From Truepera sp. (GTDB taxonomy: Bacteria; Deinococcota; Deinococci; Deinococcales; Trueperaceae): a stretch of 64,000 nt of DNA. The notes under the pieces were generated by a model. The model had not been told where the DNA came from, did not search any database, and was given only the letters and a program-made list of their open reading frames with translations. Shown here piece by piece: positions 1 to 64,000 of this stretch. Location of the stretch: assembly GCA_032027045.1 (NCBI GenBank), contig JAVSMU010000001.1:342390-406389 (forward strand), given 5' to 3'. The position numbers were made by a program, and so were the translations under genes. The stretch's first letter is position 1. The number at the start of each line of letters is the position of its first letter.

Positions 1-348
1 GTCTCTTCGCGCGTCGCCGTCAAGGCTCTGCACAGTCTTGCCGTGCTCGTCTTCGCGGCCGCCGCCGGCTACCTCATCTACTGCGGCGTAACCGGCACGC
101 GCAACGCACTCATGGTTTGGGGTCTCGTGGCCGTCGGCGTCGAGGCCACGATCTACGTCGGCTTCGGGGGCAAGTGCCCACTCACCATGCTTGCTCGTTG
201 GCTGGGCGACGACGGCGGGCACGATTACTTGTTCGAGTGGCTCTTGGGCTCGAAACGCATCTGGCTGGTCTCGCGCTCGCTGGCCACCCTGGCCGCGGTA
301 GGAGTGCTGCTCATCATCGTGAGGGGCACGGTGGACTTCATTCGCTGA
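1..348 (+). CDS. Small integral membrane protein, 5' end outside window
   Basis: The reading frame is open from base 1, so the true start probably lies upstream; the first internal start candidate is GTG at 43. The visible part has three hydrophobic segments. Between the second and third is a loop with GGKCPLTMLARWLGD, which resembles the CPLT motif of small DUF2784-type membrane proteins. The C-terminus is a last membrane segment ending in VDFIR. There is no catalytic motif and function is unknown. It is followed by a 181-base gap holding the promoter of the heat-shock gene. The family link is a recollection, not a search result. Confidence 0.6.
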   Translation, partial: VSSRVAVKALHSLAVLVFAAAAGYLIYCGVTGTRNALMVWGLVAVGVEATIYVGFGGKCPLTMLARWLGDDGGHDYLFEWLLGSKRIWLVSRSLATLAAVGVLLIIVRGTVDFIR

Positions 349-405
349 GGCGCCGCCGGCGCAGCCTCGAACCGGGGCCCCTAAGAGAAGTGTGAGCGCA
401 GTAAA

Positions 406-426
406 CTTGACAACGCACGACTCAGA
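406..426. promoter_or_regulatory. HAIR-like inverted repeat (possible HspR operator)
   Basis: CTTGACA, seven bases, then ACTCAGA. The HspR operator (HAIR) consensus is CTTGAGT-N7-ACTCAAG; this site matches 5 of 7 in each half with the right spacer. It overlaps the -35 box of the hsp20 promoter, where a repressor would block initiation. No hspR gene is in the window, so the regulator is inferred. Confidence 0.35.
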
Positions 427-435
427 TTCTATGAT
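407..435 (+). promoter_or_regulatory. Promoter of the small heat-shock gene
   Basis: A consensus -35 box TTGACA (407-412), a 17-base spacer and TATGAT (430-435) form a near-perfect sigma-70 promoter about 95 bases before the hsp20 start. It is one of the two strongest promoters in the window; the dnaK promoter begins with the same nine bases, TTGACAACG. Confidence 0.75.
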
Positions 436-529
436 GTCGGCGATGGTGGTGGCGTCGACGTGCGCAGCACCCGAACCCTGTGCAAACAACACCGATCACC
501 CTTCGGACGTCGCCACGGAAAGGTGAGTC

Positions 530-1006
530 ATGCCACTAGTCAAGAGCAGTAACGTACGCACTCGTCCACTGGCGCGCTACCTGAGCCAAGGCGGCACGAT
601 GGACGACTTCTTCCAGCAGTTCGAGAGCCTGCTGCAGCCGGTAAGCAGCCGCGCCGAGGGCGCGCTGTTCGCCAACCCGTACCCCATCGACCTGTACGAG
701 GACGGCGACAACGTCGTGCTTGAGATGGCGGTTCCCGGTCTGCGGCCCGAGCAACTCGACATCAGCCTCGAGGGTCGGCAGTTGAGCATCCGCGGCACCC
801 TGCCCGAGACCGACGAGTCCGAGGACGGCGGACGCCGCTACTGGTCCAAGGCGATCGTCCGGGGCGAGTTCCAGCGGAACGTGACCGTTCCGGCCGGGGT
901 GGACCCTGAACGCATCACGGCGCGGGTGGACCAGGGCCTCCTGATCCTCACGATGCCGAAGGCCGCGGAGGCCAAGGCGCGCAAGATCGCCATCGACAAC
1001 CACTGA
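530..1006 (+). CDS. Hsp20 family small heat-shock protein (alpha-crystallin domain)
   Basis: An ATP-independent holdase that binds unfolding proteins in the cytoplasm and passes them to DnaK. The 158-residue product has a short N-terminal arm (1-45), then an alpha-crystallin domain starting near NPYPIDLYEDGDNVVLEM, with the family's VPGLRPEQLDI strand pair and a C-terminal G-L-LILTMPK strand. A short extension ends in KIAIDNH, an I-x-I type anchor. The start at 530 has a good ribosome site (AGGTGAG); ATG at 599 is an alternative. It is monocistronic, with its own strong promoter and a perfect palindrome downstream. Heat control through HspR is plausible from the operator-like repeat. Confidence 0.93.
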   Translation: MPLVKSSNVRTRPLARYLSQGGTMDDFFQQFESLLQPVSSRAEGALFANPYPIDLYEDGDNVVLEMAVPGLRPEQLDISLEGRQLSIRGTLPETDESEDGGRRYWSKAIVRGEFQRNVTVPAGVDPERITARVDQGLLILTMPKAAEAKARKIAIDNH

Positions 1007-1036
1007 GCAACGAGCCGGATCAGGCTAGAAGCAAGC

Positions 1037-1064
1037 GCGGCCCACGGAACGTTCCGTGGGCCGC
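1037..1064. terminator. Perfect palindrome, bidirectional terminator
   Basis: Two 14-base arms (GCGGCCCACGGAAC and its exact complement) abut between the convergent hsp20 and SDR genes. There is no T-run on the plus strand and only a weak T-rich stretch on the minus strand, so it may be a rho-assisted or strand-shared terminator. Confidence 0.65.
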
Positions 1065-1090
1065 ACCTACTTCGGCTCCCTGGGGGGTCC

Positions 1091-1882
1091 TCAGATCGAG
1101 GTGACCATGCCACCGTCGACGAGCAAGCTGGTGCCGGTCACGTACGACGCGGCGTCACTCGCGATGAAGGCGACCACGTTACCGAACTCCTCCACATTCC
1201 CGATCCTGCCCATGGGTATGGACTCGACGTTGCGGGCCCGGGCCTCGGCAGGGCTGATCCCGAGCCTGTGGGCCGTGTTCGCATCCAGTTCGCGAATGCG
1301 AGGGGTCTCGATGCGTCCTGGCGAGACCACGTTCACCCGAATGCCCTCGGGGGCCAGGTTGGTGGCCAGGTCCTTGCACAGGGCCTGCACCGCCGGCCGG
1401 TAGGTGTTCGAGAGTGTGAGGTTCGAGACGCCCTTGCGGACGCTCGAGGAGCCGATGGCGACTATCGAGCCGCCCCCAGCGGCGCGCATGTGGGGGAGCG
1501 CCAGCCTGACCGAGCGGACCACGCTCATGAGCGTCAACTCGAAGGCGGTCGACCAGGCGTCGTCGTCCAGGGCGTCGAAGCCACCCGCGCTCGGACCCCC
1601 GGCGTTCGCGACCAGCACGTCCAGTCCACCCAGGAAGGCGACCGCGTTCTCGACCAGCGCCTCGAGGTCGTTCGCGCTCGAGACGTCGCAAGCGAAACCC
1701 TCGACCGCCTGACTGCCCGTGACCTGTGAGATCTCTTTCGCCACCCCCGCCGCCCTGCCAAGCTCCCTGCCGCAAAGAGCCACCCGGGCGCCCTCGGCGG
1801 CCAGGGCGGTCGCGGCTCCCCGCCCCAGGCCGCTGGTGCCTGCCAGCACGAGAGCGCGTTTACCCGCCAGTCCAAGGTCCAT
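1091..1882 (-). CDS. SDR family oxidoreductase
   Basis: A short-chain dehydrogenase/reductase of 263 residues. The N-terminal Rossmann motif is TSGLGRG (16-22, in place of the usual TGxxxGxG), followed by the NAGG segment. The active-site Ser lies in AIGSSSVRKG. At the YxxxK position the sequence is NTYRPAVQAL, where the lysine is not evident. The C-terminal part has SPGRIETPRI and DGGMVTSI, typical of classical SDRs. The start has a strong Shine-Dalgarno (AGGAGG, 6 bases upstream). Substrate cannot be told. The replaced active-site lysine suggests an atypical or non-dehydrogenase member, similar to the FabG-like proteins that share this SPGRIETPRI region. Confidence 0.88.
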   Translation of the reverse strand: MDLGLAGKRALVLAGTSGLGRGAATALAAEGARVALCGRELGRAAGVAKEISQVTGSQAVEGFACDVSSANDLEALVENAVAFLGGLDVLVANAGGPSAGGFDALDDDAWSTAFELTLMSVVRSVRLALPHMRAAGGGSIVAIGSSSVRKGVSNLTLSNTYRPAVQALCKDLATNLAPEGIRVNVVSPGRIETPRIRELDANTAHRLGISPAEARARNVESIPMGRIGNVEEFGNVVAFIASDAASYVTGTSLLVDGGMVTSI

Positions 1883-2090
1883 GTTCGCCTCCTAAACGAG
1901 GCTACGATACCGTTGCCCAACTGCGGTCCATCGCCGAACGTACCGATGCTTGCGGTTCGGGCCGAATACACCTTGAAGAACGGACCCCGGCGGCGCCAGG
2001 GCACCCATTGAAGCCTATTCGTTTTCGAAGTTTCACCTATTAGTAGTCGCCTACCCCATGCTCCACGAGGGTGTACTATGTAACCGAGAC

Positions 2091-2119
2091 TTTACCCCGG
2101 GCCTTCTTGCCGTTACACT
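2091..2119 (+). promoter_or_regulatory. Predicted promoter of the DUF7662-like gene
   Basis: TTTACC (2091-2096), 17 bases, TACACT (2114-2119), giving a leader of about 30 bases before ATG 2158. Each box matches 4 of 6 consensus positions. This is the best candidate in the 275-base divergent gap; I could not identify the opposing SDR promoter. Confidence 0.4.
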
Positions 2120-2157
2120 GTGAACCGCAAGATTCCCCCCGGGATTGGAGACCCCCG

Positions 2158-2568
2158 ATGGCATTGACCGAAGTGATCGTTCTCATACCCGAAGACCGTG
2201 TCGGCGACTTCTACCGCGTGGTTGGCGCCTGGATGGGTGGTGCCAACTTGGTGGACGAGTCGGCCGCGCCCCGCGGTAGGCGCCGCGCCGCGAACGGTGC
2301 CCCTCCGACCCTCTCTCCCAGCAGCCGCTACGCACCGCTGCACCGTCACCTCGCGAACGTGAGCAAGGACCTCAAGGCCTACGAGATGAGCTTCGACGAG
2401 ATCACCACCGTGATGGGTGCGCCCCTTCCCCAGTCCGCACAGGATCACCGCGCCTGGTGGGCCAACACCGAGTCGCACTCACAGGCACTCGCGTGGATCT
2501 CGGCCGGTTGGAAAGTCGACGGCGTGGACCTAAACAAGCGGCTCATCCACTTCACCCGCACCAAGTAG
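2158..2568 (+). CDS. Small protein with a DUF7662-like C-terminal domain
   Basis: 136 residues from ATG 2158; an upstream in-frame extension is unlikely because a promoter-like element and GGAG lie just before this ATG. The first ~45 residues are unlike the rest and include a basic patch (GRRRAAN). The remaining ~85 residues fit a domain I recall as DUF7662: YAPLHRHL, a MSFDEI helix start, APLPQSAQDHRAWWANT, then HSQALAWISAGWKV and a final strand RLIHFTRT. In other bacteria this domain occurs alone or attached to DNA-related proteins; its function is unknown. It stands alone here between its own promoter and a hairpin terminator. Confidence 0.8.
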   Translation: MALTEVIVLIPEDRVGDFYRVVGAWMGGANLVDESAAPRGRRRAANGAPPTLSPSSRYAPLHRHLANVSKDLKAYEMSFDEITTVMGAPLPQSAQDHRAWWANTESHSQALAWISAGWKVDGVDLNKRLIHFTRTK

Positions 2569-2604
2569 AGCTTCGCGGCGGCCTTACGCCCGCCCAGCGA
2601 GTAC

Positions 2605-2637
2605 ACGGACCCGGCGCTAAGGTGGTGCCGGGTCCGT
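2605..2637 (+). terminator. Hairpin terminator
   Basis: Eleven-base arms ACGGACCCGGC and GCCGGGTCCGT around an 11-base loop, 37 bases after the preceding stop codon. It is GC-rich with only a weak downstream T content. Confidence 0.6.
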
Positions 2638-2703
2638 TCGTCACGTGGCTCATCACACGGCCGTGAGCACCGCCCAGGTCGTGTTGCCGTGATTAGATGC
2701 CGC

Positions 2704-4050
2704 ATGAGACTTCCTGACGCCATTTATACCTATGCGAGACAGGCCTTGAAGCGCCTCGTCGAGATCCCTTCGGTGTCTGCCGAGGCTAGAGGGTTGCCGG
2801 AGGCGGCAGCGCTCGTAACGGAACTCCTCGCCGAACTCGGAGCGCGCACCGAACTACACACCACGGCCGGCGCTCCCGTCGTCTACGCCGAGCACCCGCC
2901 CCAGCCGGGGCGCCCGACCATCCTGTTCTACAACCACTACGACGTGCAACCCGCCGCTCCCTTGGAGGAGTGGCGCACCGAACCGTTCCGCCTTACGGAG
3001 AAGGACGGCGTCTGGTACGGCAGAGGCGTGTCCGACGACAAGGGCGAGCTGGTCTCCCGGCTTGCGGCGCTCAAGTGGTACCGCGACGAGCACGGCTCGC
3101 TCCCGTTCGGCTTCAAGTTCGTGGTGGAAGGCGAGGAGGAAGTCGGCAGCCCGAACCTCCGCCAGTACGTGGAGGAGAACGCGGCGCTCCTCGAGGCCGA
3201 CGGCTGCATCTGGGAGTTCGGCGGCGTGACCGCGACCGGGGCGCCCATGACCTACTTTGGGCTCAAGGGCATTGTCTGCCTGGAACTCAGCGTGCGCACC
3301 GCCGGGCACGACCTCCACTCGTCGCTCGGGGCGGTGGTCGAGAACCCCATCTATCGCCTTGCGCGGGCGCTGACGTCCCTGCGCGACGACACTGGGCACG
3401 TGCTCGTCGAGGGCTTCTACGACGACGTCGTCGCCCTGACCCCGACGGAGGAGCGGTTGTTGGAGGCGCTTCCCGACGAGGCGTCCGAGCTGGCCGCCGT
3501 CTACGGCGTGGACGGTTACCTGGGGGGCGTGACGGGGGTCGAGTTCCAGCGCGTCTTGCTGACGGAACCGAACGTCAACTACAACGGCTTCACTTCGGGT
3601 TATGACGGTCCGGGGTCGAAGACGGTACTGCCGGCCACGGCGAGCGCCAAGCTCGACTTGCGGCTCGTGCCGCGCCAGGACCCGGCGAAGGTGATGGCCG
3701 CATTGCGGGCACACCTCGACAAGCTGGGCTTCGCGGACGTTCGGATGATCGAGCTCGAGACCAGCGAGTTCGCAGCGCGTTCCGATGCGGACCACCCCTT
3801 CGTGCGGGCCACCATCGACGCCCTGCGCGAGACCTACGGTGTGGAGCCGGTCGTCTACCCGAACAGCGCGGGCTCCGGGCCCATGCACCCGTTCCTGGAG
3901 CACGTGGGGTTGCCCGTGGTCGGGCTGGGCTGCAGCCACCCCGGTTCACGCGCGCACAGTCCCAACGAGAACGTTCGTATTAGCGACTTCGCCTCGAGCG
4001 TTACGGCGACCAAACGCTTGTTCGAGCTGTTCGGCGGCCTGCCTGACTGA
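2704..4050 (+). CDS. M20 family metallopeptidase (carnosinase-like dipeptidase)
   Basis: A cytoplasmic two-metal hydrolase of dipeptides or acylated amino acids. The M20 landmarks are in order: NHYDVQP (H78, D80), GVSDDKGELV (bridging Asp near 111), VEGEEEVGS (catalytic and metal Glu near 145), the dimerisation domain with AGHDLHSS, and a C-terminal SAGSGPMHPF and GLGCSHPGSRAHSPNE segment giving the last His ligand. 448 residues is the usual length. ATG 2704 is preferred over GTG 2689 because the sequence homologous to the family starts there; neither has a clear ribosome site. It is convergent with msrA. The exact substrate is unknown. Confidence 0.93.
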   Translation: MRLPDAIYTYARQALKRLVEIPSVSAEARGLPEAAALVTELLAELGARTELHTTAGAPVVYAEHPPQPGRPTILFYNHYDVQPAAPLEEWRTEPFRLTEKDGVWYGRGVSDDKGELVSRLAALKWYRDEHGSLPFGFKFVVEGEEEVGSPNLRQYVEENAALLEADGCIWEFGGVTATGAPMTYFGLKGIVCLELSVRTAGHDLHSSLGAVVENPIYRLARALTSLRDDTGHVLVEGFYDDVVALTPTEERLLEALPDEASELAAVYGVDGYLGGVTGVEFQRVLLTEPNVNYNGFTSGYDGPGSKTVLPATASAKLDLRLVPRQDPAKVMAALRAHLDKLGFADVRMIELETSEFAARSDADHPFVRATIDALRETYGVEPVVYPNSAGSGPMHPFLEHVGLPVVGLGCSHPGSRAHSPNENVRISDFASSVTATKRLFELFGGLPD

Positions 4051-4083
4051 AGCCTTAGGCGGCCGTCGGCTCCGAGGTCAGGC

Positions 4084-4635
4084 TCAGACCACCTGCCGCT
4101 TGAGCCTCTCGCGGTACGACTTGCGGAACTTGGCCACCTTGGGGGCGATCACGGCCGTGCAGTACGGCTGCCTGGGGTTGTTGGCGAAGTAGTCGTCGTG
4201 ATAGGCCTCGGCCGGGTAGAAGGCGCCGAGCGGCGCCAGCTCGGTGACCAGCGGGGCATCGTAGATCCCCTGCTCGCTCACCTCGCGCATCACGGCCTCG
4301 GCCGCTTCTCGTTGCTGCTCGTCCTGATAGAAGATCGCGGAGCGGTACTGGTGGCCGACGTCGTTGCCCTGCCTGTCCTTGGTGGTGGGGTCATGGGTGG
4401 TGAAGAAGACGCGCAGGAGGTCGGCGTAGGACAAGACGCTGGGGTCGAACTCGACCCTCACGACTTCCGCGTGCCCCGTCCTGCCCGTGCACACCTGTTC
4501 GTAGCTCGGGTCGGGTACGTGCCCGCCCGAGTAGCCCGATTGCACGCCGGTGACGCCTTCCAGCTCGTCGAAGACGGCTTCCAGACACCAGAAGCAGCCA
4601 CCTGCCAAGACCGCTGTGGAGAGGTTCTCGCTCAT
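4084..4635 (-). CDS. msrA: Peptide-methionine (S)-S-oxide reductase MsrA
   Basis: Repairs methionine S-sulfoxide in proteins using thioredoxin. The catalytic motif GGCFWCLEAVF lies at residues 11-21, followed by the GYSGG and TGHAEVVRVEFDP blocks diagnostic of MsrA, and QYRSAIFY near the middle. Length from ATG 4635 is 183 residues, normal for the family. Two upstream ATGs (4665 and 4662) overlap the TGA of pepA and would add about ten residues through translational coupling, so the start is uncertain. It is the distal gene of a pepA-msrA operon. The resolving cysteine may lie in RQPYC near the C-terminus. Confidence 0.95.
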   Translation of the reverse strand: MSENLSTAVLAGGCFWCLEAVFDELEGVTGVQSGYSGGHVPDPSYEQVCTGRTGHAEVVRVEFDPSVLSYADLLRVFFTTHDPTTKDRQGNDVGHQYRSAIFYQDEQQREAAEAVMREVSEQGIYDAPLVTELAPLGAFYPAEAYHDDYFANNPRQPYCTAVIAPKVAKFRKSYRERLKRQVV

Positions 4636-4661
4636 GGTCCAACTGTAGTCCTTACGCGGCA

Positions 4662-6212
4662 TCATGCCCAGTCGCGCAGGAACTCCACGAACAGCCGCAC
4701 GCCGTAGCCCGTGGCGCCGTGCGTTAGGTAGGGCCGGCCCTTGGGCGACTCGACCAGCTCCATGCCCGCCATGTCGATGTGCGCCCAGGGGTAATCGGTG
4801 AACGCCTGGAGGAACGCGGCTGCAGTGCCCACGCCGCCCCGCGCGCCGCCCGAGTTCTTCAGGTCGGCGACCTTCGACTCGATCGCCTCGCGGTACTCCT
4901 CGAACAGCGGCATGGGCCAGACGCGCTCGAAGGTGGCGTCCGCGGCCGTCTCGATGCGCGCCCTGAGGGTCGGCTCGTTGCTGAAGAGGGAGGACGCCAC
5001 GCCCGCGCCCAGCGCCGTGACGCTCGAGCCGGTGAGTGTGGCGATGTCGATGACTGCCGCGGGCTTCAGCTCCTGGGCGTACGCGAGGGCGTCGGCCAGC
5101 GCCAAGCGGCCCTCGGCGTCGGTGGACAGGACCTCTATGGACAGGCCGTTGCTTGCTACCAGCACGTCGGACGGCCTGAAGGCGGCGCCGTCCGGCATGT
5201 TCTCCACACAGGGGCACAAGCCGATCACGCGCACGGGGAGGTCCAATTCGGCGACGGCCTGCATGGTGCCGAGCACGGCGGCGGCGCCCGACATGTCCGC
5301 CTTCATGGGAATCATGCCGTCGCGGGACTTGAGCGACAGTCCGCCCGAGTCGAACGTGACGCCCTTGCCGACGAGCACGACCAGGGAAAGGTCGATACGG
5401 TCCACGTTGTGCCCTAGCTCGATGAATCGCGGCTCCTGTGCAGTGCCCTTGGCGACCGCGAGGAAGGCGCCCATGTGGCGCTCCTGCGCCCAGGCGCGGT
5501 CACCCACCTCGACCTTCAGGCCGGTGCGTTCGGCCAACGTCAGGGCCGTCCGCGCCAGGTAGTCGGGGGTGGCGTAGACCGGCGGGAGGTTGGCAAGGTC
5601 GCGGGCCAGTGCCACCCCGCGCGCCACGGCGTGCGCCGCCAGGACGCCTTCCAACACCTGCGCGTGGTGCGCCTCGCCCAGCTCCACCAAGGTGATCAGC
5701 TCGAGTTCGTTCCCAGGCTCGCGGCCGGCCCGGCGCCAACCACCGAAGCTGTAGGTGGCGAGCAGTGCGCCCTCTAGAGTGGCCTGAGCGGCCGTGCTGG
5801 GGTCCAGGCCACCGATGCCCGCGCCGTGAGTGATGGTCGCCAACGTACGCGCCCCGAGGTCACGGGCGCGCACGGCGGCCGCCGCGGAGGCGCGGCGTAC
5901 CGCCTCGGGGCCGAAGCTGTCGCGCTCTCCCAGCCCGACGACGAGCACGCGGCGCGCCTTCACGCCGCCGGTCGGGTAGAGGACGGCCACCTCGCCCAGC
6001 TTGCCCGTGAGGTCGCCTCCTTCGATCAGCGCGCTGATCGCGCCCCCCAGTGCCGCGTCGACGGCGCCCGTGGCGCCGCCAGGTGTGGAGACGCCGGCGA
6101 AGAGGTTGACGACGATGGCGTCGGCCGAGAAGTCTTGGATGGCGCCCTTCACGACCTCGCTGCTTGCCAGCCCGGGCAGGCCCAGACGGGGTGCTTGTTG
6201 GTTGTGTGGCAT
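4662..6212 (-). CDS. pepA: Leucyl aminopeptidase (M17 family, PepA)
   Basis: A hexameric cytoplasmic two-metal aminopeptidase. The 516-residue product has an N-terminal macro-like domain (1-180) and an M17 catalytic domain with VGKGVTFDSGGLSLK, MKADMSGAAAVLG and the signature STDAEGRLALADAL (the usual N of NTDAEGRL is S here). The metal ligands Lys, Asp and Glu are all present. Start ATG 6212 has a good ribosome site (GGGAGGGAAC). It heads a two-gene unit with msrA and diverges from mnmH. Confidence 0.95.
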   Translation of the reverse strand: MPHNQQAPRLGLPGLASSEVVKGAIQDFSADAIVVNLFAGVSTPGGATGAVDAALGGAISALIEGGDLTGKLGEVAVLYPTGGVKARRVLVVGLGERDSFGPEAVRRASAAAAVRARDLGARTLATITHGAGIGGLDPSTAAQATLEGALLATYSFGGWRRAGREPGNELELITLVELGEAHHAQVLEGVLAAHAVARGVALARDLANLPPVYATPDYLARTALTLAERTGLKVEVGDRAWAQERHMGAFLAVAKGTAQEPRFIELGHNVDRIDLSLVVLVGKGVTFDSGGLSLKSRDGMIPMKADMSGAAAVLGTMQAVAELDLPVRVIGLCPCVENMPDGAAFRPSDVLVASNGLSIEVLSTDAEGRLALADALAYAQELKPAAVIDIATLTGSSVTALGAGVASSLFSNEPTLRARIETAADATFERVWPMPLFEEYREAIESKVADLKNSGGARGGVGTAAAFLQAFTDYPWAHIDMAGMELVESPKGRPYLTHGATGYGVRLFVEFLRDWA

Positions 6213-6334
6213 GTTCCCTCCCGCGTGGCGCTAGGGCGCGCCGGTGGCTGCCATGGTACCTCCGGCACTCGCGCCCCGGCCCGGCAGCCGGGCGCCAACG
6301 TCTCGGCTCTTGCCCCAGGCGTATCGTGGTGGTC

Positions 6335-7441
6335 ATGACTCTCGCGCCCGGCGACGTCTTCCCAGCAGGTGGCGGGGACCAGCCCGTCCAAGTCGTCGAT
6401 GTTCGCGCACCTATCGAGGTAGAGCGGGGCGCCCTGCCCGGGGCCCTGTCGTTGCCGCTCCTCACCAACGAGGAGCGGCACCTGGTGGGCGTGCGCTACA
6501 AGGAGGCCGGCCAGCGCTCCGCCGTGGAGCTCGGATACCACCTGCTCGAACACACGCTTCCGGGGCGGGTCGAGGCGTGGAGGCGCGCGGTGGCGGACGC
6601 CGCCGGCCGCACGGCGGTCGCCTGCTGGCGGGGCGGGTTGAGGAGCCGGCTGGTGGTCGAGTTCGTCGACGACGAGCGCGCGGTGCGCGTGGAGGGTGGT
6701 TACAAGGCGCTGCGAGCGCACCTCATGGGGGCCATGCCGCAGGCTCTCGCCGCCAAGGACCTCGTCGTCCTCACGGGCCTGACGGGCGCCGGCAAGACGC
6801 GCCTGTTACGCCGCCTCGCGGCCTCGGAGGCCGACCTGCAAGCCGACCTGCAAGTCGTCGACCTGGAAGGGTTGGCGCGGCACCGGGGCAGCGCTTTCGG
6901 GCACGTCACCGAGCCGCAGCCCGCCCAGCAGACGTTCGAGAACGCGTTGGCTGCGCAGCTCGTCCTGAGCGCCTCGGCGCGCGTCGTGCTCGAGGACGAA
7001 TCGCGGTTCGTGGGTAAGCGCACGATTCCCGAGTCCCTCTACGGCGCCATGACCAGGGCGCCTCTCGTGGTGCTCGACGCCGACCTGCCCATGCGCTCGC
7101 GCGCCATCTACTGTGAATACGTGGCGGGTCCCACCGCAGCCCACGGCCGAGAGGCCGTTGCGGCGGACCTGATCGCCTCGACCAAGCACCTCGGTCGGCG
7201 CCTCGGTGCCTCTACTTACGAGGCGGTCTCCACGCGCGTGGCGGAACTGGCCCGGAGTGAGGCGGCGTGGGCCGACGAAAGCGCGCACGAGGGGTGGATC
7301 GGGACCCTGCTGCGCGAGCATTACGACCCGCTCTACCGCCGCGCGCTGGCGAAGCTGGACCGGCCGGTGGTGTTCGCCGGCGACGAGGAGGCCGTGGCCG
7401 CATGGTTGACGAATCCGACGAGGACGTGGCCGCATGGTTGA
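6335..7441 (+). CDS. mnmH: tRNA 2-selenouridine synthase MnmH (SelU)
   Basis: Replaces sulfur by selenium in 2-thiouridine at tRNA wobble position 34, using selenophosphate. The N-terminal rhodanese domain carries the active Cys97 in ACWRGGLRSR; a P-loop GLTGAGKT lies at 148-155; the C-terminal part contains DESRFVGKRTIPE and VLDADLPMRSR, as in characterised MnmH. 368 residues is standard. It overlaps selD by 8 bases, so the two enzymes that make and use selenophosphate are translationally linked. The last ~10 codons are read through a local duplication that shifted the frame relative to an apparent ancestral ending WLTTPR. Confidence 0.95.
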   Translation: MTLAPGDVFPAGGGDQPVQVVDVRAPIEVERGALPGALSLPLLTNEERHLVGVRYKEAGQRSAVELGYHLLEHTLPGRVEAWRRAVADAAGRTAVACWRGGLRSRLVVEFVDDERAVRVEGGYKALRAHLMGAMPQALAAKDLVVLTGLTGAGKTRLLRRLAASEADLQADLQVVDLEGLARHRGSAFGHVTEPQPAQQTFENALAAQLVLSASARVVLEDESRFVGKRTIPESLYGAMTRAPLVVLDADLPMRSRAIYCEYVAGPTAAHGREAVAADLIASTKHLGRRLGASTYEAVSTRVAELARSEAAWADESAHEGWIGTLLREHYDPLYRRALAKLDRPVVFAGDEEAVAAWLTNPTRTWPHG

Positions 7442-7444
7442 CGA
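7381..7444. repeat. Imperfect tandem duplication at the mnmH-selD junction
   Basis: Unit 1 (7381-7412) and unit 2 (7416-7444) both read CGACGAGGA, then GTGGCCGCATGGTTGACGA; unit 1 has three additional bases between these blocks. The shared 19-base core is repeated at a 32-base offset, which is not a multiple of three. The second copy supplies both the current mnmH stop and the selD start codon. Confidence 0.9.
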
Positions 7445-8504
7445 CGCCGAGGTGAACGGTCTTCCGGGGCCGGTGCGCCTGACCAGTACGGTGAAGAAGG
7501 GCGGCTGCGCGGCGAAGATCGCCGCCGGCGCGCTGGCGGAGCTGGTGCGAGGTCTCCCGTCTTCCTCCCATCCCGACCTGATGGTCGGCACGGAGCACCT
7601 GGACGACGCCGCCGTGTGGCGCCTCGGCCCGGACCTGGCGCTCATCCAGACGCTCGACTTCTTCACCCCGATCCTCGACGATGCGCGAGACTTCGGCGCC
7701 GTGGCGGCGGCCAACGCGCTCTCCGACGTCTTCGCCATGGGCGGCAGCCCCATCACCGCCCTAACCATCCTGGCCTATCCCTTCGGGATCCTCCCTGACG
7801 AGGTCCTCGGCGAACTGATGGCGGGCGCCGCCGAGGTGGTGGCCGCCGCGGGAGCGGTGCTGGTCGGCGGACACTCCATAGAGGACGACACCTTGAAACT
7901 CGGTTTCAGCGTGGCCGGCCTGGCACGCCCAGAGCACATCTGGACCAACGCGGGGGCGCTGCCCGGGGACGTCTTGTTGTTGACCAAGGCCCTGGGCACG
8001 GGCACCTTGTCTGCCGCCCTCAAGGCGGGCGAAGTCGCTGCGTCCGACATCAGCGAGGCCGTGGCCTCGATGCGCCTGGTGAACCGCCACGAGTTGCCCG
8101 ACGACCTGCATGAGGCTGTGCATGCGGCCACCGACGTGACGGGCTTCGGGCTCCTGGGCCACGCCATGCACGTCGCGAACGCCTCGGGAGTCGGCCTGCG
8201 GTTGTTTCCGGAGCGCGTGCCGCTCCTTGCGGGTGCCCGCGAGGCCTTGGCGGCCGGCAGCCTTACGAAGGCGCACAAGACGAACGAGCGATACGTAGCA
8301 GACCGCGTGAGCGGCTTGGAGGGGCTCGACCCGATCACCCTGCTGACCCTGGTGGATCCGCAGACGAGTGGCGGGCTGTTGCTGGCCGTGGCGCCCGAAC
8401 GGGCCGACTCGGTGGAGGCCCACCTCGTGGCGCGCTTCCCGCGCACGACCCGAGTGGGTCGGGTGGAGGAGACGAACGCCTTGCCGCCCCTGCGGCTCGA
8501 CTGA
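7434..8504 (+). CDS. selD: Selenide, water dikinase SelD (selenophosphate synthase)
   Basis: Makes selenophosphate from selenide and ATP. The active-site region is KKGGCAAK with Cys25 and Lys28, so this is the cysteine rather than selenocysteine form. Downstream are GTEHLDDAAVW, LIQTLDFFTPI, ANALSDVFAMGG and GGHSIEDDTLKLGFSV, all typical of the PurM-like fold, then DVTGFGLLGHAMHVA and DPQTSGGLL. 356 residues is the usual length. The ATG lies inside the end of mnmH with no separate ribosome site, consistent with coupling. No selA, selB or selC was seen, so the visible selenium pathway serves tRNA modification. Confidence 0.96.
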   Translation: MVDDAEVNGLPGPVRLTSTVKKGGCAAKIAAGALAELVRGLPSSSHPDLMVGTEHLDDAAVWRLGPDLALIQTLDFFTPILDDARDFGAVAAANALSDVFAMGGSPITALTILAYPFGILPDEVLGELMAGAAEVVAAAGAVLVGGHSIEDDTLKLGFSVAGLARPEHIWTNAGALPGDVLLLTKALGTGTLSAALKAGEVAASDISEAVASMRLVNRHELPDDLHEAVHAATDVTGFGLLGHAMHVANASGVGLRLFPERVPLLAGAREALAAGSLTKAHKTNERYVADRVSGLEGLDPITLLTLVDPQTSGGLLLAVAPERADSVEAHLVARFPRTTRVGRVEETNALPPLRLD

Positions 8505-8563
8505 CCGCGTGACCCTGCGGCTCGACTGACGGCGTGGCCTTGCGGCTCGACTGGCCGCGTGAG
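8489..8563. repeat. Three tandem copies of a 25-bp unit overlapping the selD stop
   Basis: CCTGCGGCTCGACTGACCGC and five further bases, then two diverged copies starting at 8514 and 8539. The selD stop codon TGA lies in the first unit. The repeat probably arose by slippage and extends the selD 3' region; I see no strong hairpin in it. Confidence 0.85.
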
Positions 8564-8620
8564 TGGGCCAGGGTTCAAGGTTCTAGGTGCGCCCGCTGCC
8601 GTGCGCCCCAGGGGCGCGGG

Positions 8621-8956
8621 TCAGTTGTGCGACTGACGCTCTCGCTCCAGCAGTAGATGGACCGAGACCGGTTCGAGGATCGCCGTGCCATCGCGGAACG
8701 CCCCGCGAGCGAGGGTGTCCGCCAGCAACTCGTACACGAGGTACGCCTCCTCGGGGTCCTCACAGGCGTGCAGCAGGGCCTCGTCGCCCGAGCCCAGCGT
8801 GGCGACGATCTCGTAGAAGTCGACCTCCACCAGGTCGGACGCGGCCTCATCGAGGTCGGTGCCCTCCGGGAAGGTTTCGATGAGCTCGAGGCACTCGATG
8901 AGGGCCGAGTTCAAGACGCGATCGTCGAGCGTGTAGATCCACATGCAGGGAATCAT
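8621..8956 (-). CDS. Hypothetical acidic protein, 111 residues
   Basis: I do not recognise this protein. It is short and strongly acidic (EGTDLDEAASDLVEVDFYEI; ACEDPEEAYLVYELLAD), predicted mostly helical, without signal peptide or membrane segment. It begins 11 bases after the stop of the second ABC permease gene on the same strand, so it is probably the last gene of that transcript. The chosen ATG 8956 has only a weak purine stretch before it; ATG 8944 is an alternative. Codon use matches its neighbours. Its role relative to the transporter is unknown. Confidence 0.65.
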   Translation of the reverse strand: MIPCMWIYTLDDRVLNSALIECLELIETFPEGTDLDEAASDLVEVDFYEIVATLGSGDEALLHACEDPEEAYLVYELLADTLARGAFRDGTAILEPVSVHLLLERERQSHN

Positions 8957-8967
8957 AAGGCCACCGC

Positions 8968-9762
8968 CTAGGAGCGGTGATCGAGAACGTCGCGCAGCCC
9001 GTCCGACATGAACTGAAACGACAAGGACGCCGCGGCCAGGAAGACCCCGGGCCCCACCGCCGCCCACGGTTGGGTGGTGAGATACGAACGCGCGTCTTGC
9101 AGGACGTTGCCCCAACTGGGCGTCGGCAGCGGGACGCCAAGGCCGAGGAACGACAGGGACGCCTCGACCAGCAAGAACGCCGCCGCCGTGCTCGCAAGTT
9201 GAACCACGATGCTGCCCAGGAAGTTGGGAACGGCGTGCCTTAGCAGCTGCCGGGTTCGGCTCGCGCCTAAGGCGCGAGCGGCCGTCACGTACTCCGATCC
9301 TAGTTCGGCGCGCGTGAAGGCCCGCGCCAACCTGAAGAACACGGGCGAGCCGGCCACCCCCATGGCCATCAGGGTCTGCAGTGAGCCTCCACCAAGGCTC
9401 ACCACCACCAGGAGGATCAGCAAGAAGCCCGGGAACGCCAGTAGGGCGTCGAAGACGCGCGAGATCACGGTGTCGGTTGCGCCCCCGATGCCCGCCGCGA
9501 CGACCCCCAGCCCGGCGCCCAGCGCGAGGGCGAGGACGCTCGCCGAAAGGGCGATGAGGAGCGATACGCGGCCGCCTGCCAACGACCTGGAGAGCACGTC
9601 GCGGCCGAGCCCGTCGGTGCCCAGGGGATGCTCGGCGCTCATCGGCGCGTAGAGCGCACGGTAGTTGGGTTTCCTGGGGTCGTAACCGCTGAGCTGCGGG
9701 GCGAACACGGCCGACAGGGCGATGAGCACGAACAGCAGGACACCGAAGCCGGCGCGGTTCAC
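8968..9762 (-). CDS. ABC transporter permease, DppC/OppC type
   Basis: Second inner-membrane subunit of a peptide/nickel-type importer. 264 residues with the usual first membrane segment, the HPLGTDGLGRDVLSR signature after the periplasmic loop, and the ATPase-coupling EAA loop EYVTAARALGASRTRQLLRHAVPN. The GTG start at 9762 overlaps the dppB-like TGA in a GTGA arrangement. Its substrate depends on the binding protein encoded upstream. No dppD or dppF ATPase gene lies nearby. Confidence 0.92.
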   Translation of the reverse strand: MNRAGFGVLLFVLIALSAVFAPQLSGYDPRKPNYRALYAPMSAEHPLGTDGLGRDVLSRSLAGGRVSLLIALSASVLALALGAGLGVVAAGIGGATDTVISRVFDALLAFPGFLLILLVVVSLGGGSLQTLMAMGVAGSPVFFRLARAFTRAELGSEYVTAARALGASRTRQLLRHAVPNFLGSIVVQLASTAAAFLLVEASLSFLGLGVPLPTPSWGNVLQDARSYLTTQPWAAVGPGVFLAAASLSFQFMSDGLRDVLDHRS

Positions 9763-10697
9763 GAGACCCTCAGGCGCGGGTCGGCCATGAGTTGCGTGAC
9801 GTCGGCGAGCCAGTTGACGAGAACATAGACGGAGACCGCGAGGATGGTCACGCCCTGCACCACGGGATAATCGCGGGCGTAGATGGCGCCGAGGATGGTT
9901 GCGCCCAGGCCGGGCAGCCCGAACACCTGTTCTACGACTATGGTGCCGGTCAGCAAGCCACCCAGCTCGAGGGCGAGCAGTGGGATGGTGCCTGGGAGCG
10001 AGTTGCTGGCTATGTGCCGCCCGACGGCGGTGGCCGTGAGGCCCTTGCTGCGGGCGGTGCGCACGTAATCCGCGCGGCGCTCCTCGAGCACCCTGGCTCG
10101 CGCCAACCGGGCCAGCTGCGCGGCACGCGGGATGGCCAGCGTGACCGCCGGGAGCAGCAGGGTCCAACTGGCCGCCAGGGTCAGGCCTTCGGGGGGCAGG
10201 CCCAACACGGGGAACCAACCCAGCTTGACCGCGAACAGCAGGATCAGCAGGAAACCGAACCAGAACTCGGGCAGCGCCAAGCCGATAGTCGTGAAGAGCA
10301 GCGTGAGGCGGTCCACCGTGCTGCCGGGCCTGAGCCCGGCCAATAGGCCCAGCCCCAGGCCGAGCACGAGCGAGATCGCGAACGCCACCAGTGCCAGCGT
10401 GAGCGTCACAGGGAAGCGGTCGACCAGTACGTTCACGACGGGGCGGCGCTCACGCAAGGAGTTACCCAGGTCTCCCTGGACGACGTCCGATAAGTAGGTC
10501 ACGTACTGCGCGGGCAAGGAGCGGTCTAGCCCTAGCTGGGCCCTGATGGCGCTCACTTGTGATTCGCTCGCGTCGATGCCACCCATGATGGTGGCGGCGT
10601 CGCCCGGCAGCGCGCGCATGGCCAGGAACACCAGGGTGAGCACCGCCCAGAGGGTGACGATGAAGGACAGGCTCTGGATCAGTAGGTACCGGGGCAC
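9759..10697 (-). CDS. ABC transporter permease, DppB/OppB type
   Basis: First permease subunit of the peptide/nickel-type importer. 312 residues starting with a membrane helix and the family motif LVFLAMRALPGDAA. A periplasmic loop ends in LGLDRSLPAQYVTYL and GDLGNSLRERRPV, and the EAA loop is DYVRTARSKGLTATAVGRHIASN. About six membrane segments are visible. It lies 161 bases downstream of the binding-protein gene, separated by a stem-loop that may lower permease expression relative to the binding protein. Confidence 0.93.
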   Translation of the reverse strand: MPRYLLIQSLSFIVTLWAVLTLVFLAMRALPGDAATIMGGIDASESQVSAIRAQLGLDRSLPAQYVTYLSDVVQGDLGNSLRERRPVVNVLVDRFPVTLTLALVAFAISLVLGLGLGLLAGLRPGSTVDRLTLLFTTIGLALPEFWFGFLLILLFAVKLGWFPVLGLPPEGLTLAASWTLLLPAVTLAIPRAAQLARLARARVLEERRADYVRTARSKGLTATAVGRHIASNSLPGTIPLLALELGGLLTGTIVVEQVFGLPGLGATILGAIYARDYPVVQGVTILAVSVYVLVNWLADVTQLMADPRLRVS

Positions 10698-10754
10698 GGC
10701 TTCCTCTTCGGTCTGCGCCGGATCCCCGTCCTGGAGCGAGGCGCAAGCTAGCGA

Positions 10755-10785
10755 CGGGTGGGGTGCCTCCCGGCTACCCCACCCG
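10755..10785 (-). terminator. Intercistronic stem-loop between binding protein and permease
   Basis: CGGGTGGGG and CCCCACCCG pair around a 13-base loop. Such structures after a binding-protein gene usually stabilise its mRNA or attenuate read-through; no T-run follows on the minus strand. Confidence 0.5.
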
Positions 10786-10858
10786 CATGAGTCGACTGAT
10801 CAGATGCTACCGCGTGCGGCGATGAGGCGTTCTGCGCCTTCACGGCGGCCGTACCGGC

Positions 10859-12352
10859 TCACTCGAAGTGAGCGGTCCGGAAGTCGAACGAGTCGAGCAG
10901 CGGCGTGATCCAGAAGCCCGCGACGCTCGCCTTCTTCGCGTACACGCCGTCGGGCGTGCCGAAGAAGATGAAGGGCGCGTCGTCGTGGATGCGGATGAGC
11001 GCCTGCGAGTAAAGCGAGTGGCGCAGGTCGGGATCGGCGGTGACGTTGGCGGTAGCGATCCAGTCGGCCAGCTCGGGGTCTATCACGCCCGTGTAGTACT
11101 TCTCGGTGCCGAGGCCAGTGAGGCGGCCGGAGGGGTCGAGCTTGCCCGTGTGGCCGACGACGGTCATGTCGAAGTTGTGCGGCCCGCCGTACACTTCGGA
11201 GAGCCAGACGCCCCATTCGACGATGGAGATCTCGGCGTTCACGCCGACCTCGCCAAGGAAGTCCTGCACGATCTGCCCCGCCTGGATGTGCTGCGGGTAC
11301 GGTTGCGGGAGCACGAGCTGGATGGTCCACCCTGCGGGCACCCCGGCGTCCTTGAGGAGCGCCTTCGCCTTCTCCGGGTCGTAGGGGTACGGCTTCACGG
11401 ACTCGGGGTACCAGGGGCTGCCGGCCTCCATGAACGTGCCGACCTGCGTGCCGCCGCCGTACGCGACGTCCAGGACGACCTCGGTATCGACGGCCATGTT
11501 GAGGGCGCGGCGCACGCGGGCGTCGTCGAGGTACGGGCGGCGGGCGTTGATCCCAGCCACGAGCACGAGTCCCGAGGGCACGCGCACGAGGTCCAAGGCC
11601 GGGTTGGACTCCACGTCCGCCTGCTGGGCCTGTGGCACCGTGTCGATGATGTCGAACTCGCCGGTGACGAGGCCCTGGTATTGAACGGCCGAGTCGGACA
11701 CGAAGCGGATGACGACCTGCTCGAGCGCCGGGGCGCCCTGGTAATACGAGTCGTTGCGAACGAGGGTGATGGCGTTGTCACGGACCCACGACTTCAAGCT
11801 GAACGGTCCGGTTCCTACTGGCTCGTTGCCGAAGTCATGGCCCTCGGCGAGCTTCTCGCTGGGCAGCATGGCACCCCAGCCGGAGGCCAGCGACGCGAGG
11901 AGCGCCGGGGTGGGCTTCGCCAACGAAACGGTGACGGTGTGCTCGTCTACTGCGGTGACCGCAGTGATGTTCGCGAACTCGCTGGCCTTGGGCGAGGCGG
12001 TGGCCTCGGCACGAATGCGCTCGAGCGTGGCTATGACGTCGGCGGAGTCGAACGGCGTGCCGTCATGGAAGGTGGCTTCGTTGAGGTGGAACGTGTAACT
12101 GAGCCCATCGTCGGCGATCTCGTAGGACTTCGCCAGTGCGGGCACGATGCGGCCGCTCTGGTCGACCTCCACGAGACCGTCATAGATGGACTTGTCGATC
12201 TGGAACGCGGCGGTGGCCGCCGTGACCTGCGGGTCGAGAGTATCCGGCTGTGCGCTCATGGCCAGGGTCAAGGTCTGCGCCGAGGCGGCGGCGCCGAGCA
12301 GAAGCGCGGCGGCCAACGGCGTCAGCGCGCGTAGTAGGAATCGGACTTTCAT
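10859..12352 (-). CDS. ABC transporter substrate-binding protein, family 5 (peptide/nickel type)
   Basis: Periplasmic binding protein of 497 residues that captures the ligand for the two permeases downstream. A signal peptide (basic MKVRFLLR, hydrophobic core, cleavage near ASAQ) is followed by LTLAMSAQPDTLDPQ, the standard start of SBP_bac_5 proteins. Later come LAKSYEIADDGLSYTFHL, the family signature region FHDGTPFDSADVI, and DARVRRALNMAVDTE. No lipobox cysteine is seen, so it is predicted soluble rather than lipid-anchored. It is the first gene of the operon. Whether the ligand is peptide, nickel or another solute cannot be read from sequence. Confidence 0.94.
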   Translation of the reverse strand: MKVRFLLRALTPLAAALLLGAAASAQTLTLAMSAQPDTLDPQVTAATAAFQIDKSIYDGLVEVDQSGRIVPALAKSYEIADDGLSYTFHLNEATFHDGTPFDSADVIATLERIRAEATASPKASEFANITAVTAVDEHTVTVSLAKPTPALLASLASGWGAMLPSEKLAEGHDFGNEPVGTGPFSLKSWVRDNAITLVRNDSYYQGAPALEQVVIRFVSDSAVQYQGLVTGEFDIIDTVPQAQQADVESNPALDLVRVPSGLVLVAGINARRPYLDDARVRRALNMAVDTEVVLDVAYGGGTQVGTFMEAGSPWYPESVKPYPYDPEKAKALLKDAGVPAGWTIQLVLPQPYPQHIQAGQIVQDFLGEVGVNAEISIVEWGVWLSEVYGGPHNFDMTVVGHTGKLDPSGRLTGLGTEKYYTGVIDPELADWIATANVTADPDLRHSLYSQALIRIHDDAPFIFFGTPDGVYAKKASVAGFWITPLLDSFDFRTAHFE

Positions 12353-12488
12353 GCACTGCCTCCTTGTGGGTCGGGCCCGGACGGGGCCCAGGAACGGTTC
12401 GTGTTTGCGCCAGGTGGGTTCCGTGAGGCGACCTCGATCCGACGCGGCCCCCCACTACGCTCCGCGCCTCGCTAGAGTTGCGGCTCAT

Positions 12489-12519
12489 GCTAACCGTTAG
12501 CGCTTACTCGGTAGGTCAA
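12489..12519 (-). promoter_or_regulatory. Possible operator and promoter of the ABC importer operon
   Basis: On the minus strand TTGACC (12514-12519) is followed by two overlapping palindromes: a LacI-type GTAAGCGCTAAC (12496-12507) and GCTAACGGTTAGC (12489-12501). The first differs by one base from the perfect GTAAGCGCTTAC. The -10 box is not clear. It lies in the 320-base gap before the GGDEF gene, which otherwise shows nothing definite. Confidence 0.4.
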
Positions 12520-12672
12520 GCCGCGTGCCGGTAGCGACGCTTTCCCGTCCGGCGGGCCTCGAGGGCCCTATGGCAGCCATGAATCGGCCCACCGGTTCCC
12601 AACCCGGGGCCCGACGTGAAAACGTTCGCACGACCGCGTAAGAAGCCTGTCACAACGCTCCTTTAAGCTCAG

Positions 12673-14661
12673 ATGAACATGGCTTCGTGGTTCCGACGAC
12701 TCTTGCCCCTGGTGACGTGGGCCGCCTTCCTGCTCGGTTATCAGCAGGTGAGCGACGCGGCGGGTGATTATGCGCCTCTCGTCGGACTGGGGCTCGTGGC
12801 CCTCAGCGGCTGGATGTGGGGCGCGATCGGCGGACTCTCGGCCGGCATCGTCGGCTACTTCTCCGTGCAGGTGAGAGCGTATGGCCTTGGCATCTCCGCC
12901 TGGCAGCCCCTCGACCTGTTCGCCGTCGACCAGAGCTTCGCGTTCGTGGCTTATGCAGGTACCGGTTTGGTCATCGGGTGGTTCCGCAAGCTCGAACGCA
13001 ACCTGCGACACGAGCGCGCCGTCTCGCAGCGCGCCATGGTCGACCCACTCACCGGCGCCCTGGTGCGCTCCGCATTCGAGGAACGCCTGCGGAAGGAGCT
13101 CGAGCAGGCGGCCGAGGGCAACGGCGGGCTCGCCCTGCTCTTCGTCGACCTGGACCGCTTCAAGTTCGTCAACGACACTTACGGCCACGATATCGGCGAC
13201 AAGCTCTTGACCGCCGTGGGCAAGGTGTTGCGCGACAACGTGCGCACCAACGACCTCGTGGGAAGAGTCGGTGGCGACGAGTTCATGGTCGCCCTGCCCG
13301 GTGTGCGTGACGAGGACTCCGCCGCCGAGATCGCCCGGTCTCTGGTTCGAGAACTCAGCGCACCTTTCACGGTCGAGGGTCGTGAGTTGCAGGTTTCCGC
13401 CAGCATCGGAGTGTCGCTCTACCCACGTGACGGCACCAACGCCGAGTCGCTCCTGCACTCTGCCGACTCGGCCATGTACCAGGTGAAGCAGGGCGGGAAG
13501 AACTCCTTTCACTTCAGCACGGTGGAGGTGCGCACCCGGCTGAGCCGCCGCTTGGAACTCGAACGCAAGCTCCGGAACGCCCTGCCCGAGAACCAACTGG
13601 AGGTCGTGTACCAACCGCAAGTGCGTCTCTCGGACGGCGGCCTCGTCGGTTTCGAGGCGCTGCTGCGGTGGCGCTCGCCGGAACTCGGGATGGTGTCCCC
13701 GGCCGAGTTCGTGCCGGTAGCCGAGGACGCCGGACTGATAGCCTCCATCGGCCACTGGATGCTGCGCGAGAGCGCAATGCAGCAAAGGGCGTGGCAGCGG
13801 CTGGGTTACGCCCCCGTCCGGATGGCGGTGAACGTATCCACCCTGCAGTTCCATCAACCCAGCTTCTTCGATACGGTCAAGGGCGCACTGGCGGACTCCG
13901 GCGTCGATCCCGGACTGTTCGAGATCGAGGTGACGGAGAGCGTTCTCGTTCGTGATCAGGAACTGGCCGTGAAGACGTTGCGCCTACTAAGGCGTTTGGG
14001 TGTTCGCATAGCGCTCGACGATTTCGGCACCGGCTACTCGTCGCTCGCGTACCTTCAGCGTCTGCCGATCCGAACCCTCAAGATCGACCAGTCGTTCGTT
14101 CAGGGGCTGGTCCCTCATCCGCTTCGAGCATCCGGGCACGCCGGACGTGCCACGGGGTCGGGGCTCGACGCGGACGCGGTCGTCTTCAACAGTTCTTCAC
14201 GCCTTGGAGTGCGGCCGAGCGCCGTCTTCGGGAACGCTCCTGGCGCCGGCCCGATCGTGGAGGCCATCGCCGCCATGGCGCACAAGCTCGGCAAGGAGAT
14301 AGTGGCCGAGGGCGTGGAGTCGGCCTTCCAGCGCAACTTCTTGCGCCGTCTGGGCGTAGACCTCGCGCAGGGCTACTTCTTCTCGCGCCCCATGCAGCCG
14401 GCCCAGGCGGAGCAGCTCTTGCGGCGGGTGACCATGGAGTTGAAGAGCGCGCGCGTCGACAAGGAGCGCCAGGAGCGGTCCAACGAGGAGGCCGCTTCGG
14501 GCGTTTGGCATTCGTTGGGTGGCGTTCGAGAGATCCCAGCGAGCCGCGGCCTCCCGGAGGTTGCGGGAGCCGCCATGGCGACGTCCCATGTGCCGGTGGC
14601 CTACGAGTCTGCCGATGCCGAGCCTGACGTGAAGTTCAACGACCTGCTGCTGTGGGAGTGA
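12673..14661 (+). CDS. Membrane-anchored diguanylate cyclase/phosphodiesterase (GGDEF-EAL)
   Basis: 662 residues. Residues 1-105 hold about four membrane helices. The GGDEF domain has an intact GGDEF motif at 200-204 and an RxxD inhibitory site (RTND, 191-194), so it could make c-di-GMP under product control. The EAL domain has EAL at 328-330, NVST, and DDFGTGYSSL at 449-458, followed by IDQSF and VAEGVES, so phosphodiesterase residues look complete. Unusually, about 45 residues (481-526) are inserted between IDQSFVQGLV and PIVEAIAAMAH, where other EAL proteins have about ten. The C-terminal ~70 residues are low-complexity. The start has no strong ribosome site. It is monocistronic. Confidence 0.93.
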   Translation: MNMASWFRRLLPLVTWAAFLLGYQQVSDAAGDYAPLVGLGLVALSGWMWGAIGGLSAGIVGYFSVQVRAYGLGISAWQPLDLFAVDQSFAFVAYAGTGLVIGWFRKLERNLRHERAVSQRAMVDPLTGALVRSAFEERLRKELEQAAEGNGGLALLFVDLDRFKFVNDTYGHDIGDKLLTAVGKVLRDNVRTNDLVGRVGGDEFMVALPGVRDEDSAAEIARSLVRELSAPFTVEGRELQVSASIGVSLYPRDGTNAESLLHSADSAMYQVKQGGKNSFHFSTVEVRTRLSRRLELERKLRNALPENQLEVVYQPQVRLSDGGLVGFEALLRWRSPELGMVSPAEFVPVAEDAGLIASIGHWMLRESAMQQRAWQRLGYAPVRMAVNVSTLQFHQPSFFDTVKGALADSGVDPGLFEIEVTESVLVRDQELAVKTLRLLRRLGVRIALDDFGTGYSSLAYLQRLPIRTLKIDQSFVQGLVPHPLRASGHAGRATGSGLDADAVVFNSSSRLGVRPSAVFGNAPGAGPIVEAIAAMAHKLGKEIVAEGVESAFQRNFLRRLGVDLAQGYFFSRPMQPAQAEQLLRRVTMELKSARVDKERQERSNEEAASGVWHSLGGVREIPASRGLPEVAGAAMATSHVPVAYESADAEPDVKFNDLLLWE

Positions 14662-14679
14662 CGATCGCCGGAGGACCGG

Positions 14680-14702
14680 GGCCGGGCCTTCTCGCCCCGG
14701 CC
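14680..14702 (+). terminator. Hairpin after the GGDEF-EAL gene
   Basis: GGCCGGG and CCCGGCC pair around a 9-base loop, 19 bases after the stop codon. No T-run follows. Confidence 0.5.
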
Positions 14703-14753
14703 GCCGCCGTCCAGTGGACGTGACGCGTAAGACCCGTCACCCCAAGTCAAACA

Positions 14754-14762
14754 TGCTAGACT
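14754..14762 (+). promoter_or_regulatory. Extended -10 promoter candidate for rpoD
   Basis: TGCTAGACT is an extended -10 element (TG, one base, TAGACT) with no good -35 box at the expected distance. It would give a leader of about 225 bases before the rpoD start. The rest of this 332-base gap shows no gene or further clear signal. Confidence 0.4.
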
Positions 14763-14993
14763 CGCTTTTCGCGGGTATCGCGCCGCGGGCGCCTCGAGGA
14801 CCTTTCTTCCACGAGAACGTCGGCGCTGGGCCCGTTAGGGCGGCGAACCCAACGAGTAGGTGACTTGAGTAGGAACTCTTTCGAGGAGCCAAAAGGCGCT
14901 TAGGCTTGCGCGGACGTGCGTGCCGTGCAGGAGGCCTCGTCTTGGCTCGTGACCATTCGTGATCAAGCCATCGCTGCGACTTCCCAGGAGGTA

Positions 14994-17219
14994 ATGGTGG
15001 CCAACAAGAGCAAGACCGACAAGATTGTGGCGGCCGGGACCAAGAGCGCCGCCAAGACGAGCAGCGCGAAAGCGCGGCCTTCGGCCCGTACCACCGGGAT
15101 CGCTGCGGCGAAGGCGCCGACCGCGAAGACCGGCGCTGGCACCAAGAAAGGTGCCGTGAGCAACAAGTCTGCCGGCAAGAGCGGCGCCAAGACGACCACC
15201 AAGACAACGGCCAAGAAGGAACCGGCCAAGCCGGCCACCAAAGCTGCCAAGCCGGCCACCAAAGCGGCTAAGCCGGCCACCAGGGTACCTGCAGTCGCTA
15301 AGGTAGCCGCGGCCACCAAGGTTGCCCAGCCAAAGAAGGCCGCTTCCACCAAGTCGAAGGCGAAGCAGCCCGCCGCCAAGGCGGCCGCTGCCGCGAAGCA
15401 GGATCCGAAGAAGGAACCGAAGACGGCCCCGAAGAAGGTGGCGCCCAAGAAGCCCGCCGCCGCGAAGTCTGCGCCAAGCCAGGCGAAGGCGGAACAGTCG
15501 TTGCCCAAGAAGACTGCGGCCAAGAAGGCAGCGACCAAGGCTGGGCCGAAGACCGCAACGCCGGCGGACCGGGAACCCGAGAAGGCAGCGCTGAAGGGCA
15601 CGGCGCCAAAGCAGGCGAGCGCCAAGAAGCCCGCGCCGAAGCCGGCCACCAGCGCCAAGAAGCCTGCGCCGAAGCCGGCCACCAGCGCCAAGAAGCCTGC
15701 GCCAAAACCGGCCGCCGGCACCAAGAAGACTGCGGCCAAGAAGGCAGCGGCCAAGCAGGCCGCTACTACCGCCACGAAGAAGAAGCCTGCGCCCAAGCAG
15801 GCCGCGTCCAAGGCTGCGGAGGTGCAGAAGGCCGCGTCCAAGGCTGAACCCAAGCCGGTGGCGAAAGCGGCGACCAAGACCACGAAGGCAGGCGGCACCA
15901 AGGCGGCGGCCGGCAAGAAGTCCAAGCCTGCCGCCAAGGCGGAAGCGGGATCAGCGCCGGCGGCTACTGCTACTGCGGGTAGCGCGTGGATCCAGTCACC
16001 GGTGATCGAGACGCTCGTGGCGCGCGGCAAGGAGGGCGGGGGCCAACTCGATACGGAGGAGATAGCCGACGCTTTCAAGCGCGCCGTAGACGACGCGGGG
16101 CTCGATCCGGAGGAGCAGAACTTCGAGGACCTCATCGGGCACCTCGAGGCGCAAGGCGTCGCCGTGGTGGACCTGGCCGAGGATGAGGTACTCGACGACG
16201 ACGATATCGACGACGAGGAACTCGACGAGGAGTCAGGCGAAGAGCTGGACCGCGAGGAGATGGAGGCGCGCGCGGAGGCGCTGGCCGATGCGCGGCCGAA
16301 GACGAACGACCCGGTGCGGCAGTACTTGCAGGAGATCGGCCGCGTGAAGCTCCTGACGCTCGACGAGGAGATCGACCTGGCCCGGCGCATAGAAGACGGT
16401 GAGGCGGCGCGTGCCCTCCTCGCCGAGTGGGACCCCCAAGGCCCCGAGCGCGAGCGTCGCCGGCAGCAACGCATCGTCGAGGACGGCGACCTCGCCCGCA
16501 AGCACCTCATCGAGGCGAACTTGCGGCTCGTGGTCAGCATCGCGAAGAAGTACAATGGTCGCGGGATGAGTTTCCTCGACCTCATCCAAGAGGGCAATCA
16601 GGGCCTCATCCGCGCGGTAGAGAAGTTCGAGTACCGCCGCCGTTACAAGTTCTCCACCTACGCCACGTGGTGGATCCGGCAGGCCATCAACCGCGCGATC
16701 GCCGACCAGTCCCGCACCATCCGCATCCCGGTTCACATGGTGGAGACGATCAACAAGCTCACGCGCGCCAGCCGCCGGCTCCAGCAGGAGCTCTCACGCG
16801 AACCCACCTTCGCCGAGATCGCCGACGCCATGGGACCGGACTGGAACGCCGAGAAGGTCGAGGAAGCGTTCAAGCTGACGCGCGAGCCGTTCTCACTCGA
16901 GACCCCCATCGGCGACGAGGAGGACAGCTTCTACGGCGACTTCATCCCGGATGACAACATCGAGTCGCCCGTCGAGGAGGCGTCGAAGAACATCCTCAGC
17001 GAAGAACTCGACGAGGCGCTCAACAAGCTCAACGAGCGAGAGGCGATGGTGCTCAAGCTGCGCAAGGGCCTGGTAGATGGCCGCGAGCACACCCTCGAAG
17101 AAGTGGGCAGCCACTTCGGCGTCACGCGCGAGCGCATCCGGCAGATCGAGAACAAGGCGTTGCGGAAGCTCAAGTATCACGAGAGCCGCACGCGCAAGCT
17201 GCGCGACTTCCTGGACTGA
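14994..17219 (+). CDS. rpoD: Primary RNA polymerase sigma factor RpoD/SigA with long Lys-Ala-Pro tail
   Basis: Directs RNA polymerase to housekeeping promoters. From residue ~330 on it is a standard group 1 sigma factor: a region 1.1-like helix set, an acidic stretch rich in Asp/Glu (about 395-430), region 1.2 [12 protein letters not shown], region 2 with [12 protein letters not shown] and [10 protein letters not shown], region 3 with HMVETINKL, and region 4 with [17 protein letters not shown]. Residues 1-329 consist almost only of Lys, Ala, Pro, Thr and Ser in short repeats, like the tail of histone H1. The ribosome site AGGAGGT lies directly before ATG 14994; GTG 14997 has better spacing and could be the actual start. 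Confidence 0.95.
15228..15719 (+). repeat. Tandem repeats inside the rpoD N-terminal tail
   Basis: Two in-frame arrays: a 21-base unit coding KPATKAA (15228-15287, last copy partial) and a 33-base unit coding [11 protein letters not shown] (15621-15719, three copies, the last diverged). Both keep the reading frame and spread Lys-Pro-Ala content, suggesting that the tail grew by slippage. Confidence 0.85.
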
Positions 17220-17234
17220 GGACCCGAAGCCCGT

Positions 17235-17285
17235 GGCCACCCGGAGCGGCGCCCGCGACCTGCGGTGACGCGGCCCCGGGTGGCC
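17235..17285 (+). terminator. Long-loop hairpin after rpoD
   Basis: Ten-base arms GGCCACCCGG and CCGGGTGGCC separated by 31 bases, beginning 16 bases after the rpoD stop. Probable terminator. Confidence 0.5.
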
Positions 17286-17350
17286 GCCATGTGAACCGTG
17301 GTGAGACCAGGTAGACTCGCGCCAACTTCCAACCCGGGGGTGGTCATCAC

Positions 17351-18286
17351 ATGCGGATCTTGCGGGTACTCCTTGCAATCGTCGTCGTCCTGGCCGCCGT
17401 CTATGGGGCGCTCGCGCTGCTGAACAGGCCCAGACCCGAGCACGACTACTACGCGAGGTTCGACGGCAGCGTGGTGCTTGCCCACGGCGGCGGCCAAGGG
17501 CTCTGGCCCGACAACACCTTGGCGGCCTTTGAGGGATCGGCCGCGCTCGGCGCGGACGTCCTCGAACTCGACGTGCGCCGCGATGCGGGCGGCGTGTTCC
17601 GCGTGATCCACGATGCCACGGTCGAGCGCACGACTGATGGCGCGGGCGCGGTAGCCGAGCTGCCGGGAAGCCGGATCGAGGAGCTGGACGCCGGTTACCG
17701 CTGGACCCCCGACGGGCCGGCCTCCGATGCGCCGGAAGCCGATTACCGCTACCGGGGTGCCGGCACCGCCATCCCGACCCTCGAGGACGTCCTCACGCGC
17801 TTCCCCGACATGGCGGTGAACGTGGAGATCAAGGAGTCGGTCGAAGACGCCGGTACCGCCCTCTGTTCGGTGCTCGAGTCTACGGGCAGCAAGGCGCGGG
17901 TGATGGTGGCGTCGTTCAACTCTGCCCCCATCAAGGCGTTCCGCCGAGCCTGCCCCGGCGTCGCGACTTCGGCGACCCGCGACGAGGTCACGCTTTTCTT
18001 CGTCCTGGCGACCGCCAGGTTGAGCGCCGTCTACACGCCGCCTTTCGCCGCGCTCCAAGTGCCGGTGAAGCAAGGCAACATCACCGTCGTGACACCCCAC
18101 TTCGTCGCGGCGGCGCACGCGCGCGGTGTTCGCGTCGAGGTATGGACCATCGATGAGCGCGCGGAGATGCAGCGGCTGCTCGACATGGGTGTGGACGGCA
18201 TCATCACCGACCGGCCCGACAGGGCGCTCGCCCTCCTCGGTCGACCGTTCGACGCCTCCCTCGTGCCGGGCTTCGTGCGGCCCTGA
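17351..18286 (+). CDS. Glycerophosphodiester phosphodiesterase family protein
   Basis: Hydrolyses glycerophosphodiesters from phospholipid turnover to glycerol-3-phosphate and an alcohol. 311 residues with an N-terminal membrane helix (3-24), so a membrane-anchored domain outside the cytoplasm. The GDPD motif is AHGGGQGLWPDNT (Arg of the usual HRG is Gly here), then ELDVRRDAGG and HDATVERTT, with Glu, Asp and His metal and catalytic residues present. Later NVEIKES and DGIITDRPD are characteristic. The HRG-to-HGG change is tolerated in some family members. Upstream is a weak ribosome site. Confidence 0.9.
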   Translation: MRILRVLLAIVVVLAAVYGALALLNRPRPEHDYYARFDGSVVLAHGGGQGLWPDNTLAAFEGSAALGADVLELDVRRDAGGVFRVIHDATVERTTDGAGAVAELPGSRIEELDAGYRWTPDGPASDAPEADYRYRGAGTAIPTLEDVLTRFPDMAVNVEIKESVEDAGTALCSVLESTGSKARVMVASFNSAPIKAFRRACPGVATSATRDEVTLFFVLATARLSAVYTPPFAALQVPVKQGNITVVTPHFVAAAHARGVRVEVWTIDERAEMQRLLDMGVDGIITDRPDRALALLGRPFDASLVPGFVRP

Positions 18287-18393
18287 GCCGGCGCATGCGC
18301 GAGCTCCCGCGGGACCCCACCTACCTGGCGGCAGGCCTGGCAACTCGAGTGGCCATGCGCCGGGCACCTTGGAGAGGCTAGGCTCGAGGCACC

Positions 18394-19641
18394 ATGGGCA
18401 TGCTCGATGACCTGTTCGTACTGGACCTCAGCCGCGTCCTCGCCGGGCCCTACTGCACCCTGCTGTTCGCCGACTTGGGCGCGCGGGTCGTGAAGGTCGA
18501 GTCTCGCGCCGGGGACGACACCAGGCGCTGGGGACCCCCTTACCCCGGTGGCGAGAGCGGCTATTACCTGTCGATCAACCGTGGGAAGGAGAGCCTGGTC
18601 GTCGACCTGAAGGACCCTCGCGGCAGCGAGCTCGTGCGAAAGTTGGCCCGGAAGGCCGACGTCGTGGTCGAGAACTTCAAGGTGGGTGACCTGGCGCGTT
18701 ACGGCCTCGACTACGACTCCGTGGCGGCCGTGAACCCGCGCGTCGTCTACGTGTCCATCACCGGTTTCGGCCAAGACGGGCCGCGCGCGAAGGAGCCCGG
18801 CTACGACGCCGCCATGCAGGCGCAGTCCGGGCTGCTCGCCATGACGGGCGAGCCGGGTGGTCCGCCCGTCAAGCTGGGAGTGGCTTGGATCGACGTGCTG
18901 ACCGGGGTGCATGCCGCCACCTCCGCCCTCGCGGCGCTGCACAGGCGCGAGAGGACGGGGGAGGGGGCGCACCTGGACCTGGCCCTCTTCGACGTGGCGC
19001 TGGCCAGCCTGGTCAACCAGGCCCAGAACGCGCTCCTCACGGGCGAGGCGCCACCCAGGTTGGGCAGCGCTCACCCGAACATCGTTCCGTATCAAGCGTT
19101 CGAGGCCGCTGACGCCGCGGTGGTGGTGGCGGTCGGCAACGACGCCCAGTTCGCCCGCCTTTGCGCGCTCTTGGGGGCCCCAGACCTGGCCGGGGACCCA
19201 CGGTTCGTCACCAACGACGACAGGGTGGCGAACAGGAGTGAGCTCGTGCCCCTCCTGGCGGCCAGGATCGGCGTCCGCGACGCCGGCGAGTTCCTGGCCG
19301 CCTGCAACGCGTCCAACGTCCCGGCCACGAAGGTGGCAACCCTGCCCGAGGCGTTAGCCGACGGGCAGGCGGTGGCGAGGCGGATGGTCGTGAGCGGCGA
19401 ACACCCGTCGATCGGCCGGTTGCCCATGGTGGCGAGCCCGTTGTGGCATGCGCGAGGGCCGAGCGGTGAGGCTATCGGCGCGGCGCCACTGGACGGCGCG
19501 GCGCCCGTACCGCCGATGCTAGGCGAGGACTCGCGTGCCGTGCTACTGCGCGACTTGGGCCTCAGCGAAGTAGAGGTGGAGGACCTGATAACGGCAGGCG
19601 TGGTGGGAGCCGCCGGCCCCGCACCCGAGCGGGGTGAGTGA
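18394..19641 (+). CDS. Class III CoA transferase (CaiB/BaiF family)
   Basis: Transfers CoA between carboxylic acids in the cytoplasm. 415 residues. Starts with LDLSRVLAGPYCT and LGARVVKVE. The segment INRGKESLVVDLKDPRG and the catalytic aspartate in GYDAAMQAQSGL are typical, followed by KLGVAWIDVLTG. The C-terminal part has HPNIVPYQAF and NVPATKV as in the family. Members act on carnitine, formyl, oxalyl, mesaconyl or succinyl esters; specificity cannot be assigned and no pathway neighbours help. A GAGG lies 4 bases before the ATG. Confidence 0.93.
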   Translation: MGMLDDLFVLDLSRVLAGPYCTLLFADLGARVVKVESRAGDDTRRWGPPYPGGESGYYLSINRGKESLVVDLKDPRGSELVRKLARKADVVVENFKVGDLARYGLDYDSVAAVNPRVVYVSITGFGQDGPRAKEPGYDAAMQAQSGLLAMTGEPGGPPVKLGVAWIDVLTGVHAATSALAALHRRERTGEGAHLDLALFDVALASLVNQAQNALLTGEAPPRLGSAHPNIVPYQAFEAADAAVVVAVGNDAQFARLCALLGAPDLAGDPRFVTNDDRVANRSELVPLLAARIGVRDAGEFLAACNASNVPATKVATLPEALADGQAVARRMVVSGEHPSIGRLPMVASPLWHARGPSGEAIGAAPLDGAAPVPPMLGEDSRAVLLRDLGLSEVEVEDLITAGVVGAAGPAPERGE

Positions 19642-19662
19642 GTGGTGACGCGACCTGGTGAC

Positions 19663-20304
19663 CTAGTAGTGTAGTAGCGCCTCGGCGACGCTGCCGCGGA
19701 TGAGCCCGCGGTATACGCCATCAACCACCAGCCGCTCACCCTCCACCTCGAGCGTGGGGTAGTCGGGGTTGTGTGGCCGCAAGGCGAAGAGGCCGCTACC
19801 CAACCGGTCCAAGTACTTGAGGGTGACTTCTTCGTCGTCGACGCGCACGGCACAGATCTGGCCGCTGCGTTCGGGCTGCCGCTGGGCGAGAAGCACCAGG
19901 TCCTGGTCCTGGATGAGGTCGGCCATGGAGTTGCCGTGAACGCGCAGCACGAACGAGGACTCTGCGTGGCCACCCGCAGCCATTGCAGGCAGGTACGCCT
20001 CGGCGTGCGCGCTGGCCAGCGAGAGCGGCCCGGCCGGGATGTCCCCCAAGACGGGAACGCCCGTGGCGCCCGCTGGGAGCTCGAGAACCGGAGACCGACC
20101 CCGGCCGCGGCCCTCGAAGCGGAGGTAACCCTTGTCGTTCAGGGCCTCCAAGTGTTGCCGCAACGAGACGTAGTGGATCCCGAGGGCGCGGGAGAACTCC
20201 GCCAGGTCGGGCAGGGATCCGGTGCGGCGCTGGTGCTCCACGAGGCGCCGGTAGACTCGTTCCTGGGCCGGTGGAAGTGGACGTTGAGTGGACGACTCGC
20301 TCAT
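19663..20304 (-). CDS. lexA: LexA-family repressor with S24 autoprotease domain
   Basis: DNA-damage-responsive transcriptional repressor. The N-terminal winged helix (about 10-70) has ALGIHYVSLRQHLEAL as recognition region. The protease domain has the cleavage pair Ala91-Gly92 in GDIPAGPL, nucleophile Ser126 in HGNSMAD and general base Lys163 in VTLKYLD. 213 residues is the normal length. A palindrome over its own promoter suggests autoregulation. It diverges from a Crp-family gene. The wing region (GRGRGRS) is unusually Arg/Gly-rich. Deinococcus LexA proteins often do not control recA, so the regulon here is open. Confidence 0.92.
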   Translation of the reverse strand: MSESSTQRPLPPAQERVYRRLVEHQRRTGSLPDLAEFSRALGIHYVSLRQHLEALNDKGYLRFEGRGRGRSPVLELPAGATGVPVLGDIPAGPLSLASAHAEAYLPAMAAGGHAESSFVLRVHGNSMADLIQDQDLVLLAQRQPERSGQICAVRVDDEEVTLKYLDRLGSGLFALRPHNPDYPTLEVEGERLVVDGVYRGLIRGSVAEALLHY

Positions 20305-20308
20305 GGCT

Positions 20309-20345
20309 ACCTTAAATACTAAGGTGCGGGGTGGTGGCTTGTCAA
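20309..20345 (-). promoter_or_regulatory. lexA promoter with overlapping palindromic operator
   Basis: On the minus strand TTGACA (20340-20345), 18 bases, TAGTAT (20316-20321). The -10 box is embedded in ACCTTA-N5-TAAGGT (20309-20325), a perfect inverted repeat. The expected start site lies only about five bases before the ATG, so the mRNA is nearly leaderless. LexA binding here would block its own transcription. Confidence 0.7.
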
Positions 20346-20415
20346 TGAGCGCACCCTACCGCCATGGGCACGTCCAGGACGTAACTAATGGCCTTGCCAC
20401 CGACCGGGGACGCTA

Positions 20416-20444
20416 TAGACTTTCTCACGATCCGCTGCTATACT
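20416..20444 (+). promoter_or_regulatory. Promoter of the Crp/Fnr-family gene
   Basis: TAGACT (20416-20421), 17 bases, TATACT (20439-20444). The -35 box matches 4 of 6 consensus bases, the -10 box 5 of 6. Leader about 60 bases. Confidence 0.6.
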
Positions 20445-20512
20445 TTTTGTAGTTGCGCGTAGTTCTGTCATTCGTAGCCACGCGGTGGCCCGCGCACTCG
20501 AAAGGACACATC

Positions 20513-21196
20513 ATGCTCGACACGTTCGAACAACTCGATACGCCGAGCACCTGCCGACCGTCCGATATCGTCCCCTCCGCACTTGCGTTGCCCACACGCA
20601 CGTTGGAGCCCGGACAGGTGCTTTACGAAGCCGATCGCGAGGCAAGCAGCCTCTACGTCGTCAATCAAGGCGTCCTCAAGGCAGTCGTGCCCACCAGCCT
20701 GGGCCGAGACCGGATAGCGGACCTCTACGGCCCCGGTGACGTCTTGGGTCTGTCCGCGCTCGACGGCGGTAATCACGCCGAGACGGTCGTGGCGGTTCAC
20801 GACGCGTGCCTCACCCCCATCGACCCACAGCAGGCCATGAACGACCGCGGCCTGAGGGACTACGTGCTCCGAAGCCTTGCCCGCCAACTGCGGCGTAGCC
20901 GCGAGATGCTCGACGAGGCCGAGATGCCCGTCGGCGCACGCGTCACGCGCGCCTTCCTGCGCCTCTCGAAGCAGTTCGGCCTGCCGGCCGACGACCAGGA
21001 GGGCGGCATCAAGCTGCCTCTCGCGCTCACGCACGAAGACCTGGCGGACCTCACCGGTTCAAGCCGTGTGACTATCACGCGTATCCTCGGCGAGTTGAGG
21101 AACGAGGGCGCGCTCTCCGGCACCCGAGGCGTCTACGTCGCCGACCTCGCCGGGCTGGAACGCGCTACAGACCATTACGTCATGCAGGTTCTCTAA
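20513..21196 (+). CDS. Crp/Fnr family transcriptional regulator
   Basis: 227 residues from ATG 20513, which has AAAGGA six bases upstream; the longer frame from 20453 lacks support. The N-terminal cyclic-nucleotide-type beta-barrel has LEPGQVLYEADREASSLYVVNQGVLK and DLYGPGDVLGLSAL, followed by a long dimer helix (RSLARQLRRSREMLDEAEMP). The C-terminal helix-turn-helix is LTHEDLADLTGSSRVTITRILGELRNEGAL. There are no Fnr-type cysteines. It resembles the SdrP/DdrI stress regulators of Thermus and Deinococcus, which work without cAMP or with it respectively; that assignment is a suggestion. It lies divergent to lexA. Confidence 0.9.
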   Translation: MLDTFEQLDTPSTCRPSDIVPSALALPTRTLEPGQVLYEADREASSLYVVNQGVLKAVVPTSLGRDRIADLYGPGDVLGLSALDGGNHAETVVAVHDACLTPIDPQQAMNDRGLRDYVLRSLARQLRRSREMLDEAEMPVGARVTRAFLRLSKQFGLPADDQEGGIKLPLALTHEDLADLTGSSRVTITRILGELRNEGALSGTRGVYVADLAGLERATDHYVMQVL

Positions 21197-21224
21197 GCGG
21201 AACCCGCTTCCCGAGATGCCCGTT

Positions 21225-21282
21225 GCTGCGCCCCCTGCCGCCCACAACGCTCGGTGTAGTGGTCAGCGGCAGGGGGCGCAGC
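21225..21282 (+). terminator. Very strong hairpin after the crp-family gene
   Basis: Perfect 17-base arms (GCTGCGCCCCCTGCCGC and complement) around a 24-base loop, 28 bases after the stop codon and ending 22 bases before nfuA. It may serve as terminator and also insulate nfuA. No T-run. Confidence 0.7.
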
Positions 21283-21304
21283 GCTGGGGTAGGCTGGGGG
21301 CCAA

Positions 21305-21889
21305 ATGTTGAACTTCACGGACGTAGCCAAGGAACGCGTCCTCCACTTCGTGGAGGCACAACGCAGCCAGGGGGTTCGCGCATTGCGGATCGCGGGGAAC
21401 CGCAGCGAGCAGCGTCTCTGGCTAGTCAAGGAAGAGGACAAGCGCCCCGACGACCGGGTGCAGACGGTCGGCGGCTTCGACGTCTACCTGGATCCGCTGA
21501 GCGCCGGCAACTTAGACGGTGCAACTGTAGACTTCGTCGAAGGTGTCATGCAGTCGGGTTTCAGGGTCTATTACCCTAGCCCCAGTTGGGACGATCCCGT
21601 CGCCCAGAAGGTGCAAGACGTCATCGATCGCCAGATAAACCCCGGCGTCGCCGGGCACGGCGGCAACGTGACCTTGGAGGGCGTCGATGAGGGTGTGGCG
21701 ATCATCCGCTTCGGCGGCGGCTGCCACGGTTGCGGCGCGGCCGACCTCACCCTCAAACAGGGCATCGACCGCATCCTGAAGGAACAGGTGCCAGAGATCC
21801 GTGGGGTCGTGGACGCCACCGACCACGAGACCGGCGAGAACCCGTTCTACGCGCGAGATGCAAGGCAGGCGGAGACGCCGCTGGGCTGA
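21305..21889 (+). CDS. nfuA: Fe-S biogenesis protein NfuA
   Basis: Carrier that passes 4Fe-4S clusters to apoproteins. The N-terminal half (1-95) is a degenerate A-type (HesB-like) domain with FTDVAKERVLHFV but without the three A-type cysteines, as in E. coli NfuA. The C-terminal Nfu domain has VQDVIDRQINPGVAGHGGNVTL and the CxxC cluster site Cys140/Cys143 in GGGCHGCGAADLTL. 194 residues fits NfuA. A ribosome site (GGGGG) is close to the ATG. Clients here could include the AddB-like protein. Confidence 0.92.
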   Translation: MLNFTDVAKERVLHFVEAQRSQGVRALRIAGNRSEQRLWLVKEEDKRPDDRVQTVGGFDVYLDPLSAGNLDGATVDFVEGVMQSGFRVYYPSPSWDDPVAQKVQDVIDRQINPGVAGHGGNVTLEGVDEGVAIIRFGGGCHGCGAADLTLKQGIDRILKEQVPEIRGVVDATDHETGENPFYARDARQAETPLG

Positions 21890-22078
21890 CCACCCACGGG
21901 CCGGGCAAGGGCACCTGGCCTGCGCCGTTCACGTTTCGGTCTAAGGTTCGAACATGCGGTCTTCAAGGTGGATGACGACTCCTAGGCTCGACGGCCACCG
22001 GGGGCGCGGACCCTGAGCGGTCACGATCCGTCGGGCGCGGCCGGCGTCAGCCCGTCGGAGATCCGGCGAGCGATCGAG

Positions 22079-23812
22079 GTGGCCATGGGCGTTTCGGCCG
22101 CCACGGCGCGCCTGGCGCACGCACGCGTCGTCAACGTGTTCACCAACGAGCTCGTCGACGGAGAAGTGCTGCTGGCCGGCCGCCTCATCGCCGCCGTGCT
22201 CACGCGCGTGCCCGGTGGTTACCCCGAGGCAGAGCAGGTCCACGACCTGGGCGGTGCCCTCCTGCGACCCGGGTATATCGACGGTCACGTGCACCTCGAG
22301 TCCTCCTTGGTGACGCCGGCCCAATACGCCCGCTGTCTCCTGCCCCGCGGCGTGACCGGCGTGGTGTGTGATCCTCACGAGCTTGCCAACGTTGCCGGCG
22401 AGGAGGGCGTGCGTTGGCTCTTGGACGCCAGTGCCCGGCTGCCGTTCGACGTGTGGGTGACCGTACCCAGCTGCGTCCCCAGCAGCCCCTTCGAGACCAT
22501 CGGGGGGGAGTTCGGTCCTGCCGCCATGGAGCGCCTTATGGAGGACCCGCGGGTGGTCGGCGTGGCCGAGCTCATGAGCTTCTCCGACGTGATAGCCGGG
22601 GACGAGGAGGTCCTCGGCAAGGCGTTCCTTGGCGAGGCGCGCGGGCTGCGCGTCGAGGGCCACGCACCGTCCCTGCTCGGAGCGGGGCTGCAGGCGTACC
22701 TCGCCAGTGGGGTAGCTTCCGATCACGAAAGCACCACCTTGGAAGAAGGGCGCGAGAAGCTTCGTGCCGGCGCCTTCCTGATGATCCGGGAGGGCTCGGT
22801 CACGCGCGACCTTGACGCCCTCATGCCGCTCGTCGACCCCCGCAACGGCGACCGCGTCGGCTTCGTCACCGACGATCGACTGCCTCACGACCTGCTGCTC
22901 GAGGGCGGTGTGGACCTGCTGGTGCAGCGGGCCGTGAAGGCCGGCGCGGACCCCGCCTACGCCGCGCGGTGCGCCAGTTACAACGTCGCCAACCACTTCG
23001 GCCTGCCCCGCCGGGGAGCCGTCGCCGCCGGGTACTTCGCTGACCTGGCCGTTTGCCAGGACCTCACGGCCACGCCGGAGCTGGTGTTCAAGGACGGTGT
23101 CCTGGTGGCTCGCGATGGGGTTCCGCTGGAAGGCGGTCCGGGGGGCGCGCGCTGGGGTGCCGGGGAGGCTGTTCCCGCGGCGCTCCTTCGCAGCGTGCGG
23201 CCGGCGCGGCTAAGCGAGGAGTCCTTCCGGCTGAGCGTCCCGGCGGGGGAGGTGCGCGTCATACGCGCTATCCCCAACCAGATCCTGACGCGCAGTGAGT
23301 TGGCGCTACCGACAGTAGAGGAGGGCCTCGTGGTGGCCGATCCCGCCCGAGACCTGCTCAAGCTCGCCTGCGTGGAGCGCCACGGCAAGGGCGGCGGCGT
23401 CGGCGTGGGCTTGGTGAGCGGCTTCGGCATGGGGCGGGGAGCGCTCGCCTCCAGCGTGGGTCATGACCATCACAACCTGATGTGCGTCGGCGCCACCGAC
23501 GCCGACATGCTGGGTGCCTGTTCGAGGTTGCGGGAGCTGGGCGGCGGGCTGGTGGCGTTCGAGGGGGGCGCCGTCCTGGCGGAGCTGCCGCTTCCCATCG
23601 GCGGCTTGCTCACGGACCTGTCACTGGAAGAAACGCGCGACTTGCTCGATGACCTAGACGCGGCGGCTCGCGCGCTCGGCTGCGAGCTGCCCTCGCCCTA
23701 CATGGCCCTGAGCTTCCTGGGCCTGGCGGTCATCCCCGAGTTGCGGCTGACGGACCTGGGCCTGGTGGACGTGACTGCCCGCAGGCTGGTGCCCTTCAGC
23801 GCCGGCGCCTAG
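22079..23812 (+). CDS. ade: Adenine deaminase
   Basis: Converts adenine to hypoxanthine in purine salvage. A metal-dependent amidohydrolase of about 577 residues: ARVVNVFTNELVDGEVLL, GYIDGHVHLESSLVTP (His ligands), CDPHELANVAG, EGHAPSLLG, and SDHESTTLEEGREKLR. The C-terminal domain contains GHDHHNLMCVG, characteristic of Ade. The start is uncertain: GTG 22079 is given, but the frame remains open and homologous-looking upstream (SPSEIRRAIEVA) back to a TAG at 21983, with no ATG, GTG or TTG. A CTG at 22013 is a candidate true start. Confidence 0.93.
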   Translation: MAMGVSAATARLAHARVVNVFTNELVDGEVLLAGRLIAAVLTRVPGGYPEAEQVHDLGGALLRPGYIDGHVHLESSLVTPAQYARCLLPRGVTGVVCDPHELANVAGEEGVRWLLDASARLPFDVWVTVPSCVPSSPFETIGGEFGPAAMERLMEDPRVVGVAELMSFSDVIAGDEEVLGKAFLGEARGLRVEGHAPSLLGAGLQAYLASGVASDHESTTLEEGREKLRAGAFLMIREGSVTRDLDALMPLVDPRNGDRVGFVTDDRLPHDLLLEGGVDLLVQRAVKAGADPAYAARCASYNVANHFGLPRRGAVAAGYFADLAVCQDLTATPELVFKDGVLVARDGVPLEGGPGGARWGAGEAVPAALLRSVRPARLSEESFRLSVPAGEVRVIRAIPNQILTRSELALPTVEEGLVVADPARDLLKLACVERHGKGGGVGVGLVSGFGMGRGALASSVGHDHHNLMCVGATDADMLGACSRLRELGGGLVAFEGGAVLAELPLPIGGLLTDLSLEETRDLLDDLDAAARALGCELPSPYMALSFLGLAVIPELRLTDLGLVDVTARRLVPFSAGA

Positions 23813-23855
23813 GCCCTTCTGCCTGCCGCCTGGGCGCGGCCGACTGGCGCGCCGA

Positions 23856-24140
23856 TCAGAAGGCCCGCTTGAAGGGCCAGATTTCGTACCTGACCCACAC
23901 GCCGGACTCCGTATACGGGTCGCTCTCGACGATCGCACGGGCCGCCGCCTCGGTCTCGGCCTCGACCACGAGGGCCGAGCCCACCATCTTGCCGGCCGCG
24001 TTCAAGATGGCGCCGCCCAGGGGCATGAGGCCGGCGTCCGCGCGTTGCTTGGCGCCAACGAGGTGAGCGGGACGGACGGCAGCACGCCGCGCCTGCGCTT
24101 CCGGGTCGGTGCCGTCGTGAGCCACGATCAGGTAGAGCAT
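23856..24140 (-). CDS. YciI family protein
   Basis: 94-residue ferredoxin-like-fold protein. LYLIVAHDGTDPEAQARRAAVRPAHLVGAKQ contains the conserved His-Asp pair position and the RxxHL segment of YciI proteins. It then has GAILNAAGKMVGSALVVEAET and DPYTESGVWVRYEIWPFKR, typical of the family's end. ATG 24140 has an excellent ribosome site (GGGAGGAAAC); the upstream ATG 24152 is a poorer choice. Members are thought to act in small-molecule metabolism or cleavage of aromatic intermediates; the specific role is unknown. Confidence 0.85.
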   Translation of the reverse strand: MLYLIVAHDGTDPEAQARRAAVRPAHLVGAKQRADAGLMPLGGAILNAAGKMVGSALVVEAETEAAARAIVESDPYTESGVWVRYEIWPFKRAF

Positions 24141-24266
24141 GTTTCCTCCCATTGCGCCTATCCCGGGCGCCTGTTTGAGGCCGTTCGGTACGCTTCCTCA
24201 GAGGTTACACTCCTCGTCCATGGGCGACGACTTACGCGGCGGACTCCCCCCAAGCGGGCAGGCGCC

Positions 24267-25709
24267 GTGACAGCCGAGAAGCAGAGGCCCGCGGCCGGCT
24301 GGCTCGAGCGCTTCGACGCGTTCGCGGCCGACTTCCTCGAACGGCACAAGGTGCCTGGCGCGGCCGTGGCCATCGTGAAGGACGGCGAGACGGCGTACGA
24401 GCGCGGCTGCGGGTTCAGGAACCTCGAGGGCCGCGAGCCCGTAACGCCCGTAACGCTCTTCGGCCTGGCGTCTCTCACCAAGTCTTTCACGGCAATCACC
24501 TTGCTCGCGTTGCAGGAGCGAGGCGCCTTGAGCCTGGAAGACCCGGTGACCAAGTTCCTGCCCGGCTTCTCCTACCCGGGTCTGGCTACCCGCGAGGCGG
24601 TGCGGCTGTGGCACCTGGCCAGTCATACGAGCGGACTGCCGCCCCTTCGCGGCCTCGATTACGCCATCAGGCCGAGCCAGGCGGGCGACCCGGCCGAGCA
24701 GTTCAATGGCCGCGATTACGGCGGCGCGCCGGCCTTGAACGACCACCAGGCGTTGCTCGCCTATCTGGCGGAGGGGGAGCGGCCGGCGTTGGGCGGTCCG
24801 GGGGCAGTGCTCAGCTACTCCAACGAGGGCTTCGCGTTACTGGGGGCAGTCGTCGAGGCGGCCACGGGCGATCCTTACCCCGAAGTAGTGGCACGAGAGG
24901 TCCTGCGCCCACTAGGTTTGTCGGGGGCGGGTTTCCTCACGGAGCGACTGCGAGCGGGAGGCAACCTGACGGAGTTGTACACGGCGACCCCGGAGGGTGA
25001 GGTGATCCACTCGCCCAAGTGGGAGGAGGCGCCCGCCTACCTGGCCACCGGGTTCCTCAAGGCGAGCGCGCGCGACCTCGAGGCCTACCTGAAGCACCTG
25101 CTATGGCCGGTGAAGGGGCGTCCGGCCGTCGGCAGCGCGTCGCTGAGAGAGCTTTTCAGGCCCCGCGCCTGGGCCGAACGCCTCACGGCCTACGGCCTGG
25201 GCTGGATGCTGCGGGAGGATTACCGCGGACACTCGCTGTGGCGCCACGGCGGCTCGCTCAAGGGCGTGTCGTCTCACCTGGGGGGCGTGCCCGACCTCGG
25301 GCTGGGCGTGGCGGTGCTTGCCAACCTTGACGACGTACCGGTCAAGCGGCTCTGGCATGCGGCCGTGAACGCTTACCTGGGGCGGCCCCTCGATGAGCCG
25401 CCCTTCGGGACCCCGAGCACTGTGCTGGATGAGCCCACCACCCGGCGACTGGCCGGTGTTTACGAGTCCGGCGAGCCATGGGGCCGCTTGGAGCTGGTTC
25501 GGAGCGGCGCTGCGCTCATCGCCCTGGTGGGGGAACAGGCCACCCCCAACGGCCGCGTTGCCCTCTTGCCGGCGGGCGAGTTCGTGTTGGTGGACGGGTC
25601 GGGTGGCTGGGAAAGCGGGCGGTTCGTGGGCGGCGCGCCGGGTGTGGCTGGCGGGCCGCCAAGCGCCGTTCAGTACGCGATGCGCTGGCTCGATCGGCGG
25701 CCGGCCTGA
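24267..25709 (+). CDS. Serine hydrolase of the class C beta-lactamase/DD-peptidase fold
   Basis: 480 residues from GTG 24267. The N-terminal domain has the SxxK nucleophile motif in LASLTKSF, the YSN motif in LSYSNEGFALLG, and an HGG in WRHGGSLKG, which take the places of the SxxK, YxN and KTG triads of serine beta-lactamases. The C-terminal ~110 residues form a beta-rich accessory domain (LAGVYESGEPWGRLELV), as in Pab87-type or DUF3471-bearing peptidases. No signal peptide is seen. Likely a D-amino-acid peptide or ester hydrolase rather than an antibiotic resistance enzyme. The GTG has AGG four bases upstream. Confidence 0.88.
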   Translation: MTAEKQRPAAGWLERFDAFAADFLERHKVPGAAVAIVKDGETAYERGCGFRNLEGREPVTPVTLFGLASLTKSFTAITLLALQERGALSLEDPVTKFLPGFSYPGLATREAVRLWHLASHTSGLPPLRGLDYAIRPSQAGDPAEQFNGRDYGGAPALNDHQALLAYLAEGERPALGGPGAVLSYSNEGFALLGAVVEAATGDPYPEVVAREVLRPLGLSGAGFLTERLRAGGNLTELYTATPEGEVIHSPKWEEAPAYLATGFLKASARDLEAYLKHLLWPVKGRPAVGSASLRELFRPRAWAERLTAYGLGWMLREDYRGHSLWRHGGSLKGVSSHLGGVPDLGLGVAVLANLDDVPVKRLWHAAVNAYLGRPLDEPPFGTPSTVLDEPTTRRLAGVYESGEPWGRLELVRSGAALIALVGEQATPNGRVALLPAGEFVLVDGSGGWESGRFVGGAPGVAGGPPSAVQYAMRWLDRRPA

Positions 25710-25757
25710 ACCGCGGCCTTGTAGCGGACCCGCCCACGCCACCGCGACTACAAAGTT

Positions 25758-25777
25758 GATATGACCACGCTCATATC
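25758..25777. promoter_or_regulatory. Inverted repeat upstream of the dnaK promoter
   Basis: GATATGA, six bases, TCATATC: a perfect 7-base dyad ending two bases before the -35 box. It does not match CIRCE or HAIR. Its position suits an activator or a novel heat-shock regulator. Confidence 0.55.
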
Positions 25778-25779
25778 TC

Positions 25780-25809
25780 TTGACAACGAAGCGATTCTCC
25801 CGCTATACT
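25780..25809 (+). promoter_or_regulatory. dnaK operon promoter
   Basis: TTGACA (25780-25785), 18 bases, TATACT (25804-25809), followed by a leader of about 130 bases. Consensus quality is high. Confidence 0.8.
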
Positions 25810-25945
25810 CGTGGTTAGTGACGAGCCTGCGCCTGGTCTGCTCAAGTTTCATGCTACAAGATGTCAGGCGTCCGCGTCGCCGGGCGACCCATCGGATCAA
25901 CCCGCCCAGGGGCCAGGGCTCGGACCCCCTTAAGGAGCCAAGAAC

Positions 25946-27850
25946 ATGGCAAAAGCCGTAGGTATCGACCTCGGAACCACGAACAGTGTCATCGCGGTGA
26001 TGGAAGGCAGCGAGCCGGCGGTGTTGGTCAACGCCGAGGGCAACCGCACAACGCCGTCAGTCGTCGCCTTCAAGGGTGAACAGCGCCTGATAGGACAGGT
26101 GGCCAAGCGCCAGGCGGTGCTCAACCCCAAGGGCACCCTCTTCGAGATCAAGCGCTACATCGGCCGCACCTGGGACGAGATCAAGGATGAGGCCGAGCGC
26201 GCGCCCTACGAGGTCGTGCGCGGCGACGACGGCGGCGTGCGCTTCGTCGTGGAGGGCACGCAGTACACGCCCGAGGAGATCTCGGCCATGGTGTTGCGCA
26301 AGCTCGTGACGGACGCGGGCGAACGCTTGGGCGAAACGATCACCAAGGCGGTGATCACCGTTCCCGCTTACTTCAACAACTCGCAGCGCGAGGCCACGCA
26401 GAACGCCGGCCGCATCGCGGGCCTCGAGGTTCTGCGCATCGTCAACGAGCCGACGGCCGCGGCCCTGGCCTACGGCCTGGAGAAGAAGGGCAACGAGACG
26501 GTCCTGGTCTTCGACCTGGGCGGCGGCACGTTCGACGTGTCCGTGCTCGAGGTCGGCGACGGCGTCTTCGAGGTCCGCTCCACGAGCGGCGACACCCACC
26601 TGGGTGGCTCCGACATGGACTACGCCATCGTCGCGTGGCTGGCAGATGACTTCAAGAAGCAGTACGACGTAGACCTGCGCAAGGACAAGCAGGCCTTGCA
26701 GCGCCTCATCGAGGCGGCCGAGAAGGCCAAGATCGAACTCTCGGGCCTGCCCGAGACCACCATCTCCTTGCCGTTCATCTCCATGGATCCGGCGTCGAAC
26801 ACGCCTTTGTACCTCGACACCAAGCTGACGCGCTCCAAGTTCGAGGAGCTGATCGACCCGCTGCTCAAGCGCGTTCGCGGCCCCCTCGAGCAGGCCCTCA
26901 AGGATGCCAAGTTGGGCGCCAAGGACATCGACGAGATCATCTTGGTGGGCGGCGCCACCCGCGTGCCGGCCGTCAAGAAGATCGTCAAGGACATCCTCGG
27001 CAAGGATCCCAACCAGTCCGTCAACCCCGACGAGGTCGTGGCGCTGGGCGCCGCGGTGCAGGCCGGGGTGCTGACCGGCACCGTCGACGACATAGTGCTC
27101 CTCGACGTCACGCCGCTGAGCCTAGGGGTCGAGACCAAGGGCGGCGTCTTCACCAAGCTGATCGACCGCAACACTACGGTTCCGGTAAGAAAGTCTGAGG
27201 TCTTCTCGACCGCCGACAACAACCAGACGGGTGTGGAAGTGCACGTCCTGCAGGGTGAGAGGCCCATGGCGGCTCACAACAAGTCGCTCGGGCGCTTCAA
27301 GCTCGACGGCATCCCACCCATGCCGGCCGGTGTGCCACAGATCGAGATCACCTACGACATGGACGCCAACGGCATCTTGCACGTGACCGCCAAGGAGAAG
27401 TCCACCAGCAAGGCCGCGAGCATCACCATCCAGAACACCACCACCTTGAGCGAGGACGAGGTCGACCGGATGGTGAAGGACGCCGCCGCCAACGCAGAGA
27501 CGGACCGCGCCGCCAAGGAACTGGCCGAATCGAAGAACCAGTTGGACGGGCTCAAGCTCCAGGCCCGCAAGGCCCTGGACGAAGCCGCCGGCGCCTCTGC
27601 CGAGGACAAGAAGCCAGTGGAGGACCTGATCGGCGAGGCGCAGCAGGCGCTCGACTCCGAACTGACCACGAAGGACCGACTCGAGAGCATCGCCAAGGAC
27701 CTGGCGGAGAAGCTACAGGCGTTCAGCCAGAGCGTCGCAGCGGAGCAACAGAGCGCCGCCGAGCAGCAGGGCCAGGACGATGGCGGCCCACAGGCGCCAG
27801 CGGGTGAAGACGACGACGTGATCGACGCGGAGTTCAAGCCCGCCGGTTGA
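25946..27850 (+). CDS. dnaK: Molecular chaperone DnaK (Hsp70)
   Basis: ATP-driven chaperone. 634 residues: [13 protein letters not shown] phosphate loop, [27 protein letters not shown], and [13 protein letters not shown] of the nucleotide-binding domain. The substrate-binding domain starts at [15 protein letters not shown] helical lid follows, and the C-terminal tail ([15 protein letters not shown]) ends in [13 protein letters not shown], the common EEVD-like tail. The ribosome site AAGGAG lies 9 bases upstream. First gene of dnaK-grpE-dnaJ, all on one strand. No hrcA or hspR is linked here. Confidence 0.98.
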
Positions 27851-27875
27851 CACGCCGGTTGACGCCAGGCCCGCG

Positions 27876-27908
27876 GGGCGTGAGGGCGGTCGCACCGCCC
27901 GCACGCCC
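27876..27908 (+). terminator. Stem-loop between dnaK and grpE
   Basis: GGGCGTG and CACGCCC, then GGGCGGT and ACCGCCC, pair with one mismatch between the two helix halves and a 3-base loop. It starts 26 bases after the dnaK stop. It probably limits grpE-dnaJ relative to dnaK. Just before it, GCCGGTTGAC occurs twice in tandem, the first copy containing the dnaK stop. Confidence 0.65.
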
Positions 27909-27928
27909 GGGCCGGAACCAGGACGTTT

Positions 27929-28594
27929 ATGACGAACACGACTGACGACGAGCGCTCCAGGCAGGGCGGCGATGCCGGTGCGGGCGCCGGCGCCCCCACC
28001 ATCGACACCGAAGCGCCGACCGACCCGTTCGAAGACCACGTCGCGCCCACGGCCGCGGAGGTAGAGACGCCGCAAGAGGGCGCGGATTCGGAGGCCGACA
28101 TCTTACGAAGTGAGCTCAAGCGCGTGCGCGAGAAGAGCGAGGCACTCGAGGAAGAGTTGGCCGCCTCCAACGACCGCTTCTTGCGGGCACGAGCAGAGAT
28201 GGACACCATGCGCAGGCGGCTGATCGGGGAGGTCGAGCAGGCGCGCGATGCCGGCCTCGACGAGGCGTTGATGCCCGTGCTTGCCGTCTACGACGACCTC
28301 GAGCGGGCGCTAACGGTGGCCGCCGAGTCCGACGATCCGGCCAGCATAGTCACCGGGGTCCAACTCGTGAAGGAGAACCTCGAGCGACAGCTGGCGGGCC
28401 TCGGCATCCACCGCGTCGGTCTCGTGGGCGAACATTTCGACCCGCACCTGCACGAGGCCCTTACGACCGTGCCGCCCTCCCCGGGAAAGGAGCCCGGCAC
28501 GATAGCTCAGGTATTCGAGCCGGGGTTCGTCAAGGGTGAGCGGCTCGTGCGCGTGGCGCGAGTGATAGTAGTCGCGGGCCAGGAGGGCGACTGA
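27929..28594 (+). CDS. grpE: Nucleotide exchange factor GrpE
   Basis: Releases ADP from DnaK. 221 residues: an acidic, disordered N-terminus (1-55), a long coiled coil (LRSELKRVREKSEALEEELA, then NDRFLRARAEMDTMRRRL) and a beta-rich C-terminal domain with FDPHLHEALTTVPP and VFEPGFVKGERLVRVARVIV, the GrpE signature. The start at 27929 has CCAGGA upstream. Second gene of the operon. Confidence 0.96.
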   Translation: MTNTTDDERSRQGGDAGAGAGAPTIDTEAPTDPFEDHVAPTAAEVETPQEGADSEADILRSELKRVREKSEALEEELAASNDRFLRARAEMDTMRRRLIGEVEQARDAGLDEALMPVLAVYDDLERALTVAAESDDPASIVTGVQLVKENLERQLAGLGIHRVGLVGEHFDPHLHEALTTVPPSPGKEPGTIAQVFEPGFVKGERLVRVARVIVVAGQEGD

Positions 28595-28681
28595 TAGGGC
28601 CCGGGCCCGTGCCCCCGACCTCGCGCCGGCTGGGCTCGGGCTTCCCGGGTCGGGCGCCCGTAGGGCCCGTGGGAGGCTAGC

Positions 28682-29590
28682 GTGGCGGCGTACAAGGACT
28701 ATTACAAGACGTTGGGAGTCGCCAAGGACGCGACGAAGGAGGAGATCCGACGCGCGTTCCGGAAGCTGGCCGCCAAGCATCACCCTGACCGCAACCCCGA
28801 CGACCCCGGCGCCGAAGAGCGGTTCAAGGAGATCAACGAGGCCTACACGGTCCTGGCCGACGAGGAGAAGCGCAAGCTCTACGACCAGTACGGGACCAGT
28901 GGCAACGTGCCGCCCTTCGCGGCGGCCGGGGGGGCGCAACAATACCGCAGCGTCTCGCCCGAGGAGTTCGCCGGCTTCTCCGACTTCTTCCAGTCGCTGT
29001 TCGGCGGTTTCGGCGGCGTGAGAGGCGACTTCGGCGGGCGGGTCTCGAGCATGGGCGGTCACGCCGCCGGCGCGGACCCGTTCGACTTCGGCACCCCGCG
29101 CCCCAGGACGGTCCAGGCGCGCCTAGACGTTGGCGTCCTAGACGCCTTCCGGGGCGGGCCGACCACCATCCGCGTGGGTGACAAGAGCCTCGAGGTGACA
29201 CTCCCGCGAGGAGTCCGAGACGGCGCCAAGCTGCGCCTGCGCGGGCAAGCGCCAGGGGGCGCCGACCTCATCCTCCTGATCCGGCACCTGCCCAGCCCCA
29301 CCTTCAGGGTGGAGGGCGACTCGGTGCACGTGCAGCTCAGGGTTCCCGATTACCTGGCGGCCCTCGGCGGCACCGTGCGCGTGCCCACCCTCGACGGCGA
29401 GGTGGACATGACCCTTCCCCCCGGGTCTTCCACGGGGCGCGTTCTGAGGTTGCGCGGCCAGGGTTGGCCCGGCGCGGGCGGCGAGAGGGGCGACGAGTTC
29501 GCCGAAGTCCGGGTGCAGGTGCCCGGCGAGCTGACGGCCGACCAGCGCGAGCTGTACCAGAAGCTGCGGGACCTCACCCCCGTCGCTTGA
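28682..29590 (+). CDS. dnaJ: DnaJ-type co-chaperone lacking the zinc finger (type II, CbpA-like)
   Basis: Delivers substrates to DnaK and stimulates its ATPase. The J domain (1-70) contains the HPD motif in KHHPDRNPDDPGAEERF; a Gly/Phe-rich linker follows (SLFGGFGGVRGDFGG). Two beta-sandwich C-terminal domains (QARLDVGVLDAFRGG; DMTLPPGSSTGRVLRLRGQGWP) come directly after the linker, so the CxxCxGxG zinc repeats are absent. 302 residues. The GTG start has a strong GGGAGG six bases upstream. As the only J protein in the operon it may be the main DnaK partner, as in other Deinococcota. Confidence 0.94.
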   Translation: MAAYKDYYKTLGVAKDATKEEIRRAFRKLAAKHHPDRNPDDPGAEERFKEINEAYTVLADEEKRKLYDQYGTSGNVPPFAAAGGAQQYRSVSPEEFAGFSDFFQSLFGGFGGVRGDFGGRVSSMGGHAAGADPFDFGTPRPRTVQARLDVGVLDAFRGGPTTIRVGDKSLEVTLPRGVRDGAKLRLRGQAPGGADLILLIRHLPSPTFRVEGDSVHVQLRVPDYLAALGGTVRVPTLDGEVDMTLPPGSSTGRVLRLRGQGWPGAGGERGDEFAEVRVQVPGELTADQRELYQKLRDLTPVA

Positions 29591-29701
29591 CGACGGCTCG
29601 CCCGTCACTCCCACGAAGCTCGCGCCGGCCGCCGCGTCGGACCGGCGAACGCGTAGGCCGCCTTCGACGCGGGTCAACGCCCAAGTGTTAGCCTTCCTCC
29701 C

Positions 29702-30706
29702 ATGACTTTCCAACCGGCAACTCGTGCCATCCGGGCGCGCGCGTTTTTCGCGTTCGCCTTCGCCTTACTACTGAGCATTCCAGGCGCCCTCGCACAGTCG
29801 GGCACGGCGCCCGCCGCCGAACCGTCGGCCGCCGACCCCGTCGTCATCCGTCTCGGCTCTCACGAGGAGCGGGCCAGCGAGATCGCCTGGCGCTTCGGGG
29901 TGACCCTGCGCGGCGTGGCCGCCCAGCAGGGCCAGGCGTACAGCCAGGAGTTCGAGAGCAGCCTCTGGAGCCTGTTGCCCTATTACCTAGACCAGCGCGT
30001 GCAGGAAGTGGCGCTCACGGCAGAAGCGGAGCGCAGGGGCATCACTCCCGACATGGAGAAGCTGGAGTCGACGATGGAGCGTATCAAGGCCGGGCTCTCG
30101 GAGGGCCAGGAGTTCGAGACGGTGGTGCATGAGGCCGGCTTCCCCGATGAGGCCGCCCTGCGCTCGATGGTCACCGAATCCGACGTCATCAACCAGCTGC
30201 TGGAGCAGATCCGAACCGAGGTCTCGGCGACCGTGACCGAACCCGAAGTGCGCGTGCGTTACCTCGCCGAGCGGGGCCGCTTCACGGAGGCCGAGCAGTA
30301 CTGTGCCCGCCACATCCTCGTTGCCGAAGAGGCGGTGGCCCAGGAAGTGCTGGCGCAACTCGAGGGCGGCGCGGACTTCGCGGAACTAGCAGCGAAGTAC
30401 GGCACCGACGCGACCAAGGACAGGGGAGGCGACCTCGGCTGCTTCGGGCTGGGCGACATGATCCCCGAGTTCCAGGCCGCCGTGGTCGACGCCCCCATCG
30501 GGCAGGCCGTAGGCCCGGTGGCGAGCCAGTTCGGCTACCACGTCGTGCTCGTATACGACCACCACTTGGCGCGCGTGAAGCCCTTCGACGAAGTCAAGGA
30601 CACGGCCCGGGAGTTCACGGTGGCTATGGCCACGCAGGCCGTCGTCGACGGGATAGTGCAGGGCGCGGGTGTCATCACCTACCCCGAGAACCTGCCTACT
30701 CGCTAA
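29702..30706 (+). CDS. Secreted peptidylprolyl isomerase of the PpiC/SurA type
   Basis: 334 residues with a signal peptide (RARAFFAFAFALLLSIPGALAQ). A SurA-like helical N-terminal domain spans about 45-190, then one parvulin domain (about 195-300) with CARHILVAEEAVAQEVLAQLEGGADFAELAAKYG, DRGGDLGCFGLGDMIPEF and FGYHVVLVYD. It acts on proline bonds of exported proteins in the cell envelope. Cys in CARHIL and LGCFG may form a disulfide. It is convergent with pdxH, with only 4 bases between the stop codons. Confidence 0.93.
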   Translation: MTFQPATRAIRARAFFAFAFALLLSIPGALAQSGTAPAAEPSAADPVVIRLGSHEERASEIAWRFGVTLRGVAAQQGQAYSQEFESSLWSLLPYYLDQRVQEVALTAEAERRGITPDMEKLESTMERIKAGLSEGQEFETVVHEAGFPDEAALRSMVTESDVINQLLEQIRTEVSATVTEPEVRVRYLAERGRFTEAEQYCARHILVAEEAVAQEVLAQLEGGADFAELAAKYGTDATKDRGGDLGCFGLGDMIPEFQAAVVDAPIGQAVGPVASQFGYHVVLVYDHHLARVKPFDEVKDTAREFTVAMATQAVVDGIVQGAGVITYPENLPTR

Positions 30707-30710
30707 GCGC

Positions 30711-31346
30711 TCAGGGCGCGAGGCGGCCGACGCTCCACGCACCTCCCTCGAGTGAGTAGAGGAAGCGGTCGTGGAGCCGGTCCTCGCGCCCCTGCCAGAA
30801 CTCGACGCGCTCGGGCCTGAGAAGGTAGCCGCCCCAGTGTGGTGGACAGGGCACCGCGCCCTCGGGGAAGCGGCCACGCATCTCGGCCGCGAGGGCCTCC
30901 AGCTCGTCCCGGTCTGCAAGGCGCTGCGACTGCGGCGAGATCCACGCCCCCAACTGCGAGCCGTATGGCCGTGACCGGAAATACTCTTCGGAGACTCTCC
31001 GGGGCACGCGTTCCACGGTGCCTTCGATGCGCACCTGCCGCTCGAGCTGTGGCCACCAGAACGCGGCCGCTGCCACGTGCGAGGCGTCGAGCTCGCCCGC
31101 CTTCCTGCTCTGGTAGTTGGTGAAGAAGGTGATGCCCTCCGCCGTCACGTGCTTGAGCAGCACGAACCGCACGCTCGGGCGCCCGTCCGCCCCGACCGTG
31201 GAGAGCGCCATCGCGTTCGGTTCCAGTTCCCTGGCGTCCACGGCGTGCTGCAGCCACTCCCTGAAGAGGTCGATCGGGTCCGCGGTGAGTTCGGCCTTAC
31301 TCAGGCTGCCTGCTCGGTAGGCGCGGCGAAGGTCATCGAATTCCAT
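30711..31346 (-). CDS. pdxH: Pyridoxamine/pyridoxine 5'-phosphate oxidase
   Basis: FMN-dependent last step of pyridoxal phosphate synthesis and salvage. 211 residues: MEFDDLRRAYRAGSLSKAEL, DPIDLFREWLQHAV, MALSTVGADGRPSVRFVLLKHV with FMN-binding residues, FFTNYQSRKAGELD, and the C-terminal signature PERVEFWQGREDRLHDRFLYS. Length and motif order fit PdxH closely. A -10 box only six bases before the ATG suggests a leaderless transcript. Confidence 0.97.
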   Translation of the reverse strand: MEFDDLRRAYRAGSLSKAELTADPIDLFREWLQHAVDARELEPNAMALSTVGADGRPSVRFVLLKHVTAEGITFFTNYQSRKAGELDASHVAAAAFWWPQLERQVRIEGTVERVPRRVSEEYFRSRPYGSQLGAWISPQSQRLADRDELEALAAEMRGRFPEGAVPCPPHWGGYLLRPERVEFWQGREDRLHDRFLYSLEGGAWSVGRLAP

Positions 31347-31352
31347 GCGTAT

Positions 31353-31380
31353 ACTCTAGCCGCGTAACGTCTCGAGTCAG
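31353..31380 (-). promoter_or_regulatory. Leaderless-type promoter of pdxH
   Basis: On the minus strand CTGACT (31375-31380), 16 bases, TAGAGT (31353-31358), then six bases to the ATG at 31346. Transcription would start at or next to the start codon. There is no Shine-Dalgarno sequence. The 197-base gap shows no other element. Confidence 0.5.
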
Positions 31381-31543
31381 AGCCCGGTCAGTCACTGCCT
31401 GTTAACGTAGCCGTGCGCGCCGGCGATTCCTTGCGTACCCTTGTCACTCTGCAGCGCTCACCCTGCCGGCGCATAGCACCCAGCGGCGGGCGCCGTCTCT
31501 TCGGGGGAGGAGTGCGGCGTCCGCCGGCGTTACCCTCGGACGT

Positions 31544-33637
31544 ATGGCCGAGCCGAACCGTTTGGTGCATGAACCCAGCCTCTACTTGAGGCAACACGCC
31601 CACGACCCGGTCGACTGGTACCCGTGGGGCGAGGACGCCTTCGCGAGGGCCCGCGCGGGGGACCGCCCCGTGCTGCTCTCCATCGGCTACTCGACCTGTC
31701 ACTGGTGCCACGTCATGGCCCGCGAGTCGTTCCGTGACCCGGAAGTTGCCGCGTTCATGAACCGCGAGTTCGTCAACGTGAAGGTGGACCGCGAGGAACG
31801 CCCCGACGTCGACGCCATCTACATGGCGGCCCTGCAGGCGATGACCGGGAGCGGCGGCTGGCCGCTCACCATGGCGCTGACGCCCTCCCGCGAGCCCTTC
31901 TTCGGCGGCACGTACTTTCCGCCCAACGACCGCCCCGGCACGCCGTCGTTCACTCGCGTGCTCACGTCGCTGGTCGCTGCGTGGCGGACGCGCCGGAGCG
32001 ACGTGGAGGCCTCCGCCGCCGAGCTGAGTTCGGCCCTGCGGCGACTGGCCGCGCCACCCGTTCAGGGTGACGGCGCCTCACTGGCGGTGCAAGACCTGTA
32101 TGGCGAGGCACTGCGGCGGCTCGCACGTCTAGAGGACCACGCCAACGGCGGCTTGGGTGGCGCACCCAAGTTCCCCTCGCACGAGGCGTTGCGGCTGCTG
32201 CTCGAGTCGCCTGAGGAAGCTGCGCAGGGCGTGGCCCTCCGGGCACTGGACGCGATGAGCCGGGGCGGGATCTGCGACCAGCTCGGCGGCGGCTTCTTCC
32301 GCTACGCCGTCGACGCCGCCTGGCAGGTGCCTCACTTCGAGAAGATGCTCTACGACAACGCTGGCCTGCTGCGGGCATACGCCCTGGCTTACGCCATCAC
32401 TGGCGAGGCGCGCTACTCGGTCACGGCGGGGCGGATCGTCGACTGGCTCGTGCGGGAGATGAGGGCCCCTGACGGCGCCTTCTACAGCGCGCTGGACGCC
32501 GAGTCGGAGGGGCAGGAGGGCCGCTACTACGTCTGGACGCTCACGGAGTTCGAAACCGTGCTGGAGGGCATGCCCCAGTCCGACGTGCGCTTGGCGGCGG
32601 AACACTTCGGCGTGCGGGCCGTGGGCCCCGTGGACGGCGCGAGCGTGCCGCGCGTCGCGGCCACGGTCGCCGAGTTGGCTAGCGCGAATGACCGCCCCGT
32701 CGACGAGGTCGGTCTGGTGGTCGAGGAAGCCGCGCGCCGCCTCCTGGGTAGCCGGTCGAGGCGCGTGAGGCCGGGTACCGACGACAAGGTCCTCTCGTCT
32801 TGGAACGGGCTGATGATAGGGGCCCTGGCCGACGCCGGCGTGGGCCTCGGCGAGCCCCGCCTGCTCGAACTGGCCCGCGCAGCGGCCGCATCGTTGAGGG
32901 CGACGGCCTGGGTGGACGGGCGCCTGTGGCACTCGCGACGGGGCGAGGAGCTCAGGGTCGAGGGCCTGCTGGAGGACTACGCCTACCTTGGCCTTGGCCT
33001 TCTGGCCCTCTACCGCGCCACCTTCGACGCGGCCCACTTGCGGTGGGCGCTGCGCCTTGCCGACGCCGTCAGCGAGCGTTTCGGCGACCCCGATGAGGGC
33101 GGCTACTTCAGCACCGCGGTGGACGCGGAACCGTTGCTGGTGCGGCCGAAGGGCTTCATCGACGCCGCCACGCCAAGCGAGAACGCGGCCGCCGCCGAAC
33201 TGGTCTGGTGGGCGGCTCGCTACCGCGACGACGGGGAGGCGCTGGCCGCCTCCGAGGCCGCGGTGGCCGGCATGGGCGAGGCTATCGCCCAGGCGCCGCA
33301 GGCTTTCGCCTCGAGCCTCTCGTTACTGAAGGTCCAGGCTTCTCCGGCGCGGGAGGTCGTCGTGGTGGGCCGGAGAGGTGAGGCCGCCCTGGAGGCCATG
33401 CTGGCCGAGGTGCATGGAGGGCGGTCGCGCGGTTTGCTCATCCTCGTGTTGGACGGTTCCGGTGGCGAGTTGGCGGCCCTGCCGCTCGCGGAGGGGCGCC
33501 TGGGCGCACTGGAGCGTGGCGCCGCCGAGGCGTTCGTGTGTGAGGGTGGGGCGTGCCGCCTTCCGGTAAGTACCGCTGGGCAACTGGCGGAACAACTCGG
33601 CGCAGGATTCGGCTCAAGCGTGTCGGCTCGAAAGTAG
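31544..33637 (+). CDS. DUF255 thioredoxin-fold protein with glycan-enzyme-like barrel (YyaL family)
   Basis: 697 residues. The N-terminal thioredoxin-like domain has the family start [25 protein letters not shown] and the CHWCH motif in [14 protein letters not shown], followed by [12 protein letters not shown] and [11 protein letters not shown]. The remainder is an (alpha/alpha)6-type barrel with [32 protein letters not shown] and [18 protein letters not shown]. Homologues include bacterial YyaL and the animal SSP411/SPATA20 proteins; the catalytic role remains unclear. It appears to be a single gene with no strong ribosome site seen before ATG 31544. Confidence 0.92.
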
Positions 33638-33658
33638 TTCCTACCCGGAGGCTCGAAC

Positions 33659-33697
33659 GTGTCAAGTTTGACACCCGCGGTGCCGGTGGCCGATGCT
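33659..33697 (+). promoter_or_regulatory. Palindromic operator over a promoter
   Basis: GTGTCAAGTTTGACAC (33659-33674) is a perfect dyad whose right arm contains a consensus -35 TTGACA (33668-33673). An 18-base spacer leads to GATGCT (33692-33697), a weak -10. A protein bound to the dyad would occlude the -35 box of the downstream membrane-protein gene. Confidence 0.45.
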
Positions 33698-33756
33698 TGA
33701 AGGCGCTGTCGCCGCCGCTTGCACGTAACTTGGGCGCGGTTCGACCCTGGAGGACC

Positions 33757-34185
33757 ATGTACGACTTCGTACTCACACTTCACAACTACCTTCGCTGGAT
33801 CGTGCTCATCGTCGGGCTGGCGGCCATCATCATGGCGTGGGCCGGCGTGGCGTCGAAGGCCCGCTGGACGCCCCCGCAACGCAACCTCGGACGGCTCTTC
33901 ACGGGCGTCTTCGACCTGCAGGTCCTGGTCGGCATCGTCCTGTACGCTTTCTTGAGCCCCATCACGCGGGCGGCGTTCTCCGACATGGGCGCCGCGATGA
34001 AGGACTCCGCCATCCGCTTCTACGTGGCGGAGCACCTGGTCGGCATGGTCATAGCAGCCATCGTCGTGCACATCGGCGCCGCGCGCGGCAAGCGCAAGGA
34101 CGCGCCGCTTCAGGCCGCCATCTTCTACACCATCGGCCTACTGATCGTCCTCGCCGCCATCCCGTGGGGCCGGCCGCTGTTCTGA
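33757..34185 (+). CDS. Small four-helix membrane protein
   Basis: 142 residues from ATG 33757 with a strong ribosome site (GGAGG, 3 bases upstream). Four membrane helices are visible, with conserved-looking histidines inside or next to them (LHNYLRW, AEHLVGM, VVHIGAAR). The LHNYLRW start recurs in membrane proteins of Bacteroidetes and Deinococcota whose function is not known to me; buried His residues make a haem-binding or redox role possible but unproven. It has its own promoter with a palindromic operator. Confidence 0.8.
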   Translation: MYDFVLTLHNYLRWIVLIVGLAAIIMAWAGVASKARWTPPQRNLGRLFTGVFDLQVLVGIVLYAFLSPITRAAFSDMGAAMKDSAIRFYVAEHLVGMVIAAIVVHIGAARGKRKDAPLQAAIFYTIGLLIVLAAIPWGRPLF

Positions 34186-34262
34186 GCGGGGCGCCGACCG
34201 CGGCACGGCCGTAGGCCAGCCGAACGTCGTCCACAACGAGAGGCCGACCGTATGATGACCGG

Positions 34263-36611
34263 GTGGGGCTAGCGGTCATCATCGGTCCACCTGGCTCCGG
34301 CCGCACCACCCGGCTGCTCGCGGAGGCCAGGGAGGTGTGCGACTCGGGCGGGCGCGTCTGGTGGGTCGGCCTCCCCTCCCAACGCGCCCACCTCCTGAGG
34401 CGCCTGACCGCGGACGGTTACGCCGCGCTCGGCTTCGAGTTCATGAGCGCGCAACAGCTCTACTACCGCCTGCTGAGCGCCGCGACGACGCTGCAACCTC
34501 TCGTGGTGGGCACGGCGAGGCTGGTGCGCGTGGTCGAGGCCCTCCACCAGGTCAACCACGCGTTCCCGACGCCAGGGGAGGCGCGCCTGTTCGCGGCCGC
34601 CATCGCCGAGGCCAAGCGCTTCGCCGTGACGCCAGGTGACTACGAACTCCTCGCGGCGGACCATGAGCAACGGCGGTTCGCGCGCGTGTACCGGGCGTAC
34701 CAGGACGATATGCACGGCGTGTGGGACTACGACGACGCGCGGCTGGCGGCAGTCGACCTCGTTTCCACGGACGAGGTGGTCGTCGAGGCCGACCTGGTTA
34801 TCGTGGACGGCCTGCGTGAGGTCGGCCCCTTGGAGCTCCGGCTGTTGCGGGGTCTCTCGCGGCACGTCCCCCTCCGCCTCAGCCTGCCCCACCTTCCGCC
34901 GGGCGTAAGTGCCGACGAGGTCCTGCCACGCAGGGACGACGTGAGGGTAGAGCGCTACGCCGCCGCCAACCCCGTGGAGGAGGGGCGGTGGGTCATGCGC
35001 GCCGTCAAACAGGACCTCTTCGCCGGCGGCATGGAGCCCCTCGACCTGGCCATCGTTGCCCCTCCCGGCCGCGCCCGCGCCCTGGTCGCGCTGGCCGAGG
35101 AGTACGGCGTGCCACTGATGGACGAGACGCCGCTTGCCCTGGCGGACGAGGGGCCCGGCCGCGTGCTCGTCGATCTCCTGGAGCTGCCCGAGCAGCCGAC
35201 CCCGACGCGGCTCCTCGCGGTGCCGGAACTGGCCGAACTCGGACGGTTGACGCTGGAGGCCGGCGTGGCCGGCGGCGAGGCGGTCACGGAGCTCGCGCGC
35301 CGAAAGGTGTACCTCCTCGACGTTTGGAACAGGTGGCGGGAGCGCCTGCAGGTGCGGGGCGACCCGGTCGAGTGGGCGCGCGACCTGATTCGGGAGGCGC
35401 TGCCGGAAGCGCCGCTCGAGGTCGTCGAGCGGGCCCTGGCCAAGGCTCAGGAGGCCGCCAGGCTCGGTGCGGGCGACGGGTTCCGCGCCTGGTGGAAGGC
35501 GCTCCTCCTCGACTCACGCCAGCCGCGGCGAGAGGGTGCCGGGGTGGCGTTGTTGGACGCCAAGCTCGTCTCGGGCCGGCGCTACGCCAAGGCCTACGTC
35601 GTCGGCGCCGTGGAGGGCGCGTACGGTGCCGGTGAGCGCGAGGACTACTTCTTGCCAGAGGAAGCCCGCGTGGAGCTGGCCGAAGCGTTCGAGCGTTTGG
35701 GCCTCCCGCGGCGCTTTCAGGGCCGCGGCGAGGGCGTGGCAGAGGAACTCCTGCACCGCGCGACGCGCCTCGTCGTCACGGCCCCAAGGGCCGATCAGGC
35801 GGGCCAGCTGGTGCTGGACGAGGCGCTGTTCGGCCCCGCCGAGCCGCCCGAGCTTCCCCCCGTACCCGCCGGCAGCCGGCTCGAACTGGCGGAGCGCGTC
35901 CCCTTCGAACCCGACCTCTCCAACGTCGACTTCGGCGAGCCCTACGTCGAGAGCCTCAGGCGCTATCACGACTGCTCGTTCCGCCTCTGGGGCGAGGGGG
36001 TCATGCGCTCCGCCGGGCTGCTGCAAGCCGTAGAGGACGAGGCGGGCCGGCTGCGCTCGGACCTGCTTCGCGAAAGGGGCGGCCGGTGGACACGGACGAG
36101 CCTCTGGAAACTGGCCGGCGACCACCCCACCTACGCGGATTGGCTGAACGAGCATGCGACCGCGCTCACGCGCCTTACGTACGGGGTGGTACTGGGCGGG
36201 CGCGAGGGCTTCGCCGCCGCGTACCTGCACGCCACGGAGAAGGCCGTGCTGCCGAGCGGCCGGTTCCGGGTCACCATCTACCGCTTCGTGCCGTGGTCGG
36301 CGGCGTGGGACGCGGAGAGCGCCGAGCAGGCCCTGGCGAACCGCTGGAGCGAGTACTGGGCGGTGGGTGCCCTCTTCGCGCAACCCGCGTTCAACGTGGA
36401 CGAGGTCCACGTGGTCGTATGGCCCATCGGCGCGGCGCCGATCGACATAGCCCCATCTGGGGTGAAGCGGGGGTGGCGCCGCGTGTCTTCCAAGCGGCAC
36501 CTGGTAGCGCAGACCCTGCCCGCGTTCAGCCGGGGAGAGGTGCGCCCCAACCCTGGTTTCATCTGCCGCACCTGCCCTGTTTTCGACATCTGCCGCGAGG
36601 GCGTCCGCTGA
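34263..36611 (+). CDS. AddB-like protein: Fe-S cysteines kept, nuclease and Walker lysine lost
   Basis: 782 residues, first gene of a two-gene unit with an AddA-like helicase-nuclease. The N-terminus has a phosphate-loop-like GPPGSGRTT, in which the usual Lys is Arg. Four cysteines match the AddB iron-sulfur staple: Cys571 in YHDCSFRLW, then Cys768, Cys771 and Cys777 with C-x2-C-x5-C spacing. The stretch where AddB or RecB nucleases carry Asp and DYK (about 670-730) reads SGRFRVTIYRFVPWSAAWD and has no such residues. AddB of Bacillus is about 1,160 residues, so this is a short form. Likely a structural or Chi-recognition-type partner. GTG start without a clear ribosome site. Confidence 0.82.
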   Translation: MGLAVIIGPPGSGRTTRLLAEAREVCDSGGRVWWVGLPSQRAHLLRRLTADGYAALGFEFMSAQQLYYRLLSAATTLQPLVVGTARLVRVVEALHQVNHAFPTPGEARLFAAAIAEAKRFAVTPGDYELLAADHEQRRFARVYRAYQDDMHGVWDYDDARLAAVDLVSTDEVVVEADLVIVDGLREVGPLELRLLRGLSRHVPLRLSLPHLPPGVSADEVLPRRDDVRVERYAAANPVEEGRWVMRAVKQDLFAGGMEPLDLAIVAPPGRARALVALAEEYGVPLMDETPLALADEGPGRVLVDLLELPEQPTPTRLLAVPELAELGRLTLEAGVAGGEAVTELARRKVYLLDVWNRWRERLQVRGDPVEWARDLIREALPEAPLEVVERALAKAQEAARLGAGDGFRAWWKALLLDSRQPRREGAGVALLDAKLVSGRRYAKAYVVGAVEGAYGAGEREDYFLPEEARVELAEAFERLGLPRRFQGRGEGVAEELLHRATRLVVTAPRADQAGQLVLDEALFGPAEPPELPPVPAGSRLELAERVPFEPDLSNVDFGEPYVESLRRYHDCSFRLWGEGVMRSAGLLQAVEDEAGRLRSDLLRERGGRWTRTSLWKLAGDHPTYADWLNEHATALTRLTYGVVLGGREGFAAAYLHATEKAVLPSGRFRVTIYRFVPWSAAWDAESAEQALANRWSEYWAVGALFAQPAFNVDEVHVVVWPIGAAPIDIAPSGVKRGWRRVSSKRHLVAQTLPAFSRGEVRPNPGFICRTCPVFDICREGVR

Positions 36612-36621
36612 TGGTGCCCGC

Positions 36622-39480
36622 GTGAAGGTTCGCGTCGCCTCTGCCGGCACCGGCAAGACGACGAGCCTGGTCAAGCGCTACCTCGAGCTTGTCGACGCGG
36701 GCGTGCCCCTCGGCCGGGTGGCGGGAGTGACGTTCACGCGCGCCGCCGCGGACGAGTTGCGCCAGCGCGTGGCGAGCGGCATCGAGGAGGTGCTGGAACG
36801 CGGCAGCTTCCTCGGAAGCTACTACGCCCCAGCGGGCGACCGGGCGCTCTTCGAGCGCGCCCACAACGAGCTCGAGGGGGCGGTCCTCAGCACCATCCAC
36901 GGCTTCATGATCGCCGGGCTGCGCCTCAACGCTCCCAACCTGGGCCTCGACCCCGACTTCGCGCTGCTGGGCGAGTGGGAGGCGGCCGCCCTCTTCGAGG
37001 AGGAGTGCGCGGGCCTTCTCATGTTGGCAGAGAAACGGGGGCATCCGCTTCACGAGGCGGCGGCCGTCCTGGGCGGCGCGGCGGCGGAACTGTTGCTGCA
37101 GCTCTTCACCAAGCGTTCGCTTGGTCCCGAGCTGGTCTTCGGAAGCTCGCCCACCGAGGCGGCGCTCGAAGCCATGTACCGTGCGGCACTGACCAGGTAC
37201 GACGCAAGGCTAGGGGCAACGAGCCTGGCGCCCGGGGAAGTGGAGCGGCGCGCGCTGAAGATGCTGGACCGGCAGCTCGCGACGTCGCGCCTGATCGAGC
37301 GTTTCCCGCACGTCCTGGTGGACGAGTACCAGGACGTGAACCCCCTCCAGGGCGCCTTCTTCGAGAGGTTGGCCGCTGCGGGCGCGCGACTCGGACTGGT
37401 GGGCGACCCGAAACAGTCCATCTACGGCTTCCGCAACGCCGACGTGGCGGTGTTCCGTCGCGCGCTGGACGCCGCCGAGCTGGCCGGTGACCTTCAGCCG
37501 CCGCTCCGGGAAAGCCGCCGCCACGCGCGCGCCCCAGTGGCCTTCCTCAACCGTCTAACCGCCAAGCTGGCCGAGCAGGACCTGGGCTTCTCGCCGCGCG
37601 AGGCCCCGAGCGTGACGGGCGCCGGTGACCAGGCCGACGTTCTTGGCAGCGTGGAGCTGGTCGTGATCGAGGGTGGCGAACGACTGGACGTGTTGCGAGA
37701 CCGCGAGGCCGAAGTGTTGGCGGAGCGGTTGGAGGCACACTTCCGCCGCGGCGTGGCTTATGAGGAGATGGCGGTGCTCGCCAGGAGCCACGGTGCTCTG
37801 ACCAGGGTGGCCGCGGCGCTTCGCGGTAGGGGAGTGCCAGCGTTCGTCGTACAGGGGCGCGGCTACTACGAGCGCAGCGAGGTCCGCGACCTGCGCCACG
37901 CCCTGGCGGTCGGCGCCGGCCCGCTGGGTGCGGGCCTGTTGCCGTTCTTGCGCGGCCCGTTCGCGGGCCTCACCCTGCCCGAGATGGCCGAGCTGGCGCG
38001 GTTGGACCCCAGCGAGTGGCTGACTCGGCTCATCGAGCGCTTCCCGGCCGTCGCGGGGCGCATGGCGCGGCTTGCCAGGTTGGCGCGCGCCACGCCCCTG
38101 GAGGCCCTCAAGGGCATCTTGCGCGAGCCGCTCCTGGGCGGCAAGCGGTTCCAGGAACTGTTGACGCGGCGCGGTCGCGAGAACGTCGACGCGCTGCTCT
38201 TCGAGATGGCCGGCCAGCCGCCGCGGGACGTGGCGCTCTTCCTGGACCGCCTAGACCTCCTGGCGCGCCAGGCCGAGGCCGGCGACGTTCCACAGGGTGG
38301 CGAGGGCGTCCGGCTGCTCAGCATCCACGCCTCCAAGGGACTCGAGTTCCGGGTGGTCGGACTGTTCGATGCCGGCGCCTGGGGCTCCAATCGTCACTCG
38401 ACGCTCCTGGTCGAACCGGGGAGCGGCGCCGTGCGCCTGGCCGGCTCGCCGGACTTCGAGCAGGCCCAGCAGGAGGCCAGGCTTAGGGATGAACAGGAGT
38501 CCTTCCGCCTCTTGTACGTGGCCGCGAGCCGCGCCCGCGATGCGCTCGTGCTCACGGCCAGCATGGGCCGGCGCCCCGGCGTGTGGCTGGCCACCCTACT
38601 CGAGCTCGGTCTGGAAGGCGCGGGCGCACTGCCGGGCGTGACGCTGGAACGGCTGCCTTACTCGCCGCCCGAAGTTCTCATGGCCGGCGAACCCGAGGTG
38701 CCGGTGGGGGCGCTTCCCCCCGCGCCGTGGTTGGACGCCCGGCGCGAGAAGTCCGCGCTGCCGCCCGTCGTCAGTCCCTCCGCCCTGGCCCGGCTGCGCG
38801 CGACCGATGCCACCGAGACCGGTGAGGCCACCGAGGTCACCGGGGTCACCGACGGCGACGGGACCGACAGGGTCGACCGGCCTGACATGGAATACGAGGC
38901 CGACGAGCCGTTATCGCCTGCAGAGCGCAGCGCCGGTGAGGACGAACTCGAGCGTGGCCGCGTGGGCTGGGGCCGGGCCCGCGGCACGCTCACGCACTTC
39001 GCCATCGGCCACGACTGGCGCCCGGACGATCCCTCAACGAGGAGCACCCTGTTGGCGCAGGAGGTGCTGGCGCCCTTCGACCGGGCGCAACAGACCGAGT
39101 TGGTGGAGGAGGTGCTGGAGCTGCTGGGTCACTACTGGGGCATGCTGGGGCAGGCCTTACCGGCGCTGGGTGACCGAGGTGTCGACCGCGCCGAGCTGCC
39201 GCTGGCCGTCAGCCTCGGTGGCACGGTCTGGGAGGGCGTCGTGGACCGCCTCTACGAGGTAGACGGCGAGTGGTACCTGGACGATTACAAGACGGACAAG
39301 CTTTTGGCACCCGAGCGGTATTACGTCCAGTTGGGGCACTACCTGAACGCGACGGAGAGGGCCTTGGGAGTGCGGCCTCGCGGCCGGCTGGTGTTCTTGC
39401 GGCACGGCCGGCTGATCGAACCCCGGACGCATGACTTGGCCGACGCCCTCGAACGCGCCGGACTCGGAGGACCCGGCTAG
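36622..39480 (+). CDS. AddA-like UvrD-family helicase with C-terminal RecB nuclease domain
   Basis: 952 residues, 10 bases downstream of the AddB-like gene. Helicase motifs: Walker A ASAGTGKTT (6-14), FTRAAADELRQRV, Walker B VDEYQDVNPLQ (~233), GDPKQSIYGFRNAD, LLSIHASKGLEF and LLYVAASRARDALVL. The C-terminal nuclease has D875 in VVDRLYEV, DDYKTDK (887-893) and QLGHYL, complete for a PD-(D/E)XK enzyme. It should unwind and resect DNA double-strand ends for recombination. An acidic, Thr-rich linker (about 728-760) separates helicase and nuclease. The GTG start has no strong ribosome site. Confidence 0.9.
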   Translation: MKVRVASAGTGKTTSLVKRYLELVDAGVPLGRVAGVTFTRAAADELRQRVASGIEEVLERGSFLGSYYAPAGDRALFERAHNELEGAVLSTIHGFMIAGLRLNAPNLGLDPDFALLGEWEAAALFEEECAGLLMLAEKRGHPLHEAAAVLGGAAAELLLQLFTKRSLGPELVFGSSPTEAALEAMYRAALTRYDARLGATSLAPGEVERRALKMLDRQLATSRLIERFPHVLVDEYQDVNPLQGAFFERLAAAGARLGLVGDPKQSIYGFRNADVAVFRRALDAAELAGDLQPPLRESRRHARAPVAFLNRLTAKLAEQDLGFSPREAPSVTGAGDQADVLGSVELVVIEGGERLDVLRDREAEVLAERLEAHFRRGVAYEEMAVLARSHGALTRVAAALRGRGVPAFVVQGRGYYERSEVRDLRHALAVGAGPLGAGLLPFLRGPFAGLTLPEMAELARLDPSEWLTRLIERFPAVAGRMARLARLARATPLEALKGILREPLLGGKRFQELLTRRGRENVDALLFEMAGQPPRDVALFLDRLDLLARQAEAGDVPQGGEGVRLLSIHASKGLEFRVVGLFDAGAWGSNRHSTLLVEPGSGAVRLAGSPDFEQAQQEARLRDEQESFRLLYVAASRARDALVLTASMGRRPGVWLATLLELGLEGAGALPGVTLERLPYSPPEVLMAGEPEVPVGALPPAPWLDARREKSALPPVVSPSALARLRATDATETGEATEVTGVTDGDGTDRVDRPDMEYEADEPLSPAERSAGEDELERGRVGWGRARGTLTHFAIGHDWRPDDPSTRSTLLAQEVLAPFDRAQQTELVEEVLELLGHYWGMLGQALPALGDRGVDRAELPLAVSLGGTVWEGVVDRLYEVDGEWYLDDYKTDKLLAPERYYVQLGHYLNATERALGVRPRGRLVFLRHGRLIEPRTHDLADALERAGLGGPG

Positions 39481-40160
39481 CCGCCGCGCGTCACGCGTCG
39501 GTAGACGTGGGCGTTGCCGGACTTTCCCACACGTTCCACGAGCGCCAATGCGTGCAAGCAGTAGGCGGCCTGCTGGGCGAGGCGGCGTGGAAGGCGCGCG
39601 TGCGCGGCATATTCCGCCGTCGTGAAGGGCTCCTCTAGGCTGGACGGTAACAGCGTGAGCAGTTCCGCCGGCTCACGGAAGGCGACCCGCTCGTGTACGC
39701 GCTCGAGCCGGCGTCCGCACACTACCCAACCCCGTCTCCGCCAGGCCTTGCCCGCCTCGAAGCGTCGACTCTCGACCTCCTCGACCAGGGCCACCTCCAG
39801 CTCCAAGTTGGGGTGTTCGAAGAGGCCGGGCGCAGAGACCAGTTCGGAGAAGAGCTGCTCCACTCGGCCCCGCTTGGGCGACTTGCGTCGCTCGACGCGG
39901 CCGTCGGGGTGGAGCTTCTCCAGCCACCGCGTGTGGGCAACGGGTAACACCACCCTCACGCGGTGCTCGGGCAGGAGAGCGGCCAGTTTCTCGCGCATGG
40001 CGCCCAGGTTGCGCGTCTGGATCTCGATGAGGAGGCCGCCACACACCGCGTCGATCACGTAACCACCGACCTGCACCTCGAAGGCGCTTCCTGGCGGGGC
40101 GCTCAGGCGTTTGAGCTCAGCGTGCAGCGCCGACTCGTTGAGCGAACCTATGACGCTCAC
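39477..40160 (-). CDS. Predicted PD-(D/E)XK-like nuclease with C-terminal winged helix
   Basis: 227 residues from GTG 40160. The N-terminus (ESALHAELKRL) is followed by FEVQVGGYVIDAVCGGLLIEIQTR, in which Asp37, Glu46 and Gln48 have the spacing of a PD-(D/E)XK core with Gln replacing Lys. Next come RVRVVLPVAHTRWLEKL and the basic block RVERRKSPKRGR, likely for DNA contact. The last 60 residues resemble a winged helix (PFTTAEYAAHARLPRRLAQQAAYCLHALALVERV). I recall similar uncharacterised proteins in Chloroflexi and Deinococcota. Its 3' end overlaps that of the AddA-like gene by 4 bases, on the opposite strand. Confidence 0.75.
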   Translation of the reverse strand: MSVIGSLNESALHAELKRLSAPPGSAFEVQVGGYVIDAVCGGLLIEIQTRNLGAMREKLAALLPEHRVRVVLPVAHTRWLEKLHPDGRVERRKSPKRGRVEQLFSELVSAPGLFEHPNLELEVALVEEVESRRFEAGKAWRRRGWVVCGRRLERVHERVAFREPAELLTLLPSSLEEPFTTAEYAAHARLPRRLAQQAAYCLHALALVERVGKSGNAHVYRRVTRGG

Positions 40161-40200
40161 GGCGCCGGGGACACTTTCGCCGGGGTCATACCGACTCCCA

Positions 40201-40216
40201 CTAGGCAGCAGCCTAG
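40201..40216. promoter_or_regulatory. Inverted repeat in a divergent gap
   Basis: CTAGGC, AGCA, GCCTAG in the 98-base space between the nuclease-like gene and the 86-residue orphan gene. It could be an operator shared by both; no clear -10 boxes were found. Confidence 0.3.
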
Positions 40217-40258
40217 GGCGCGAACACACCGCGCGCCTCTCCGGTCCATCCTGGGTCC

Positions 40259-40519
40259 ATGGACGCCATACCTGAGGAAGCCACGGTCGGAGGCCGGCAA
40301 GGAGTATTCGTCGTAGACGAGGAACGAGGACTTATGTGGGAGACGGCCGTGCAGGTCACGGAACTGCTCGGACTGATCGAGTTGTGCGGCACGGGCCACG
40401 CGCTGGAGGTGAGGAGCAATGCCGGCGTCTTCCACGCCATGGCGCGGCGCTGGTGGGTGTTGCCCATGGGCGACGAGATGCTCGTACGCATCGAACTCGA
40501 GAGAACGCTGTCGGCATGA
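40259..40519 (+). CDS. Hypothetical protein, 86 residues
   Basis: Not recognised. The sequence alternates short strands and helices (GVFVVDEERGLMWETAVQVTELLGLIELCGTG; VRSNAGVFHAMARRWWVLPMGDEMLVRIELERTL), vaguely like a Roadblock/LC7 fold, but that is a weak impression. Codon third positions are GC-rich like the neighbours, which supports coding. No ribosome site precedes the ATG. It sits alone between the nuclease-like gene (divergent) and the beta-lactamase-fold gene (convergent). Confidence 0.5.
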   Translation: MDAIPEEATVGGRQGVFVVDEERGLMWETAVQVTELLGLIELCGTGHALEVRSNAGVFHAMARRWWVLPMGDEMLVRIELERTLSA

Positions 40520-40546
40520 TCCGTTCACGGCCGCAAGCCTCGTGAC

Positions 40547-41518
40547 TCAGGAGAGCCGCTCGAACACGGCGGCGGCGGCCCAGCCGACCACCTTCGCGCC
40601 AAGGTTCTCCGAGTGGAAGCGGCCGTCGACGCAGCCCTTCGTCATGATAGAAACCACGAAGGGGGCGGCACCGGCGCGGGCCGTTGCCAGGGGCTCGAAC
40701 ACGCCGGCATCGTTGCGCACGCCGGTTATGGAGCCACTCTTCGAGGCTATGCGCCACGGCGCCTCACCGATGGAAGCCAGGTAGCTGTCGTAGGCGATGC
40801 TCCGGCCGAGTTCACCGTACTGCTGCTTGCGGTATATGGCCCGGGCCTCCTCGGTCAGGAGTGGCGGCAACAGCTCGCCCCGCCATAATCGGGCGAAGTA
40901 GTCGGCGAGGTCGGCCGCGGTGGTGCTCGAAGCGACGCGTTTGCCCTCGCCGACCGTCTGGGCCACCTGGAGCTTGCCCGCGCTATGCGTGCCCGTCCAC
41001 CCGTGGGCCAAGACGGAGGCGTTGATGACGTCCACGCCCAGGAACTCCATGAGCACGTTGGTAGCGGTGTTATCGCTCACCACGATCATGAGGGTGGCCA
41101 AGTCGCGCAGCCGGTAGCGGTTCGGCATGAGGGTCTTGAGCACGCCCGAGCCCGAAACCATGTCCTCGGCGGCTACCGGCAACTCGTCGTCCAGGTCGGC
41201 GTCGCCGGCGGCCACCTTCTCGAGCAGGGCCTGCAAGACGTAAACCTTTATGGTGCTGGCCGACGGGAACCTTTCGTGCGGGCGGTAAGCCACCGTCACG
41301 TCCGACTGGTCACCACCGGGTACGAGCGGGTACGCCACCACGGCCAAGCTCCCCGGCACGGCGTCCTCGCCCGGGTCGAGGGTCTCTCCACTGGGCGCCT
41401 CGAGGCCCCCGAGCACACGCTCGAGTTGCTCGAAGCGGGCCCGCAGGTCGGGCGCCAACGCGGTGCCGGAAACTCCTTCGGGGTCTCGTTCGTGGTCTGG
41501 TTGCCGCATACCCGTCAC
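40547..41518 (-). CDS. Class A beta-lactamase-fold serine hydrolase without signal peptide
   Basis: 323 residues. SxxK motif Ser88-Thr-Ile-Lys91 in [18 protein letters not shown] motif at 148-150 in [11 protein letters not shown], and a KSG in [13 protein letters not shown] in place of KTG. These are the three active-site motifs of class A enzymes in order. The N-terminal ~55 residues are charged ([15 protein letters not shown]) with no hydrophobic signal, so the protein is predicted cytoplasmic. Related sequences are often annotated as serine hydrolases and need not confer resistance. Alternative start Met4 (41509). Confidence 0.87.
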
Positions 41519-41568
41519 CTCGGTTTACGCTTGCAGCCGATTGTTGCACAAAGCATCCGCGGACCATC

Positions 41569-41597
41569 TTGCGGCCCGGGCCTCCAGGCCCTAAACT
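41569..41597 (+). promoter_or_regulatory. Promoter of the cold-shock gene
   Basis: TTGCGG (41569-41574), 17 bases, TAAACT (41592-41597). It leaves a leader of about 120 bases, in the range of cold-inducible csp leaders. Confidence 0.55.
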
Positions 41598-41722
41598 TCA
41601 GTCGTCCGACCAAGGTGCCGAAGAGACACCGGCGGCTCCGGGTCAAGGGCGAGCCACTCGTCCGCGCCCGGTATCAACTGAGAGCCCTCACCCCGACGCG
41701 GGGCGGGCCAGTAGGGATGGCA

Positions 41723-42169
41723 ATGGCTACAGGCAAGGTCAAGTGGTTCAGCAGCGAGAAGGGCTACGGCTTCATCGCACAAGACGATGGCGGGGCGGAC
41801 GTGTTCGTGCATTTCTCCGCCATCAGGGGAGAAGGCTACCGGTCCCTCAACGAGGATGACGTCGTTTCGTTCGACGTCGAACTGGGCCAGAAAGGACCGC
41901 AGGCTCAGAACGTCGTGGTCACGAGCGCCGCGGCGCCGCGGCCGGGCGCGGGCGACCGCGGTGGCCGCGAACCGCGGTCGTTCGGCGACCGACCGTCGGC
42001 TGGCCATCGTGCCTTCGATACCGGCGTTCCCGGTGACCGCGGCCCCGGCGACCGGGGACCAGGCGACCGTGGTGACCGCGGTGACCGCGGCCGTGGCGGC
42101 AACGATCGCGGCGGCTCGCGGGGGCGAGGCGGCAACGACCGCGGTGGGGGTCGCAGGGAGCGTTACTGA
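41723..42169 (+). CDS. Cold-shock domain protein with RGG-like Arg/Gly/Asp tail
   Basis: 148 residues from ATG 41723 (AGGGA 5 bases upstream); ATG 41717 is possible. The first 70 residues are a normal CspA fold with both RNP motifs: KGYGFIAQ and VFVHFSAI, with GKVKWF at the start. The usual bacterial CspA ends there. This one continues for about 75 residues of GDRGPGDRG-type and RGGNDRGG-type repeats, an intrinsically disordered basic/acidic tail similar to RGG boxes in RNA-binding proteins. It probably binds single-stranded RNA or DNA and may promote RNA annealing or condensates. Confidence 0.9.
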
Positions 42170-42205
42170 GCCAGGGCGAGGACGAACCAATCGTTTGAAC
42201 GTGCA

Positions 42206-42232
42206 GCGCGGGCCCGGTATTCGGGCCCGCGC
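42206..42232 (+). terminator. Terminator of the cold-shock gene
   Basis: Perfect 11-base arms GCGCGGGCCCG and CGGGCCCGCGC around a 5-base loop GTATT, 36 bases after the stop codon. Confidence 0.75.
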
Positions 42233-42241
42233 ACTGTTGAG

Positions 42242-42280
42242 CAGTGGAGTTGGTCAGTGGAGTTGGTCGGTGGAGTCGGT
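42242..42280. repeat. Three tandem 13-bp repeats
   Basis: CAGTGGAGTTGGT twice and CGGTGGAGTCGGT once, directly after the terminator and before the convergent DoxX gene. Two further copies are not seen. Probably slippage in untranslated DNA. Confidence 0.85.
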
Positions 42281-42316
42281 CAGGCGCATGCCTGCCTGGG
42301 TAGCCGCCGACCTTCG

Positions 42317-42904
42317 TCAGACCTTGACGGCTTTCGGCACCGTCCTGCGGCCCTCGCTGTCGTCATCGAAGTCACCCCGCGGCGCCCCGAGGTAAGGGAG
42401 CACCCAGTAGTCGAGGCCGTAGTAGCCCGCTATGCGCCAGGCCAGCACGAGCCAGGTGGCGAGGAAGAACATGATCGGGTTGGTGGAGAGGGTGCCCGCC
42501 AGGAGGAAGGCCACGTTCATCAGACCGCCGAAGAAGGCCGCGGCGCCGGTGAGGAAGCCCACTATGAGCGCGATGCCCACCAGCAGCTCCCCGAACGCGA
42601 TGACGTAAGACATGAAGGTCGCCATGGGCAGGAACAGGTTCTCGATCATCCAGGCGTACCAGCCCGTAACGCTGGGGGATTCGCCCTGCGACAGGCCGAC
42701 GGCGCGCCTGAGGAAACCGGAGATCGCCGTGCCGGCGTCGGCCCCGACCCACTTGGGGTCCGTAACCTTGTGCCAACCGGCCTGTAACCAGAGCCAACCC
42801 AGGTAGACTCTGACGACCGTCCAGAAGGGCGCCATGTACTTCGACGCAAATACGAACTTGCTGATCCGCGGTTCAGGGTAGAAGGTGGTTTTGCTGTTAG
42901 CCAT
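42317..42904 (-). CDS. DoxX family membrane protein
   Basis: 195 residues from ATG 42904, which follows GAGGAG almost directly; an upstream GTG-type extension to 42964 is less likely. Four membrane helices are visible, with WTVVRVYLGWLWLQAGWHKVTDP near the N-terminus and IAFGELLVGIALIVGFLTGAAAFFGGLMNVAFLLAGTLS, the DoxX/DoxD core. Some relatives are the small subunit of a thiosulfate:quinone oxidoreductase or belong to membrane oxidoreductase complexes; no partner gene is nearby, so the activity is not assigned. Confidence 0.88.
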   Translation of the reverse strand: MANSKTTFYPEPRISKFVFASKYMAPFWTVVRVYLGWLWLQAGWHKVTDPKWVGADAGTAISGFLRRAVGLSQGESPSVTGWYAWMIENLFLPMATFMSYVIAFGELLVGIALIVGFLTGAAAFFGGLMNVAFLLAGTLSTNPIMFFLATWLVLAWRIAGYYGLDYWVLPYLGAPRGDFDDDSEGRRTVPKAVKV

Positions 42905-43015
42905 GCTCCTCAGCCCCTTTCGTCGTCCAGTATCCAGTGGCGGGCCGTGCCCGTACAGGGACACGAGGCCCGGTACTAATGTCCTGGACGCGATGAAGGC
43001 AGCTAGGACCAGGCG

Positions 43016-44134
43016 ATGACCGAGCTGCGCGGGACGCTCGTCTTACGCCACGGACTCTTCCGCGGCGTCATCGAGTACGGCACCTCGATAGAGGCGGTGG
43101 AAGTCGAAGCCGAGGGCGGCGGTGCGTTGCCGTTCATCCTGCCGGGCTTCGTGGATACCCACGTGCATGGCGGCGGTGGCTTCGACACCATGGATGGAGC
43201 CGATGGCGTGGCCGGCATGGCGCTGTTCCACCTGAGGCACGGCGTGACCACCTTGCTGCCCACGACCATCACCAACCCGTGGAGAGAGGTCATGGGTGCT
43301 CTCGCGGGGGTGGCAGAGGTCAAGGCAGGTGGGAGCCGCCACGTCATGCCCGACCTGCCCGGCGTCCACCTGGAGGGGCCCTTCATCAGCCCGCACCGGC
43401 TTGGCGCGCAACCCCCGTTCGCGCTCGTGCCCACGCCCGACCTGGTCGACGAAGTGCTGGAAACGGGGGTGGTGCGGCTCGTGACGTTGGCTCCCGAACT
43501 CGAGCACTCTTCCACGGCCGCCGCCCGCTTCGCCGCCGCGGGCGTGCGCGTGTCGTTCGGGCACACGGTCGCCACGGCCGAGCAGGTCGCTCTCGTCACC
43601 GAGGTCGTGCGGGGCAGCCGCGGCACCGTGGGGTTCACCCACCTGTTCAACGCCATGAGCCAGCTCGGCAGCCGCGAACCGGGAGCGGTGGGCGCCGCGT
43701 TGGCCGACGCGGAAGCGTACGCCGAACTGATACTCGACCTGCACCACGTTCACCCGACCAGCTTCCGCGCGGCGCTCGCCGCGAAACCGGAGCATCTCCA
43801 CCTGATCACCGACGCGGTGCGCGCCTGTGGCATGGCCGAGGGCGTCAGTGAACTGGGGGGGCAGAGGGTAATGGTGAAAGACGGCGCCGTGCGGCTCGAA
43901 AGCGGCAACCTGGCGGGGAGCGTCCTGACGCTGGATCAGGCGCTACGCAACGCCGTGGAGTTCGGCGGCGTGGACCTGCCCACCGCCAGCCGGGCCCTCT
44001 CCGGGGTCCCCGCGCGCTACCTGGGTCTGGCCGACAGGGGCGAGCTCGCCGTAGGCAGGCGCGCCGACCTGGTCGTCTTGGGCGCGGACCTGCGGGTGCA
44101 GGACGTGTACGTGGCGGGCCGCCGGTTGCGTTGA
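43016..44134 (+). CDS. nagA: N-acetylglucosamine-6-phosphate deacetylase
   Basis: Amidohydrolase that removes acetate from GlcNAc-6-phosphate in amino-sugar and cell-wall recycling. 372 residues: PGFVDTHVHGGGGFDTMDG, GVHLEGPFISPHRLGAQ (metal Glu), SFGHTVATAEQ, THLFNAMSQLGSREPG and LITDAVRACGMAEG (catalytic Asp), each in the expected order. The C-terminal part has AGSVLTLDQALRNAVEF and PARYLGLADRGELAVGRRADLVV. No nagB or transporter is adjacent. Confidence 0.95.
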   Translation: MTELRGTLVLRHGLFRGVIEYGTSIEAVEVEAEGGGALPFILPGFVDTHVHGGGGFDTMDGADGVAGMALFHLRHGVTTLLPTTITNPWREVMGALAGVAEVKAGGSRHVMPDLPGVHLEGPFISPHRLGAQPPFALVPTPDLVDEVLETGVVRLVTLAPELEHSSTAAARFAAAGVRVSFGHTVATAEQVALVTEVVRGSRGTVGFTHLFNAMSQLGSREPGAVGAALADAEAYAELILDLHHVHPTSFRAALAAKPEHLHLITDAVRACGMAEGVSELGGQRVMVKDGAVRLESGNLAGSVLTLDQALRNAVEFGGVDLPTASRALSGVPARYLGLADRGELAVGRRADLVVLGADLRVQDVYVAGRRLR

Positions 44135-44171
44135 GCGGTGCCCGGGTCGTGCTGAGCGGCGGTCTGCGCCC

Positions 44172-46508
<2,337 letters not shown>

Positions 46509-46610
46509 GATCGCTAGGCTCCTAGGGTGGTCCGGTGGGAGCGGGGTGCATCACCAGCGCCACCGTGAGACCGGCACCACTTTACCCCGGGGCCTCCCCT
46601 GGGCGCGCCC

Positions 46611-47552
46611 TCAGCGCAAGATGACGAGGGTCACGAAGAAGTAGGTGACCGGAAAAGCTATCAGTGCGCTGTCGATTCGGTCCAGCACGCCGCCGTGGCC
46701 CGGCAGGAAGACGCCGGCGTCCTTCACGCCCGCCCAACGCTTCAGGAGCGACTCGAACAAGTCGCCCAGCTGCGCGGCGCTCGACACCAGCAGGCTGAAA
46801 AGGAGCCCGTCGTACACGTTCACGTGTAGGCCGGTGCGGTGTTCGAGGAAGACGAGCGCCCCGCCGACGACCGCCGCGGCGAGTATCAGGCCGCCGATGG
46901 AGCCCTCGACCGTCTTGTTGGGGCTTATCGCCGGCGCCAACTTGCGCTTGCCGAAGAGGGTGCCGAACGTGTACGCGCCGACGTCGGTGGCGACCACCGC
47001 CAGCGCGGGGAGGGTCAAGTACCAGAGGCCAAGGACGCCGTCCGGGGTGTAGCGCAGCGTGATGATGAACCCGAAGAGCCACGGGATGTAGAGGTAGCCG
47101 AAGAGCGAGTAGACCACGGCCTGCAAGGAGTTGCGGTTCGGGTTGGCTAGTTCGAGGCCCACCAAGTAGAGCGCGAAGAGGCCGATCATGGCCTCGCGCC
47201 AACTGACCCCGGCGATGAGCGGCTGCATGCCCGGATAACTGATGGGTAATGAAGCAGGCAGCGTCAACACGGTGGCCACCCACAGGCTGCGCCTGCGGAT
47301 GGGAATGCCGCGCAGGTTCATGAGGGAGGTGTATTCCTGGATCGCGATCAGGGTGAGAACCAGGTAGGCGGGCGCAAGGAGCGGTAGGCCCACCCAGAGT
47401 ACGAGCAGCGTGATGGCGAACGCGACGAGTGCCGAGGCGATGCGGGGCAGGTGCCGACGGCGCGCGCCTTGTTTGGCGCCGTCAGCCTCCGGGGAGCCGC
47501 CGCCCATGGTCGGCTCGGCAGCACCGGCGTTGTCGGGCGCCAAGGGTCTCAC
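46611..47552 (-). CDS. cdsA: Phosphatidate cytidylyltransferase CdsA
   Basis: Makes CDP-diacylglycerol from phosphatidate and CTP. 313 residues, about eight membrane helices, with the signature near the C-terminus: SAAQLGDLFESLLKRW and KDAGVFLPGHGGVLDRIDS. The first 35 residues are hydrophilic. GTG 47552 overlaps the frr stop (GTGA), so translation is coupled. Last gene of the rpsB-tsf-pyrH-frr-cdsA cluster, an arrangement widespread in bacteria. No uppS or dxr follows, unlike in E. coli. Confidence 0.95.
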   Translation of the reverse strand: MRPLAPDNAGAAEPTMGGGSPEADGAKQGARRRHLPRIASALVAFAITLLVLWVGLPLLAPAYLVLTLIAIQEYTSLMNLRGIPIRRRSLWVATVLTLPASLPISYPGMQPLIAGVSWREAMIGLFALYLVGLELANPNRNSLQAVVYSLFGYLYIPWLFGFIITLRYTPDGVLGLWYLTLPALAVVATDVGAYTFGTLFGKRKLAPAISPNKTVEGSIGGLILAAAVVGGALVFLEHRTGLHVNVYDGLLFSLLVSSAAQLGDLFESLLKRWAGVKDAGVFLPGHGGVLDRIDSALIAFPVTYFFVTLVILR

Positions 47553-48103
47553 ACCGCGAGGATGTCCGACTCCTTCGATTTGGTTCGCGCGTCGATCTTG
47601 GCGATGAACTCGTCGGTGAGCTTCTGCACGTCGGCCTCGGCCCGGTGCAGCTCGTCCTCGCCGATGTCACCATCCTTCTCCTGGGCGCGAAGGTCACTCA
47701 GGGCGTCCCTGCGGATGTTCCGGATGGCGACGCGCGCTTCCTCCGCCAGTTGGTGGACGGACTTCACGAGGTCGCGGCGCCGCTCGTCGTTCAGTGGTGG
47801 CACCACTATGAAGATGCTGTCGCCCTGGTTGTTGGGGTTGAAGCCGAGATCGGCCTCGAGGATGGCCTTCTCTATGCCCTTGGAGATGCTCTTGTCGAAA
47901 GGGGATATGAGCAACGTGCGCGGGTCGGGGCTCGAGATGTTCGCGAGTTGAGTGAGCGGCGTCATCGACCCGTAGTACTCGACCACGACGCGCCCGAGAA
48001 CCGCCGGGTTGGCGCGGCCCGTGCGTACGGTCGAAAGGTTGGTCGCGAAGGCGTCGACGCTCTTCTGCATGCGCTCGCGGCTGTCGTTGAGACTGTTGTT
48101 CAT
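47549..48103 (-). CDS. frr: Ribosome recycling factor
   Basis: Splits post-termination ribosomes together with EF-G. 184 residues with LSTVRTGRANPAVLGRVVVEYYG, PLTQLANISSPDPRTLLISPFD, IEKAILEADLGFNPNNQGDSI, VPPLNDERRRDLVK and DVQKLTDEFIAKID, i.e. the full family pattern. ATG 48103 has GGAGG eight bases upstream. It lies 70 bases after pyrH. Confidence 0.98.
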   Translation of the reverse strand: MNNSLNDSRERMQKSVDAFATNLSTVRTGRANPAVLGRVVVEYYGSMTPLTQLANISSPDPRTLLISPFDKSISKGIEKAILEADLGFNPNNQGDSIFIVVPPLNDERRRDLVKSVHQLAEEARVAIRNIRRDALSDLRAQEKDGDIGEDELHRAEADVQKLTDEFIAKIDARTKSKESDILAV

Positions 48104-48173
48104 GGCCGATCCCTCCGGGCAGGTTGGCGTCTGGGGAGAGTCTACCGCGCTCGCTAGGGTGCGGGCCGTCGGC

Positions 48174-49503
<1,330 letters not shown>

Positions 49504-49623
49504 CTCGCATCTTCCCTTCGGTACCGCCTGGCGGCGGAACGTGCCGGTCGAGGAGCCGTCTGTTGGCCGTCCTCACCGGTTATTGACTTCGAAATCGGGT
49601 GCCTTGGCGGCTCCCGCGGTTCC

Positions 49624-50631
49624 TCAGGCTTCCTCGGCGTCTGCGGCTTCGGCGCCGCCCTCCGCGTCGCCGCCCTCGGGAGTCGTGCTCGCCGTGGTCG
49701 TGCTCTCGGCACTCTCGCCGGCGGCTGCGGCTTCAGTGACTGCTGCAACTTCGGTGGCGGCTGCACCCGCGGGCGCGTCGCCCTCGCCGGCCTTGGTGGC
49801 AGCAGGTGCCCCGCCGCCCTCGGTGCCTTCAGCGCTGCTGCCATCACCCTCGGCCGCGGCGGCCGCCTCTTGGATGGCGCGTTCCGGGCCCGACATGGGC
49901 ATGCGGAGCGTCGCACGGTCTTCCGTGGTGGGGGCGACCGCGACGTCCTCCCCACCGCGCATCTCGATTATCACGTCGGCCAAGCGCGCGGTCACCAGCT
50001 GGATGGAGCGGATGGCGTCGTCGTTGCCCGGGATGATGAAGTCGAGGACGTCGGGGTCGGAGTCCGTGTCGGCAAGGGCCACTACCGGGATGTCGAGCTT
50101 GTTGGCCTCCTTGACGGCGATGGCCTCCTTGGCCGGGTCGATGATGAAGAGCGCGTCGGGCAGGCGGTTGAGGTCGCGGATGCCGCCCAGGTAACGTTGG
50201 AGGCGCTGGAGCTCCTTGCCGAGGTCGATCTGCTCCTTCTTGGTGAACCGCAGGATCGACTCGTCCTCGAACATGGCCTCGAGTTCCCGCAGGCGCTCGA
50301 CGCGCGTGCGGATGGTCTTGAAGTTCGTCAGGAGGCCGCCCAACCAACGCTCGTTGATGTACGGCATGCCGCAACGCTTCGCCTCGGCCGCTAGGATCTC
50401 CTGCGCCTGCTTCTTGGCGCCGACGAAGAGGATGATTCCCCCGCGGCCGGCGAGGTCACGCAGGAAGTCGAACGACTTCTCGCTCTCGACGAGGGTCTTC
50501 TGCAGGTCGATGATGAAGATGCCGTTGCGCTCGGCGAAGATGTAACGCTTCATCTTCGGGTTGCAGCGCTTGGTCTCGTGGCCGAAGTGCACGCCGGCTT
50601 CGAGCAGTTGCTTCATTCCAAGGTAAGACAC
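49624..50631 (-). CDS. rpsB: 30S ribosomal protein S2 with long acidic C-terminal tail
   Basis: 335 residues, GTG start with GGAGG four bases upstream. Residues 1-~240 are ordinary S2: YLGMKQLLEAGVHFGHETKRCNPKMKRYIF, GIFIIDLQKTL, KKQAQEILAAEAKRCG, WLGGLLTNFKTI and DPAKEAIAVKEANKLDIPVVALADTDSDPD. The remaining ~95 residues are Ala, Gly, Glu and Thr only in effect (TEGGGAPAATKAGEGDAPAG) and are absent from most S2 proteins. First gene of the cluster. The ~130-base leader includes two short hairpins that might serve S2 feedback. Confidence 0.97.
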   Translation of the reverse strand: MSYLGMKQLLEAGVHFGHETKRCNPKMKRYIFAERNGIFIIDLQKTLVESEKSFDFLRDLAGRGGIILFVGAKKQAQEILAAEAKRCGMPYINERWLGGLLTNFKTIRTRVERLRELEAMFEDESILRFTKKEQIDLGKELQRLQRYLGGIRDLNRLPDALFIIDPAKEAIAVKEANKLDIPVVALADTDSDPDVLDFIIPGNDDAIRSIQLVTARLADVIIEMRGGEDVAVAPTTEDRATLRMPMSGPERAIQEAAAAAEGDGSSAEGTEGGGAPAATKAGEGDAPAGAAATEVAAVTEAAAAGESAESTTTASTTPEGGDAEGGAEAADAEEA

Positions 50632-50675
50632 TTTTCCTCCATGGCGGGATGTTGAGGTCGATATCGGTGAGCCGC

Positions 50676-50703
50676 GCCACCTCGGTGGCTGGGGGGATCC
50701 CCC
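50676..50703 (-). promoter_or_regulatory. Two adjacent stem-loops in the rpsB leader
   Basis: GCCACCTCGGTGGC (50676-50689) and GGGGG-AT-CCCCC (50692-50703) lie 45-72 bases before the rpsB start. Ribosomal-protein leaders often hold feedback sites; binding by S2 is only an inference. Confidence 0.35.
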
Positions 50704-50766
50704 GGCTGCGCCCAGCTATCGCTCTGGTGATGACGGACATCCCGCTGCCGCCGACCAAACCTACCG

Positions 50767-50796
50767 AGTATACAGGCCGCGGCGTGGGTTCGTCCA
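50767..50796 (-). promoter_or_regulatory. Promoter of the rpsB operon
   Basis: On the minus strand TGGACG (50791-50796), 18 bases, TATACT (50767-50772). The -35 matches 4 of 6 and the -10 matches 5 of 6. Transcript leader about 130 bases. Confidence 0.6.
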
Positions 50797-50825
50797 GCCG
50801 CCTGAGCGGTGAAGTGCGCAAAGGG

Positions 50826-50858
50826 GCGGGCGCCCGGCCTTTCGGCTCGGGCGCCCGC
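50826..50858 (-). terminator. Terminator of the TPR-protein gene
   Basis: Ten-base perfect arms GCGGGCGCCC and GGGCGCCCGC around a 13-base loop, 24 bases beyond the stop codon of the TPR gene and upstream of the rpsB promoter. Confidence 0.65.
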
Positions 50859-50882
50859 ACGAGGACAGCGAGTAGTGCGGGG

Positions 50883-52019
50883 CTACTGGCCGAGTTCCTT
50901 GCGGGCGTCGGCGTAGTTCGGGTCGAGCTCGAGGGCCCGCTCGAAGGCACGCTTGGCGTTGTCGGTGTCGCCGCTGGCGCCGCGGCGCTGGTAGGCCTTG
51001 CCGAGCCAGTAGTAGGCGTCGGCGCTCGGGGGCGGTAGCAGCGCGCCGTACTGGGCGTACTTGACGGCGTCGTCCACGCGGCCGACGCTCATGTAGGCGC
51101 GGGCCAGGTAGGTGTAAAGGGGCGGAAGGAACACGGCACCGTCGAGGGCGATGGCTGCCTCGAGCTTCGGCACGCTGCCGGCCACGTCGCCACACTCGAA
51201 GAGCGCGATGCCTAGTTGAGACACGGCCGAGACCGAGTCCGGGGAGAGGCTGGCCGCCTGCGATAGCTCGTACTCGGCGGTGGCGCAGTCGCCAAGCCGG
51301 AAGGCGATGTTGCCAAGGTTGTTGTGCGCGGTGGCATTGGACGGGTCGAGGACGACGGCGCGCCGGAAGGCCTGTTGGGCCAGCTCGAGCTCGTCGAGGT
51401 CGCGGTAGACGCGCCCGAGGTTGACCTGAACCGTGCTCTTCTCGTTGGCGGCAAGGGGCGCGCTAGAGGTGTCGGCGGCCACGAGGGTGGAGGCGCGCTC
51501 GAGCGTCGTGCGGGCCGACGCGAGGTCGCCGAGCAGGTACTGGATCACGCCCTTGGTGTTCTGAACCCGCCAGTCGTCCGGCTTGAGGCGTTCGGCGCGC
51601 TGGATGCTGTCGAGGGCATCGGCGAGCCGGCCGGAGTAGGCGGTCGGATCGGACTGGTACTGGTTCTGGTAGGCGATCGCCAAGTAGATGTGGGCGTCAA
51701 CGAAGTTCGGGTCGGCCGCCTGGGCGGCCTGGAACGCCTCGATGGCGGCCGGGTACGCCCCCTGGCACGCCAGGGCGCGGCCCTTGCCCACGAGCCCCGC
51801 GGCGTTCTTGGGCTCGGTGCGCAGAGCCTCCTGGTAGAAGAACTGCGCTAGCGCGCAATCGCCACGGTCGAGGTAGAAGGCACCGTTCTCGATCAACGTG
51901 GCGGCGTCGAGCGTGGCGGGTTCGGCGTCCTGCGCGAACGCCCCGCTCGCGAATGCCACCAGCAGCGCGGTGACCGCGTACCTCAACAGAGTGGTGCTTG
52001 TGAGCCTGAAGCTGATCAA
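50883..52019 (-). CDS. Periplasmic TPR-repeat protein
   Basis: 378 residues from a TTG start at 52019 with a strong ribosome site (GGAGG, five bases upstream); no ATG or GTG stands nearby in frame. Signal peptide: LLRYAVTALLVAFASGAFAQ. The mature part is a chain of about eight TPR units, e.g. NGAFYLDRGDCALAQFFYQEALRTEP, AHNNLGNIAFRLGDCATAEYELSQAASL and AYYWLGKAYQRRG. TPRs bind other proteins; no enzyme domain is seen. A location in the cell envelope is inferred. Two Cys-containing repeats (GDCA) are odd. It diverges from the haem A genes. Confidence 0.85.
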   Translation of the reverse strand: MISFRLTSTTLLRYAVTALLVAFASGAFAQDAEPATLDAATLIENGAFYLDRGDCALAQFFYQEALRTEPKNAAGLVGKGRALACQGAYPAAIEAFQAAQAADPNFVDAHIYLAIAYQNQYQSDPTAYSGRLADALDSIQRAERLKPDDWRVQNTKGVIQYLLGDLASARTTLERASTLVAADTSSAPLAANEKSTVQVNLGRVYRDLDELELAQQAFRRAVVLDPSNATAHNNLGNIAFRLGDCATAEYELSQAASLSPDSVSAVSQLGIALFECGDVAGSVPKLEAAIALDGAVFLPPLYTYLARAYMSVGRVDDAVKYAQYGALLPPPSADAYYWLGKAYQRRGASGDTDNAKRAFERALELDPNYADARKELGQ

Positions 52020-52353
52020 CGTGTCCTCCGAAGACCTTATTCGGTGCCGCGAGTCTAACACCGCAGCTAGCGGCCGAAAGCAGGTGGCCGACGTGTTGTC
52101 GCTCCACTGCGTCTCAACGGGCTTCATCATCGCCAAAATGTGTGAGAGCGCCGTGTGCCTTGGCCAGCGCAACGTACCTCGGCCAGCGGCTAGTGCCTTG
52201 CGGCCTACTTTGCTAGCATGGGCCGGTCGCCGACAGTTCGTCGGAACCCTTCCGGTTACCAACCGCAGCGGGCACGAGCGGCCGGTGCCTCCGACCAGGG
52301 CCCACAGAAAGGGTCCACAGCACGGGCCCACAGAAAGTAGGTAGTAGTTCAGG
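52020..52353. other. 334-base divergent gap, partly repeated
   Basis: Contains no gene. The 14-base word GGGCCCACAGAAAG occurs at 52298-52311 and 52324-52337 (26-base period), just before ctaA, and might be a regulator site. A TAGACT on the minus strand might be the -10 of the TPR gene, but no good -35 accompanies it. No ctaA promoter could be assigned. Confidence 0.5.
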
Positions 52354-53325
52354 GTGAATCTGCGCAGTCTGCACCTTGCCTGGGCGGCTTTGATAGGTAA
52401 CGGTGTCGTCATCTTGCAGGGCGCCGTGGTGCGTAGCACCGGCTCGGGCGCCGGCTGCGGCAGCCACTGGCCCACGTGCAACGGCCAGGTCGTGCCGCTC
52501 GACCCATCTGCCGGCACGATCATCGAGTTCAGCCACCGCCTCCTGTCGGCTGGTGTCCTCATCCTCGGGGCGTGGCTCCTGACGAGGGCCCTGAGGACCC
52601 GCCGCGAGAACCCGGGGCTCGCGGCCTACGCGGGCTTCGGCTTCGCTCTCGTGGTGCTGGAGGCGCTCATCGGCGCGGCGACGGTCCTGCTCGGCATGAC
52701 CGGTGACAACACCAGCGTCGCGCGTGGTGTGTGGGTGGCTTCCCACCTCGTCAACTCCCTGCTGTTGATCGGGGCCCTCGCCGCCACGGTCGTCTACGCC
52801 GGCCGAGAACCGCCGGCGTACCCCTTGCGCTTACGCGCGCAAGGCAGTCTGGCGAGCGTGACCGGGCTGGGCCTTGGCCTCATGCTGCTCCTCATGTTCA
52901 CGGGCGGGATCGCGGCGATGGGCAACACCATCTTTCCACCCGAATCGCTCGCCGCCGGGCTACGCGCCGATCTCGACCCGAGCTCGCACCTCCTCATCCG
53001 CCTTCGCCTATTGCATCCGCTCATAGCGATAACCGTGGGGACCTATCTCTTCGTCGCCCTGGGGATGGCGTGGTGGCTGAAGGCGGTGCCCGCCGCCAGG
53101 CGCACCTCCAAAGCGCTCCTCGGCGTGTACCTCACCCAGGTCGCAGTGGGTATCCTTAACCTAGCGCTGCTCGCACCCGCGGTGCTGCAGCTCATCCACC
53201 TCGCGCTGGCGGTCACGGCTTACGCCCTGCTGTCGGCGACGACGGTTCAGCTTCTAGGCGGGCGCTCCGCGGCGCTCGGGTCGAGCGCCAAACGTGGCGC
53301 AGTACTGGAGAGCGCAAGAACGTGA
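52354..53325 (+). CDS. ctaA: Haem A synthase CtaA
   Basis: Oxidises haem O to haem A for cytochrome oxidase. 323 residues, eight membrane helices. The first periplasmic loop has GSGAGCGSHWPTCNG, with the cysteine pair typical of Bacillus-type CtaA. Four haem-contact histidines are placed as in the family: EFSHRLLSAG, ASHLVNSLLL, LHPLIAIT and LIHLALA. GTG start at 52354. It overlaps ctaB by 4 bases (GTGA), so the two are coupled. Confidence 0.95.
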   Translation: MNLRSLHLAWAALIGNGVVILQGAVVRSTGSGAGCGSHWPTCNGQVVPLDPSAGTIIEFSHRLLSAGVLILGAWLLTRALRTRRENPGLAAYAGFGFALVVLEALIGAATVLLGMTGDNTSVARGVWVASHLVNSLLLIGALAATVVYAGREPPAYPLRLRAQGSLASVTGLGLGLMLLLMFTGGIAAMGNTIFPPESLAAGLRADLDPSSHLLIRLRLLHPLIAITVGTYLFVALGMAWWLKAVPAARRTSKALLGVYLTQVAVGILNLALLAPAVLQLIHLALAVTAYALLSATTVQLLGGRSAALGSSAKRGAVLESART

Positions 53326-54236
53326 ACGAAGCAGATACCCCCGCCACCGGGCCGGCGCGCGCCACCGTCCGTGACTACCTCATCCTGACCAAGCCGAAGG
53401 TCATCTCGCTGTTACTCCTGACCACGGTGGGCGCCATGTTCATAGCCGCGAAGGGCATGCCCGACTGGCTGGCGCTGTTGGGCATCCTGGTGGGCGGTTA
53501 CATGTCGGCCGGAGCGGCGGGCGTGTACAACATGGTCTACGATGCCGACATCGACGTGAACATGAAGCGCACCGCCAAGCGGCCGCTGGTCAGGGGTTCG
53601 GTTACGCCGCGCAACGCGCTCGTCTTCGCCGTCGCGCTTACCGTTCTCTCGTTCGTGATCATCGCCCTGACGTCCAACATGTTGGCGGCGCTCCTGAGCT
53701 GGGCCGGTATCGCCTTCTACGTGCTCATCTACACCATGTGGCTGAAGCGCAGCACGTGGCAGAACATCGTCATCGGTGGCGCGGCGGGCTCCATCCCACC
53801 ACTCGTGGGCTGGGCGGCGGTAACCAACGACCTGAGCCTCCTGGCCTGGATCTTGTTCGCGGTCGTGTTCGTATGGACCCCCGTTCATTTCTGGGCCCTT
53901 GCGCTGATGGTCAAGAAGGACTACGCGAACGTCGGGGTACCCATGGCGCCATCCGTTATCGGCGAGCGCGCCACCGTGATGCAGATGATCTTCTACACGG
54001 TGCTGACGGTAGTGCTCACGCTGCTGCCGTTCTTCTTGCGTGAGTTCAGCCCGGCGTACCTCGTGGCCGCCTTGCTCCTCAACGTGGTGCTCGTCGTGCG
54101 CATGGCGCGGGTGTTCCTGGTCGTCCGCTCCGGGCGCTCCGTGGAGCGCCAGACGGCGCTGCCCCTCTACCTGTACTCGATGAGCTACCTGGCGCTCGTC
54201 TTCCTCGCGATGGCGCTCGACCGGGTCATCTTCTGA
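53322..54236 (+). CDS. ctaB: Haem O synthase (protohaem IX farnesyltransferase) CtaB
   Basis: Adds a farnesyl group to haem B. 304 residues, UbiA fold with about nine helices: DYLILTKPKVISLLLLTTV, YNMVYDADIDVNMKRTAKRPL (the NxxxDxxxD site) and WTPVHFWALALMVKKDYANVGVPM. Coupled to ctaA upstream and 10 bases before surf1. Confidence 0.97.
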   Translation: MNEADTPATGPARATVRDYLILTKPKVISLLLLTTVGAMFIAAKGMPDWLALLGILVGGYMSAGAAGVYNMVYDADIDVNMKRTAKRPLVRGSVTPRNALVFAVALTVLSFVIIALTSNMLAALLSWAGIAFYVLIYTMWLKRSTWQNIVIGGAAGSIPPLVGWAAVTNDLSLLAWILFAVVFVWTPVHFWALALMVKKDYANVGVPMAPSVIGERATVMQMIFYTVLTVVLTLLPFFLREFSPAYLVAALLLNVVLVVRMARVFLVVRSGRSVERQTALPLYLYSMSYLALVFLAMALDRVIF

Positions 54237-54246
54237 GCCGGCCGCC

Positions 54247-55068
54247 GTGAGCGCTGGCGAAGACACCCGCGGCGTAGGACCCTTGCTGCTCCGCCCGCGC
54301 TGGATAGCGGGGCATGTCTTGGCCCTCGTGCTGGTCGTGTCGTTCGTGAACCTGGGTTTCTGGCAGTTGCGGCGCTTGGACCATCGGCGCCAGGTGAACG
54401 CCACCATCGACGCACGTTCACATTTGCCCCCCGAAGCGCTGGCGACCGCGCTGAAGCCGGGCGAGGCGCCACGGGAGTTCCTGCCGGTGAGCGCTACCGG
54501 CGTCTACGACCCCGCTCACGAGGTGCTCCTTCGTGGCCGCTCCTTGGGCGGCATGCCCGGCTTCAACTTGCTGACGCCGCTGGTGCTGGACGCTTCCGCC
54601 GGGGTGTGGGAGGGAAGCGCCATCCTCGTCGAACGCGGTTGGGTACCGTACGACGAGGACGCCGTGCCCGTGACGGCCGCCCTGCCGCCCGCGGGCACCG
54701 TCACGCTGGTGGGTGAGTTGCACGCGCCGCAATCGCCCCCCACGGGGCCGCTGGCCGGGCTGGCGGCCCACGATCCGCCTACCGGCCCCCTGGTGCAGAG
54801 CTATTACGTCGACGTGACGCGCCTGGCCCCGCAGATGCCCTACGAACTCGTGCCCGCCTACCTGATCCTACGTCAGGTGCAGCCCGTCTCTCCCAGGACG
54901 CTGCCCCAGCCGCTGCCCTTGCCCGAGACCGACGAGGGGCCTCACCTCGGCTACGCCATCCAGTGGTTCGGCATGGCCCTCGTCGGCATCGTCGGCTACT
55001 TCTTCCTGATCCGCTCCACCCTCAAACAGAACCGGCGTCGCGCTGAAAGCTCGCGACGCCGGTCGTAA
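54247..55068 (+). CDS. SURF1 family cytochrome oxidase assembly protein
   Basis: 273 residues. A transmembrane helix at each end (about 17-40 and 240-262) flanks a periplasmic domain. NLGFWQLRRLDHRRQVN follows the first helix, GFNLLTPLVL and VERGWVPYDED are in the middle, and LGYAIQWFGMALVGIVGYFF is at the end; these are the SURF1 signature segments. SURF1 helps insert haem A into subunit I of cytochrome oxidase. It completes the ctaA-ctaB-surf1 unit. The C-terminal codons lie in the terminator hairpin. Confidence 0.9.
   Translation: MSAGEDTRGVGPLLLRPRWIAGHVLALVLVVSFVNLGFWQLRRLDHRRQVNATIDARSHLPPEALATALKPGEAPREFLPVSATGVYDPAHEVLLRGRSLGGMPGFNLLTPLVLDASAGVWEGSAILVERGWVPYDEDAVPVTAALPPAGTVTLVGELHAPQSPPTGPLAGLAAHDPPTGPLVQSYYVDVTRLAPQMPYELVPAYLILRQVQPVSPRTLPQPLPLPETDEGPHLGYAIQWFGMALVGIVGYFFLIRSTLKQNRRRAESSRRRS
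55031..55063 (+). terminator. Terminator overlapping the end of surf1
   Basis: Twelve-base perfect arms ACCGGCGTCGCG and CGCGACGCCGGT around a 9-base loop; the surf1 stop codon is just beyond. It lies between convergent surf1 and tal and could serve both. Confidence 0.75.
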
Positions 55069-55090
55069 GGCCTTACTGCCGACAGGCTCG

Positions 55091-56221
55091 TCAGGCGCGG
55101 GTCGGGGCCGCCTTGAGGCTGGCTTCTATGGCGGCCAGGAGCTCGTCGTTCGCCTTGATGAACTTGGCCACGCCCTCGTCCTCGAGCTTCGCCACGACCG
55201 TTTCGAGGTTGACGCCCACCCCCGTGAGCGCCTGCAGCATGGCCAGCGCGTCATCGGCGCCTTCTTTGATGCGCGCCGCGGGGTTGCCGTGGTCCCTGTA
55301 GTCGTCGATGGTCTTGAGCGGGAGCGTGTTGATGGTATCGGGTCCGATGAGCGGCTCGACGTACTTGACGTCCGAGTAGCTGGGATCCTTCGTGCTGGTG
55401 CTTGCCCATAGCAGGCGCTGTGGACGCGCACCCGCCTTGGCGAGCCTGGCGAAGCGTTCGCTGCCGGCGCCGAACAGTTCCTCGTAGATGACGTAAGCGC
55501 GCTTGGCGCTGGAGATCGCGGCAGTGCCGCGCAACTGGTGAGCCGCGGTGGCTTGCGGCACGGGCTGGCTGGCCAGGGCGTCCAGCTTCGGGTCGATCAT
55601 GACGTCGATGCGGCTCAAGAAGAAGCTCGCCACCGACATGACGTTCACGCTCTTACCCGCCTTCAGCCGTTCCTCCAGTCCCGTCAGGAACGCGTCCGCC
55701 ACCTGGCGGTAGCGCGGCAGGCCGAACAGGAGGGTGACGTTCACGTTCACGCCGTCGGCGATGAGGCGACGGATAGCCGGGACCCCCGCGTCGGTGGCCG
55801 GCACCTTGATGAAGATGTTGGGACGATCCAGCCTCTTCCAGAGGTGGTGGGCCTCCTTCACCGTGCCGTCCTCGTCGTGGGCAAGCTCCGGAGACACCTC
55901 CAGTGAGACCATGCCGTCCAGTCCGCCAGAGGCGTCGAACATCGGGCGGAAGAGGTCGGCTGCTTCGGAGATGTCCGAGATCGTCAGGTCCTCGTACGTC
56001 GCCTTCGCGTCGGCGCCCTTGCGCGCGTGGTCCGCGATGGCGTCGTCGTAGTCGTTGCTGTCGACGATCGCCTTGTGGAAGATCGACGGGTTGGACGTGA
56101 CGCCGGCGAGGCCGTCATCGTCGATGAGGCCCTTGAGCTTGCCGTTCTTCAGCCAGGAGCGGCGGAACTCGTCCAAGTAGATGGTCTGTCCGAACTCTTT
56201 CAGGCGTAGTAGAGGGTTCAT
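55091..56221 (-). CDS. tal: Transaldolase
   Basis: Pentose phosphate enzyme moving a dihydroxyacetone unit. 376 residues, the longer type found in Actinobacteria and Cyanobacteria: LAGVTSNPSIFHKAI, SLEVSPELAHDEDGT, NIFIKVPATDAGVPAIRRLIADGVNVNVTLLF (Schiff-base Lys in IKVPAT), and RLLWASTSTKDPSYSDVKYVEPLIG. The start has AGGAGGTAGGAC just upstream. Downstream of the cytochrome c maturation genes but separated by a 73-base gap; the functional link is unclear. Confidence 0.97.
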   Translation of the reverse strand: MNPLLRLKEFGQTIYLDEFRRSWLKNGKLKGLIDDDGLAGVTSNPSIFHKAIVDSNDYDDAIADHARKGADAKATYEDLTISDISEAADLFRPMFDASGGLDGMVSLEVSPELAHDEDGTVKEAHHLWKRLDRPNIFIKVPATDAGVPAIRRLIADGVNVNVTLLFGLPRYRQVADAFLTGLEERLKAGKSVNVMSVASFFLSRIDVMIDPKLDALASQPVPQATAAHQLRGTAAISSAKRAYVIYEELFGAGSERFARLAKAGARPQRLLWASTSTKDPSYSDVKYVEPLIGPDTINTLPLKTIDDYRDHGNPAARIKEGADDALAMLQALTGVGVNLETVVAKLEDEGVAKFIKANDELLAAIEASLKAAPTRA

Positions 56222-56294
56222 GTCCTACCTCCTCGCGGGCAGTCGGCAGCGCTGACGCCGCCGCGCTCCGCTAGACGACCCGATGATAAGTCAC

Positions 56295-56894
56295 TCAGTC
56301 GTTCTCGATGCCCGTAGCGAACACGGCGCCGTCCTCTTGCTCGAGCCTCAGGCGGGGCAGCGGCAGCACGGCCGGGCCGCTGACGGCCTTGCCGGCCTGC
56401 ATGGGATCGAACACGCTCAGGTGGCAGGGGCAGGTGAAGGCGGGCGAGTCGGTGTTGTAGTTGAAGCCGATGGCGATGGCCTCTGGGTCGGTGTTGAGCA
56501 CCACCGTGCAGTGTTGGTGCGTGCAAACGCGGCTGAAGCCGGCCAGGTAGGCGCTGACGGTGGCTACGCCGCTCTCGACGGCGAGGTCGCCGGGTATCGG
56601 CCCAGGTAGGCGCACCACCAGTGCGGGAATGCCGTTGACGGTCGGGTCCGCACTCGGAAGTTCGAACGCGACCGCGTCCCAAACGTTGCCGAACGCCGTC
56701 AGGGCGGCCACCCTGGTTGGTGGCCGGGGGGCGAAGACCGGCTCGGCGGCGGCGCTTCTCTTGAGGAAGTGGACCTTGATGGCCTCGTAGAGGCCCAGGC
56801 CGCCGCCCACCGCCACCGCGATGACGGGGATGCGCCAGAGCCACTTGAGCAGTTCCCGGCGCTCGGGATCGGCCGGAGCGCCCGGGTCGGTCAT
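56295..56894 (-). CDS. Rieske iron-sulfur protein
   Basis: 199 residues. A hydrophobic N-terminal segment (LLKWLWRIPVIAVAVGGGLGL) anchors it in the membrane. The 2Fe-2S site has CTHQHC (Cys124, His126) and CPCH (Cys155, His158); Cys129 and Cys157 can form the usual stabilising disulfide. This is the pattern of Rieske subunits of cytochrome bc-type or alternative quinol oxidising complexes. No cytochrome b gene is adjacent. ATG overlaps the stop of the CcmI-cytochrome c gene (ATGA), so it belongs to the ccm operon. Confidence 0.93.
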   Translation of the reverse strand: MTDPGAPADPERRELLKWLWRIPVIAVAVGGGLGLYEAIKVHFLKRSAAAEPVFAPRPPTRVAALTAFGNVWDAVAFELPSADPTVNGIPALVVRLPGPIPGDLAVESGVATVSAYLAGFSRVCTHQHCTVVLNTDPEAIAIGFNYNTDSPAFTCPCHLSVFDPMQAGKAVSGPAVLPLPRLRLEQEDGAVFATGIEND

Positions 56895-58423
56895 TCGCGG
56901 CTCGCCTGGCTCTTCGACAGGACCTGGGTGACGTACGCGACCACCGCGTCGATCTCGTCGGGTTGAAGCTCCGCCATGAAAGCCGGCATCAAGCCGCGAC
57001 CGAAACGCACGGCGTCGCGAACGTTGGCCTCGTTGCTGGCCCTGGGGTTCCCCGCCAGCGTGGCGCCAACGCCACCCTCGCCGTTCGGGCCGTGACACAC
57101 CGTGCAGTTGGCCGAGAACACCTGGCGGCCGATGACGGGGAGCGCCGCCGCCTCGGGCGCCTGGGAGGCCTCGCCCCCGCTCGCCTGCTGCCTTGCGGCC
57201 TCGGCGAGCGCGGCAGCCGCGGCGCCCTCGGTGGGCCCGACGAGCGCCGCGTAGGCGTCGTACGTGGTGGCCGCTCGGTCCCAGGCGCCCGTCTGGGCGT
57301 AGGCGTCGGCCAGCGTCATGACACTGTCCGGTAGGAGGTGTTCCAGACCCCCTGCGGCATCTGCCGCCCGCTCTATCGCGCCGACGGCATCCGCGGGCCG
57401 GCCGGCCGCGTACAGCAGCTGTCCGGTGCGAGCCAGTGCACGCGGCTGGTTGGCGTCCAGCTCCGTGAGGACCCTGAAGTAGTTCTCCACCGCGCGTTGG
57501 GGCTCGCCGGCGTCCCAATAGGCGTCGCCGAGCGCCATCAGGTTGGCCTGCGTGGGCTCGGCCTGAGCCGCCGCCTGGAGCGGCAGCAGCGCCCGCATGA
57601 GGTCGAGCCGCGCCTGCGTTGCGGGTTCGGCGGCGCCCTCGGGCGTGGCGGCGAAGTCCTCGTACGCGTCGAGCGCTAGCTCCAGGTCGCCGCGGGCGAA
57701 CGCCACCTCGCCCAGGAGGTAAAGGGTCTCCGGGTCGTTAGGGTCGGCGGTCCGCGCTTGTTCCAGCCAGTCTTGCGCCTGCGCCAGGTCTCGCTGCAGG
57801 TACAAGATGGCAAGACGCTTGTACGCCGCCGCGGGAACCGGGCTGACCTCCGCGACGATGCGCTCATAGGCCTGTTCGGCGTCGTCGAGCCGTTGCAGCC
57901 CGAGGTACGTGTCACCCAGCGCGAGAAGGTTGGCGGCCGTTGGATCGTCCTTGGCCGCTCGCTGTGCCGCCTGCAGTTGCCTGGCCGCGTCGACGTCCGT
58001 GGTCGTGATGGTGTCCGAGTCGGACACGCGTGGCAGGACGTAGGTGGGCAGCGCCGCGGCAAGCACCAAGAACGCCCCTAGCACGGCCAGCGCTCCCACC
58101 GGGACGCGTCGCCTCGTAGCCACACGGCCCTTGGCGGGCTTACCCGCGAGGGCGCGCTGCCGCTCGTCTATCGCCGTGAGCACCTTGGCAGCCTTGGCCT
58201 CGTACCGGGCGTGCAACTCTTGCCGCCTTGCAAGTGGCAGGTCGACACGCGCGTCGAGCTCTTTGATCGCGCGCAGCAGCGCAGCCTTCTCCTCGTTGAG
58301 ATCGACCAGGACGGGGTCGCGGTCGTCGGGCAGCGGGTCTGCCTGGCCCGGCGCCACCAACGGCAGGGCGACGTAGAAGAAGGCGATCAGCACCAAGACG
58401 CCGATCAAGATGGTCGTGAGCAT
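56891..58423 (-). CDS. CcmI-like TPR protein fused to a mono-haem cytochrome c
   Basis: 510 residues. N-terminal helix (1-25) and a second at about 103-125. Between them is DRDPVLVDLNEEKAALLRAIKELDARVDL, which is the start of CcmI proteins (apocytochrome chaperone). TPR units follow (LALGDTYLGLQRLDDAEQAYERI, LYLLGEVAFARGDLELALDAYEDF). The C-terminal 75 residues form a class I cytochrome c: CTVCH at 440-444 (haem) and Met479 in RGLMPAF as the distal ligand. This fusion of an assembly factor with a haem protein is unusual. Its stop overlaps the Rieske ATG, and its start overlaps ccmH by one base (TGATG). Confidence 0.88.
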   Translation of the reverse strand: MLTTILIGVLVLIAFFYVALPLVAPGQADPLPDDRDPVLVDLNEEKAALLRAIKELDARVDLPLARRQELHARYEAKAAKVLTAIDERQRALAGKPAKGRVATRRRVPVGALAVLGAFLVLAAALPTYVLPRVSDSDTITTTDVDAARQLQAAQRAAKDDPTAANLLALGDTYLGLQRLDDAEQAYERIVAEVSPVPAAAYKRLAILYLQRDLAQAQDWLEQARTADPNDPETLYLLGEVAFARGDLELALDAYEDFAATPEGAAEPATQARLDLMRALLPLQAAAQAEPTQANLMALGDAYWDAGEPQRAVENYFRVLTELDANQPRALARTGQLLYAAGRPADAVGAIERAADAAGGLEHLLPDSVMTLADAYAQTGAWDRAATTYDAYAALVGPTEGAAAAALAEAARQQASGGEASQAPEAAALPVIGRQVFSANCTVCHGPNGEGGVGATLAGNPRASNEANVRDAVRFGRGLMPAFMAELQPDEIDAVVAYVTQVLSKSQASRE

Positions 58424-58923
58424 CAACCTTCTCCGCTCCGGCCGTCCGGGCCGGCCGTCGACGCCGGCCCGCCGCCGTCGGCGAGGAGTCGCCTCACCCG
58501 CTCGAGCTCGTCCTCCGTCGCGTTCACCGGCACGCGCGAGGCGGCCAGCCAGCGCCTGGCGAACGTGACGACCACGGCCACTGCCACCAGCGCGACGATC
58601 ACGGGCAACAGCCACACGAGCAGGTGGATGCCGCGCTTGGGCGGATCGAGCAGGATCCAGTCGCCGTAGCGGGCCTGGAAGAACTCGTAGATCTGCTGGT
58701 CGGTCTCGCCCGCGGCCACCTTCTCCTCGATGACGCTGCGCATCTGCTGCGCTATCTGGGCGCTGGAGTCGGCCACGCTCTCCGAAACGCACACGGGGCA
58801 CCTGAGGTTGCGGGCGATGTCGAACGTGCGAGAGCCCACCTCCACGTCTTGGGCAAGCGCTAGGGCGAACAAGGCCACGACGCCGGCTATCAGGGCCGAG
58901 CGCAGCCGACGGTGAGCGATCAT
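58423..58923 (-). CDS. ccmH: Cytochrome c maturation protein CcmH
   Basis: Thiol-disulfide protein that keeps apocytochrome c cysteines reduced. 166 residues: a signal-type helix (SALIAGVVALFALALAQ), the LRCPVC motif with both cysteines (RNLRCPVCVSESVADS), YGDWILLDPPKRG, a membrane helix (LVWLLPVIVALVAVAVVV) and a basic-acidic tail. ATG 58923 overlaps ccmG by 4 bases. Confidence 0.95.
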   Translation of the reverse strand: MIAHRRLRSALIAGVVALFALALAQDVEVGSRTFDIARNLRCPVCVSESVADSSAQIAQQMRSVIEEKVAAGETDQQIYEFFQARYGDWILLDPPKRGIHLLVWLLPVIVALVAVAVVVTFARRWLAASRVPVNATEDELERVRRLLADGGGPASTAGPDGRSGEG

Positions 58924-59468
58924 CGGAGCAACGCCTCCACCTGCGTGGCCAGCACCTCGGCAGTCACGGGCCCGACGTGCTTGGCCCTGATGTTGCCCTG
59001 CGCGTCCACGAAGAACGTCTCGGGCACGCCGTAGAGGCCCCAGTCGACGCTGACGACGCTGTCGTTGTCGAACGCGTTGGGGAAGGTGAGGCCGAAGCGG
59101 CCGATGAAACTGCGGCCCTCGTCGCGCTTGTCCTTGTCCTGTGTCTGGATCCCCAGGAACTGCACGCCCCTGGGCTGGTAGGTCAACCAGGCCTGCTGGA
59201 GCACCGGGGCCTCCTCGTAACAGGGGAGGCACCAGGATGCCCAGAAGTTGATGACCATCGGCTTGCCCAGGTGGTCGCCCAGGTCGAAGCTCGCGCCGTA
59301 ATCGGGTTGATAGCGGTCGTAGAGGGGAAGGCTGAAGCTGGGTGCGGGTCTGTCGATGAGGACGGAGGCGATGTCGCGGTCCGGGCTGCCGCGCAATAGC
59401 CCGAAGGCGAAGAGTGCACCAAGTAGCGCGAGCGAGGCGACCACCAACAGTAGCCGGCGTAACTTCAC
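58920..59468 (-). CDS. ccmG: Thiol:disulfide interchange protein CcmG (DsbE)
   Basis: Periplasm-facing thioredoxin-like protein that reduces CcmH or apocytochrome. 182 residues: an N-terminal anchor (LLLVVASLALLGALFAFG), the active site WASWCLPCYEEAP, LGIQTQDK and the cis-Pro region YGVPETFFVD, all diagnostic. Overlaps ccmF upstream by 4 bases. Confidence 0.95.
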   Translation of the reverse strand: MKLRRLLLVVASLALLGALFAFGLLRGSPDRDIASVLIDRPAPSFSLPLYDRYQPDYGASFDLGDHLGKPMVINFWASWCLPCYEEAPVLQQAWLTYQPRGVQFLGIQTQDKDKRDEGRSFIGRFGLTFPNAFDNDSVVSVDWGLYGVPETFFVDAQGNIRAKHVGPVTAEVLATQVEALLR

Positions 59469-61474
59469 GTGGTGGCCCTGTCGCCGGCCTCGTCGCCGGC
59501 GGTCACGCGGGCGGGGACCCGGCGGCCGCTACCACCGAGGCTGTAAATCGTGCCGAGGGCCAAGATGATCCCGCCTACCCAGATCCAGGTGACGAGCGGG
59601 CTCTTCACGGCCCGCAAGACCACGAAGGTGCTGGTAGGCGTGACGGTGCTGTTGAGGTTCAGGTAGAGGTCGTGCGTGGGCGTGTAGAGGACGGCGGGGG
59701 TCGGGACGGTGCGTCCGGCCTCGCCGAACAGGTTCAGGCGCGGCCTGAGCGTGGCGACCTGCCTGCCGTTCCTGGTGACGTCGATGACGGCGCCGGCGCT
59801 GATGCGTTGGGGCGTGCGCTCCATGAAGCGGTCGACGGCGGTGAGGGTGTAACCGGAGAACTCGGCGCTGGCGCCGTAGTCGAGCTTGATCTGCTCGTCG
59901 ATGCGGTAGCCGGAGCTGAACGCCACGCCGACCGCCACGATAACGACCGCCAGGTGCACGATCATGCTGCCCACGCGCCGGCGGCTCTCGAGGGCGTAGG
60001 CGCGGAGGATCTTCAGCGGGTTCTTCTGCTTGGAGAGCCTGAAGCGCGGCACCAGGGCGCCGCTCAGCAGCAGGGCGAGGCTCATGAGGTTGTAGCCCGC
60101 CAAGGCGACCGTGAGCGCGGGGTAGACCTTGTGCACCCCGAGCAACCAAGCAAGTGCCCCCGACACCACCAGCGCGGCGGTCAGCCAGATGAGGTTCCTG
60201 CTCAGCCGCTGCTGTTCGGCCCGGCGCCAGGGGAGCAAGGGCCCGATGCCCATCAGCAAGAAAACGAGCATCCATAGGGGCAGCGTCACTTGATCGAAGA
60301 ACGGGGGACCCACCGTCACCTTGTCACCCGACAGGGCCTCGACGATGAGCGGGAACAGCGTGCCGAGCAGCACGGCCGCCGTGAGCGCCACGAAGAGGAT
60401 GTTGACGCCCAGGAAGCCCCCCTCGCGGCTGACGACCGAGTCAAGTTCGCCGCGGTCTCTCACGTCGTCCCAGCGCAGCGCCAGCAGCCCGAACGCCACC
60501 AGCGTCACCAGCAAGAAGAAGGCGAGGAACGCGGGTCCGACGGGGCCGTCCCCGAACGCGTGCACCGACGACACGACGCCCGAGCGCGTGAGGAAGGTGC
60601 CGAGGATCGAGAGCGAGAACGTGGCGATGATGAGCAGCACGTTCCACGGCTTGAGCATGCGGCGGCGCTCCTGCACCTGCACGCTGTGTATGAACGCCGT
60701 GGCCGTCAGCCACGGCATGAAGCTCACGTTCTCGACCGGGTCCCACGCCCAGTAACCGCCCCAGCCGAGCACCTCGTAACTCCACCAACCCCCGGCCACG
60801 ATGGCCGCGGAGAGGAAGCCCCAGCCCGTGAGGGTCCAGCGGCGCGTCTGCGCCATCCACTCCGTGCCCGGCCGGCGCGTTATGAGCGCGGCCATGGCGT
60901 ACGCGAACGGCACCGTGAGACCCACGAAGCCCAGGTACATGAGCAGGGGGTGCACGGCCATCATCCAGTGGTTCTGCAGCAGCTCGTTGGGCCCGGGGCC
61001 GTCGAGGGGCGGCACGGCCATGACGACGAAGGGGTTGGCCGCGAACGCCAGGACGCCGAGGAAGAAGACCTGGACGGCCTGCATGATGGAGATGGCCCAC
61101 GGACGCAGCACGCTCAAGGGGGCGGTCACGGCCAGCAGCGCCGTGTAACCGGTGAGGAGCCAGGCCCAAAGGAGTATTGAGCCCTCGAGCGCCGCCCACA
61201 TCGTCACGACCTTCACCCAGACGGGCGAAGCGATGCGCGAGTGGTTGGCCACGTACTGCACGCTGAAGTCGTTGCCCAGGAGGGCCGCCTGCATGACGGC
61301 GACCGCGGCCGTGGCGACCACGAAGCCGGCCACGGCGGCCAGGCGCGCTGACGTCTGGAGCCGGGCGTCGCGGCGCGACGCGCCGACGATGCCGGCGACG
61401 GCGCCGTAGAGGGCCAGCCCGAAGGCGATGAAGACGCTGGCGCTACCCAGCGGTCCTAAGTGAAGCTCGAGCAT
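59465..61474 (-). CDS. ccmF: Haem lyase subunit CcmF
   Basis: Transfers haem from CcmE to apocytochrome c. 669 residues, about 15 membrane helices. It holds the tryptophan-rich WWD motif in YEVLGWGGYWAWDPVENVSFMPW, preceded by HPLLMYLGFVGLTVPFAYAM. The conserved haem-ligand histidines are in VANHSRIASPVW and HPLLMYLG. It lies 15 bases after ccmE. The next gene, ccmG, overlaps by 4 bases. Confidence 0.97.
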   Translation of the reverse strand: MLELHLGPLGSASVFIAFGLALYGAVAGIVGASRRDARLQTSARLAAVAGFVVATAAVAVMQAALLGNDFSVQYVANHSRIASPVWVKVVTMWAALEGSILLWAWLLTGYTALLAVTAPLSVLRPWAISIMQAVQVFFLGVLAFAANPFVVMAVPPLDGPGPNELLQNHWMMAVHPLLMYLGFVGLTVPFAYAMAALITRRPGTEWMAQTRRWTLTGWGFLSAAIVAGGWWSYEVLGWGGYWAWDPVENVSFMPWLTATAFIHSVQVQERRRMLKPWNVLLIIATFSLSILGTFLTRSGVVSSVHAFGDGPVGPAFLAFFLLVTLVAFGLLALRWDDVRDRGELDSVVSREGGFLGVNILFVALTAAVLLGTLFPLIVEALSGDKVTVGPPFFDQVTLPLWMLVFLLMGIGPLLPWRRAEQQRLSRNLIWLTAALVVSGALAWLLGVHKVYPALTVALAGYNLMSLALLLSGALVPRFRLSKQKNPLKILRAYALESRRRVGSMIVHLAVVIVAVGVAFSSGYRIDEQIKLDYGASAEFSGYTLTAVDRFMERTPQRISAGAVIDVTRNGRQVATLRPRLNLFGEAGRTVPTPAVLYTPTHDLYLNLNSTVTPTSTFVVLRAVKSPLVTWIWVGGIILALGTIYSLGGSGRRVPARVTAGDEAGDRATT

Positions 61475-61489
61475 GTGGGTTCTCCCGGT

Positions 61490-61918
61490 TCAGCGGAGCG
61501 AGTCTTTGAGGGCTTCGACGTCGATGGGCTCGCCCTCCGCAGGCGGGTGGTAGTCGTTGCTGTGTTTGACGAGCAGGTTGTCGCCCACGAAGACGTTGTC
61601 GTGGAAGCGACCCTCGATGACCACGCCGCCGTTCTCCTGGAACAGGTCCGGGGGCGCGCCGTCGTACTGCACCGGGTAATCCTTGAGGCCGTCGCTGATC
61701 TGGAACGTCAGGTGCAGCTTGGCGTCGTCGAAGGCGACGCTTCCGGGCTGCACGAAGCCGCCCAGGCGCACGCGCTTGCCTTCGAACGTGGCGGCGTCGC
61801 GCGCGTACTCGCTGGGCAATATGAAGTAGACGAGTGAGGACTGCAGTGCCCTGGAGATGAGGAACCCGGCGACCGCCAGGACGGCGACGCCCAGTAGCGC
61901 GTAGACGATGCGCTTCAT
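61490..61918 (-). CDS. ccmE: Haem chaperone CcmE
   Basis: Holds haem covalently at the periplasmic face. 142 residues: an N-terminal anchor (IVYALLGVAVLAVAGFLIS), the OB-fold core with GKRVRLGGFVQPGSVAF, YPVQYDGAPPDLFQENGGVVIEGRF and the haem-binding histidine in LLVKHSNDYHPP, equal to the KHDENY motif. ATG 61918 overlaps the ccmD stop (ATGA). Confidence 0.96.
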   Translation of the reverse strand: MKRIVYALLGVAVLAVAGFLISRALQSSLVYFILPSEYARDAATFEGKRVRLGGFVQPGSVAFDDAKLHLTFQISDGLKDYPVQYDGAPPDLFQENGGVVIEGRFHDNVFVGDNLLVKHSNDYHPPAEGEPIDVEALKDSLR

Positions 61919-62046
61919 CCCTTGCCGCCCGCGCGCCTCGCCTGGCGCTGACGCCAGGCAAGGTAGCCGAGATAGGCGCCGTAGGCGATGAAGAGTTCGA
62001 GCCAGGCGATGGTGACCCACTGCCAGTGAGTGAGGTTAGCGAACAC
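61915..62046 (-). CDS. ccmD: Cytochrome c maturation protein CcmD, 43 residues
   Basis: A small gene found by reading the 117-base gap between ccmC and ccmE. GTG 62046 lies inside the ccmC end (11-base overlap); the product starts MFANLTHWQWVTIAWLELF, has one membrane helix, and ends in a basic tail (RQRQARRAGGKG). Its stop overlaps the ccmE start. Length, single helix, basic tail and order (C-D-E) match CcmD, which attaches haem-loaded CcmE to CcmABC. Coding is supported by the exact overlap at both ends. Confidence 0.88.
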   Translation of the reverse strand: MFANLTHWQWVTIAWLELFIAYGAYLGYLAWRQRQARRAGGKG

Positions 62047-62782
62047 TGACGACCTCCCGCGGGCCCCTGGTTTCGGCGACCTGCGCCGCGTCGGCCGCCT
62101 CGTCCGTTGCCAGCGCCATGCGCCCGATGCGGATGCGCTCCGAGATGAAGTAGACGAACACGGAAGCCGCGGCCGCTACGTTGACGAGTAGGACACGCAG
62201 CATGGTGGCGTCCATGTGCACGCCGCTGCCGTCTAGGTTGATGCTCTTGGCCGGGTGCAGGGTCCGGAACCATTCCGCTGCCAGGTAGTTGAACGGCAGG
62301 CTCGCCAGCACGATGATCATGATCACGGCGCTGACCCTGCCCCTGCGCTGCGGCTCCTCGATGAGCCCCCGCACGATGAAGTACCCGACGATGAGGGCGA
62401 GCATGAGCGCCGTGAGCGTCAGCTTGGCGTCCCACGTCCAGAAGGTGTTGAGGGTCGGCTTGCTGTAGGTCATGCCCCCCACGATGGTGAGGGCGGAGAA
62501 CAGGAGCCCGGCCTCGGCGTTAGCCACCGAACGGACGTCGTCCAGCCGCCGGCCGCGCCACAGGTAGAGCATGCCCCAGACGGCCGAGATCCCGACCGCC
62601 ACGAAGCCTATCCAGGCCACCGGCACGTGGGCGTACATCACGCGGATCAGTTGACCCTGATTTTCGTCGATCGGGCTGATGACGAGGGCGGCGAACATGC
62701 CGAAGGCGAAGAGCAATAGGCTGAACACCCCCCAAACCGTCAGCCAGAGAGGGCGCTTGGCGCCCGTGGTCGTGTCTGTCAT
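62036..62782 (-). CDS. ccmC: Haem-handling membrane protein CcmC
   Basis: Delivers haem to CcmE. 248 residues from ATG 62782 with a good ribosome site (AGGAGCGAGACG). Six helices and the tryptophan motif TLNTFWTWDAKLT; histidine ligands in AHVPVAWIGF and KSINLDGSGVHMDATM. The C-terminal 30 residues are hydrophilic. It is 106 bases after ccmB; this spacer holds the palindrome GTTCCAAGGAAC (62849-62860), which could be an internal regulatory site. Confidence 0.96.
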   Translation of the reverse strand: MTDTTTGAKRPLWLTVWGVFSLLLFAFGMFAALVISPIDENQGQLIRVMYAHVPVAWIGFVAVGISAVWGMLYLWRGRRLDDVRSVANAEAGLLFSALTIVGGMTYSKPTLNTFWTWDAKLTLTALMLALIVGYFIVRGLIEEPQRRGRVSAVIMIIVLASLPFNYLAAEWFRTLHPAKSINLDGSGVHMDATMLRVLLVNVAAAASVFVYFISERIRIGRMALATDEAADAAQVAETRGPREVVSVR

Positions 62783-62888
62783 CGTCTCGCTCCTATGGGG
62801 CCCACGCCCCGGTCTTGGATAGTTTACGACCCCTTCGGTGCGGGATGCGTTCCAAGGAACGTTTTCGGCGTCTGCCCACACCCTTCAC

Positions 62889-63572
62889 TCAGTCGTCGAC
62901 CACGAAGTGGAAGATGTTGCTGCAGACCACGAGGTACACGAGGTCGAAGCCGGCCAACAGTTGCAGCCAGGAGGACGCCAACCCGACTTCGGCGCTGCCG
63001 AGCAGGGCCGCCTCCGTGGCACGTACGGCGCCCAGCATGACTGGCACCACGACGGGAAACATGAGGACCGGCAGCAACGCCTCGCGGGCCTGCAGGTTGG
63101 CCGTGAGACCGGCGTAGAAGGTGGCGATGACGGCGAACCCGAGCGTGCCCAGCAGCACCGTCAGGATGAGGACCCACCACGTTCCGGGTGGCGCGCTGGC
63201 GCCGTAGAGCCCGAACGCCAGGGGCAACATCACGACCCCAAGCGCGCTCAGGTACGCCCAACTGGCGAGGAGCTTACCGAGGTACAAGGACGCCCGCGAT
63301 ACGGGCAGCAGGAGGAGTTGCTCGAGGGCCCCCTCCTCGAGGTCGGCCTGGAAGCTCTGCGCCGAAGCGATGACGCCGGCGAACGCGAGCGCGACCCAGA
63401 GCACGCCCGGCGCGGCGCTGGCCATGAGCGTCGGTTCGCGGCCGAGGCCGAAGGCCATCATCACGAGGGTGATGGCGGAGAAGAACAGGGTGGCTACGGT
63501 AGTGGCGCGAGAGCGCAGCTCCTGCAAGAAGTCCTTGCGGGCGACCGCCAGGACCGCTACCAGGTCGGTCAT
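62889..63572 (-). CDS. ccmB: Haem exporter permease CcmB
   Basis: Membrane part of the CcmAB complex that frees holo-CcmE from CcmC. 227 residues, six helices: VARKDFLQELRSRATTVATLFF at the start, FQADLEEGALEQLLLLPVSR and LASWAYLSALGVVMLP in the middle, and PVLMFPVVVPVMLGA near the end, the usual CcmB pattern. ATG overlaps ccmA by 4 bases. Confidence 0.96.
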   Translation of the reverse strand: MTDLVAVLAVARKDFLQELRSRATTVATLFFSAITLVMMAFGLGREPTLMASAAPGVLWVALAFAGVIASAQSFQADLEEGALEQLLLLPVSRASLYLGKLLASWAYLSALGVVMLPLAFGLYGASAPPGTWWVLILTVLLGTLGFAVIATFYAGLTANLQAREALLPVLMFPVVVPVMLGAVRATEAALLGSAEVGLASSWLQLLAGFDLVYLVVCSNIFHFVVDD

Positions 63573-64000
63573 GCGCCCGCCGCCGGGCCCCCGGGCGCGG
63601 TCTCGGCCATGCGCACTACGCCGCCTCGCAGTTCGAGGACGGCGTCCGGCCCTAGGCGGTCGCGGTCGGACTCGTGAGACGCCATGAGCACCGTGCGCCC
63701 GCGCGCCCTGGCGGCGGCCACACAGCCGTCGACGAGGTCCTTTCCCGAGTCGTCGAGGGCCGCGTACGGCTCGTCGAGGAGCCAGAGGTCGGGATCCAAC
63801 AGGAGCAGCCTGGCCAGACCCAGGCGCTTCTTCATGCCGCTCGAGTAGGTGCGGACGAGCTTGTTCGCCGCGTGGTCGATGCCCACCTGCTCCAGCACCG
63901 CCCCCACCTCCTGCTGGGTGGCCGCGTGGGCGCCGGGCGTGAGGTCGAGGGCGAGGTCCAGGTTCTCCCGCGCGTCGAGCATGGGGAAGCTGCCGCCCAA
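63569..64000 (-). CDS. ccmA: Haem exporter ATP-binding protein CcmA, 5' end outside window
   Basis: Partial; the reading frame runs past the window end, so the Walker A part is not seen. Visible: ENLDLALDL, the ABC signature YSSGMKKRLGLARLLLLDPDLWLLDEPYAALDD with Walker B, and the switch His in LMASHESDRDR. About 140 of the usual ~200 residues are present. First known gene of the ccm operon here. Confidence 0.93.
   Translation of the reverse strand: MGGSFPMLDARENLDLALDLTPGAHAATQQEVGAVLEQVGIDHAANKLVRTYSSGMKKRLGLARLLLLDPDLWLLDEPYAALDDSGKDLVDGCVAAARARGRTVLMASHESDRDRLGPDAVLELRGGVVRMAETAPGGPAAGA

Follow-up and report, generated by a model that had tools for sequence, protein, structure and literature searches.

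A nuclease-dead AddB-lineage protein with four invariant cysteines suggests a one-nuclease AddAB in Deinococcota

The window analysed here, a 64,000-nucleotide stretch of a Truepera sp. contig, contains a closely spaced addB-like and addA-like gene pair, whose features are listed in Table 1. Downstream of the pair lies a convergent gene (39477-40229, reverse strand) encoding a 250-aa protein that has no Pfam match, and within which YVIDAVCGGLLIEIQT faintly resembles a PD-(D/E)XK core. This gene and an upstream gene for a 142-aa membrane protein are conserved next to the pair only in some Trueperaceae.

Table 1. Positions of the addB-like and addA-like genes and of their main features in the window.
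Feature	Position	Strand	Remarks
addB-like gene	34263..36611	+	GTG start; 782 aa; catalytically dead nuclease domain; four cysteines of Fe-S type
Phosphate loop GPPGSGRTT, residues 8-16	34284..34310	+	Arg14 in place of Lys
Glu116	34608..34610	+	Equivalent of B. subtilis AddB latch E129; invariant 51/51 (profile alignment)
Arg469	35667..35669	+	Equivalent of B. subtilis AddB latch R629; invariant 51/51 (profile alignment)
Cys571	35973..35975	+	First of four cluster cysteines
Degenerate PD-(D/E)XK core, residues 652-677, AAYLHATEKAVLPSGRFRVTIYRFVP	36216..36293	+	Asp and (D/E)xK residues missing
Cys768, Cys771, Cys777	36564..36593	+	C-x2-C-x5-C
addA-like gene	36622..39480	+	952 aa, GTG start 10 bp past addB stop; UvrD-helicase 9e-40; addA_Gpos 9.8e-49; PDB 3u44_A 3.7e-20
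AddA Walker A region VASAGTGKTTSLV	36634..36672	+	
AddA nuclease motifs VVDRL...LDDYKTD...QLGHY	39226..39351	+	Conserved in orthologues with full-length reading

As a single query, the addB-like product gave no significant match in Pfam, NCBIfam or the PDB. A family profile of 51 orthologues matches B. subtilis AddB in the PDB (3u44_B, E=6.8e-11), and individual orthologues match the Pfam models ADDB_N (9/51) and PDDEXK_1 (25/51). An AlphaFold2 model of the window protein, made from the same alignment, has a mean pLDDT of 89.1; Foldseek searches with this model returned AddB chains at all of ranks 1-5 (E=4.1e-27 to 3u4q_B), followed by AdnA, UvrD-like helicases and RecC. Because both the family profile and the fold match AddB, assignment of the window protein to the AddB lineage is firm despite the absent nuclease. 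Among the 51 aligned orthologues, 24 of the 782 positions are invariant and, the short C-terminal cysteine segment aside, the N-terminal 120 residues form the most conserved stretch.

The Asp and DYK residues of the AddB nuclease, reported as absent in the first-pass annotation of this DNA, are indeed missing. The nuclease strand that reads IVDYKS in AddB is VTIYRF in the window protein, strand 668-677 contains no acidic residue, and position 656, which corresponds to the earlier motif Asp, is occupied by His. Across the orthologues the catalytic strand follows the pattern hIYRF, as opposed to VDYKS in AddB, and a (D/E)xK motif occurs in this strand in none of the 51. Since no member carries the motif there, loss of the AddB nuclease is old and phylum-wide, predating the divergence of the Deinococcota families, with the AddA nuclease retained. 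Six close pairs gave dN/dS values of 0.10-0.38 for residues 571-777, comparable to those of the rest of the protein; the dead domain is thus under purifying selection and is not decaying. With the defining residues of a PD-(D/E)XK nuclease lacking, the window protein is therefore an AddB-lineage protein and not a typical two-nuclease AddB. Our literature search found no account of a dead AddB nuclease.

The protein contains cysteines at positions 26, 571, 768, 771 and 777. The last four had been noted for their AddB-like spacing, and they prove to be invariant in all 51 aligned orthologues and to occur in all 37 additional sequences whose C-terminus could be read; Cys26 is not conserved. The four are predicted to hold an Fe-S cluster, most likely 4Fe-4S. 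Zn is bound in the structure of a related nuclease (PMC3466216), and a Zn site is possible at these positions.

The phosphate loop follows a different pattern. Loss of the Walker lysine (GSGRTT), which the first-pass annotation had set beside the nuclease loss, holds for the window protein and fails as a feature of the group: the position is Lys in 36 of the 51 orthologues, Arg in 10 and another residue in five, and Arg14 is common to the window's genus and a few others. The missing lysine is a minor local substitution and not part of a nuclease-loss syndrome. In some relatives (loci L070, L071, L050, L051 and L075) the whole loop has gone and the four cysteines are kept. Walker A and Fe-S cysteines were reportedly described by Cromie in 2009 as occurring only in subsets of AddB.

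The neighbouring AddA was correctly described from the outset as having intact helicase and nuclease motifs. It combines a UvrD-type motor with a C-terminal nuclease, in which the H / D / DDYK / Q..Y motifs are all present, and the AddA family as a whole keeps every helicase motif together with the nuclease motifs H / D / (D/E)DYK / Q..Y.

A phyletic profile of the Deinococcota had been proposed as a check on the annotation. Nuclease-dead AddB orthologues were found in 97 of 111 Deinococcota genomes with a single-sequence search and in 100 of 111 with a profile search, in which the last few matches were weak. AddA adjoins AddB in nearly all loci examined, with a gap of approximately 2 kb in two loci of family f5 (L045 and L068). 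The Trueperaceae, Meiothermus-like and Thermus-like genera group largely by family in a FastTree tree, which is consistent with old and mostly vertical descent. A contig scan with the single AddB protein recovered only two close relatives, and a scan of viral contigs with the AddB alignment found no relative. The presence of the pair had also been remarked upon because Deinococcus radiodurans lacks RecBCD. This comparison was misplaced: the host belongs to the Trueperaceae, addAB has already been studied in Thermus, and the reported lack of it concerns Deinococcus alone. The genus Deinococcus seems to be absent from the 111 genomes, so its lack of addAB rests on one published account, in which the genes were not identified there (PMC9751324). 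Deinobacterium chartae, a member of the Deinococcaceae included as a control genome, matches ADDB_N.

The window's own genome encodes a second AddAB-like pair outside the window, at ~G000:C1:718.9-725.0 kb (L036:4862-10995). In its 901-aa B subunit the nuclease motif is intact (VVDYKSG; PDDEXK_1 1e-21) and the conserved cysteines are all missing; the LDWKSD motif of its A subunit is intact as well. This second system occurs in 14 of the 111 genomes, all of them Trueperaceae; four of these, all incomplete assemblies, are without the first system.

A further copy of the nuclease-dead AddB with its AddA lies on the Oceanithermus profundus conjugative plasmid pOCEPR01 (NC_014753.1; L136:3385-11009), where AddB is annotated as hypothetical. 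Ahead of the plasmid pair, in the same orientation, lie genes for a RecD-like helicase and for a 199-aa protein of unknown function. The helicase matches the RecD2 model (E=4.8e-105), its closest PDB chain being 3e1s_A, which is named RecD, and a RecD-like gene stands beside the AddAB pair only on this plasmid. The pOCEPR01 locus is a RecBCD-like set built from AddAB parts.

In B. subtilis AddB, the residues that bind Chi include F68 and F210, and E129 and R629 form an ionic latch (PMC4824097). Both latch equivalents are invariant (Table 1), and this favours a RecC-like scaffold with a role in signal recognition. Latch conservation is the best computed evidence, indirect as it is, that the B subunit may still gate the 3' strand; R469 belongs to a motif that AddB-type proteins generally share, so that its invariance does not by itself point to Chi. 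The equivalent of Q42 is Q40, kept in 46 of the 51 orthologues. The F68 equivalent varies among them, and that of F210 is Leu184 in the window protein and Phe in 35 of 51 (F, Y or L overall), so that recognition may differ from that of B. subtilis or be absent. We infer that AddB may recognise a Chi-like signal and gate AddA; the sequence recognised, if any, is likely to differ from that in B. subtilis.

On these grounds we consider it quite probable that the pair forms a one-nuclease AddAB helicase-nuclease acting at double-strand ends, in which AddA would supply both the sole motor and the sole nuclease of the complex and AddB would be a stapled shell and scanner of the 3' strand. The proposal in the first-pass annotation that the B subunit has a structural or signal-recognition role fits the phylum-wide nuclease loss, the invariant cysteines, the intact AddA nuclease, the purifying selection and the latch, and AddB would probably act in guiding and signal reading, not in cutting. 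Its nuclease domain would persist as a shell that still folds and is under selection, held shut by the four-cysteine staple (most likely 4Fe-4S), and its helicase-like N-terminal half would form the channel in which the 3' strand is scanned. Before meeting a signal the complex would cut the 3' strand only; after it, the complex would run as a plain helicase. The 5' strand would be left uncut by the complex, or trimmed by AddA or by another nuclease, for instance RecJ, which is found in 31 of 31 relatives; alternatively, AddA may trim both strands, as RecB does. The RecBCD solution, with its second motor, is not evident because the RecD2 model has no match in the window's own genome.

Of the other explanations weighed against this reading, the most serious is that the B subunit serves only as a scaffold, for structure or processivity, and responds to no DNA sequence signal. 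The loose conservation of the Chi-pocket residues F68 and F210 would fit such a role, as would the loss of the Walker lysine in the window's genus and its outright replacement in some relatives, and we regard this explanation as rather unlikely in view of the two invariant latch residues, the retention of the Q42 equivalent and the strong conservation of the N-terminal 120 residues. A much less probable alternative is that AddB retains a cryptic, rearranged nuclease site, formed by other acidic residues with an Arg or Lys, which would leave the complex with two nucleases. PD-(D/E)XK enzymes can migrate their catalytic residues, the equivalent of position 656 is Asp in 38 of the 51 orthologues, and an Arg follows the conserved Tyr of the nuclease strand in 34. 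Against this stand His656 and the strand devoid of acidic residues in the window protein itself, the occurrence of (D/E)xK anywhere within 648-684 in just two of the 51 rows, both outside the catalytic strand, and the 24 invariant columns, which include no alternative acidic residue of the nuclease domain.

It might also be supposed that AddB is decaying, made redundant by the second, two-nuclease AddAB of the genome. This we find scarcely credible: the same nuclease-dead form is present in some 97 of the 111 genomes, most of which do not have the second system, the dN/dS values given above come from other lineages, and the window and its close relatives all have an uninterrupted frame. Our preferred reading is a one-nuclease AddAB in which the B subunit has a structural or signal-reading role, and the conserved nuclease-dead AddB is more general than the first-pass annotation had recognised.

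More broadly, we propose tentatively, and with somewhat more doubt than confidence, that the Deinococcota possess a third architecture for end resection: a one-motor, one-nuclease AddAB whose B subunit would be an Fe-S-stapled, RecC-like scanner for Chi, and in which the 5' strand would fall to AddA or RecJ. AddAB devotes one nuclease to each strand, and RecBCD has one nuclease and two motors; a complex with one motor and one nuclease would test the handling of strand polarity and the purpose of the Fe-S staple where no nuclease has to be held together. RecBCD has been proposed to descend through an AddAB-like stage that preceded the loss of the RecC nuclease (PMC1185551). A one-nuclease AddAB bears on that proposal and, if the architecture is as we suggest, would represent a present-day counterpart of the proposed AddAB-RecBCD intermediate, the Oceanithermus plasmid version having gained a RecD-like helicase gene. 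Since Thermus is genetically tractable, and hypertransformable without addAB, direct tests are possible.

The orthologous system is almost certainly the pair TT_C0638/TT_C0639 of Thermus thermophilus HB27, matched by length and neighbourhood. Both systems have two-component genes as neighbours, and the AddA and AddB products of the Thermus pair (857 and 737 aa) are shorter than those of the window. Thermus addAB is known genetically to be active in repair and to limit transformation: cells lacking it transform 100-1000 fold more readily and are more sensitive to damage (PMC9751324), and recO deletions select frameshifts in addA or addB (PMC11143384). That addB frameshifts are selected too suggests that the nuclease-dead AddB is needed for the activity of the complex. 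The passages of PMC9751324 and PMC11143384 searched for AddB features make no mention of the nuclease state of AddB.

With B. subtilis AddAB (PDB 3u4q/3u44/4cej) the system shares the paired genes and an AddA that combines motor and nuclease; its AddB likewise has the helicase-like fold, the four-cysteine staple and the E129/R629 latch. B. subtilis AddB differs in its length (1166 aa in the structure, against 782 aa here) and in its active nuclease, where the window protein has no catalytic residues: in B. subtilis each subunit cuts one strand, AddA the 3' and AddB the 5' (PMC4824097). The window AddB also differs in the spacing of its cluster, with approximately 200 residues separating the first and second cysteines. 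Mycobacterial AdnAB is similarly a two-subunit helicase-nuclease, and AdnA is the next best fold match after AddB, but both AdnAB subunits carry nuclease residues, and its structures were solved with D934A and D1014A mutants. E. coli RecC resembles the window AddB in that its nuclease-like domain is inactive; in RecC this domain forms a DNA channel, and the inactive helicase-like domains read Chi (PMC1185551). A difference is that RecC works with a RecD motor, whereas the window's genome has no RecD2 match; the fold search also places AddB ahead of RecC.
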